Assembly (NCBI GenBank): GCA_025869435.1
Contig: JAOZVS010000138.1
Coordinates: 1 to 35,621 of the forward strand
Direction: 5' to 3'
Length of the DNA: 35,621 bases
Origin: Zavarzinia sp.
GTDB lineage: Bacteria; Pseudomonadota; Alphaproteobacteria; Zavarziniales; Zavarziniaceae
Shown: positions 1 to 35,621 of the stretch, one piece after another
Layout of the letters: every line of letters begins with the position of its first letter
How positions within the stretch are numbered: the first letter of the stretch is position 1
Notes under the pieces: model-generated
The model's database searches: none
Told to the model about the DNA's origin: nothing
The model's input: the letters and a program-made list of their open reading frames with translations, nothing else
Program-made: the position numbers and the translations under genes

Positions 1-257
<257 letters not shown>

Positions 258-310
258 CCGTTCCGCCCAGAATTTCCTTCAGTCCAACCCAACAACCAGG
301 ACCTGAGATC

Positions 311-1720
311 ATGTCAGACGCCAAGACCGTCCTTCAGCTTATCAAGGACAAGGGAATCAAATACGTTTCCCTGCGTTTCACCGACTTCAAGGGCAAGTGG
401 CAGCACCTGGCCATGGACGAGAGCGTCGTGGACGAGGATATGTTCACCGACGGCACCATGTTCGACGGCTCCTCGATCGCCGGCTGGAAGGCGATCAATG
501 ATTCCGACATGATCCTGATGCCGGATCCGGCCACCGCGGTCATCGATCCGTTCTGCGCCCAGCCGACCCTGGTCATCTTCTGCGACATCATCGAGCCGGC
601 GACGGGCGAAGGCTACAGCCGCGATCCGCGTTCGGTCGCGAAGCGCGCCGAAGCCTATGTCTCCTACACCGGCCTCGGCGACACGGTCTACATCGGCCCG
701 GAAGCCGAGTTCTTCGTGTTCGACGACGTGAAGTGGAAAGTCGCGATGAACAAGGTCTCGTATGAGATCGACGACATCGAAGGCCCCTACAATACCGACA
801 AGTCCTATGAGAGCGGCAACCTCGGCTACCGTCCGGCGGTCAAGGGCGGTTACTTCCCGGTTCCGCCGGTCGACTCGCTGAACGACATGCGCGGCGAAAT
901 GCTGGCGGTCATGGGCGACATGGGCCTGCCGATCGAGAAGCACCACCACGAAGTGGCCGCTTCGCAGCACGAACTGGGCATCAAGTTCGCGACGCTGGTC
1001 CGCGCCGCCGACTACATCCAGATCTACAAGTATGTCGTCCAGAACGTCGCCTACCAGTATGGCAAGACGGCGACCTTCATGCCGAAGCCGATCAAGGGCG
1101 ACAACGGCTCGGGGATGCATGTTCACCAGTCGATCTGGAAGGATGGCAACACCACCTTCGCCGGTGACAAATATGCCGGCCTGTCGGATACCTGCCTGTA
1201 CTACATCGGCGGCATCATCAAGCACGCGAAGGCGATCAACGCCTTCACGAACCCGACCACCAACAGCTACAAGCGCCTGATCCCGGGCTTCGAGGCCCCC
1301 GTGCTGCTGGCCTATTCGGCCCGCAACCGTTCGGCCTCCTGCCGTATCCCCTACGGCACCAGCCCGAAGGCGAAGCGCGTCGAAGTGCGCTTCCCCGATC
1401 CGCTGGCGAATCCGTATCTCGCGTTCTCGGCCATGCTGATGGCCGGCATCGACGGCATCCTGAACAAGATCCATCCGGGCGAAGCCATGGACAAGGATCT
1501 GTATCACCTGCCGCCGGAAGAGCTGAAGCTGGTCCCGACCGTTTGCGGCTCGCTGCGCGAAGCCCTGACGGAACTCGACGCCAACCGTTCGTTCCTGACC
1601 AAGGGCGGCGTCTTCACCGACGATCTGATCGACGCCTACATCGAACTGAAGTGGCAGGATGTGTACGCCTACGAGCACACCCCGCATCCGATCGAGTTCG
1701 ACATGTACTACACCGCCTGA
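311..1720 (+). CDS. glnA: Glutamine synthetase, type I
   Basis: Makes glutamine from glutamate, ammonia and ATP; a cytoplasmic dodecamer in this family. The 469 residues match the usual GSI length. The N-terminal beta-grasp domain carries FDGSSIAGW, the catalytic domain carries the signature [10 protein letters not shown] and the ATP-site stretch around TFMPKP. Near the C-terminus [11 protein letters not shown] contains Tyr398, the position adenylylated by GlnE in GSI-beta enzymes. It therefore looks switchable by covalent modification, with GlnB encoded just upstream as the signal carrier. The ATG at 311 begins [15 protein letters not shown], the standard family N-terminus. A strong terminator lies 23 bases past the stop, so glnBA probably ends here. 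Confidence 0.98.
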
Positions 1721-1743
1721 TCCTCGACGGATCACGCGATGGG

Positions 1744-1776
1744 AGGGGCGGCAGCGATGCCGCCCCTTTCGTTTTT
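1744..1776 (+). terminator. Intrinsic terminator of glnA
   Basis: A perfect 10-bp GC-rich stem (1744-1753 pairing with 1758-1767) has a 4-base loop and is followed by TTCGTTTTT. It lies just downstream of the glnA stop and touches the stop codon of the convergent minus-strand gene at 1776. The U-tract is on the glnA side only, so it mainly serves glnA. Confidence 0.9.
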
Positions 1777-3359
1777 CAGACGGACTTGCGCCAGCTCTCG
1801 ACCACGCGCAGATCCTCTTCCGGGCGGTCGACGACGATATCCCGCCGGCCGAGACTGACCGTCCCACCCTGCCCGTCGAGGCACAGCCAGTCGCCCTCGC
1901 GCAACACGTCCCCGCCAAGACGCACCTCGTCACCGAAGACGAGGCCGGCGCAGCCGACCAGGCAGGGCTTGCCCATCTGCCGGGCCACCACCGCGGCATG
2001 GGCGGTGCGCCCGCCGACCGCGGTCAGGATACCCGCCGACACGGCGAAACCGGCGACATCCTCGGTCGAGGTATCGTGGCGCACCAGGACCACCGGATCG
2101 CCGGACGCGGCCATTTCGCCCGCCCGTCCGCTGTCGAAGGCGATCCGCCCGCAGGCGACGCCGGGGGATGCCACGGTCGCCGTCGCCAGCACCGGCGCGT
2201 CCCCGGCGAAACGGCTGATGCCGGTCGCCGCCAGATCGAGGCCCGCGAGACGGGCCAGGGCCGTCGCCTCATCGATCAGCCCCTCGGCCACCGCGTCGAC
2301 GGCGAAGCGCAGGGCCGCCCGGGGGGTGCGTTTCGCCGAACGGGTCTGCAGGAACCACAGCCGGCCTTTTTCCACCGTGAATTCGATGTCCTGCATGTCG
2401 GCGAAGGCTTTTTCCAGCATGGCGGCGCCTTCCGCGAGGGCGGCCGCCTGTATTGGCAGGCGCCGGGCCAGCATGGCCACATCCGAAGGGGCCCGGCGGC
2501 CGGAGACGACATCCTCGCCCTGGGCATCGAACAGGAAATCGGCATAAAGCCCCTTCCCGCCCGTCGCCGGATCGCGGGAAAAGGCGACGCCGGCCCCGGA
2601 TGCGCCCCCGGCATTGCCGAAAACCATGGCCTGCACCGTGACCGCGGTGCCGGCCAGCCCCTCGAGCCCGTTCAGGCGGCGGTATTCGCGCGCCTTGTCC
2701 CCGTCCCAGCTGCGGAAGACGGCCCGGGCGGCGGCGCGCAACTGGTCCATGGGGTCGGTCGGCATGGCGGATTCGGTGTTTCGCTGGAAGACCGCGAGAT
2801 ACTCATGGACCAGCCGCTCCAGCGCCTCGGGGTCGAGTTCGGCCTCGCCTTCCGCGTCCTCGGCGCCGATCAGGGCGATCAGCCTTTCCTCGAAGGCGGC
2901 GGCGGGAACCCCGGCCACCACCTCGCCATAGAGCTGGATCAGACGGCGATAACTGTCGAAGGCCAGGCGCGGGTTGCCGGTCATGGCGATGATGCCCCGC
3001 AGGGACGCCGGATTCAGCCCAACATCGAGCACGGTTTCCAGCATGCCGGGCATCGATTTCGCCGCGCCCGAGCGGACCGAGACGAGAAGCGGCGTCCGGC
3101 TGTCGCCGAAACGCCGACCCGTCGCCGCTTCCAGCCCGGCGATGCCTTCGGCCAGCGCCGCATCGAGGGTATCGAGCGCCGAGGGATCGCCACTGTTCAC
3201 GGCCGAGCAGAGCGTGGTGGGCAGGACGAAGGCCGGCGGCACATCAAGGCCAAGACGGCTCATGTGCCAGAGCTGCGCGGCCTTGGCCCCGGCGATTTCG
3301 GCGGTCAACTCGGTCCGGCCTTCGGGCGTGCCGATGAACAGGGGCTTCAGGCGGCTCAT
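1776..3359 (-). CDS. PPDK-like protein without the PEP/pyruvate barrel (ATP-grasp plus phosphohistidine domain)
   Basis: A 527-residue protein that follows the first half of pyruvate phosphate dikinase (PPDK, usually about 880 residues). The N-terminal nucleotide-binding part is visible as LGLDVPPAF, SVRSGAAKSMPGMLETVL, YRRLIQLYG, GTAVTVQAMVFGN, AQGEDVVSG and LQTRSAKRT, each with a close counterpart in PPDK. The swivelling domain has GGRTAHAAVVARQMG, with the phospho-accepting histidine at about residue 454. The protein then ends; the C-terminal TIM barrel that handles PEP and pyruvate is absent. It should be able to move phosphate from ATP to its histidine, but the acceptor is unknown. Its start overlaps the stop of the upstream gene in an ATGA, so the two are probably made together. 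Annotation pipelines would likely call it a PEP/pyruvate-binding domain protein; I would not call it a working PPDK. Confidence 0.85.
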   Translation of the reverse strand: MSRLKPLFIGTPEGRTELTAEIAGAKAAQLWHMSRLGLDVPPAFVLPTTLCSAVNSGDPSALDTLDAALAEGIAGLEAATGRRFGDSRTPLLVSVRSGAAKSMPGMLETVLDVGLNPASLRGIIAMTGNPRLAFDSYRRLIQLYGEVVAGVPAAAFEERLIALIGAEDAEGEAELDPEALERLVHEYLAVFQRNTESAMPTDPMDQLRAAARAVFRSWDGDKAREYRRLNGLEGLAGTAVTVQAMVFGNAGGASGAGVAFSRDPATGGKGLYADFLFDAQGEDVVSGRRAPSDVAMLARRLPIQAAALAEGAAMLEKAFADMQDIEFTVEKGRLWFLQTRSAKRTPRAALRFAVDAVAEGLIDEATALARLAGLDLAATGISRFAGDAPVLATATVASPGVACGRIAFDSGRAGEMAASGDPVVLVRHDTSTEDVAGFAVSAGILTAVGGRTAHAAVVARQMGKPCLVGCAGLVFGDEVRLGGDVLREGDWLCLDGQGGTVSLGRRDIVVDRPEEDLRVVESWRKSV

Positions 3360-5206
3360 GCGGACAACTCCTCAAGCACGCGATCACGTAACGACAGGGC
3401 GGCGTGGGACAGATGATCGGTCGCGGTTTCGATCGCCCGGGCGACCTCGATGCCGAGCACCAGCGGCCGGGCATCGGGACTGGGCGCCGCCACGAGACCG
3501 GCGAAGGCCGCCCGCTCGGCCGCGTCGGCCGCGCGTTCGGCGTTGCTGACGGCGTCGATCGCCTGCAGGGCGGCGATGGCGTCGGCGCGCTGCCCCTCCG
3601 GCAGACGGGACGCGGCCTCGACCGCCCGCACCAGCCAGCCGGCGCTGTCGACCGCGATGGCGGCGAGGCGGGACAGGGGCTCGGCCGCCACCGCCGAGAT
3701 ATCGGCCGGCAGCAGGCTGAGCAGATAGGCGCAATCCTCGAAGGCGTCGGTCGCGTCCTCGACCTCGTCGATGATCGGCCGCAGCAGATCGGCCTGGCGC
3801 AGCCGGGCGGCGATCTCGCGGGCATTCACCGTCAGCACGTCGGCCTTGGCCTCGATCCGCTTCGCCCGCTCGGCCAGCCGCGCCCGGGCCTCGGGCCCAT
3901 CGGGCCCCGTGGGGCTGAGGGAATCGCTGATCGCGCCCGCCAGCATCCGGGTCAGGCCCAGATGGCGGACCAGCACGGTCAGCACCGCGCTTTCCGCGGT
4001 CTCGAAACGGCGCGACAGCTCGGCCTGGATTTCATCGCGGATCAGGCGGGCGCTGCGCCCCGCCGACAGGCCTTCCGAGGTGTTGCGCAGGACATTCCGC
4101 AGGAACTCGGCGCAAACCCCCTCGCCCAGCGCCTCGTCCAGCCGCACGCCATAAGGTATGCGCCCGGCCGCCGTGCGCTGCACCGCCTCGACCACCAGCT
4201 GGTCGCCGCCAAGTTCGAGGAAGGCGCGATGCCCGAGATCCAGCCGCGCCGCCCAGGTCAGCAGGGCGATCGCGCCATTGCGGCCGACAAAGCCCTGCAA
4301 GGCCTTGCGCGCCTTGTTCCAGTCGATCAGGAAGACGATGCGCGAGCCGAGAAAGGCGAGAAACCGGTCCTGCGCCGCCGCATCCGCCGTCGTCAGCCGG
4401 CCGGTCAGCAGGTAGAAGACGTCTTCCGACAGGCCCTCGCCCCGCTGTTCGTCGAGCGAATTCCAGGCGACATCCTGGCCCTCGAACAGCGAGATGAAGA
4501 ATTTGGCGCGCGGTCGGTGAACGTCGGTATAGGTCACCGAAACCTCGCCCGCCTCGACATGAACGACGAGGACATGGGCATCGGTCGTGCCGATGTCGTT
4601 CTGGATCGTCAGTCTTCCGCCGGCGTGAACCGCCGTGGTGCCAAGGCCGGGATGGCCAAAGGCCAGCGGCGCCGTGCGGTTGAGGCCGGACATGAAGGCG
4701 CGCACCGCCGCCTTGTCGCGAAGGCCGAGGGCATGGACACGGGCGCCGTCCAGGGTCTCGACCGCCGTCTCGGCCGACAGGCGGTTGATTGACTTGTGCA
4801 GGTCCATGACGAGAAGATGCAGGCTGTCGGCCCCGCCCCGGCGGGCCATGGTCAGGGCATCGATCGCGCCATGGTCGATACGCTCGCCTTCGCCCATCGG
4901 CAGGGCGGCGACGATCGCGCCGAGCCGGCCCGCCAGATCGCCGCTCTCGGCGATCCCGGCCGCCGCCAACGGGGCGTGCATCGCGGTCAGATCAGCCTTC
5001 AGACCCGCCAGAAGGCCGCCAAGCCCGGGAACGAGCACCTGTCCGCCGCCGATCGCCTTGGCCCCGCCACCGCCACGGGTCGCATCCTGGAGCCGGCTGA
5101 GCGCCAGTTTGATCCGGTCATTGGCGACGAGGGCCGCACTGAGGAGGCCGGGAAGCAGGACCGCCTGCTCGCCCAGCCGGGCCACGATTTCGCTTTTCAC
5201 TGTCAC
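3356..5206 (-). CDS. Large protein with a PhoU/DUF47-like C-terminal region
   Basis: 616 residues from the GTG at 5206, chosen because GGGAG lies six bases upstream; an ATG at 5242 would add 12 residues but has no ribosome site. I do not recognise the N-terminal 440 or so residues, which include a glycine-rich stretch and a segment FLIDWNKARK. The last 170 residues are helical and acidic. Features such as IEAKADVLTVNAREIA, IIDEVEDATDAFED and IEVARAIETATDHL resemble the paired E-x-D helices of PhoU/DUF47 phosphate-regulatory proteins. No transmembrane segment or signal peptide is evident. The stop overlaps the start of the PPDK-like gene (ATGA), implying a shared complex or pathway, possibly phosphate-linked. 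The function is unknown and the DUF47 assignment is moderate. Confidence 0.72.
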   Translation of the reverse strand: MTVKSEIVARLGEQAVLLPGLLSAALVANDRIKLALSRLQDATRGGGGAKAIGGGQVLVPGLGGLLAGLKADLTAMHAPLAAAGIAESGDLAGRLGAIVAALPMGEGERIDHGAIDALTMARRGGADSLHLLVMDLHKSINRLSAETAVETLDGARVHALGLRDKAAVRAFMSGLNRTAPLAFGHPGLGTTAVHAGGRLTIQNDIGTTDAHVLVVHVEAGEVSVTYTDVHRPRAKFFISLFEGQDVAWNSLDEQRGEGLSEDVFYLLTGRLTTADAAAQDRFLAFLGSRIVFLIDWNKARKALQGFVGRNGAIALLTWAARLDLGHRAFLELGGDQLVVEAVQRTAAGRIPYGVRLDEALGEGVCAEFLRNVLRNTSEGLSAGRSARLIRDEIQAELSRRFETAESAVLTVLVRHLGLTRMLAGAISDSLSPTGPDGPEARARLAERAKRIEAKADVLTVNAREIAARLRQADLLRPIIDEVEDATDAFEDCAYLLSLLPADISAVAAEPLSRLAAIAVDSAGWLVRAVEAASRLPEGQRADAIAALQAIDAVSNAERAADAAERAAFAGLVAAPSPDARPLVLGIEVARAIETATDHLSHAALSLRDRVLEELSA

Positions 5207-5390
5207 GCCACGCTCCCGCGAAGAACCCTTCGTGGAATGCATAGCAGCATGGCGCGGACCCGTCGTCCTTGCGCCAAGTCATTCATTTAACTGTCATATC
5301 TCTCTCGCCCGGCCAGATTTTTTTTGTGCCGCGACCGCAGGAACTCGCCCGCACATTCGTTTATAGTCTCCGAGGGGCTCAAGCCCTGTT

Positions 5391-5449
5391 GGCACCACAC
5401 CCCCCCCGGGTGGTGCCTTCGCCCGCCGGCATCCCCCCCGCCGGCGGGC
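5391..5449 (-). terminator. Two tandem GC hairpins after the thioesterase gene
   Basis: Hairpin A: a perfect 10-bp stem, 5421-5430 with 5440-5449, and a 9-base loop. It lies seven bases past the minus-strand stop at 5456. Hairpin B: an 8-bp stem, 5391-5398 with 5410-5417. Neither has a clean U-tract on the minus strand, so these may be weak terminators, RNA 3'-end stabilisers or Rho-linked structures. The rest of 5207-5390 holds a T8 run near 5319 but no gene and no convincing promoter. Confidence 0.55.
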
Positions 5450-5455
5450 TCCCCC

Positions 5456-5881
5456 TCAGGCCGGAACAGGCCGGGGCTTGCCCTCGTCGTCGATCGCGAC
5501 CATGACGAATGTGCCTTCGGTCACCTTGACCGAAGCGGGCGCGCCAATACTGCCGTCCCGTCGCCGCTGACGGTCGACCCAGGTTTCCAGTTTCACCTTG
5601 ATCGAGGTCCGCCCGACCGCGATCACCTCGCCGTAGATCGAGACCAGATCGCCGATGAACACCGGCTTGTGGAAGGTCATGGCGTCGATGGCGACCGTCG
5701 CCACCCGGCCTTCGGCCCGTCGCGCGGCGGCGACGCCTGCGGCGATATCCATATGGCTGAGGATCCAGCCGCCGAAGATATCGCCATTGCCGTTCACATC
5801 CTTGGGCAGGGGCGCGGTGCGGATGATCACCTCCAGGCCCCGGGTCGCCGGATGCGCGGGGGCCGCTTCGTCCTTGCTCAT
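5456..5881 (-). CDS. YciA-type acyl-CoA thioesterase (hotdog fold)
   Basis: Hydrolyses acyl-CoA to fatty acid and CoA in the cytoplasm. At 141 residues it matches single-domain hotdog thioesterases of the YciA/acot family. The active-site helix motif GDIFGGWILSHMD (about residues 33-45, Asp34) is the family hallmark, followed by the core strands around AIDAMTFHKPVFIGDLVSIY. A strong AAGGAG ribosome site precedes the ATG. It is divergent from parE with 90 bases between the starts and has no operon partner. The substrate range cannot be read from sequence. The family is confident; the gene name yciA is only a likely equivalent. Confidence 0.9.
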   Translation of the reverse strand: MSKDEAAPAHPATRGLEVIIRTAPLPKDVNGNGDIFGGWILSHMDIAAGVAAARRAEGRVATVAIDAMTFHKPVFIGDLVSIYGEVIAVGRTSIKVKLETWVDRQRRRDGSIGAPASVKVTEGTFVMVAIDDEGKPRPVPA

Positions 5882-5971
5882 GAGCTCTCCTTCTCGATTG
5901 TCGGCGCGATTGTTGGCGCGGCGCTGGGGGAAACCCTATACTGGCCTGCCCAGTTCTGACAAAGCGTGACA

Positions 5972-7948
5972 ATGAGCAAGCCCGCCGACCTGTTCGAGAA
6001 AACCGCCGCCACCAGCGATTATTCCGCCAAGGACATCGAGGTCCTCGAAGGGCTGGAGCCGGTCCGCAAGCGGCCCGGCATGTATATCGGCGGCACGGAC
6101 GAACGCGCTTTCCATCACCTCGCCGCGGAAATCCTCGACAATGCGATGGACGAGGCGGTGGCGGGCCACGCCAGCCGAATCGAGATGGACCTCGCGGCCG
6201 ATGGCCGGCTGACGGTGCGCGACAACGGCCGTGGCATTCCCGTCGACCCGCACCCCAAGTTCAAGGACAAGTCCGCCCTCGAAGTGATTCTGACCACGCT
6301 GCATTCCGGCGGCAAATTCGGCGGCAAGGCCTACAAGACCTCGGGCGGGCTGCATGGCGTCGGCTCGTCGGTCGTCAACGCCCTGTCGGAAGAAATGGTG
6401 GTCGAGGTCGCGCGCGACCGCCAGCTGTGGCGCCAGACCTTCGTCCGGGGCAAGCCCACGGGCAAGATCGAGTCGCTGGGCGCGGTGCAGAACCGGCGCG
6501 GCACCACCGTCATCTTCCGCCCCGACCCGGAGATCTTCGGCACCAGCCTGCAGTTCAAGCCGTCGCGGCTCTACCGCATGGCCCGCTCCAAGGCCTATCT
6601 CTTTCGCGGCGTCGAGATCCGCTGGAGCTGCGCGCCCGAGCTGATTCCGGCGGGCGATTCCACCCCCGCCAGCGAGACGCTGCATTTCCCCGGCGGGCTC
6701 GCCGATTTCCTGTCGGCGACGATCGAGGGCCAGCCGATGGTCACGCCCCTGCCCTTCACCGGTCAGGCGCGGTTGCCGGGCACCGACGCGGGCGAAGTGG
6801 AATGGGCGATCGCCTGGCCGGTCGATGCCGACAGTTTCATGCATTCCTATTGCAACACGATCCCGACCCCCGAGGGCGGCACCCATGAGGCCGGCCTGCG
6901 CGGCGCCCTCGCCCGCGCCCTCAAGGGCTTCGGCGAGTTGACCAACAACAAGCGCGCCGCCCAGATCACGGCGGAAGATGTGATCGGCGGCGCCACCGTC
7001 CTGCTCTCGCTGTTCATTCCCGAGCCGCAGTTTCAGGGCCAGACCAAGGAAAAGCTCTCGACCGCCGAGGCCTCCCGCCTCGTGGAAGCCGCGATCAAGG
7101 ATCGCTTCGAGCATTGGTTGACCTCGGATCCCAATGCCGCCAATGCCTTGCTGGATCATGTTCTGATGCGGGCCGAGGAGCGGCTGAAGAAACGCGCCGA
7201 CAAGGAAACCAGCCGCAAGACCGCGACCCGGAAGCTGCGCCTGCCCGGCAAGCTGGCGGATTGCGCCAACAGCCAGGCGGCCGGCACCGAATTGTTCCTG
7301 GTCGAGGGTGACTCGGCCGGTGGCTCCGCCAAACAGGCGCGCGACCGGGCGACCCAGGCCGTGCTGCCCCTGCGCGGCAAGATCCTGAATGTCGCCTCGG
7401 CCGCCGCCGGCAAGATGGAGGCGAACCAGGAACTGGCGGACCTCGTGCTGGCGCTGGGCTGCGGTTCCGGCTCGAAGTTCAAGGCGCCGGACCTGCGCTA
7501 CGAACGCGTCATCATCATGACCGACGCGGATGTCGATGGCGCCCATATCGCCTCCCTGCTGATGACCTTCTTCTGGCGCGAGATGCCGGGCCTGATCCGC
7601 GAGGGGCATCTTTATCTCGCCATGCCGCCGCTCTATCGCATCGCGCAAGGGGCGAAGACCGTCTATGCCATGGACGACGACGACAAGGACCGCCGCATCA
7701 AGCGCGACTTCAAGTCGAACGCGAAGATAGAAATCAGCCGATTCAAGGGTTTGGGCGAAATGCCTCCCGCGCAGCTGCGGGAAACGACGATGGATCGCAA
7801 CAAGCGCGTGCTGCTGCGCGTCACCGTGATGGAAGACGAGATCGAGGATACCAAGGGCCTCGTCGACCGGCTGATGGGCAAGAAGGCGGAGACGCGCTTC
7901 GCCTTCATCCAGGAAAACGCCGGCCGGGCGACCGATCTCGACATCTGA
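5972..7948 (+). CDS. parE: DNA topoisomerase IV subunit B
   Basis: ATPase subunit of topoisomerase IV, which with ParC decatenates replicated chromosomes. The 658 residues fit ParE; GyrB is about 800. The GHKL ATPase shows EILDNAMDE (Asn57), DNGRGIP (84-90) and GLHGVGSS (126-133). The transducer lysine loop is QGQTKEKL. The TOPRIM domain has the catalytic Glu445 in EGDSAGG, PLRGKILNV, and the metal motif DADVDG at 518-523. The C-terminus carries the expected RFKGLGEM. I prefer the ATG at 5972; the in-frame GTG at 5966 is possible and neither has a clear ribosome site. A lipoprotein gene follows after 17 bases. Confidence 0.96.
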   Translation: MSKPADLFEKTAATSDYSAKDIEVLEGLEPVRKRPGMYIGGTDERAFHHLAAEILDNAMDEAVAGHASRIEMDLAADGRLTVRDNGRGIPVDPHPKFKDKSALEVILTTLHSGGKFGGKAYKTSGGLHGVGSSVVNALSEEMVVEVARDRQLWRQTFVRGKPTGKIESLGAVQNRRGTTVIFRPDPEIFGTSLQFKPSRLYRMARSKAYLFRGVEIRWSCAPELIPAGDSTPASETLHFPGGLADFLSATIEGQPMVTPLPFTGQARLPGTDAGEVEWAIAWPVDADSFMHSYCNTIPTPEGGTHEAGLRGALARALKGFGELTNNKRAAQITAEDVIGGATVLLSLFIPEPQFQGQTKEKLSTAEASRLVEAAIKDRFEHWLTSDPNAANALLDHVLMRAEERLKKRADKETSRKTATRKLRLPGKLADCANSQAAGTELFLVEGDSAGGSAKQARDRATQAVLPLRGKILNVASAAAGKMEANQELADLVLALGCGSGSKFKAPDLRYERVIIMTDADVDGAHIASLLMTFFWREMPGLIREGHLYLAMPPLYRIAQGAKTVYAMDDDDKDRRIKRDFKSNAKIEISRFKGLGEMPPAQLRETTMDRNKRVLLRVTVMEDEIEDTKGLVDRLMGKKAETRFAFIQENAGRATDLDI

Positions 7949-7965
7949 CAAGGACAAGGATCGCC

Positions 7966-8520
7966 ATGATCATGATGAAGTCCGTTCCCGCCCTTCTTGG
8001 CGCCCTCGCCCTCGGCGCCTGCGCCGCGACGACACCGACCGTCGTCACTCACCAATATGTCGACCAGGATTTTTATCGCGCCCAGGGTTACAACGCCGCC
8101 GTCCGCGACGGCGCCGCGCCGGTCACCGTCGTGGGCACGTCTTTCGAGGGTGCGGATGCCGCCGCCAGCCTCGCCCCGCTGAAGCCGCCGGCGGCGGTGG
8201 CGGCCCGGCGCTTCGTGCCCGCCGGCGACGACGGCACCCGCGTCGTCCTGATCTTTCACCCGAAGGCCCCGCTGGCACAGGCCGATGCCTGCGCGCCGGC
8301 CGCCGTCCTCGCCGCGAACGCGGACGCGCCGGATGCCGGCGGCGCCACCTTCTCGGTCCTCGCCTCGCTGTGCCAGGGCCGGCGCCTGGTTTCCACCGCC
8401 ATGGTCTCGGGTCCGGCCCCGACCTCGCTCGCGGACCCGGCTTACGGCGAAATCATCGGTCAGGCGCTGGTCGAAATCCTGCCCCTGACCCTGCCGCGCG
8501 AGGTTCCGTCACTGCCCTGA
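7966..8520 (+). CDS. Small putative lipoprotein of unknown function
   Basis: 184 residues with a type II signal peptide: a short basic start, a hydrophobic run and the lipobox LGAC with Cys19 as the lipidation site. The mature part is alanine- and proline-rich with no recognised domain. It has two further cysteines in the second half (DAC and SLCQG), which could form a disulfide in the periplasm. AAGG lies upstream of the ATG at suitable spacing. It is 17 bases after parE in the same direction, so it may be co-transcribed, but nothing in the sequence links it to topoisomerase function. Confidence 0.82.
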   Translation: MIMMKSVPALLGALALGACAATTPTVVTHQYVDQDFYRAQGYNAAVRDGAAPVTVVGTSFEGADAAASLAPLKPPAAVAARRFVPAGDDGTRVVLIFHPKAPLAQADACAPAAVLAANADAPDAGGATFSVLASLCQGRRLVSTAMVSGPAPTSLADPAYGEIIGQALVEILPLTLPREVPSLP

Positions 8521-8579
8521 GGGGCGCGGCGGACCTGCAACATATGGCCGCGCGCATGGCCGGCCTGCCTGCCCGGCGG

Positions 8580-8607
8580 TTGACTTGACGGCTCAATCGG
8601 CTATCGT
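8580..8607 (+). promoter_or_regulatory. Candidate sigma-70 promoter and leader of the helicase gene
   Basis: TTGACT (8580-8585), a 16-base spacer, then TATCGT (8602-8607). It would give a leader of about 100 bases. Within that leader lies a 5-bp hairpin, GGCCG/CGGCC at 8644-8657, closed by a GAAA tetraloop. Long leaders are common upstream of bacterial DEAD-box helicase genes. By eye only. Confidence 0.4.
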
Positions 8608-8711
8608 CGCCCGTGCTGGATATTGTGCAATGCAGCGAAACAAGGCCGGAAACGGCCGGGCATGTCCGATGGTCGGGCGGCTGCCGCACACGAGAAGCGG
8701 ATAACGGGTCA

Positions 8712-10313
8712 ATGAGTTTTGAACAACTGGGCCTCAGCGCCGAGGTGCTGAAGGCGGTGTCCGAGGCCGGATATTCCGAGCCCACGCCGATTCAGGCCCA
8801 GGCCATCCCCCAGGTGCTGCAAGGACGGGACGTTCTGGGCACGGCCCAGACCGGCACCGGCAAGACGGCCTCCTTCACCCTGCCGATGATCGACATTCTG
8901 GCCGCCGGGCGCCCCAAGGCCCGTATGCCCCGCTCCCTGATCCTGGAGCCGACCCGCGAACTGGCCGCCCAGGTCGCCGAGAATTTCGAGAAATACGGCA
9001 AGTACCACAAGCTCTCGATGGCGCTGCTGATCGGCGGCACCTCGATGGATGACCAGACCAAGAAGCTCGACCGCGGCGTCGACGTGCTGATCGCCACCCC
9101 CGGCCGCCTGCTCGATCACTACGAGCGTGGCCGCATCATGATGCAGGGCATCAAGGTCCTCGTGGTCGACGAAGCCGACCGCATGCTGGACATGGGCTTC
9201 ATTCCCGATCTCGAGCGGATCTGCAGCCTGCTGCCGGGCAACCGCCAGACGCTGTTCTTCTCGGCGACCATGCTGCCGGAAGTGAAGCGTCTCGCCGACA
9301 AGTTCCTGACCGATCCGGTTGAAATCTCCGTCGCCCGGGCCTCCTCGACCGCGACCACGATCATCCAGGCCATCGCGGTCGTCGACGAGATGGACAAGCG
9401 CGAAGCCCTGCGCAGCCTGTTGCGCTCGGAAACCGTGCGCAACGCCATCATCTTCTGCAACCGCAAGCGCGATGTCGACATCGTCGGCAAGTCGCTGGTC
9501 AAGCACGGCTTCAACGCCGCCGCCCTTCATGGCGACATGGCGCAGAGCGAGCGCAACGCCGTGCTGGAGCGCTTCCGCGCCGGTGAAGTGCCGATCCTCG
9601 TCGCCTCCGATGTCGCCGCCCGCGGCCTCGACGTCGCCGAGATCAGCCATGTCTTCAATTTCGACGTGCCGATCCATGCCGAGGATTACGTCCACCGCAT
9701 CGGTCGTACCGGCCGCGCCGGCCGTGAAGGCAAGTCCTACACGCTGGCCAGCCCCTATGACACCAAGTTCGTCAAGGCGATCGAAGAGCTGATCAAGCAG
9801 CCGATCCCGCGCCTGAACGTCGAGGGCATCACCCCTTGCGAACTGCTGTCGGATTCGGAAGCCAAGGCGCACAAGCGTGGCCGCGGCAAGCCGTCCGCCA
9901 CGGTGAAGAGCGTGAAGCTCACCAAGGGTCGTGGCAAGGCCAAGACCGAAGCCGCCCCGGACGAAATCGAGGCCGTCGCGGCCCCGGTGATCGAGGAGGA
10001 GCGGAGCCGCCCCGCCACCGGCGGCCGTGGCCGGCGCCGGCCCGAGCCGGAAGCCGTCGCGGCCCCGCGCGAGGAGAAAATGGCCGAGCGCCCGCGCGAG
10101 GAGAAATCCGAACGGCCGCGTGAAGAGAAATCCGAGCGCACCCGCGATTTCCGCGATGCGCCTGATCGCCGCGATTACAATGAACGCCGTCCGCCGCGCC
10201 GCCGCGACGACGACCTCGGCCCCAGCGTGATCGGCTTTGGCGACCATGTCCCGGCCTTCATCCTGCGCCCGGTCTATCCGGTCAAGGACACGGGCCGCGC
10301 CAACGAGGCCTGA
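8712..10313 (+). CDS. DEAD-box RNA helicase, RhlE type
   Basis: ATP-dependent RNA unwinding enzyme for RNA decay, ribosome assembly or cold adaptation. It has 533 residues from the ATG at 8712, where the family N-terminus (MSFEQLGLS, Q motif) begins; an in-frame ATG at 8613 would add 33 residues unlike the family. Motifs in order: AQTGTGKT (45-52), PTRELAAQV, TPGRLLDHYE, DEAD at 153-156, FSATM, VASDVAARGLDV and YVHRIGRTGRAG. After about residue 380 comes a basic, charged, low-complexity tail with KKR/RGR-like patches and a REEK-ER repeat, typical of RNA-binding extensions. It is flanked by a candidate promoter and a strong terminator, so it is monocistronic. RhlE versus another subfamily is inferred. 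Confidence 0.93.
   Translation: MSFEQLGLSAEVLKAVSEAGYSEPTPIQAQAIPQVLQGRDVLGTAQTGTGKTASFTLPMIDILAAGRPKARMPRSLILEPTRELAAQVAENFEKYGKYHKLSMALLIGGTSMDDQTKKLDRGVDVLIATPGRLLDHYERGRIMMQGIKVLVVDEADRMLDMGFIPDLERICSLLPGNRQTLFFSATMLPEVKRLADKFLTDPVEISVARASSTATTIIQAIAVVDEMDKREALRSLLRSETVRNAIIFCNRKRDVDIVGKSLVKHGFNAAALHGDMAQSERNAVLERFRAGEVPILVASDVAARGLDVAEISHVFNFDVPIHAEDYVHRIGRTGRAGREGKSYTLASPYDTKFVKAIEELIKQPIPRLNVEGITPCELLSDSEAKAHKRGRGKPSATVKSVKLTKGRGKAKTEAAPDEIEAVAAPVIEEERSRPATGGRGRRRPEPEAVAAPREEKMAERPREEKSERPREEKSERTRDFRDAPDRRDYNERRPPRRRDDDLGPSVIGFGDHVPAFILRPVYPVKDTGRANEA
10068..10139 (+). repeat. REEK-x-ER tandem repeat in the helicase tail
   Basis: Three in-frame copies encode REEKMAERP, REEKSERP and REEKSER (residues about 453-476 of the helicase). 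The repeats are charged and probably disordered. Copies differ at synonymous sites (gag/gaa, cgc/cgg/cgt), so this is not a very recent slip-strand event. Confidence 0.75.
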
Positions 10314-10337
10314 ACCACAGGCTTCCGACCGATATGA

Positions 10338-10371
10338 AACCCCCGGGCGAGACCATCGCCCGGGGGTTTTT
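10338..10371 (+). terminator. Intrinsic terminator of the helicase gene
   Basis: A perfect 13-bp stem (10338-10350 with 10356-10368), a 5-base loop and a T5 tail overlapping the stem end. It lies 24 bases past the helicase stop and is one of the strongest terminators in the window. Confidence 0.93.
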
Positions 10372-10377
10372 CATGTC

Positions 10378-10482
10378 ACCCCCTCGGCGGAGGGCCGCGG
10401 CACTTTCGAGGATGGCACGCAGGACATCATCACCTTCGCCAATGGCGCCTCGGTCCACGCCAGCGATTTCGTCTTCGTCTAG
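10378..10482 (+). pseudogene. Short coding-like relic, C-terminal fragment
   Basis: One open frame from about 10378 to the TAG at 10480-10482 reads ITFANGASVHASDFVFV at its end. G or C fills about 30 of 34 third codon positions, as in real genes here. The wording resembles the last repeat and C-terminus of RTX/calcium-binding secreted proteins, but the match is from memory and short. There is no start codon or upstream coding: the helicase terminator immediately precedes it. It overlaps the last bases of dctR on the other strand. It may be the remnant of a deleted gene, or chance. Confidence 0.25.
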
Positions 10483-11117
10483 GCGCCGCCCCCGTCCTGT
10501 CGGCTCGCCCCGAGCATCGGCAGGACGGGGGAGACCAGGCGGGCCAGTTCGGCGGCATTGCCGGCGCCGATCTTGGCCAGCACCCGGCCCCGATGCACCT
10601 CGACCGTGCGGATCGCGATGCCCAACTCCCCGGCGATCTGCTTGTTCAGCTTGCCGTCGATCATGCGCTCCATCACCTCGGCTTCGCGGGCCGACAGGCT
10701 GCGGATCTTGCGGGCGATCGTGTCCACCGTCCGGGTCTCGACCTGACGCCTGACGAACCGGGCGATGGCCGCCTTGGCGAGATCGACGATCTGATTGTCG
10801 TTGAAGGGCTTTTCCACGAAATCGAAGGCCCCGGCCTTCAGCGTGCTGACCGCGACGGGCACGTCGGCATGGCCGGTGAGAAAGATCACCGGCGCCTCGC
10901 TGCCCATGGCCCGCAGCCGCTCGAACACTTCGGGGCCGGAGAGCCCATGCATTCGCACGTCGAGGATGATGCAGGCGCAATCATCCAGGGGCTGCGCCTC
11001 CAGAAAGGCTTCGCCCGAGCCCCAGCCGGTGGCGGCAAGGCCACGGGAGGCGAAGAGAAACGCGAGGGCGTCGCGGATCGTCTCCTCGTCGTCGACGATA
11101 TGGATGGTTCCGGTCAT
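10479..11117 (-). CDS. dctR: FixJ/DctR-type response regulator
   Basis: Two-component response regulator, 212 residues. The receiver domain has the acidic pocket VDDEE (8-12), the phosphoacceptor Asp53 in ILDVRMHG, the conserved T81 and Lys103 in EKPF. The C-terminal LuxR/FixJ helix-turn-helix is visible as LSAREAEVMERMIDGKLNKQIA followed by the recognition region around IRTVEVHRGR. Its ATG overlaps the stop of the kinase gene (ATGA), so the pair is translationally coupled. It stands divergent from dctPQM, as dctSR does near dctPQM in Rhodobacter capsulatus, and so probably activates that transporter. The symbol rests on context. Confidence 0.85.
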   Translation of the reverse strand: MTGTIHIVDDEETIRDALAFLFASRGLAATGWGSGEAFLEAQPLDDCACIILDVRMHGLSGPEVFERLRAMGSEAPVIFLTGHADVPVAVSTLKAGAFDFVEKPFNDNQIVDLAKAAIARFVRRQVETRTVDTIARKIRSLSAREAEVMERMIDGKLNKQIAGELGIAIRTVEVHRGRVLAKIGAGNAAELARLVSPVLPMLGASRQDGGGA

Positions 11118-13099
11118 TCGGCCGCCAGTTCCGCTGCCTTGGCCTGCGCCGGCAGGATGACGGTGAAGACCGTCCCCGCCACCGCGCCGCGCCGGAAGGT
11201 CAGCTGCCCGCGATGCAGTTCCACCAGGGTCCGGCAGATGTTCAGCCCCATGCCCATGCCATGCGGCTTGGTCGAAGTGAAGGCATCGAAAACATGCTCC
11301 GCCAGCGCGGGCTCGATGCCATGGCCCAGATCCGCGACCTCGATCCGGACGTCGCCCTCCGCCGTCGTATCCAGCGTGACGCTTAACGTATCGCCCTGGC
11401 GTCGGCCCTCGGCCATGGCTTCCATGCCGTTGCGGATCAGGTTGATCAGGACCTGCTGGATCAGGATGCGGTCGGCGCGAACCTCGGGCGCGGGATGAAG
11501 CAGGGTCTCGATCACGACCCGCTGCTCCCGCGCCTCGGCGCCGAGGAAACCCACGGTCTCCCCGATCACATCCGGCAGCGACAGCGGGTCGAGCCGGGGT
11601 TCGCGCTTCTTCACGAGGTCCTGGATGCGCCGGATGATCTGCCCCGCCCGGCCCGCCTGCGTCGCCACCTTCTCGACCGCGAGGCGCATCATGGCGCCAT
11701 CGGCCTGCCGCTGATCGAGGAGGTTCAGGGCGCCGGTGGCATAGCCCGCGATGGCCGACAAGGGCTGGTTCAGTTCGTGGGCCAGGGTGGAGGCCATCTC
11801 GCCCAGGGTGACGAGCCGGCCGGTGCGGGCCATGGCCTCGTCCTGGAGCCGGGCAGCCCGCGCCGCGCGCTTCGCCTCGGTGATGTCGATCACCGAGCCC
11901 ATCCAGCCCCGGTGCACGCCAGCGGCATCGATCAGCGGCGCCTCGAAGACCTGGACATCGATCATGGTGCCATCGCGGCGGCGAAAGCCAGTCTCGAAGG
12001 CCTGCGGACGGGCCTGCCCGGCCGCGAGGGCGGCCTGGCGGCCGAGGGTTTCCTGCATCCGGTCCGGCGACCAATAGGGCATGGGCGGCAGGCGGCCGAC
12101 CAGATCCTCGGCCGGCCAGTCCACCAGCTTGCAGAAGGCCGAATTGACATAGAGGATGCGGCCCTCGTGATCCTTGGCGCGCAGGCCGACGGTCAGGCTT
12201 TCCTCCATCGAATGGCGAAAGGCGATCTCGCCCTGCAGCAGCTTCTCGGCCCGCCGCCGTCGCCGCGCGCTGCGCTGGAGCGTCAGCAGGGCCATGATGG
12301 CGAACAGGGCCAGACTGGCAATGACCGCGACCAGCAACGTATCGAGGAAGCCCGCCGGGCGCTTGTAGGGCGTGATGGTCAGGACGGTGCCGCGCAAGGG
12401 CGGATCGAAACTGATGGAATGGCTGAGGGCCTCGGCATCGAGCGCGCGGCGCGCCCGCGCCGCCAGCGTGGTGCCGCCGGTATCGGCCAGGCGGACGCCA
12501 TATTGTTCCGCGATCCACCAGGGAATATGCCGGTCGAGCAGCAGCGGCAGCGAGACCGTCGCCGTTACCACGCCGCCGCCGCCAACCGCGAGGCCGAAGC
12601 TGACCGTATCGTCCGCGATATCGCCGTAGACCGGCCGGGACAGGACAAGCCCCGTTCGCAGGATGAGCCCCGGCAAGCGGCCATCCTCATCCCCCGACAA
12701 CCCCGGCACGGCCCGGATCAGGCGCCCCGCCGCATCATGCCAGGCGATCGACAGGACTTCCGGGTTGGAGGCGATATGCAGTCGCTCGCGCGCCTCGAGG
12801 ACCTGGACCGAGGCGCCGCCCGCCGCATCGAGCGCGAGGCGGGCCAGCATGTCTTCGTCGATGGAGAGCTGAAAGCGCAGGGTCTGTTCGACCCACAGGG
12901 CATCGGTGGCGAGCTTGGTCCGATGCTGTTCGGTCTCGCCGCGATCGACCACCCAGACGAAAGCGGCGACAAGGCAGACAAGCGCGAGAATGGCGGCCAG
13001 CGGCACCAGCGACAGGAGATCGACCCGGCTGGTCGTCCATCCGTCCTGGATCACCCATGGGCTTTCCCCCGCGGCCTTTTCCTTGCCTTCCCGCAGCAC
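11114..13099 (-). CDS. dctS: DctS-type sensor histidine kinase
   Basis: Membrane sensor kinase of 661 residues. A first transmembrane segment (about 31-50) and a second (about 254-276) enclose a periplasmic sensing domain of roughly 200 residues. Then come a PAS domain (about 290-410, with ILYVNSAFCKLVDW and a PAC end GWMGSVIDITEAKR) and a HisKA domain with the phospho-histidine near residue 441 in TLAHELNQPLSAIAGY. The HATPase domain has NLIRNGMEAM, DLGHGIE and GMGMGLNICRT. This is the DctS/FixL architecture. It probably detects dicarboxylates outside the cell and phosphorylates DctR. It is divergent from dctP with 148 bases between the starts. Confidence 0.88.
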   Translation of the reverse strand: MLREGKEKAAGESPWVIQDGWTTSRVDLLSLVPLAAILALVCLVAAFVWVVDRGETEQHRTKLATDALWVEQTLRFQLSIDEDMLARLALDAAGGASVQVLEARERLHIASNPEVLSIAWHDAAGRLIRAVPGLSGDEDGRLPGLILRTGLVLSRPVYGDIADDTVSFGLAVGGGGVVTATVSLPLLLDRHIPWWIAEQYGVRLADTGGTTLAARARRALDAEALSHSISFDPPLRGTVLTITPYKRPAGFLDTLLVAVIASLALFAIMALLTLQRSARRRRRAEKLLQGEIAFRHSMEESLTVGLRAKDHEGRILYVNSAFCKLVDWPAEDLVGRLPPMPYWSPDRMQETLGRQAALAAGQARPQAFETGFRRRDGTMIDVQVFEAPLIDAAGVHRGWMGSVIDITEAKRAARAARLQDEAMARTGRLVTLGEMASTLAHELNQPLSAIAGYATGALNLLDQRQADGAMMRLAVEKVATQAGRAGQIIRRIQDLVKKREPRLDPLSLPDVIGETVGFLGAEAREQRVVIETLLHPAPEVRADRILIQQVLINLIRNGMEAMAEGRRQGDTLSVTLDTTAEGDVRIEVADLGHGIEPALAEHVFDAFTSTKPHGMGMGLNICRTLVELHRGQLTFRRGAVAGTVFTVILPAQAKAAELAAE

Positions 13100-13247
13100 C
13101 TGGTCCTCCCCGGCGATGCCGGTGCCTCAATCTCGATGCCGGGTTGCCCCCGGTCCATTGCGGTAACCCACAATAGCGGCGCCGTCCGGGACGTGGCAAG
13201 CAGTCAGCCTGACCGCCGACAAGCGCGGAATGCCTGGAGGAAACAAG

Positions 13248-14249
13248 ATGTTGAATCGTCGCCAATTCACCCGGCTGGCCGGCACGGCCGCCCTGGCCCT
13301 GGCCGCGCCGGTCCCGGCCTTCGCCGCCCCGACCATCATCAAATTCAGCCATGTCGTCGCCCCGGATACGCCCAAGGGCAAGGGCGCCCAGAAGTTCAAG
13401 GAACTGGCGGAGAAATACACGAACGGCGCCGTGATCGTCGAAGTCTATCCGAACAGCCAGCTCTACAAGGACAAGGAAGAGCTGGAGGCGCTGCAACTCG
13501 GCGCGGTCCACATGCTGGCGCCGTCGCTGGCCAAATTCGGCCCCCTCGGCGTTCAGGAATTCGAGCTGTTCGACCTGCCCTATCTGATGGATGGCTATGA
13601 CGCCCTGCGCAAGATCACCGATGGCGAGGTCGGCAAGATGCTGCTGGGCAAGCTGGAAGCCAAGGGCATCAAGGGCCTCGCCTATTGGGACAATGGCTTC
13701 AAGGTCATGTCGGCCAATTCGCCGCTGCACACGCCGGACGACTTCCTCGGCCTGAAGATGCGTATCCAGTCCTCGAAGATCCTCGAGGCCCAGATGCAGG
13801 CGCTGGGCGCCGTGCCGCAGGTCATGGCTTTCTCGGAAGTCTATCAGGCGCTGCAGACCGGCGTCGTCGACGGCACCGAGAACCCGCCCTCCAACATGTA
13901 TACCCAGAAGATGCACGAGGTGCAGAAGCACGCCTCGCTCTCGAACCACGGCTATCTCGGCTATGCCGTGATCGTCAACAAGGCCTTCTGGGAAGGACTG
14001 GACCCGGCGATCCGCAGCCAGCTGGACAAGGCGATGACGGAATCGACCGAATACGCCAACTCGATCGCCAAGGAAGAAAACGAGAAGTCGCTGGCGGCGA
14101 TGAAGGCGGCGGGAAAGACCGAATTCCACGAGCTGACGGCCGACGAAAAGGCGGCCTGGGTCGCCGTCCTCACCCCCGTGCACGAGAAGATGTCCGGCCG
14201 TATCGGCGCGGATCTGATCAAGCAGGCCTACGCCGCGCTGGGCCGCTGA
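13248..14249 (+). CDS. dctP: TRAP transporter substrate-binding protein DctP
   Basis: Periplasmic solute receptor of a TRAP transporter, 333 residues. The start at 13248 is fixed by GGAGG seven bases upstream; an ATG at 13230 would put that site inside the gene. The signal peptide begins MLNRRQFTRLAG, with a twin arginine that allows Tat export, and is probably cleaved after AFA. The mature protein opens with IIKFSHVVAPDTPKGKGAQ, standard for the DctP family. The region around MRIQSSKILEAQ carries the arginine that usually grips the substrate carboxylate. The substrate is probably a C4-dicarboxylate given dctSR next door, but other carboxylates are possible. Confidence 0.93.
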   Translation: MLNRRQFTRLAGTAALALAAPVPAFAAPTIIKFSHVVAPDTPKGKGAQKFKELAEKYTNGAVIVEVYPNSQLYKDKEELEALQLGAVHMLAPSLAKFGPLGVQEFELFDLPYLMDGYDALRKITDGEVGKMLLGKLEAKGIKGLAYWDNGFKVMSANSPLHTPDDFLGLKMRIQSSKILEAQMQALGAVPQVMAFSEVYQALQTGVVDGTENPPSNMYTQKMHEVQKHASLSNHGYLGYAVIVNKAFWEGLDPAIRSQLDKAMTESTEYANSIAKEENEKSLAAMKAAGKTEFHELTADEKAAWVAVLTPVHEKMSGRIGADLIKQAYAALGR

Positions 14250-14267
14250 AACCCTGGCTGAAACCCC

Positions 14268-14288
14268 GGGGGCGCGCCGCGCGCCCCC
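14268..14288 (+). other. Intercistronic hairpin between dctP and dctQ
   Basis: A 9-bp GC stem (14268-14276 with 14280-14288) with a 3-base loop and no U-tract. It sits 18 bases past the dctP stop, inside the operon. Such structures after binding-protein genes usually stabilise the upstream message or limit read-through, giving more receptor than permease. Confidence 0.6.
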
Positions 14289-14307
14289 ACTTCCTTCGAG
14301 GTTCGCC

Positions 14308-14940
14308 ATGATCCTGCGCTTCCTCGACCGTTTCGAAGAGGTGATCATCTCGGTGCTGATGGCGGTGGCCGTCGCGCTGATCTTCGTCGCGGTCGTCCAT
14401 CGCTTCTCCCTCGGCTTCGCCGCCGATATCGTTTCCTTCGCCCGCAAGAACGACATGCCGGATCTGGCGGACGCCGCCCGCTCCGTTTTCAAGACCATCA
14501 ATGCCCTCAAGCTGACCTGGGCGCAGGAAGCCTGCATCTATCTCTTCGTCTGGATGGCCAAGTTCGGCGCCGCCTATGGCGTCCGGGTCGGCATCCATGT
14601 CGGTGTCGACATCCTCGTCGAGCGCCTGTCGCCCGAAAGGCGCCGGCCGGTGACCATCGTCGCCATGTCGGGCGGTGTGATCTTCACCGCGCTCGTCGCC
14701 TGGATCGGCGCCGATTTCGTCTGGCATGTCGCGGCCGGCGGCCAGACCTCGCCCGATCTCGAAATGCCCATGTGGGTGGTCTACCTCGCCGTGCCGCTCG
14801 GCTCGGCGCTGATGTGCTTCCGCTTCCTTCAGGCGCTGAGGCTCTACATCACCACCGGTTACATCGCGCATCACGACCACAGCGCGGTCGACGGTCTCGA
14901 CGACGAGCCGGCGGCGCAGCCGAACGGGGGCCGCGCATGA
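14308..14940 (+). CDS. dctQ: TRAP transporter small permease DctQ
   Basis: Small membrane subunit of the TRAP transporter, 210 residues, at the long end of the family. Four hydrophobic helices are visible, around residues 12-32, 73-92, 110-132 and 150-175. The loop between the first two is extended (FARKNDMPDLADAARSVF). The motif GVRVGIHVGVDIL matches the conserved DctQ segment. The tail is cytoplasmic and polar. The stop overlaps the dctM start in an ATGA, so Q and M are translated together and should form the membrane complex served by DctP. Confidence 0.92.
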   Translation: MILRFLDRFEEVIISVLMAVAVALIFVAVVHRFSLGFAADIVSFARKNDMPDLADAARSVFKTINALKLTWAQEACIYLFVWMAKFGAAYGVRVGIHVGVDILVERLSPERRRPVTIVAMSGGVIFTALVAWIGADFVWHVAAGGQTSPDLEMPMWVVYLAVPLGSALMCFRFLQALRLYITTGYIAHHDHSAVDGLDDEPAAQPNGGRA

Positions 14941-16259
14941 CCGCGATCATCGTCTTCCTGATCCTCGCCCTGCTGCTGGTCACGGGGATGCCCGTGTCCA
15001 TCGCCCTCGGGCTCACGGTTTTCACCTTCCTCATCGCCTTCACCAATATCCCGATGGATTCGATCGCCCTGAAACTGTTCACGGGCATCGAGAAGTTCGA
15101 GATCATGGCGATCCCCTTCTTCATCCTCGCCGGCAATTTCCTGACCCATGGCGGTGTCGCGCGGCGGATGATCCGCTTCGCCACCTCGATGGTCGGCCAT
15201 TGGTACGGCGGCATGGGGCTGGCGGCGGTCTTCGCCTGCGCGCTGTTCGCCGCGATCTCCGGCTCGTCCCCGGCGACGGTGATGGCGGTCGGCTCGATCC
15301 TGATCCCGGCCATGGTCAAGCAGGGCTATCCGCCACAATTCGGCGTCGGCACCGTCGCGACCGCGGGCGGTCTCGGCATCCTCATCCCGCCCTCGATCGT
15401 CATGGTCATGTATTCGGTCGCGACCTCGGGCATGGTGGTGACCGGGCCGGACGGCGGCCAGGTTCTCTCCGCCTCGATCGGCTCGCTGTTCATCGCCGGT
15501 GTCGTGCCGGGCTTGATGCTGGCCATGATGCTGGGCGGCACCACCATGTACCGCGCCTGGAAGAACGGCTATCCGCGCATGGCGCGGGCCAGCTGGCGCG
15601 AACGGATCAAGGCCTTCCGCGAAAGCGTCTGGGGCCTGATGCTGATCGTCATCATCATGGGCGGCATTTATGGCGGCATCTTCACCCCGACCGAGGCGGC
15701 GGCGGTTTCCGCGGTCTATGCCTTCGTCATCGCCATCTGGGTCTACAAGGACATCAAGCTGCGCGACGTGCCGAAGGTGCTGCTGTCGTCGGCGGCGATG
15801 TCGGCGATGCTGCTCTACATCATCACCAACGCCGTGATGTTCGCCTTCATCCTGACCTCGGAGCAGATCCCGCAGGCCCTGTCGGAGTGGCTGGTCGGCC
15901 TTGGCCTGGATCAGTTCGGCTTCCTGTTGGCGGTCAACCTGATCCTTCTCGTCATCGGCATGGTGATGGAGCCGTCGGCCATCGTCCTGATCATGGCGCC
16001 GATCCTCTATCCGGTCGCGGTGAAGCTGGGGGTCGATCCGGTGCATTTCGGCATCATGATGGTGGTCAACATGGAGATCGGCCTGATCACGCCGCCCGTC
16101 GGGCTCAATCTCTATGTCGCCTCGTCCATCTCCCGACTTGGCCTGACCGAGGTGACCAAGGCGACCTGGCCCTGGCTGCTGACCGTCCTGGTCTTCCTTG
16201 GCCTCATCACCTATCTGCCGAGCATCGTGCTCTTCCTGCCGCGCCTGATGGGCATGTGA
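14937..16259 (+). CDS. dctM: TRAP transporter large permease DctM
   Basis: Large membrane subunit that carries the sodium-coupled transport path, 440 residues from the ATG at 14937. An in-frame ATG at 14772 would add 55 residues that are only a shadow of dctQ. The protein is nearly all hydrophobic helices. Conserved DctM stretches are visible: ISGSSPATVMAVGSI, GGLGILIPPSIVMVMY, YGGIFTPTEAAAVSAVYA and GLITPPVGLNLYV. It is the last gene of the dctPQM operon, with a hairpin terminator 13 bases past the stop. Confidence 0.95.
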   Translation: MTAIIVFLILALLLVTGMPVSIALGLTVFTFLIAFTNIPMDSIALKLFTGIEKFEIMAIPFFILAGNFLTHGGVARRMIRFATSMVGHWYGGMGLAAVFACALFAAISGSSPATVMAVGSILIPAMVKQGYPPQFGVGTVATAGGLGILIPPSIVMVMYSVATSGMVVTGPDGGQVLSASIGSLFIAGVVPGLMLAMMLGGTTMYRAWKNGYPRMARASWRERIKAFRESVWGLMLIVIIMGGIYGGIFTPTEAAAVSAVYAFVIAIWVYKDIKLRDVPKVLLSSAAMSAMLLYIITNAVMFAFILTSEQIPQALSEWLVGLGLDQFGFLLAVNLILLVIGMVMEPSAIVLIMAPILYPVAVKLGVDPVHFGIMMVVNMEIGLITPPVGLNLYVASSISRLGLTEVTKATWPWLLTVLVFLGLITYLPSIVLFLPRLMGM

Positions 16260-16265
16260 CGGCGA

Positions 16266-16304
16266 CAAGAAAACGCCCCGGCCTTTCGGCCGGGGCGTCG
16301 TCAT
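16266..16304. terminator. Bidirectional terminator between dctM and the aldehyde dehydrogenase gene
   Basis: An 11-bp perfect stem, 16273-16283 with 16288-16298, and a TTTC loop. On the minus strand it is followed by TTTCTT, good for the dehydrogenase gene that ends at 16324. On the plus strand the tail CGTCATTT is weaker. It separates two convergent units. Confidence 0.8.
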
Positions 16305-16323
16305 TTCACCCGTGGCGTTATGG

Positions 16324-17766
16324 TCACTTCAGCATGAAGGCCATCAGCTTCTCGATCCGCGGACCGAAGGGCGGCCGCATCATCGAGAGCAGGTTGAACT
16401 TCGACTGATGCATAACCGACTTCTTGTGGCTGAAGGTCAGGAAGCCGTCGCGGCCGTGGTAGGAGCCCATGCCGGAGGGACCGACACCGCCGAACGGCAG
16501 ATCTTCCTGGGCGACATGCATCACCGTCTCGTTGATGCAGGCCCCGCCCGAGGTCGTGCGGCTCAGCACCTTGTTCTGCACCGCCTTGTCGTCGGAGAAG
16601 ACATAGAGCGCGAGCGGCCGGCCATGGTCGTTCACATAATCGATCGCCTCGTCGATCTGGCGATAGGTCTTGATTGGCATCAGCGGCCCGAAGATTTCGT
16701 CCTGCATCACCTTCATATCCTCGGTCGCGTCGAGGATCAGGGTCGGCGGGATCTTGTGGGTCGGCTGCTGCTCGAAATTCTCGTTGCCCGGATTGACCTC
16801 GACCACCTTGGCGCCCTTGGCCTTGGCGTCGGCGATCAGGCCGCGCAGGCGGTCGTAGTGGCGCTGGTTGACGACCGAGGTGTAGTCGTCATTGTCCTTC
16901 AGGGTCGGATAGGACTTGGCGACCTGCTTCGAGACCATGTCGATGAACTGGTCGCGCTTTTCCTCGGGCACGAAGACGTAATCGGGGGCGACGCAGGTCT
17001 GACCGGCGTTCAGGAACTTGCCCTGCACGATGCTGCCCACCGCCGCCTCCATCCGGGCGCCACGATCGACGATGGTCGGCGACTTGCCGCCGAGTTCCAG
17101 CGTGACCGGCACCAGGTTCTCGGCCGCCGCCCGCATGACATGACGGCCGACCGAGGTCGCGCCGGTGAAGAACAGATGGTCATAGGGCAGCTTGGAGAAG
17201 GCTTCGCCCACGTCCGGCCCGCCGGTGACGACCGAGACCTCGAGATCCGAGAAGGCGGCGCCCAGCACCTTGGCCATCAGGTCCGAGGTGCGCGGGGTGA
17301 ATTCGGACGGCTTCAGCATCACCCGGTTGCCGGCGGCGAAGGCCGCGGCCATCGGCCCGAAGGCCAGCTGGATCGGATAGTTCCACGGCGAGATGATGCC
17401 GATCACCCCGAGCGGCTGGAAGATGATGCGGTTCGACGCCGGGAAATAATTGATCGAGGTCGGGCGCTTTTCCGGCTGCATCCATTTGGCGAGATGCTTC
17501 GACATATGCTTGATGCCTTCGGCGGTGACCACGAAATCGGTCAGCATCGTCTCGTGCTTCGAGCGATGGCCGAAATCGGCCGAGACCGCGTCGAGGAAGG
17601 CGTCCTTGTTGTCGAGCAGGGCTTTCTTCAGCCGGGCCAGACGGTCGCGGCGCAGGGCGACCGAAGGCGGACCCATCTTGAGGAAATCCTTGCGCTGGCG
17701 GTCCAGGGTCGTCCGCAGGGCCGCGGCGACACCACCAACCTCGATTCTCGCTTCCACAGTGCTCAT
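16324..17766 (-). CDS. Aldehyde dehydrogenase, coniferyl aldehyde dehydrogenase-like
   Basis: NAD(P)-dependent oxidation of an aldehyde to its acid, cytoplasmic. The 480 residues match the class-3-like group that includes coniferyl aldehyde dehydrogenase (calB). Visible parts are the nucleotide-binding loop SPWNYPIQL, LKPSEFTPRTS, FFTGATSVGRHVM, the general base Glu224 in ELGGKSP, and the nucleophile Cys258 in GQTCVAPDYV. The C-terminal MRPPFGPRIEKLMAFML is a family trait. GAGAGGAAAC precedes the ATG. It is a single-gene unit ending in a shared terminator. The true substrate may be an aromatic or a medium-chain aliphatic aldehyde; the sequence does not decide. Confidence 0.9.
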   Translation of the reverse strand: MSTVEARIEVGGVAAALRTTLDRQRKDFLKMGPPSVALRRDRLARLKKALLDNKDAFLDAVSADFGHRSKHETMLTDFVVTAEGIKHMSKHLAKWMQPEKRPTSINYFPASNRIIFQPLGVIGIISPWNYPIQLAFGPMAAAFAAGNRVMLKPSEFTPRTSDLMAKVLGAAFSDLEVSVVTGGPDVGEAFSKLPYDHLFFTGATSVGRHVMRAAAENLVPVTLELGGKSPTIVDRGARMEAAVGSIVQGKFLNAGQTCVAPDYVFVPEEKRDQFIDMVSKQVAKSYPTLKDNDDYTSVVNQRHYDRLRGLIADAKAKGAKVVEVNPGNENFEQQPTHKIPPTLILDATEDMKVMQDEIFGPLMPIKTYRQIDEAIDYVNDHGRPLALYVFSDDKAVQNKVLSRTTSGGACINETVMHVAQEDLPFGGVGPSGMGSYHGRDGFLTFSHKKSVMHQSKFNLLSMMRPPFGPRIEKLMAFMLK

Positions 17767-17890
17767 GTTTCCTCTCCCCGGGCCGTAAGGCCTCTTTCAA
17801 CCGAATTTAATCCGATAATTTGTCAGACTATGCGCGCAAGCGCGAGACGGCGCAATATTTTCACCCCGACTGCAATATGACAGTTTTTTT

Positions 17891-17941
17891 GTGCAGTGCG
17901 GAAAAATCGCGGTTGACGCAATGCACGTAAAAGCATATCTA
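17891..17941 (+). promoter_or_regulatory. Phasin promoter with an overlapping inverted repeat
   Basis: TTGACG (17913-17918), a 17-base spacer and TATCTA (17936-17941) form a candidate promoter. An inverted repeat with one mismatch, GTGCAGTGCG (17891-17900) and CGCAATGCAC (17917-17926), overlaps the -35. Its TGCA cores recall sites bound by PhaR-type PHA repressors, so it may be an operator. The symmetry is seen; the regulator is inferred. The adjoining 17767-17890 holds AT-rich DNA with two GCAATAT copies and no gene. Confidence 0.5.
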
Positions 17942-17953
17942 CGCTTCATGTTG

Positions 17954-17981
17954 CGCCGCACCATTTTGTAGCCGTGCGGCG
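17954..17981 (+). other. Hairpin in the phasin mRNA leader
   Basis: A perfect 8-bp stem, CGCCGCAC (17954-17961) with GTGCGGCG (17974-17981), and a 12-base loop. If the promoter call is right, the stem lies at the 5' end of the phasin message, where it could protect an abundant transcript from decay. Confidence 0.5.
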
Positions 17982-18039
17982 GCAGGTACCCGCGTAGCCA
18001 AATCCCCTTTCACACAATAATCCGATCAGGAGAGTTGAA

Positions 18040-18681
18040 ATGGCCACCAAGAAGAAGACTGCCGCCGGTGACGTTGCTGGCGAAGTCATGGAGACTGTCG
18101 TGGAATCCGTCGAGACCGTCGAAGAAGCCACCCAGAAGGCCGGCGAAGCCGTCGAGACCGCGATCGACAACGCTGGCAGCCAGCTCGAGAAGGCCATTGC
18201 CTGGAGCCGCGATCAGGTGACGGAAGTCACCGCCAAGGTCGAGGAAAACACCAAGAAGGCCGTCGCCGAGGTGAAGGACAACTTCGTGAAGGCGACCGAC
18301 TGGAGCCGCAGCCGCTACCAGACCCTGAAGACCAATGCGACCGAAGCCGCCGAATTCGGCAAGGCTTCGATGACCGATGTCGTCGCGTCGGGCAAGGCCG
18401 CGGCCGAGGGCCTGAAGTCGGTCGGTGAAGCGGTCGTCGAGGCCGTGAAGATCGCGACCGAGGAAAACGTCGACACCGCCAAGAAGCTGTGGGCCGTGAA
18501 GTCCATCGGCGAGGCCGTCGACCTGCAGGACAAATACACCCGCACCGCCATCGACCTCTATCTGGCGCATACCCAGAAGATCGCCGAGACCACCGCTTCG
18601 GCGTTCCGCGCCACCATCGAGCCGCTGCACGCCCGCTTCGCCGCCCTCGCGGCTGAAGTCGAAAAGCGCCGCGTCGCTTAA
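18040..18681 (+). CDS. Phasin family protein (PHA granule coat)
   Basis: Coats polyhydroxyalkanoate granules and sets their size and number. The 213 residues are rich in alanine, lysine, glutamate and valine, with long amphipathic helices and no cysteine, as in the Phasin_2 family. A lysine/alanine-rich N-terminus is followed by repeated heptad-like patterns (VMETVVESVETVEEAT) and the family core (LWAVKSIGEAVDLQDKYTR). AGGAGAG lies upstream of the ATG. The candidate promoter, leader hairpin and own terminator suggest a strongly expressed single gene. No PHA synthase or phaR is in the window, so the link to PHA rests on family alone. Confidence 0.88.
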   Translation: MATKKKTAAGDVAGEVMETVVESVETVEEATQKAGEAVETAIDNAGSQLEKAIAWSRDQVTEVTAKVEENTKKAVAEVKDNFVKATDWSRSRYQTLKTNATEAAEFGKASMTDVVASGKAAAEGLKSVGEAVVEAVKIATEENVDTAKKLWAVKSIGEAVDLQDKYTRTAIDLYLAHTQKIAETTASAFRATIEPLHARFAALAAEVEKRRVA

Positions 18682-18703
18682 GTTTCCGGCGATAGCATGC
18701 TAT

Positions 18704-18733
18704 AGGGGCGGCCTTGTGCCGCCCCTTTTCTTT
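18704..18733 (+). terminator. Intrinsic terminator of the phasin gene
   Basis: A perfect 9-bp stem (18704-18712 with 18718-18726), loop of 5 and a TTTCTTTGT tail. It ends only about 20 bases before the next start codon, which raises the question of how that gene is transcribed. Confidence 0.88.
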
Positions 18734-18753
18734 GTCTGCCGGATAAAAACCCA

Positions 18754-19554
18754 ATGACCTATGCCGTCGGCCTGCTTCTCGACGCCGGAATCGTCTTCGC
18801 TTCCGACACGCGCACCAATGCCGGTGTCGACCATGTCTCGACCTTCAAGAAAATGACGGTCTTCGAGGTTCCGGGAGAGCGGGTGATCGTCCTCATGGGC
18901 TCGGGCAATCTCGCCATCACCCAGTCCGTGGTCAGCCAGCTCCATGCCTGGAACGAGGCCCTGCCGAAGACGGGCGCGGCCCGCGCCCGCGCCAACCGGG
19001 CGATCAGCCGAGCCGGCACCATGTTCGAGGCCGCCCGCATCGTCGGCGCGGCCCTGCGCGAGGTTCATGCCCTCGACAACGAGTATCTCCAGGCCCATGG
19101 CACCGATTTCAACGCCATGTTCATCCTGGGCGGCCAGATCGGCGAGGAAAAGCCCCGCCTGTTCCAGATCTACGCCGCCGGCAATTTCATCGAGGCGGGC
19201 AAGGACACACCCTATTTCCAGATCGGCGAAACCAAATACGGCAAGCCGATCATCGACCGCATCGTGCGCCCGGAGACGTCGCTGACCGTCGCCGCCAAAT
19301 GCACGCTGATTTCCTTTGACTCGACCATGCGCTCCAACGTCTCGGTCGCCATGCCGCTCGACGTGCTGGTCTACGAGAGGGACAGCCTGAAGGTCGGCCA
19401 CTACCGCCGCATTCCGCGCAATGATCCCTATATGACGGCCCTGTCCGAGGGCTGGTCCAAGGGCATTCTCTCCGCCTTCGAAGCCCTGCCCGATCCCGAC
19501 TGGCCGGTCGGCACCGCCGAGTCCCGACCAAGGACCCGGCGCCGCAAGGCCTGA
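18754..19554 (+). CDS. Anbu, proteasome-like peptidase
   Basis: Bacterial proteasome homologue related to HslV; 266 residues fit the Anbu family. Removal of the initiator Met would expose Thr1 (MTYAVG), the N-terminal nucleophile. Asp17 lies in ASDTRTNAGVD and Lys31/Lys32 in STFKKM, matching the catalytic set of N-terminal nucleophile hydrolases. TRTNAGVDHVSTF is very typical of Anbu. The last 20 residues are basic (RPRTRRRKA). Anbu genes usually sit with an ATP-grasp protein, an alpha-E protein and a transglutaminase-like protein; none is nearby. The phasin terminator is immediately upstream. The physiological substrate of the family is uncertain. Confidence 0.92.
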   Translation: MTYAVGLLLDAGIVFASDTRTNAGVDHVSTFKKMTVFEVPGERVIVLMGSGNLAITQSVVSQLHAWNEALPKTGAARARANRAISRAGTMFEAARIVGAALREVHALDNEYLQAHGTDFNAMFILGGQIGEEKPRLFQIYAAGNFIEAGKDTPYFQIGETKYGKPIIDRIVRPETSLTVAAKCTLISFDSTMRSNVSVAMPLDVLVYERDSLKVGHYRRIPRNDPYMTALSEGWSKGILSAFEALPDPDWPVGTAESRPRTRRRKA

Positions 19555-19590
19555 TTGCCGTCGCGGCTTCCTCGGCAAAACTGAATGGGG

Positions 19591-19618
19591 TTCACAAAGA
19601 TTTCGGCACGGTCATAAT
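19591..19618 (+). promoter_or_regulatory. Candidate sigma-70 promoter of the crotonase pair
   Basis: TTCACA (19591-19596), a 16-base spacer, and CATAAT (19613-19618). Each hexamer matches the consensus at 5 of 6 positions, the best such pair in the window. The start codon lies 28 bases past the -10, with AGAGGA as ribosome site. Confidence 0.6.
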
Positions 19619-19646
19619 CACCCGGTCCCGCGCAGAGAGGACCAAT

Positions 19647-20447
19647 ATGACCTACGAAACGATCCTGTTCGAGCGCCGGGGAGGCCTCGCCCACATCACC
19701 CTGAACCGGCCCGAGGTGCTGAACGCCCTCAACTATCCGATGTACAGGGAATTGTCCGACGCCCTCGATGCCGTCGCCGCCGATCCGTCTTTGCGGGCCG
19801 TGCTGCTGACCGGCGCCGGACGGGCCTTCTGCTCGGGGGCGGATCTGTCCCGCAAATTCGCCATTCCCGAAGGCGGCACCATCGGCGATGGCGTCGCCGA
19901 GGCGATGCATCGCCTGATCAACCCGATGGTCGCGCGCATCGCCGCGCTGCCGAAGCCCGTCGTCGCCGCCGTGAACGGCGTGACCGCCGGCGGCGGGGTC
20001 GGTGTCGCCCTGGCCTGCGATATCGTCATCGCCGCGAAATCCGCCTATTTCGTGCAGGTCTTCGGCCCCAATCTCGGCATCGTGCCCGACATCGGCTGCA
20101 CCTGGATGGTGCCGCGCCTCGTTGGCCGCGCCCGGGCGCTCGGCCTTGCCCTCACCGGCGAGCGGCTGCCGGCGGAAAAGGCCGCCGACTGGGGCCTGAT
20201 CTGGGCCGCGGTCGAGGATCAGGACCTGATCACCAACGCGACCGGCCTTGCCGAGAAACTGGCGGCGGGCCCGACCACCGGCTTTGGCCTGATCAAGAAG
20301 GCGATCATGGCGTCGGAGCACAACAGTTTCGAGGCGCAGCTGGCGCTGGAAGCCGAATCCCAGCGCATCGCCTTCAACACAAACGACACGCCGGAGGGCG
20401 TCGCCGCCTTCCTGCAGAAGCGCAAACCCGTCTTTACCGGAGCCTGA
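19647..20447 (+). CDS. Enoyl-CoA hydratase/isomerase, PaaG-like (first of a pair)
   Basis: Crotonase-fold enzyme acting on an acyl-CoA, 266 residues. Oxyanion-hole segments are CSGADLS (62-68) and GGGVGVALACD. Where hydratases carry a catalytic glutamate, this protein reads GIVPDIGCTW with Asp148, as in PaaG (ring 1,2-epoxyphenylacetyl-CoA isomerase) and other isomerases. The C-terminus, EGVAAFLQKRKPVFTG, is also PaaG-like. It may thus isomerise a double bond or an epoxide rather than hydrate. It is four bases ahead of a paralogue in the same operon. No other paa genes are in the window, so the pathway is open. Confidence 0.88.
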   Translation: MTYETILFERRGGLAHITLNRPEVLNALNYPMYRELSDALDAVAADPSLRAVLLTGAGRAFCSGADLSRKFAIPEGGTIGDGVAEAMHRLINPMVARIAALPKPVVAAVNGVTAGGGVGVALACDIVIAAKSAYFVQVFGPNLGIVPDIGCTWMVPRLVGRARALGLALTGERLPAEKAADWGLIWAAVEDQDLITNATGLAEKLAAGPTTGFGLIKKAIMASEHNSFEAQLALEAESQRIAFNTNDTPEGVAAFLQKRKPVFTGA

Positions 20448-20451
20448 GCCG

Positions 20452-21255
20452 ATGGCCAGCGAGTACACGAAGATTACCGTCGCCGTCGATGGCGACGGCG
20501 TGATGACCCTCACCCTGAACCAGCCGGAAGCGCTCAACGCCGTCTCCAAGGCGATGATCCGCGAGATATGCGCCGCCGTCACCCTGGCCGAGGATCCGGC
20601 CGGCGGCGTCCGCGCCCTCTTGATCACCGGCGCCGGGCGCGGCTTCTGCGCCGGGGCCAATCTGGCGGACCCGGACGGACTGACCGGCGACGGCGTGCCC
20701 GATGTCGGCCTGGTGCTGGAAGAATTCTACAACCCGTTGTTCAAGCGTCTGCGCGACCTGCGGGTGCCCATCGTCACGGCGGTGAACGGCCCCGCGGCGG
20801 GCGTCGGCATGAGCTTCGCCCTGATGGGCGACATGGTGGTGGCCGGAAAATCCGCCAGCTTCCTGCAGGCCTTCGCCAAGATCGGCCTTGTCCCCGATGG
20901 CGGCTCGTCCTGGCTGCTGCCCCGCTTGGTCGGCCGGGCGCGGGCGATGGAACTCGCACTGATGGCCGAGAAACTGCCGGCGGAAAAGGCCCTCGACTGG
21001 GGCCTGATCAACCGCGTGGTCGAGGATGCCGAACTGATGGCGACGGCGACCGAGATCGCCCGCAAGTTCGCCAAGGGCCCCACCCGCGCCCTCGGCTTCA
21101 TCCGCAAGATGATGCAGGCCAGCCTCGAGGCCAGCTACGACCAGCAGCTCGATCTCGAGCGGCAATTGCAGCGCGCCGCCGGCCAGACCGCCGATTTCCA
21201 GGAAGGCGTCGCCGCCTTCCTGCAGAAGCGCCCGGCGCAATTCACCGGCAAGTAA
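20452..21255 (+). CDS. Enoyl-CoA hydratase/isomerase, PaaG-like (second of a pair)
   Basis: Crotonase-fold enzyme, 267 residues, clearly a paralogue of its upstream neighbour. The oxyanion hole is formed by CAGANLAD (67-74) and AAGVGMSFALMGD. The catalytic loop GLVPDGGSSWLLPRLVG has Asp149 at the PaaG position, and the tail reads EGVAAFLQKRPAQFTGK, close to PaaG. The spacing of four bases after the first gene implies co-translation. PaaG-like isomerases can act as delta3-delta2 enoyl-CoA isomerases in fatty acid or aromatic degradation; which applies here is not visible. Confidence 0.9.
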   Translation: MASEYTKITVAVDGDGVMTLTLNQPEALNAVSKAMIREICAAVTLAEDPAGGVRALLITGAGRGFCAGANLADPDGLTGDGVPDVGLVLEEFYNPLFKRLRDLRVPIVTAVNGPAAGVGMSFALMGDMVVAGKSASFLQAFAKIGLVPDGGSSWLLPRLVGRARAMELALMAEKLPAEKALDWGLINRVVEDAELMATATEIARKFAKGPTRALGFIRKMMQASLEASYDQQLDLERQLQRAAGQTADFQEGVAAFLQKRPAQFTGK

Positions 21256-21267
21256 GTCGGGGCCAAG

Positions 21268-21291
21268 GGGGCGTGGCCGAGGTCACGCCCC
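21268..21291. terminator. GC hairpin between convergent genes
   Basis: An 8-bp stem, 21268-21275 with 21284-21291, extended by possible pairs into the loop. It lies 12 bases past the crotonase stop and overlaps the stop of the convergent LysR gene (21283). Neither side has a U-tract, so termination would be weak or Rho-assisted. Confidence 0.45.
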
Positions 21292-22191
21292 GTCCCTGCC
21301 GATCGATCCCGCCAGGAAATCGAGGAAGGCGCGAATGCGCGCGGCCAGATGATCATGGCCGACATAGACCGCGTGGATCGTCTCGCTTTCGCCCGCGTTG
21401 AAATCCTCCAGCACTGGCAGCAACCGCCCCGCCGCGATATCGGCCGCGACATGGAAGGCGCCCAGCCGCGCGAGCCCGAGGCCCTGCAAGGCCAGCTGGC
21501 GCAGGATGACGCCATTGTTGCCATAGGCATTGCCGGTCACCGGCAGGGTGAAACCCTCGCCGCTGGCGGGATCGCGAAACGGCCATTCGTCGAGGCTGCG
21601 GCGGAAATTGAAGCGCAGGCAATTATGCCGGGCAAGGTCCCGGGGCAGCGCCGGCAGTCCCTGCGCTGCCTCATAGGCGGGTGCGGCCACGATCACCCGC
21701 CGGTTCTCCAGCAGTTTCCGCGCCTTCAGCGCCGAGTCCCGCAACGGGCCCGAGCGGATCGCGATATCGGTCCGCTCGTCGACGAGATCAATCACCGTGT
21801 CGGTCAATGACAGGTCCAGCTCGACCTGCGGATGACGCGCCAGGAAGGCCGGCACCAGCGGCAGCAGGCAATGCTCGCCGAAGGCGACCGAGGCTGAAAC
21901 CCGCAGGCGGCCGCGCGGCGCCGCCCCGGCGCCGGTCGCCACCACGCGCTCCGCCTCGTCGATCTCGGCGAGGATGCGCCGCGCCCGCTCGAGATAGAGC
22001 GCGCCTTCCGCCGTCAGTTGCAGCATCCGGGTCGAGCGGACGAAAAGCGGCAGGCCCAACCGGTCCTCCACCCGCGTCACCAGCTTGCTGACGGCCGAAG
22101 GCGACAGGCCGAGCTTGCGGCCGGCCGCCGAAAATCCCCCGGCCTCCGCCGCGGCGACGAAGACGCCCATTTCGCCCGCGCGATTGTCCAT
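21283..22191 (-). CDS. LysR-family transcription regulator
   Basis: 302 residues from the ATG at 22191, chosen over a TTG at 22215 because AAAGG lies upstream and the longer form would cover the operator. The N-terminal winged helix-turn-helix reads FVAAAEAGGFSAAGRKLG and LSPSAVSKLVTRVEDRLG. The effector domain spans about 90-300, with LRVSASVAFGEHCLLPL and a typical ending. It is divergent from an MFS exporter and a DkgB-type reductase and probably controls both through the T-N11-A box between them. E. coli dkgB also has a LysR gene (yafC) next to it. The effector is unknown. Confidence 0.92.
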   Translation of the reverse strand: MDNRAGEMGVFVAAAEAGGFSAAGRKLGLSPSAVSKLVTRVEDRLGLPLFVRSTRMLQLTAEGALYLERARRILAEIDEAERVVATGAGAAPRGRLRVSASVAFGEHCLLPLVPAFLARHPQVELDLSLTDTVIDLVDERTDIAIRSGPLRDSALKARKLLENRRVIVAAPAYEAAQGLPALPRDLARHNCLRFNFRRSLDEWPFRDPASGEGFTLPVTGNAYGNNGVILRQLALQGLGLARLGAFHVAADIAAGRLLPVLEDFNAGESETIHAVYVGHDHLAARIRAFLDFLAGSIGRDGA

Positions 22192-22198
22192 GATCGGC

Positions 22199-22217
22199 CT
22201 TTGAATTTGTTTCAAAG
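22199..22217. promoter_or_regulatory. LysR-type operator
   Basis: A perfect 7-bp inverted repeat, CTTTGAA-N5-TTCAAAG, between the divergent LysR and MFS genes. It contains TGAA-N5-TTCA, which is the T-N11-A pattern of LysR boxes. It begins 8 bases upstream of the LysR start, fitting autorepression. Confidence 0.7.
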
Positions 22218-22300
22218 ATACTGTTACCGATCAGGACATTCATTCTCAAGCGATGAAGCCGCATCTTCCCCGTCAATGATCCTCTCGACAGGGATGCGCC

Positions 22301-23485
22301 ATGCCCATCGCCCTTTACGCCCTGACGATCGCCGCCTATGCGATCGGCACCACGGAATTCGTCATCGTCGGCCTACTGCCGACCGTCGCCGCCGATCTGG
22401 GCATCACCCTGCCGCTGGCGGGGTTGATCGTCAGCGTCTATGCCCTGGGCGTGACCTTCGGCGCCCCTGTCCTCACCGCCCTGTCGGGCCGGATCGAGCG
22501 GAAACCCCTGCTGCTGGGTCTGATGGCGCTCTTCATCGCCGGCAATGTCCTGGCCGCCCTCAGTCCGGGTTACGGGATGCTGCTGGTCGCCCGCGTGCTC
22601 TCGGCCTTCGCCCATGGCGTCTTCTTTTCCGTCGGCGCGACCATCGCCGCCGATCTGGTGCCGGCGAACCGGCGGGCTTCGGCGATCGCGCTGATGTTCA
22701 TGGGGCTGACCGTCGCCATCGTCACCGGCGTGCCGCTCGGCACCTTCATCGGGCAAAGCCTGGGCTGGCGCGCCACCTTCTGGGCCGTCGCCGGCCTTGG
22801 CCTCGTCGCGATGACGGGCATCGCCGTCCTGCTGCCGCGCGGCATCGCCAAGGCGCCGCCCGCCTCCCTGCTGGACCAGTTGCGCGTGCTCGGCTCCGGC
22901 CGGCTGTTGCTGGTCTTCGGCATGACCGCGCTTGGCTATGGCGGGACCTTCGTCGCCTTCACCTATCTCGCGACCATCCTGCAGGACATCACGGGCTTCG
23001 CCGCTTCCAGCGTCAGCCTCATCCTGATCCTCTACGGCGCCGCCATCGCCGCCGGCAATATCGCGGGCGGCCGTATCGCCAATCACGATCCGGTGAAGGC
23101 GCTGATCGGCCTGTTCGTCGCGCAGGCGCTGGTGCTCGGCCTCTTCACCCTGACCGCGCCCCTGCCCGTCCTTGCCCTGCTGACCCTGACCGCCCTCGGC
23201 TTCCTGTCCTTCGCCAATGTGCCGGGGTTGCAGCTCTATGTCGTGCAGCTGGCCCGGGAACATCGGCCCATGGCGGTCGATACCGCCTCCGCCCTCAACA
23301 TCGCCGCCTTCAACCTCGGCGTCGCGCTCGGCGCCTGGATCGGCGGGCTGGTCGTCGCCTCGCCCCTCGGCCTGGGCGCGACGCCCTGGGTCGGCGGGTT
23401 GATGGTGACGGGCGCCCTGCTGCTCACCCTGTGGAGCCGCGCGCTCGATGGCCGGAAGACCACCGCCGTGCTGTGCGAAGCCTGA
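22301..23485 (+). CDS. MFS transporter, DHA1/AraJ-like drug or sugar exporter
   Basis: Inner-membrane proton-coupled exporter, 394 residues with about 12 hydrophobic helices and the short loops of the DHA1 group. The start MPIALYALTIAAYAIGTTEFVIVGLLP is the signature of the AraJ/YdhP/SotB subgroup, with the conserved GTTEF. Motif A lies between helices 2 and 3 (GAPVLTALSGRIERK), and ARVLSAFAHGVFFS and GVPLGTFIGQSLGWR carry motifs B and C. It is followed after 25 bases by the reductase gene and is divergent from the LysR gene. The substrate is unknown; toxic aldehydes or sugar acids would suit the neighbour. Confidence 0.9.
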   Translation: MPIALYALTIAAYAIGTTEFVIVGLLPTVAADLGITLPLAGLIVSVYALGVTFGAPVLTALSGRIERKPLLLGLMALFIAGNVLAALSPGYGMLLVARVLSAFAHGVFFSVGATIAADLVPANRRASAIALMFMGLTVAIVTGVPLGTFIGQSLGWRATFWAVAGLGLVAMTGIAVLLPRGIAKAPPASLLDQLRVLGSGRLLLVFGMTALGYGGTFVAFTYLATILQDITGFAASSVSLILILYGAAIAAGNIAGGRIANHDPVKALIGLFVAQALVLGLFTLTAPLPVLALLTLTALGFLSFANVPGLQLYVVQLAREHRPMAVDTASALNIAAFNLGVALGAWIGGLVVASPLGLGATPWVGGLMVTGALLLTLWSRALDGRKTTAVLCEA

Positions 23486-23510
23486 ACCTTATTTGAAAGG
23501 ACCCTGTCCC

Positions 23511-24335
23511 ATGCACAATGTCACTGCCCATGGCGCCGAAATTCCGGTGCTTGGCTTCGGCACCTATCGCGTCTCGCCCGCGGATACGCTTCGCATGGTG
23601 CCCCATGCCTTGAGCCTCGGTTATCGCCACATCGATACCGCGCAGATCTATGGTAACGAGGCGGAGGTCGGCGATGGCATCGCGAAGTCCGGCATCGCCC
23701 GCGACCGCATTTTCCTGACCACCAAGATCTGGGTCGACAATTATCGCCGGGATGCCCTGCTCGCTTCGGCCGAGACCAGCCTTCGCAAGCTGAAGACCGA
23801 CCATGTCGACCTGCTGCTTCTGCATTGGCCGAACCCCTCCGTTCCGCTGGCGGAACAGATCGGTGCCCTGAACGAAGTCCAGGCGGCGGGCAAGGCCCGG
23901 CACATCGGCGTCTCGAACTTCAACACCGCGCTGATGACCGAGGCGGCCAGCCTCTCGCCCGCGCCGCTCGTGACCAATCAGGTCGAGTATCATCCTTATC
24001 TGGAGCAATCGAAACTGATCGCCGCAGCGCGGGCCGCCGGCCTCGCCATTACCGCCTATTACGGCATGGCGGACGGCAAGGTCTTCGCCGATCCGGTGCT
24101 GCGAGAGATCGCCGGGCACCACGGCAAGAGCATCGCCCAGGTCGTGCTGCGCTGGCTGGTCCAGCAGGATGGCGTCATCGCCCTGAGCAAGACAGTGAAC
24201 GAAGCCCGGGCGGCGGAGAACCTCGCTATCTTCGGCTTTACCCTCACGCCGGACGACATGGCCGCGATCAGCGCTCTCGCCCAGCCGAACGGCCGTCTTG
24301 TCAGCCCGCCCGGCCTTGCCCCCGCCTGGGACTGA
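23511..24335 (+). CDS. dkgB: Aldo/keto reductase, DkgB type
   Basis: NADPH-dependent reduction of aldehydes and ketones such as 2,5-diketogluconate and methylglyoxal. The 274 residues begin at the ATG at 23511, with AAGGA nine bases upstream. The catalytic tetrad is Asp42 and Tyr47 in IDTAQIYGNE, Lys72 in TTKIW, and His105 in LLLHWP. The ending NGRLVSPPGLAPAWD closely matches E. coli DkgB, as does the core. Its last 35 bases overlap the end of the convergent methyltransferase gene. It probably shares the LysR-controlled promoter with the MFS gene, suggesting a joint response to a reactive carbonyl. Confidence 0.88.
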   Translation: MHNVTAHGAEIPVLGFGTYRVSPADTLRMVPHALSLGYRHIDTAQIYGNEAEVGDGIAKSGIARDRIFLTTKIWVDNYRRDALLASAETSLRKLKTDHVDLLLLHWPNPSVPLAEQIGALNEVQAAGKARHIGVSNFNTALMTEAASLSPAPLVTNQVEYHPYLEQSKLIAAARAAGLAITAYYGMADGKVFADPVLREIAGHHGKSIAQVVLRWLVQQDGVIALSKTVNEARAAENLAIFGFTLTPDDMAAISALAQPNGRLVSPPGLAPAWD

Positions 24336-25074
24336 GGCGGCCGATAGGAATCATCTCGGGCGCGTCCGGTCCGCCGAGCGCGCCCGCCCAGTCCCCCAGC
24401 CAGCGATCGACAGTCAGGCCGGCATCGGCGATCAGACGGTCCAGTTCCGCTTGCCCCGGGAAAGACAGACGGGACCGCGCGCCGTGGCGCCGGCCCGTCG
24501 CCACGACCTCATAGACCGTCTCATAGGTAACGATCCCGGCAGCATCATCGCGCGCGACATCATTCCAGGCGTGAACGAGGCCGAAGTCGGGATGGATGAT
24601 CTCCCGCCGGGATGCCTCGGGGGTCCATTCCCGCCATTCTTCCCGCAGCGGATTACGGCTGTCGAAAATGAAACGCCCTTCCGGCGCGAGATGCGCGGCG
24701 ATGGTCTCCAGCACCGCGCGCCGGTCGTCCCCGGTCAGGAAGACCTGGAAGGCATGGCCGGTCAGCACCACCAGATCGAAAGTCCGGCCAAGCCGGATAT
24801 CTCGCGCGTCGCCTTCGAGCCAGGAGACCCGGTCACCCCCCACCCGCCGCCGGGCGATATCCAGCATCGCCGCCGCCGGATCGATGCCGGTGACGACACA
24901 GCCGGCGAGGGCAAGACCCGCCGCCAGTTGCCCGGTACCGCAACCAAGATCGAGCACGCGAAGGCCGGGCCGGGTCATCGCCCGGATGCGGTCGAAATCC
25001 TCGCCCCAATGATTTTCGAGATCGTAGAAACCGGCCAGTGCCGGGTCGTCATAAAGCCGGTCGTCGGCGCTCAT
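24301..25074 (-). CDS. Class I SAM-dependent methyltransferase
   Basis: 257 residues starting at the ATG at 25074, which overlaps the tenA stop as ATGA. The SAM-binding motif I is VLDLGCGTGQLA (40-51), with motif II around VTGIDPAAAMLDIARRR and GDARDIRLG. The fold belongs to the broad UbiE/Methyltransf_11-25 group; the acceptor cannot be named. It is the last gene of the ISC-tenA run, tightly coupled, which hints at a cofactor or small-molecule target. The 3' end runs 35 bases into dkgB on the other strand. Confidence 0.85.
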   Translation of the reverse strand: MSADDRLYDDPALAGFYDLENHWGEDFDRIRAMTRPGLRVLDLGCGTGQLAAGLALAGCVVTGIDPAAAMLDIARRRVGGDRVSWLEGDARDIRLGRTFDLVVLTGHAFQVFLTGDDRRAVLETIAAHLAPEGRFIFDSRNPLREEWREWTPEASRREIIHPDFGLVHAWNDVARDDAAGIVTYETVYEVVATGRRHGARSRLSFPGQAELDRLIADAGLTVDRWLGDWAGALGGPDAPEMIPIGRLSPRRGQGRAG

Positions 25075-25778
25075 CGGCCGAACAGGCGCGACCACAAGCC
25101 GCCATTGGCCGGTTGGCCCGCCTGCCAGCCCATCTGCCAGAAGGCGGCTTCCAGCCGGCAGCTTTCGGCGAAGGTGCGAATGAGGGACGACATCCGCGCC
25201 TCGGTCGCCCGGACAATGGCGAGACGGTCGAGTTCGGCGATGGCGTCATCGGCGACGGCGCCATAGTCCTTGCCGGCATACATCTCGATCCAGGGCAGGT
25301 AGCGATTGTCCTCGCCCCGGAAATCCGGCCGCCCGGTGATGGCCACGGCGATGTCGCGATAGCCGACGACGCAAGGGCTCAGCGCGACCTTGAGGTCGAG
25401 CACGTCGCCCGCCAGCCCGCGGTCGAGGACATAGCGGGTATAGGCCATGCATTCGGGCGCTTCCGGCGCCTGTTCCATCTCCTCGGCCGAGATGCCCCAG
25501 GCTTTGCAGAATTCGATATGCAGGCCCATCTCGTGATTGATCAGGGCATCCAGCGTCGCCGCCGCCGAGCGCATCCCGGCGAGGTCATCGGCCTTGACCA
25601 CGGCCAGCGCATAGGCCCGGGCGAAATGGATCAGGAACAGATAATCCTGCACCAGGTAATGGCGGAAGGCCGCCTCGGGCAGGGTGCCGCGGGCGAGCCC
25701 GTCGATGAAGGCATGGCCGACATAGGCCTGCCAGTCCGCCACCGCGCCGTCGCGCAGGCGGTCGAACAATCGGCTCAC
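25071..25778 (-). CDS. tenA: TenA family thiaminase II/aminopyrimidine hydrolase
   Basis: Hydrolyses damaged thiamin products such as aminomethyl-HMP to HMP for salvage. The 235 residues are all-helical TenA type. Asp45 in YLVQD, Cys136 in SPCVVGY and Glu210 in RLEAAFW match Asp44, Cys135 and Glu205 of B. subtilis TenA, so this is the TenA_C (cysteine) form. The start is GTG, sharing bases with the iscX stop (GTGA), and its own stop overlaps the methyltransferase start. It is therefore coupled on both sides to the ISC run. No other thiamin gene is visible here. Confidence 0.93.
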   Translation of the reverse strand: MSRLFDRLRDGAVADWQAYVGHAFIDGLARGTLPEAAFRHYLVQDYLFLIHFARAYALAVVKADDLAGMRSAAATLDALINHEMGLHIEFCKAWGISAEEMEQAPEAPECMAYTRYVLDRGLAGDVLDLKVALSPCVVGYRDIAVAITGRPDFRGEDNRYLPWIEMYAGKDYGAVADDAIAELDRLAIVRATEARMSSLIRTFAESCRLEAAFWQMGWQAGQPANGGLWSRLFGR

Positions 25779-25969
25779 GCCCGCTCCTCGATCCAGGCGG
25801 CCTGGATGGCTTCGAGGATCTTCTCGTTGGAGCGGTCGGGGTGATCAGTGAAACCGGGCAGCGCCAGCACCCATTTGTGCAGGTCGGTGAAGCGCAGGTT
25901 CACGACATCTACCTCCGGGTGGAACTCTTCCAGCCCGGCGGCTATATCGTAAACATCGGTCCAGCGCAT
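25775..25969 (-). CDS. iscX: Fe-S assembly protein IscX
   Basis: Small acidic ISC helper that binds IscS and iron and modulates sulfur transfer. The 64 residues match the family length. Recognisable positions are RWTDVYDIA at the start, VVNLRFTDLHKWVLALPGF in the middle and SNEKILEAIQAAWIEE at the end, as in E. coli IscX. It comes five bases after fdx and overlaps tenA by GTGA. This is the normal last gene of a gammaproteobacterial isc operon. Confidence 0.94.
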   Translation of the reverse strand: MRWTDVYDIAAGLEEFHPEVDVVNLRFTDLHKWVLALPGFTDHPDRSNEKILEAIQAAWIEERA

Positions 25970-25974
25970 GGCGC

Positions 25975-26313
25975 TTACTTGTCCACCATCATGTTGCGGG
26001 TCGCGGCCGGCAGGCTGACGATCAGGCCGTCCAGCTCTTCCGACATGATGATCTGGCAGCCGAGGCGCGACGTATGGGTCAGGCCGAAGGCGAGGTCGAG
26101 CATATCCTCTTCCTCTTCGCTGGCCTCGGGCAGGGTCGCGTAGAATTCGGGATCGACGACGACATGGCAGGTCGAACAGGCCAGCGAGCCTTCGCAGGCG
26201 CCTTCGAGGTCGATCTTGTTGCGATGGGCGATTTCCAGCACCGACAGGCCAAGCGGGGCGTCAACCTCGGTCCTGGTCTTGCCATCGGGGCTCACGAAAA
26301 TCATCTTGGGCAT
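25975..26313 (-). CDS. fdx: [2Fe-2S] ferredoxin of the ISC system
   Basis: Electron donor for cluster assembly on IscU, equivalent to mitochondrial adrenodoxin-type ferredoxin. The 112 residues carry Cys40, Cys46, Cys49 and Cys86 in the C-x5-C-x2-C...C pattern ([13 protein letters not shown] and LGCQI). The acidic region [12 protein letters not shown] is the partner-docking helix. GGAGAGAG precedes the ATG. It lies 32 bases after hscA and 5 before iscX. Confidence 0.96.
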
Positions 26314-26345
26314 GGAAACTCTCTCCAGAAATCTGATCGGGAGGC

Positions 26346-28229
26346 TTAGCCCGCCTGCAGGCGGGATTCAAGCCGGCTGACGTCGACGCCGGACAGCGCG
26401 CGTCTGATGTTGCGGTCCATGCGGCGCTCGGCGAAGGGCCGGCCCGCCGCTTCCAGGGCTTCCGTCGCGGCGACCACCGCCTCGCGATCGTCGCCGGTCA
26501 TCGCCGTCTCCAGCGCCGCTTTCGCGTCCTCGATCCCGGCCCTCTCCCCGACCGAGAGCAATTCGCCGTCGCTGGCCAGCGCCGCGTCGAGGGCGAGGAT
26601 CAGCCGGCGGCCATCCACCCGCGCCTCGGCCAGCAGGCGGGTGACGACATCGGAGCGGGCGTTTTCGAGCGAGGCGCGCAGCATGCCGGTCATTTCGTCA
26701 TCGGTCAGGCCGTAGGTCGGCTTCACCTCGACCCGCGCCTCGACGCCGGTCAGGGCTTCCCGGGCGGAGACGGTCAGCAGGCCGTCGGCATCGACGGTGA
26801 AGGTGACGCGGATGCGCGCGGCCCCGGCGACCATGGCCGGAATGCCGGCGAGGACGAAGCGGGCGAGCGAGCGGTTCTGATCGACCATCTCGCGCTCGCC
26901 CTGCACGACATGGATCGCCATGGCCGTCTGGCCGTCCTGATAGGTGGTGAAATCCTGCGCCCGGCTGACCGGGATCGGCGTGTTGCGCGGGATCACCTTC
27001 TCGATCAATCCGCCCATGGTCTCCAGCCCGAGGGACAGCGGCACGACATCGAGCAGCAGCGTGTCGGAGCCGATGGTCAGGGCCTCGGCCTGAAGCGCGG
27101 CGCCGAGGGCCACCACTTCGTCGGGGTCGATGTCCGACAAAGGCTCCCGCCCGAACAGCGCGGTCACTTCGCCGCGCACCAGCGGCACCCGTGTCGAGCC
27201 GCCGACGAGGACGACGCCCGAAAGCTCGCCGGCACCGACGCCGGCATCCTGCAGCACGGCGCGCGCCGCGGCGATGGTGCGGCCGACCAGCGGCGCGATC
27301 AGCGCATTAAAGCCTGCGCGGGTCACCGTGTGGCGGGTGGCGCGGCCGCCGATGTCGAGGTCGATCGTGGTCGCGTCCGCATCGGTCAGGGCTTCCTTGG
27401 CCCTTCGCGCGGCGGCGAGCACGGGTTTCACGTCGCCGGCCGCGATGCCGCCGCCCCGCTCCCCGATCAGATGTTCCGCGAGGGCGCGGTCGAAATCGTC
27501 GCCGCCCAGCGCCGCGTCGCCGCCGGTGGCGAGGACCTGGAACACGCCCTTTTCCAGCTTCAGCAGGGAGACGTCGAAAGTCCCGCCGCCCAGATCATAG
27601 ATGGCATAGAGACCTTCCGCCGCCTGGTCGAGACCATAGGCGAGCGCCGCCGCCGTCGGCTCGTTGACGAGGCGCAGCACCTCGATCCCGGCGAGACGCG
27701 CGGCATCCCGCGTCGCGGTACGCGCGGCATCGTCGAAATAGGCGGGAACGGTGATCACGGCCTGGTCGACGGTCTTACCCAGCACCATTTCGGCGCGCTG
27801 ACGCAGGGTGCGCAGGATCTCGCCCGACACTTCGACCGGCGAGACGATGCGGCCGCCGACGTCGAGGCGAACCATGCCGCCCTGGCCGTCGTCCCGAATC
27901 TTCTGCGCCAGATGCCCGCCGAGACTGGCGACATCGCCGGTGCCCCGGCCCATCAGGCGCTTCACGCTGGCGACCACCAACTCCGGCTCGCGCTCCAGGA
28001 TGCGGGTCGCGACACGTCCCACCACCGGCTCGTCGTCACCTTCGAGATAGGCGACGACCGAAGGCACGATACCGTCGCCCAGCGCATCGCGCAGGATCTC
28101 GGGCCGTCCGTTCACCGACACCGCGACCAGCGAATTGGTGGTGCCGAGATCGATGCCCACTGCCGCCCGGTCCGAATCCCCGGCATGCGGCAGCGGGGTT
28201 TCCCCCGGTTCATAAATATCGAGAAGCAT
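26346..28229 (-). CDS. hscA: Fe-S cluster chaperone HscA
   Basis: Hsp70-type chaperone specialised for IscU; with HscB it drives cluster release. The 627 residues are the HscA length. The nucleotide domain begins [14 protein letters not shown] at about residue 23, then [12 protein letters not shown] and [12 protein letters not shown]. The substrate domain has [13 protein letters not shown] short N-terminal extension precedes the Hsp70 core, and the C-terminal lid is short, both as in HscA rather than DnaK. The ATG shares one base with the hscB stop (TGATG). Confidence 0.96.
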
Positions 28230-28855
28230 CAGGGCACCGCGATCCGGGGGGCCGCCTTGCGGCGAAGCTCCGACCCCAGTTTTGACAGATAGGACAGGCG
28301 GAGGGCCTGGTTCGTCGCGCCGGCCAGATCATGGCCAGCGAAGGCAAGGGCCAGTTCGCCCTCGACCGTGGCCAGTTCGGCGTCCAGTTTCGCCTTCAGC
28401 GCGGGCAGATCGGCGGGCGCCGTCTCTTCCAGCGCCTCCCGCCATTCCATCGCTTCCATGAGAAGCGCCGGGTCGGCGATGGTCTTGCCATCCTCCCCCG
28501 GCAGCGGCCGGCCTTCGAGCTCGAGGAGGTAACGGGCGCGCGGCAGGGGCTCGCGCAGCGTCTCGTAAGCCTCGTTGATCAGGGTGGCGTGCTGGAGGGA
28601 GAAGGTTTTTTCCTTGGCGCCCCGTCCGGCGAAACGGTCCGGATGGAAGCGGCGCTGGGCGGCGAAATAGGCCCGCTCCAGCGCCTGGCCATCAATGGCG
28701 AAATCCCTCTCGAGGCCGAGGCGGGCGAAATGGTCGAGCTGGCCGGGCGGCTGCAGGCTCTTGCAGCCGCCGCAGATGGCGTCCTCGATCTGTCCCCCGC
28801 AGGAATTGCAGGAGACCGGTGCCGTGATCTCGATAGCCATCAGACGTGCGCCCAT
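28229..28855 (-). CDS. hscB: J-domain co-chaperone HscB with N-terminal zinc ribbon
   Basis: Delivers IscU to HscA. From the ATG at 28855 the protein has 208 residues. That start shares a base with the iscA stop (TGATG), as hscB does with hscA; an ATG at 28840 (MAIEI) is the alternative. Before the J-domain are two CxxC pairs (Cys16, Cys19, Cys28, Cys31), a likely zinc ribbon that E. coli HscB lacks but human HSCB has. The J-domain holds HPD at 71-73 (RRFHPDRFAG). The C-terminal helical domain binds IscU in homologues. Confidence 0.94.
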   Translation of the reverse strand: MGARLMAIEITAPVSCNSCGGQIEDAICGGCKSLQPPGQLDHFARLGLERDFAIDGQALERAYFAAQRRFHPDRFAGRGAKEKTFSLQHATLINEAYETLREPLPRARYLLELEGRPLPGEDGKTIADPALLMEAMEWREALEETAPADLPALKAKLDAELATVEGELALAFAGHDLAGATNQALRLSYLSKLGSELRRKAAPRIAVP

Positions 28856-29199
28856 CAAACGTGAAAGGACTCGCCGCAGCCGCAGCGGGCCTTCTCGTTC
28901 GGATTGATGAAGACGAAGCCCGACTTCAGCTTGTCGGTCTCGAAATCCATCTTGGTGCCGATCAGGAACATCACCGCCTTGGGGTCGACCAGGACGGTCA
29001 CGCCCTTGTCCTCGACCACCTCGTCGTATTTGCCCTTCTCGTCGGCATATTCGAGCGTGTACTGCATGCCCGAACAGCCGGCGGTACGGACACCGATGCG
29101 CACACCCGCGGAAGGCTTGCCGCGCTTGTTCAGCAATTCCTTCACCCGGGCTGCTGCCGGATCGGTCAGTTCCATGATCTGACGCGCGGGGGCCGCCAT
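28855..29199 (-). CDS. iscA: A-type Fe-S carrier IscA
   Basis: Receives and passes on clusters, especially [4Fe-4S], to apo-proteins. The 114 residues include the three ligands Cys42 (TAGCSGM), Cys106 and Cys108 (CGCGESF), the family hallmark. AAGGAG lies upstream of the ATG. It is 12 bases after iscU and shares a base with hscB. Confidence 0.96.
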   Translation of the reverse strand: MAAPARQIMELTDPAAARVKELLNKRGKPSAGVRIGVRTAGCSGMQYTLEYADEKGKYDEVVEDKGVTVLVDPKAVMFLIGTKMDFETDKLKSGFVFINPNEKARCGCGESFHV

Positions 29200-29211
29200 G
29201 ATCCCTACTCC

Positions 29212-29598
29212 TTACGACTGGCCGTGCTTGGCCTTGTAATCGGCAATCGCCGCCTTGATCGCATCTTCGGCCAGGACCGAGCAATGAATCTTCACCGGCG
29301 GCAGCGCCAGATGCTGGGCGATGTCGGTGTTCTTGATGGTCGCCGCTTCGTCGAGGCTCTTGCCCTTCACCCATTCGGTGACGAGGCTGGACGAGGCGAT
29401 GGCCGAGCCGCAACCGAAGGTCTTGAACTTGGCGTCCTCGATCAGGCCCTCGGGCGAGACCTTGATCTGCAGCTTCATCACGTCGCCGCAGGCCGGCGCG
29501 CCGACGAGGCCGGTGCCGACACTGTCGTCGCCCTTGTCGAAGGAGCCGACGTTGCGGGGATTCTCGTAATGGTCGACGAGCTTTTCGCTATAGGCCAT
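29212..29598 (-). CDS. iscU: Fe-S scaffold protein IscU
   Basis: Scaffold on which [2Fe-2S] clusters are built. It has 128 residues with the three cluster cysteines Cys37, Cys63 and Cys106, Asp39, His105, and the HscA-binding motif LPPVK at 99-103. AAGGAG stands eight bases before the ATG, 27 bases after iscS. It is identical in plan to mitochondrial ISCU. Confidence 0.97.
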   Translation of the reverse strand: MAYSEKLVDHYENPRNVGSFDKGDDSVGTGLVGAPACGDVMKLQIKVSPEGLIEDAKFKTFGCGSAIASSSLVTEWVKGKSLDEAATIKNTDIAQHLALPPVKIHCSVLAEDAIKAAIADYKAKHGQS

Positions 29599-29625
29599 GG
29601 CTGTAACTCCTTGATATCGCGCCGC

Positions 29626-30885
29626 TCAGTGGTCGGCCCATTGGATCGACTTGATGTCGATGCCGTCCTGGACCATTTCCCACAGCGGGCTCATTTCACG
29701 CAGCTTGGAGACGCGGGCGATGATCGTCTCCGCGGCATAGTCGATTTCGGCTTCCGTCGTGAACCGCCCGAAGCCGAAGCGGATCGAGGTATGCGCCAGT
29801 TCTTCCTCGACGCCGAGGGCACGCAGCACATAGGACGGTTCGAGCGAGGCCGAGGTGCAGGCGGAGCCGGACGAAACCGCCAGATCCTTGATGCCCATGA
29901 TCAGGCTCTCGCCCTCGACATAGGCGAAGGACAGGTTGAGGTTGCCGGGGATGCGCTGGGTCTCGTCGCCGTTCAGGAAGACGTCCGGCAGCTTCGCCTT
30001 CACCTTGTCGTGGAAGCGATGCGCGAGGGCATCGAGGCGCACCGCCTCGGCCGCCATCTCCTCGCGGGCGATGCGGCAGGCCTCGCCGATACCAACGCAA
30101 AGCGCGGGCGACAGGGTGCCGGAGCGCATGCCCCGCTCCTGCCCGCCGCCGTTCATCTGGGCAACCAGGCGAACGCGCGGCTTGCGCCGGACATAGAGCG
30201 CGCCGATCCCCTTGGGGCCATAGATCTTGTGGCCGGAAATCGACATCAGGTCGATGCCCATGGCGTTGACGTCGAGCGGGATCTTGCCCGCCGCCTGGGC
30301 CGCGTCGGTGTGGAACAGCGCGCCCTTCTCATGGGCGATCTTCGCGATCTCGGCGATCGGCTGGATGACGCCGATCTCGTTGTTCACGGCCATCACCGAG
30401 ACCAGCACGGTCTTGTCGTTGACGGCGGCGCGCAGTTCGTCGAGGTCGATGAGGCCGTTCGTCTTCACCGTCAGATAGGTGACCTTGAAGCCTTCCTGTT
30501 CGAGGTGGCGGCAGGTGTCGAGCACGCATTTATGCTCGGTCACCACGGTCACGATCTCGTTTCGGCGGTCCTTGTTGAACAGGGCGACGCCCTTGATCGC
30601 GAGGTTGTTCGATTCCGTCGCGCCCGAGGTGAAGATGATCTCGCGCGGGTCGGCGCCGATCAGCTTGGCGACCTGCTCGCGCGATGCCTCGACCGCCTCT
30701 TCCGCGTCCCAGCCATAGGAATGGCTGCGGCTGTGGGGATTGCCGAACTTGCCGGTGAAATAGGGCATCATCGCGTCGAGCACCCGGGGGTCGAGCGGCG
30801 TCGTCGCCTGGTAATCCAGATAGATCGGCAACTGGATGTTCGGACGGACCTCGCCGCCGATCTGATCGCTGTTCCCGTCAGCCAT
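29626..30885 (-). CDS. iscS: Cysteine desulfurase IscS
   Basis: PLP enzyme that strips sulfur from cysteine for IscU and other acceptors. The start at 30885 gives 419 residues, with AAGGA eight bases upstream; a GTG at 30903 would add six. The PLP lysine is Lys220 in [10 protein letters not shown] and the catalytic Cys343 lies in [17 protein letters not shown]. The C-terminus SIQWADH resembles that of IscS/NFS1. The start overlaps the end of the Spl1-like gene by eight bases. Confidence 0.97.
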
Positions 30886-32032
30886 GATGCGTTTCCTTTT
30901 CACCGCGCGTGGCCCGCGCCTTCAGCGCCCGGCCCGCAAACTCCATGTAAGCACCGAGGAAGCGTTCGACATCGCCCGCTTCCGAATTCCAACCCAGACT
31001 GACGCGAATGGCGGATCGCGCCGTCTCCTCGTCCTCGCCCATGGCGATCAGCACCGGGCTCGGCCGCACCTTGCCCGAGGAACAGGCGGCGCCCGCGCCG
31101 ATCGAGACCCCGGCGAGATCGAGCGCCATCACCTGGGTCTCGGCCTTGACGCCGGCAAGCCCGATGCAGCTCGTATTGTCGACGCGCGCCGCGCCGGTGC
31201 CGAAGACGCGCGTGCCCGGCACGGTTGCCAGGATTTCGCGCTCCAGATGATCGCGTAAGGGGCCGAGGTCCTGGCGCCGCTCCGCCCGCGCCGCCGCGCC
31301 GAAACCGGCGATCCCCGCCAGATTCTCGGTTCCCGGCCGCCGGCCGTATTCCTGGCCGCCGCCGAGGGACAGAGGCAGGAGTTCGATCCCCGCCCGCTTC
31401 ACCAGGGCGCCGACCCCGGCCGGGCCGCCGATCTTGTGGGCGGACAGGCTCATCATGTCGACATCGAGGGCCGGGAGATCGACCAAAGTCTTGCCATAAG
31501 CCTGAACCGCGTCGGTATGCACCAGGGCGCCATGGCGCCGCGCGATCCGCGCGACCTCGGCCACCGGCTGCAGGACACCGGTCTCGTTGTTGGCCAGCAT
31601 GACCGAGACCAGCGCCGGCCCCTGCCCTTCGCCCAGCAGGCGATCGAGGGCGGAAAGGTCGATCACGCCGTGACGATCGACCGGCAGCACGGTCACCGGC
31701 ACGCCCGCGCCATTCGCCGCGGCCCGGACCGAGTCATGCTCGATCCCTGAAACCAGCAGGCGCGTGGCATGGCCGCCCCGAACGGCGCCGAGAAGGGCGA
31801 GATTGTTCGCCTCGGTCCCGCCGCTGGTGAAGATCACTTCCGAGCTTTCGGCGCCGCAGAGGGCGGCGACCGCCTCCCGCGCATCTTCGATCGTCCGGCG
31901 GGCGAGGCGCCCGGCGCGGTGAATCGAGGACGGATTGCCGCCGATGGCGAGGGCCGCGACCATGGCCTCGACCGCCGCGGGGCGGATCGGCGCCCCGGCG
32001 TTATGGTCGAGATAGGTCGCGACGCTGGTCAT
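30878..32032 (-). CDS. Second cysteine desulfurase-like protein, NifS/Spl1-like
   Basis: 384 residues from the ATG at 32032, with AGGAG upstream. It is a PLP class V aminotransferase fold related to IscS: Lys200 in [12 protein letters not shown] binds PLP and Cys317 in [16 protein letters not shown] sits at the catalytic cysteine position. It lacks the IscS C-terminal tail that docks IscU. It lies between iscR and iscS; Rickettsia carries a comparable NifS-like gene (spl1) beside iscS. It may be an alternate sulfur donor or partner, but activity is not shown by sequence alone. Confidence 0.92.
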
Positions 32033-32043
32033 GTCCCGTCTCC

Positions 32044-32505
32044 TCAGGCCACGCGCCCGACCGCGTCGCGGCCGGTGCCCGGGATCCCCAGCACGCGCCG
32101 CGCGACGACATCGGCGAGCGAAACGCTGGAGAGATAAAGGTGGATCTGGTGGCTCAACTCTTCCCACAGGTCGTGGGTGGCGCAGCGGCTGCGATTGCCG
32201 CGACAGCCGACCGAGGTGCCGAGCTGGCAGCGCGTCGCCGTGATCGGCTCGTCGACCGCGAGGACGATATCGGCGATCCGGGTGTCCGCCGCGGCCCGGC
32301 CGAGGACATAGCCGCCGCCGGGGCCGCGCACGCTCTTCACGATGCCGCCGCGACGCAGCTTGCCGAACAGCTGTTCGAGATAGGACAGGGAGATTTCCTG
32401 ACGCTCGGCGATATCGGCGAGGGAGACCGGTTTGCCGCCCTCGGTATGGGCGGCGAGATCGACCATGGCCATCACGGCATAGCGCCCGCGGGTGGAGAGT
32501 TTCAT
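32044..32505 (-). CDS. iscR: Fe-S sensing regulator IscR
   Basis: Rrf2-family repressor that binds a [2Fe-2S] cluster and controls Fe-S assembly genes. It has 153 residues from the ATG at 32505, with GAGGAGG just upstream. The winged helix is visible (MKLSTRGRYAVMAMVDLA, SLSYLEQLFGKLRRGG). Ligands Cys93, Cys101, Cys108 and His111 are present, in C-x7-C-x6-C-x2-H spacing, slightly wider than E. coli. It is therefore likely able to hold a cluster, unlike Rhodobacterales versions reported without these cysteines. It sits 13 bases after cysE. Confidence 0.95.
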   Translation of the reverse strand: MKLSTRGRYAVMAMVDLAAHTEGGKPVSLADIAERQEISLSYLEQLFGKLRRGGIVKSVRGPGGGYVLGRAAADTRIADIVLAVDEPITATRCQLGTSVGCRGNRSRCATHDLWEELSHQIHLYLSSVSLADVVARRVLGIPGTGRDAVGRVA

Positions 32506-32518
32506 CGGCCTCGCCTCC

Positions 32519-33265
32519 TCAATGGTTGCCGGCGCTGGCGGGGCGCGGTCCGTCGACCACTTCCCCCCGCGCCTCGGCCGTGCCGCCGAGCCTGGCTTCC
32601 AGCTCCGCGACCCGGGCCGACAGGGCCTGGACCCGGGCAACCAGGCTTTCGATCTCTTCTTCCGTCGGATCGGGCATCCGGCCAGCGGTCGCGCCATAGG
32701 CGCAGAAGTCCGGCGCATGATCGACCAGCCGGGGCGTGCCGGCGGCCTTGGCCGGAATGCCGACCACCGTGGTGCCCGAAGCGACATCGCTGACGACGAC
32801 CGCGTTGGCGCCGACGCGGGCGCCGGCCTCGACCGTGATCGGTCCCAGGATCTGGGCACCGGAGCCGACGATGACGCCATCGCGCAAGGTGGGATGGCGC
32901 TTCACGCCGACCTGCGCCCGGGAATTCACCGAGGGCAACAGGCCGCCCAGAGTCACGTCGTGGTAAAGCGTGACATCGTCGCCGATTTCCGCCGTCTCGC
33001 CGATCACGACGCCAAGGCCGTGGTCGATGAACAGGCGCTTGCCGATGGTGGCGCCGGGATGGATTTCGATGCCGGTGAACAGGCGGGCGACATAGGACAG
33101 CCAGCGCGAGGTCAGACGCCAATCCCGCAGCCACAGCCAGTGGGAAATCCGGTGCAGCGTGATCGCATGGAAACTCGGATACGACATCAGCACCTCGACC
33201 CGCGACCGGGCGGCCGGATCGCGGGCGATATAGCTGTCGATTTCGTCCTTCAGGCGCGCGAACAT
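32519..33265 (-). CDS. cysE: Serine O-acetyltransferase
   Basis: Makes O-acetylserine, the direct precursor of cysteine. It has 248 residues with an N-terminal helical part and a left-handed beta-helix of hexapeptide repeats; [13 protein letters not shown] (80-92) and YHDVTLGG (101-108, His102) are the catalytic signatures. The C-terminus ends in an acidic coiled-coil-like helix ([20 protein letters not shown]). As first gene of the run it links cysteine supply to cluster assembly by IscS. The start is the only good ATG. Confidence 0.95.
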
Positions 33266-33403
33266 TCGGCATTCCTTGGGATCCGCGCGCCAACTTGGCG
33301 CCGCGAGTCGAGTTTCCTTGCATCAGCGAAAGCCGGCCGTGTATAAACCCGGCCCGCCACGCATTTTGGCGAAGGGTGTGCAAATGCCCGACCGCCGAGG
33401 TCA

Positions 33404-33432
33404 GATTTAGGTTGTCCGACTGATCCAGTCAA
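33404..33432 (-). promoter_or_regulatory. Candidate promoter of the cysE-isc run
   Basis: On the minus strand, TTGACT (33432-33427), 17 bases, then TAAATC (33409-33404). The -35 is strong and the -10 weak, as is usual for an activator- or repressor-controlled promoter. It would give a leader of about 130 bases before cysE. On the plus strand TTGTCC (33412-33417) and TATATG (33434-33439), 16 bases apart, could serve the divergent hydrolase. Confidence 0.45.
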
Positions 33433-33436
33433 GTAT
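33412..33436. promoter_or_regulatory. IscR type-1 binding site
   Basis: Compared with the E. coli type-1 IscR consensus (ATASYYGACTRWWWYAGTC + RRSTAT) the site matches at about 21 of 25 positions. One half (AGTCAAGTAT, 33427-33436) is perfect and the other is 7 of 10. It overlaps the -35 of the candidate cysE promoter, a position fit for repression. The fit is read from memory of the consensus. Confidence 0.65.
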
Positions 33437-33531
33437 ATGCGACGGCAAGGCGGCCATGCCCTGCGGGTCTGGCCTGCACGAAGCGCGAGCAGTTGACTCC
33501 ATTGGTCGGGTATCATGTCAAGGGGACCGGA

Positions 33532-34176
33532 ATGCCTGAGATCATTTTCAATGGCCCGGCCGGGCGACTTGAAGGCCGCTATCACCATGCCGGCACGGGG
33601 ATGCCCATCGCCCTCGTCCTGCATCCGCATCCGCAGTTCGGCGGCACGATGAACAACAAGGTTGTCTACAACCTGTTTCATACGTTCGTGAACCGCGGCT
33701 TCTCGGTGATGCGCTTCAATTTCCGCGGTGTCGGACGCAGCCAGGGCAGCTTCGACAACGGCGCGGGCGAATTGTCCGATGCCGCCTCGGCGCTCGACTG
33801 GATGCAGAGCTATAACCCTTCCGCGGCGGAATGCTGGGTCGCGGGCTTTTCCTTCGGCGCCTGGATCGGCATGCAGCTGCTGATGCGCCGGCCGGAAATC
33901 AACGGCTTCATCTCGGTCGCGCCGCCCGCCAGTAAATATGACTTCACCTTCCTCGCCCCCTGCCCGTCGGACGGCCTGATCGTCCAGGGCACCGAAGACC
34001 AGGTGATCGCCGAGCCCGAGGTCGCGAAACTCGCCACCCGCCTGTCGAACCAGCGCGGCATCAAGGTGAAATACGAGACCATCAAGGGCGCCGGCCACTT
34101 CTTCGAGGACCAGATGGAAGAGCTGAAGACCAGCGTCGGCTCCTATCTCGACATGCGGCTCGGCCGGAACAGCTGA
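33532..34176 (+). CDS. Alpha/beta hydrolase of unknown substrate
   Basis: 214 residues from the ATG at 33532, where AGGGG is well spaced; a GTG/ATG further up would include non-family residues. The fold is alpha/beta hydrolase with Ser107 in the nucleophile elbow GFSFGAW, Asp156 in GTEDQVI and His189 in GAGHFFED. The motif LHPHPQFGGTMNNKVV is shared by a widespread proteobacterial group of dienelactone-hydrolase-like proteins often called uncharacterised. It is divergent from cysE and overlaps the end of anmK by 34 bases. Confidence 0.88.
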   Translation: MPEIIFNGPAGRLEGRYHHAGTGMPIALVLHPHPQFGGTMNNKVVYNLFHTFVNRGFSVMRFNFRGVGRSQGSFDNGAGELSDAASALDWMQSYNPSAAECWVAGFSFGAWIGMQLLMRRPEINGFISVAPPASKYDFTFLAPCPSDGLIVQGTEDQVIAEPEVAKLATRLSNQRGIKVKYETIKGAGHFFEDQMEELKTSVGSYLDMRLGRNS

Positions 34177-35240
34177 CCCCCGGTCAGTGGCCGGGGCACC
34201 CCCGTCGTCCCCGGCACGCTGAGCGGCAGCCCCTTCAGGCTGCGCACCGCGAGGAAGGCGAAGGCCTCGGCTTCCAGACTGTCGCCGCGCCAGCCCTCGG
34301 CCTCCACCGGCAAAACCGGTACGCCGAGGCGCTTTTCCAGCATCGCCATCAGGGTGGGATTCAGCCGCCCGCCGCCCGTGACCAGAAAACGCGAAACCGC
34401 CGAGGGAAACCGCGCCCGCGCCGCCGCGATGGTCTCGGCGGTGAAGGCGGTCAGCGTCGCCGCGCCATCGGCGGCAGACAGGCCGCGCACGGCCCCCAGG
34501 GTGAAATCGTCCCGGTCTATGGATTTCGGCGCCGGCAGGTCGAAATAGAGGTGGTCCATCATCGCCGCCAGCACATCGCCATGCACCCGGCCCCGGGCCG
34601 CCAATGCGCCGTCGCGGTCCACGGGAATGCCGGTATGTTGCAGGGCCCAGTCGTCGATCAGGGCATTGCCGGGGCCGGTATCGAAGGCGACCGGCTCCTC
34701 GTCCCCCCGGATCCAGGTGACATTGCCGACCCCGCCGAGGTTGAGGATGGCGACCGCCCCCCTCGCCCCCCGGGCCAGCGCCTGATGATAGAGCGGCACG
34801 AGGGGCGCACCCTGCCCGCCGGCCTCGACATCGGCGAGACGCATCTGGCCGACCACGGGAAGCCCGAATTCATCGGCGAGTGCTTGCGCGTCGCCGATCT
34901 GCCAGGTCAGCCGCTCGGCCGGGCGATGCAGGATGGTCTGGCCGTGGAAGCCGATCAGTTCGATCGCCGTCTCCCCGGTCGTGTTCAGGAAATGCCGGAT
35001 GGCGAGGCGGTGGGCCTCGGTGATGCGCTGTTCGGCCTCGGCGATGGCGGCCGGCACGGCATCGCCCCGTGCCCAGGTCGCGGCCAGCCGGCTCGCCTCG
35101 CGGCAGGCGGCGCGGGTCGTGGGCAGATGGGCCACGGTCAGGGCCGGGCCGAAAGCAGTCACCCGCGAACCATCGGTCTCGATCACCGCGAGATCGATCC
35201 CGTCGAGGGAGGTTCCACTCATCAGTCCGAGGGCTTTCAT
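34143..35240 (-). CDS. anmK: Anhydro-N-acetylmuramic acid kinase
   Basis: Phosphorylates anhMurNAc while opening the anhydro ring, in cell-wall recycling. It has 365 residues (E. coli: 369) from the ATG at 35240, with GGTGAG just upstream; an ATG at 35273 would add 11 unsupported residues. The family start LGLMSGTSLDGIDLAV is followed by GFHGQTILHRP, NLGGVGNVTWI, AFDTGPGNALIDDW and TGGGRLNPTLM. It is convergent with the hydrolase and divergent from tyrS, a common alphaproteobacterial pairing. Confidence 0.95.
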   Translation of the reverse strand: MKALGLMSGTSLDGIDLAVIETDGSRVTAFGPALTVAHLPTTRAACREASRLAATWARGDAVPAAIAEAEQRITEAHRLAIRHFLNTTGETAIELIGFHGQTILHRPAERLTWQIGDAQALADEFGLPVVGQMRLADVEAGGQGAPLVPLYHQALARGARGAVAILNLGGVGNVTWIRGDEEPVAFDTGPGNALIDDWALQHTGIPVDRDGALAARGRVHGDVLAAMMDHLYFDLPAPKSIDRDDFTLGAVRGLSAADGAATLTAFTAETIAAARARFPSAVSRFLVTGGGRLNPTLMAMLEKRLGVPVLPVEAEGWRGDSLEAEAFAFLAVRSLKGLPLSVPGTTGVPRPLTGGQLFRPSRMSR

Positions 35241-35250
35241 GGTCTCACCG

Positions 35251-35280
35251 ATTGTAGCAAGGACCGCCTTCATGCTACAT
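35251..35280. promoter_or_regulatory. Symmetric divergent promoter between anmK and tyrS
   Basis: TGTAGCA (35253-35259) and TGCTACA (35273-35279) form a perfect inverted repeat, centred within a base of the midpoint between the two start codons. On the minus strand it reads TGCTACAAT, an extended -10 (TACAAT, 5 of 6). The plus-strand copy offers a weaker CTACAT. Both transcripts would have very short leaders. Confidence 0.45.
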
Positions 35281-35290
35281 CCCCCGCACC

Positions 35291-35621
35291 ATGACGAGCG
35301 TGAAATCCGATTTCCTGCGGCTTCTGACGGAACGCCGCTACATCCACCAGTGCACCGACCTCGAAGGGCTCGACACCCTTGCCGCGGAGAAGGCGCCCTT
35401 TGCCGCCTATATCGGCTTCGACGCGACCGCGCCTTCGCTGCATGTCGGCTCGCTCGTCCAGATCATGATGCTGCGCCGGCTGCAGCAGGCGGGGCACAAG
35501 CCCATCGTCCTGATGGGCGGCGGCACCACGCGGATCGGCGATCCCTCGTTCCGTGACGAATCCCGCCCGCTGCTCGACGATGCCCGCATCAACGCCAATC
35601 TGGCCGGCATCAAACGGGTGT
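35291..35621 (+). CDS. tyrS: Tyrosyl-tRNA synthetase, 5' part
   Basis: Charges tRNA-Tyr with tyrosine. Only the first 110 codons are in the window; the frame runs off the right edge (family about 400-420). Visible are the tyrosine-binding stretch [18 protein letters not shown], with the class I HIGH-type motif as HVGS, and then [22 protein letters not shown], the typical bacterial TyrS sequence. The ATG at 35291 starts [20 protein letters not shown], a normal N-terminus. Confidence 0.95.

Follow-up and report, generated by a model that had tools for sequence, protein, structure and literature searches.

VadK (Rv1127c) of Mycobacterium tuberculosis is a barrel-less PPDK that acts as a His kinase, and it autophosphorylates with Mg-ATP on the His equivalent to the catalytic His of PPDK (PMC13400623). 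HpeHI, CreHI, and the phenylphosphate synthase PpsAB are two-component small-molecule dikinases (PMC12167813), and in the rifampin phosphotransferase RPH an ATP-grasp domain and a His swivel serve a non-pyruvate acceptor (PMC4844700). Truncated PPDK kinases and split dikinases were known before; what is new here is the pairing of a barrel-less PPDK-like protein (A) with a second protein (B). The initial annotation had called this pair the strongest candidate in the window for an undescribed system. We found no description of the pair with B, but the label is too broad in that the barrel-less VadK (PMC13400623) and the split HpeHI, CreHI, and PpsAB (PMC12167813) have been published.

The pair lies in the window, that is, the whole 35,621-nucleotide stretch of Zavarzinia DNA that was analyzed, and its features are as follows.

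1776..3359, minus strand: gene A, 527 aa, PPDK-derived ATP-grasp and phosphohistidine (swivel) domains without the PEP/pyruvate barrel
1845..2192, minus strand: swivel (phosphohistidine) domain of A, residues about 390-505, with PF00391 at 421-499
1998..2000, minus strand: codon of the predicted phospho-acceptor His454 (PPDK His455), by alignment, invariant in 54/54 sequences
2325..3359, minus strand: ATP-grasp (nucleotide-binding) part of A, residues about 1-345, by alignment to 1kbl
3356..3359, minus strand: ATGA, overlap of the B stop codon and the A start codon; many B loci also show an overlap of 4 nt
3356..5206, minus strand: gene B, 616 aa, new N-terminal region and C-terminal PhoU/DUF47-like domain
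3359..4009, minus strand: PhoU-like domain of B, residues 400-616, about 217 residues
4172..4897, minus strand: B core, residues 104-345, the most conserved stretch, mixed alpha/beta

Protein A matches PF01326 (8.5e-37) and PF00391 (9.4e-21), and PF02896 is absent. Its residues 10-524 align with solved PPDKs, after which the protein ends, and residues 389-504 align with the PPDK central domain 2fm4. These results bear out the first description of A as a 527-residue PPDK-like protein that stops after the phosphohistidine domain. Canonical PPDK (TIGR01828) is homologous to A over PPDK residues 10-530, and the checked ATP-site residues are kept, whereas A lacks the C-terminal barrel and scores 519 bits against the TIGR01828 cut-off of 843. 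A retains GGRTAHAAVVAR, and in the alignment to 1kbl its K26, R96, R139, D324, E326, Q338, and R340 correspond to the PPDK ATP/phosphate-site residues, which in the Clostridium symbiosum PPDK are K22, R92, R135, D321, E323, Q335, and R337. All seven checked residues and His454 are invariant in the 54 A sequences, and no loss of these ATP-site residues was seen.

A further PPDK-like match is present in each of the 11 B-carrying genomes, full-length where the frame was read, which indicates that A is not the PPDK of the cell. No orphan barrel gene (PF02896) that might complete A was found in four Zavarzinia genomes (G000 and three congeners that are 99-100% complete). In these genomes, PF02896 is confined to the intact canonical PPDK and a second large frame that probably encodes an EI-type PTS protein, and an orphan barrel was therefore rejected.

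The overlap of the A start with the B stop was likewise confirmed (ATGA at 3356-3359), and it likely couples the translation of B and A. The B start, GTG at 5206, agrees with relatives; a start at the alternative ATG at 5242 would lengthen the protein to 628 aa. Compared with Zavarzinia aquatilis, each gene has a dN/dS of about 0.12-0.14, indicating purifying selection, so that neither A nor B is a chance ORF. The minus-strand sequence surrounding the pair gave no match to a sigma-70-type promoter or a T-run terminator. The neighbors in the window are glnA, a 4HBT thioesterase gene, and a gene for a GyrB/ParE-type topoisomerase subunit.

About 506 loci encoding B were found in a scan of one genome per species, and carriers include Bradyrhizobium, Xanthobacter, Rhodopseudomonas, Methylocella, and methanogens. 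Linkage to A is nearly obligate. At all 80 related loci read, from bacteria and methanogens, a barrel-less A has B immediately on its 5' side, and B is directly upstream of A in 11/11 genomes of the class. Across the genomes examined, many of them bacterial and a few of methanogens, the two genes always occur together, and B-A is also present on Methylocella and Aquabacterium plasmids. Among 372 alphaproteobacterial genomes, A-type and B proteins share exactly the same 11, one-to-one, with A-type bit scores of 815-869 versus 605 for the best other PPDK. Loss of the pairing in relatives was thus not seen. Where annotations were seen, B is a 'DUF47 family protein' or 'phosphate transport regulator' and A a 'PEP/pyruvate-binding domain-containing protein.' In the phylogenetic tree, A forms its own clade (support 100/100) apart from full PPDKs and the other truncated PPDKs tested.

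The C-terminal part of B had been described as PhoU/DUF47-like over its last 170 residues. The fold stood, and the length did not, as the domain spans about 217 residues (400-616). The window B alone falls below threshold (PhoU_div, E 0.0095, 15.7 bits versus a cut-off of 24.4); however, a PhoU/DUF47 match was obtained in 22 of 63 B family members (best 2.3e-7), and B of one congener (G004) reaches 27.7 bits, above the PF01865 cut-off. A profile search with B found the PhoU-like structure 3l39 (E 8.9e-8), which the AlphaFold model of B also matches in Foldseek (TM 0.78 of the target). The matches of relatives, together with the profile and model matches to 3l39, confirm the PhoU/DUF47 label. 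The E(D)XXXD metal motif of PhoU proteins, named in PMC5686610, occurs three times in B, as E452-D456, E557-D561, and E593-D597; E452, D456, E557, D561, and E593 are invariant in 63 B sequences, and D597 is nearly so. B therefore resembles PhoU/DUF47 (PF01865) regulators such as BT4638 (3l39) in fold and motif in its C-terminal third, but unlike them, it is fused to a novel region of about 400 residues and tied to a kinase-like partner.

This N-terminal region occurred in B proteins only, and it matched no Pfam family and no solved (PDB) fold. Conservation in B peaks in its core, where 39 of 218 columns are invariant versus 7 of 217 in the PhoU part, and the core carries the motifs LVMDLHK, HPGL, IQNDIGTTDAHVLV, YTDVH, and VFLIDWNKARK. 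H137, N203, D204, H211, D228, H230, D295, N297, R300, and K301 are among its invariant residues. The best PDB match of the core, an Arp2/3 subunit (E 0.012, TM < 0.5), is not meaningful, and the Foldseek matches include no recognizable substrate-binding or catalytic fold. A YbjN-like structure appears lower among these PDB matches, and RPH is absent from the 50 PDB Foldseek matches listed for B or its core. Weak matches to B residues 303-380 in many alphaproteobacteria are LivG-type ABC ATPases that share a short motif and were set aside as chance.

All three outcomes that the earlier proposal had named as refuting it were looked for, and none turned up: no orphan barrel was found, the checked ATP-site residues and the His are invariant, and the pairing is conserved. 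The class that it had suggested, a phospho-relay or a small-molecule or protein kinase system, therefore stands as the best kind of explanation, as read from sequence. We consider it probable, if only just, that B and A belong together as the two subunits of a single dikinase-type phosphotransfer system in which B takes the place of the barrel. A would carry out the opening half-reaction of PPDK, transferring phosphate from ATP to His454 of the swivel domain, with AMP formed and Pi/PPi chemistry if A works like PPDK. From the swivel domain, the phosphate would pass to a site on B and not to a pyruvate barrel. The new alpha/beta domain in the N-terminal region of B would most likely supply this site, either through a ligand that it binds or through one of its own residues. 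For the PhoU-like half of B, metal binding is probable, as is a role in dimerization or in sensing the phosphate or energy state. We infer that A autophosphorylates, that it binds B, and that the acceptor site is on B; the autophosphorylation of VadK on the equivalent His supports, by analogy, the loading of A from ATP.

The intact catalytic residues, the tight linkage of the two genes, the further PPDK-like match in the B-carrying genomes, and the absence of an orphan barrel speak for this reading. The peak of conservation in the N-terminal core of B, too, is what an active or ligand site would show. The conserved residues of the core could instead form a regulatory ligand site, however, and no recognizable substrate-binding or catalytic fold was found there; both points count against the two-subunit reading. 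Eight clade-specific substitutions separate A from canonical PPDK, and T432, R451, Q461, and C470 are found in the same swivel domain as His454, around this residue. This supports the two-subunit reading, as docking on the acceptor must fall to the swivel; the substitutions are few, however, and no more than half of them map to that domain, which we count against it. The agreement between the distance matrices of A and B (r = 0.94, 53 pairs, 0/1000 permutations) also speaks for the reading, but any two co-inherited genes would be expected to show it. Like HpeHI, CreHI, and PpsAB, B-A would consist of two proteins dividing the ATP-grasp, His-swivel, and acceptor functions, as we presume for B-A. 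In HpeHI, though, the ATP-grasp stands alone (HpeI) and the swivel is together with the substrate domain (HpeH), whereas in B-A the ATP-grasp and swivel are both on A and the domain presumed to be the acceptor is on the other protein, a difference in the split that again counts against. B-A also differs from these systems in that its genes were not seen in aromatic catabolism clusters. RPH shares the ATP-grasp and His swivel with A but is a single chain.

A further-reaching reading, which we hold tentatively and as somewhat short of probable, is that the N-terminal region of B is a new catalytic or phospho-acceptor domain and that B-A, which is spread across the Alphaproteobacteria and into methanogens, is a new enzyme or signaling system applying PPDK-type phosphohistidine chemistry to a substrate unused by known dikinases. 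The substrate would possibly be a phosphate-storage or central-metabolism compound.

It is also possible, although unlikely, that A is a VadK-like phospho-switch governing other proteins through binding or phosphorylation and that B is its sensor or regulatory subunit, the PhoU part reading phosphate or metal, and not an acceptor. VadK has the domain make-up of A (the PPDK ATP-binding and His domains only, with no PEP/pyruvate barrel) and an operonic partner; it autophosphorylates, its partner aids solubility, and it co-precipitates with methylcitrate enzymes (PMC13400623). PhoU proteins are regulators, and B retains their E(D)XXXD motif. The window A scores 440 bits against NF004531 (PRK05878; truncated PPDK; cut-off 456) and its relatives 404-473, some of which pass (L041, 472.6; L121, 457.2). 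However, the A clade leaves out the tested actinobacterial truncated PPDKs, from Streptomyces and Rhodococcus, in a tree that did not contain Rv1127c itself, and a B-like partner has not been reported for VadK. The methylcitrate-cycle neighborhood of M. tuberculosis was not found at the window locus, whose neighbors are not methylcitrate genes, and the neighborhoods of relatives varied. The strongest conservation in B, moreover, is in the non-PhoU core.

We regard as improbable that B-A is a phosphate-storage or energy enzyme, in which B would bind polyphosphate, pyrophosphate, or acetyl phosphate and the phospho-His of A would exchange phosphate with the bound compound. The PhoU fold of B is consistent with this, as are some neighbors: CYTH-CHAD (polyphosphate-binding type) genes adjoin B-A in two lineages (upstream in L070/L067, downstream in L063), Methanolinea (L086) has ppk1 and ppx/gppA upstream, and many Bradyrhizobium loci have a phosphoketolase gene directly upstream, in most cases accompanied by acetate kinase. 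These are a handful of independent cases and may be due to chance. The neighbors of B-A differ between relatives and are unrelated at most loci; gene calling and clustering at 55-88 loci gave no widely recurring family, and Pst/Pit phosphate transporters are absent from the listed families of immediate neighbors. Upstream of B, 78 loci contained no Pho box and no RpoN box, and three FNR-like sites versus 0.5 expected, in few lineages; regulation of B by Pho, FNR/FixK, or RpoN boxes was rejected. The link to phosphate status raised earlier is accordingly only suggestive: the PhoU fold, the metal motif, and the few polyphosphate neighbors speak for it, and the absence of a Pho box and the unconserved neighborhoods against it. 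A role in anti-phage defense was rejected, with no PADLOC model matched and B in no phage record.

It is very improbable that A makes PEP by borrowing the barrel of another protein, with B as an assembly factor; the PPDK-type active site of A is intact, but the only barrels in the four Zavarzinia genomes are in the intact PPDK and the probable EI-type frame, and the cell already has a complete PPDK. A chance juxtaposition or decaying PPDK remnant, for which the missing domain is the sole point, is already refuted by the dN/dS values and the linkage at 80/80 loci across bacteria and archaea.

If B-A does work as a two-part kinase, the half of PPDK that takes phosphate from ATP to histidine would have been split off and paired with a new protein, in a line of descent separate from the actinobacterial truncated PPDKs. 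B-A would then offer a model, in non-pathogens, for the working of barrel-less PPDKs.

The two genes lie together on the minus strand of the window:

5206-3356, minus strand: gene B, 616 aa, GTG start, 5' of A
3359-1776, minus strand: gene A, 527 aa, directly after B

The stop of B and the start of A share ATGA. Compared with Z. aquatilis, the closest named relative of the window genome (88% for B), differences per codon position are 47/32/185 for A and 51/38/212 for B, with a dN/dS of about 0.12 to 0.14 for each, and both genes are under purifying selection. A GC-rich inverted repeat lacking a T run (window 5420-5455, minus strand) is found between B and a 4HBT thioesterase gene, and could separate their transcription units.

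Gene A encodes a half-enzyme of the PPDK type. Pfam searches identified PPDK_N and PEP-utilizers in A and no PEP/pyruvate barrel (PF02896), and residues 10 to 524 align with solved PPDKs, after which the alignment ends. Judging from its TIGR01828 score (519 bits; cut-off, 843), A alone cannot be PPDK. The residues required at the ATP site of Clostridium symbiosum PPDK (K22, R92, R135, D321, E323, Q335, and R337) correspond, by mapping onto 1kbl, to K26, R96, R139, D324, E326, Q338, and R340 of A, and H455 corresponds to H454. Because all of these are invariant among 54 A members, A is probably able to load phosphate onto its histidine. A complete PPDK is encoded separately in the genome of the window (909-aa frame). 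Across four Zavarzinia genomes, PF02896 was confined to the complete PPDK and a second large frame that is probably an EI-type PTS protein. In addition to A and the canonical enzyme, the congener genome G004 encodes a third PPDK_N protein (G004:C2:183661-184653; frame of 987 aa).

B consists of two parts. Its C-terminal 217 residues are PhoU/DUF47-like (predicted model, pLDDT 89), resembling BT4638 (3l39) both in a Foldseek search with the model (TM 0.78 of target) and by profile (E value, 8.9e-8); a PhoU/DUF47 Pfam match is present in 22 of 63 B relatives. Invariant residues in this part are limited to E452, D456, D487, E557, D561, R565, and E593; they fit E(D)XXXD, the motif by which PhoU is recognized (PMC5686610). 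The N-terminal region of about 400 residues had no match in Pfam, NCBIfam, or PADLOC. Its core (residues 104 to 345) is predicted to be mixed alpha/beta (pLDDT 82.5; pTM 0.77), the model had no meaningful match in the PDB, and 39 of the 57 invariant residues of B fall within residues 104 to 321. In 398 genomes of the phylum, and likewise in plasmids, the core was seen only in B-size frames or B-like records.

A scan of 84,980 genomes, one per species, revealed 506 stretches encoding a B relative. In all of the best 80, chosen by match to the window B and biased towards close relatives, A follows B 3' on the same strand and lacks the barrel, mostly with a 4-nt overlap or a spacing of at most 20 nt; contig ends interrupt four of these loci. 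The hosts comprise Alphaproteobacteria from many families and a single gammaproteobacterial MAG, together with three contigs from methanogens. F420 ligase and NrpR-type genes on one of the methanogen contigs (L112) speak against contamination. The pair is also present on a betaproteobacterial plasmid. A reciprocal test on 372 alphaproteobacterial genomes is free of the close-relative bias, with only 11 positives. While 284 genomes had a PPDK-like match, exactly 11 exceeded 800 bits with the A profile (the next best, 605, being full-length PPDK frames), and B is present in exactly those 11, all of which contain one or more additional PPDK-like matches. Distances of A and B correlate at 0.94, part of which would be expected from shared ancestry alone.

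Maximum-likelihood analysis placed the A proteins in a single group (100/100) that excludes 13 full PPDKs and five other truncated PPDKs from Streptomyces, Rhodococcus, and Skermanella; no B is annotated adjacent to those five. Eight positions are fixed or nearly so in A and fixed to a different residue in canonical PPDK, four of them (T432, R451, Q461, and C470) close to His454 in the swivel domain. Reuse of truncated PPDK modules seems to have occurred repeatedly; the operons around other barrel-less PPDKs differ widely:

L141 (Rhodococcus sp. 008 plasmid), 2824-6458: separate 122-aa PEP-utilising protein nearby
L140 (R. opacus B4), 4872-6584: P450/ferredoxin genes adjacent
L143 (R. pyridinivorans), 594-6722: biotin carboxylase cluster
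L144 (Skermanella mucosa), 2442-5596: glyoxylate carboligase operon, immediately 3' of pyruvate kinase

Since the neighborhoods of B-A differ between loci, as judged with our own gene calls for the flanks, the pair gives the impression of a two-gene unit complete in itself. Some of the neighbors hint at phosphate or energy metabolism. A CYTH-CHAD gene (polyphosphate type) adjoins the pair in two lineages, directly 5' in a Rhizobiales MAG (L070, 3650-5323) and Roseiarcus (L067, 8386-9975) and directly 3' in Acidocella aromatica (L063, 13559-14989). Polyphosphate kinase (ppk1) and ppx/gppA genes lie 5' in a Methanolinea MAG, a methanogen (L086, 4348-13542). In Bradyrhizobium (L091, 6310-13550, and about 16 more loci), B-A is immediately preceded on its own strand by phosphoketolase (XFP), in most cases together with acetate kinase; the short gaps give the appearance of a single operon. 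Acyl-CoA genes are found near the pair in Methylocella tundrae. A search for a Pho box 5' of B in 78 loci found none.

VadK (Rv1127c) of Mycobacterium tuberculosis is a barrel-less PPDK acting as a histidine kinase, whose autophosphorylation has been demonstrated and whose solubility is improved by its operonic partner, Rv1126c (PMC13400623). By its published description, VadK resembles A in lacking the barrel. In PPDK, phosphate picked up at the ATP-grasp domain is carried to the barrel by the swivel domain. The whole A clade lacks the barrel and has B as its constant companion, and the changes at T432, R451, Q461, and C470 would fit an altered docking partner. Because the barrel is missing, B is constant, and the swivel-domain substitutions lie near His454, we propose delivery to the B core: A would autophosphorylate, by analogy with VadK, would meet B, as gene linkage suggests, and may pass its phosphate to the core domain, while the PhoU part may bind metal and provide regulation or dimerization.

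Split dikinases acting on small molecules, HpeHI, CreHI, and PpsAB, have also been described (PMC12167813); the split point of HpeHI differs from that of B-A. Our literature search found no paper naming PPDK together with DUF47. Thus, with VadK and the split dikinases already published, the chemistry of B-A is of a known kind, and what is new, as far as the literature searched shows, is the partner B, the domain at the N terminus of B, and the linkage of the two genes.
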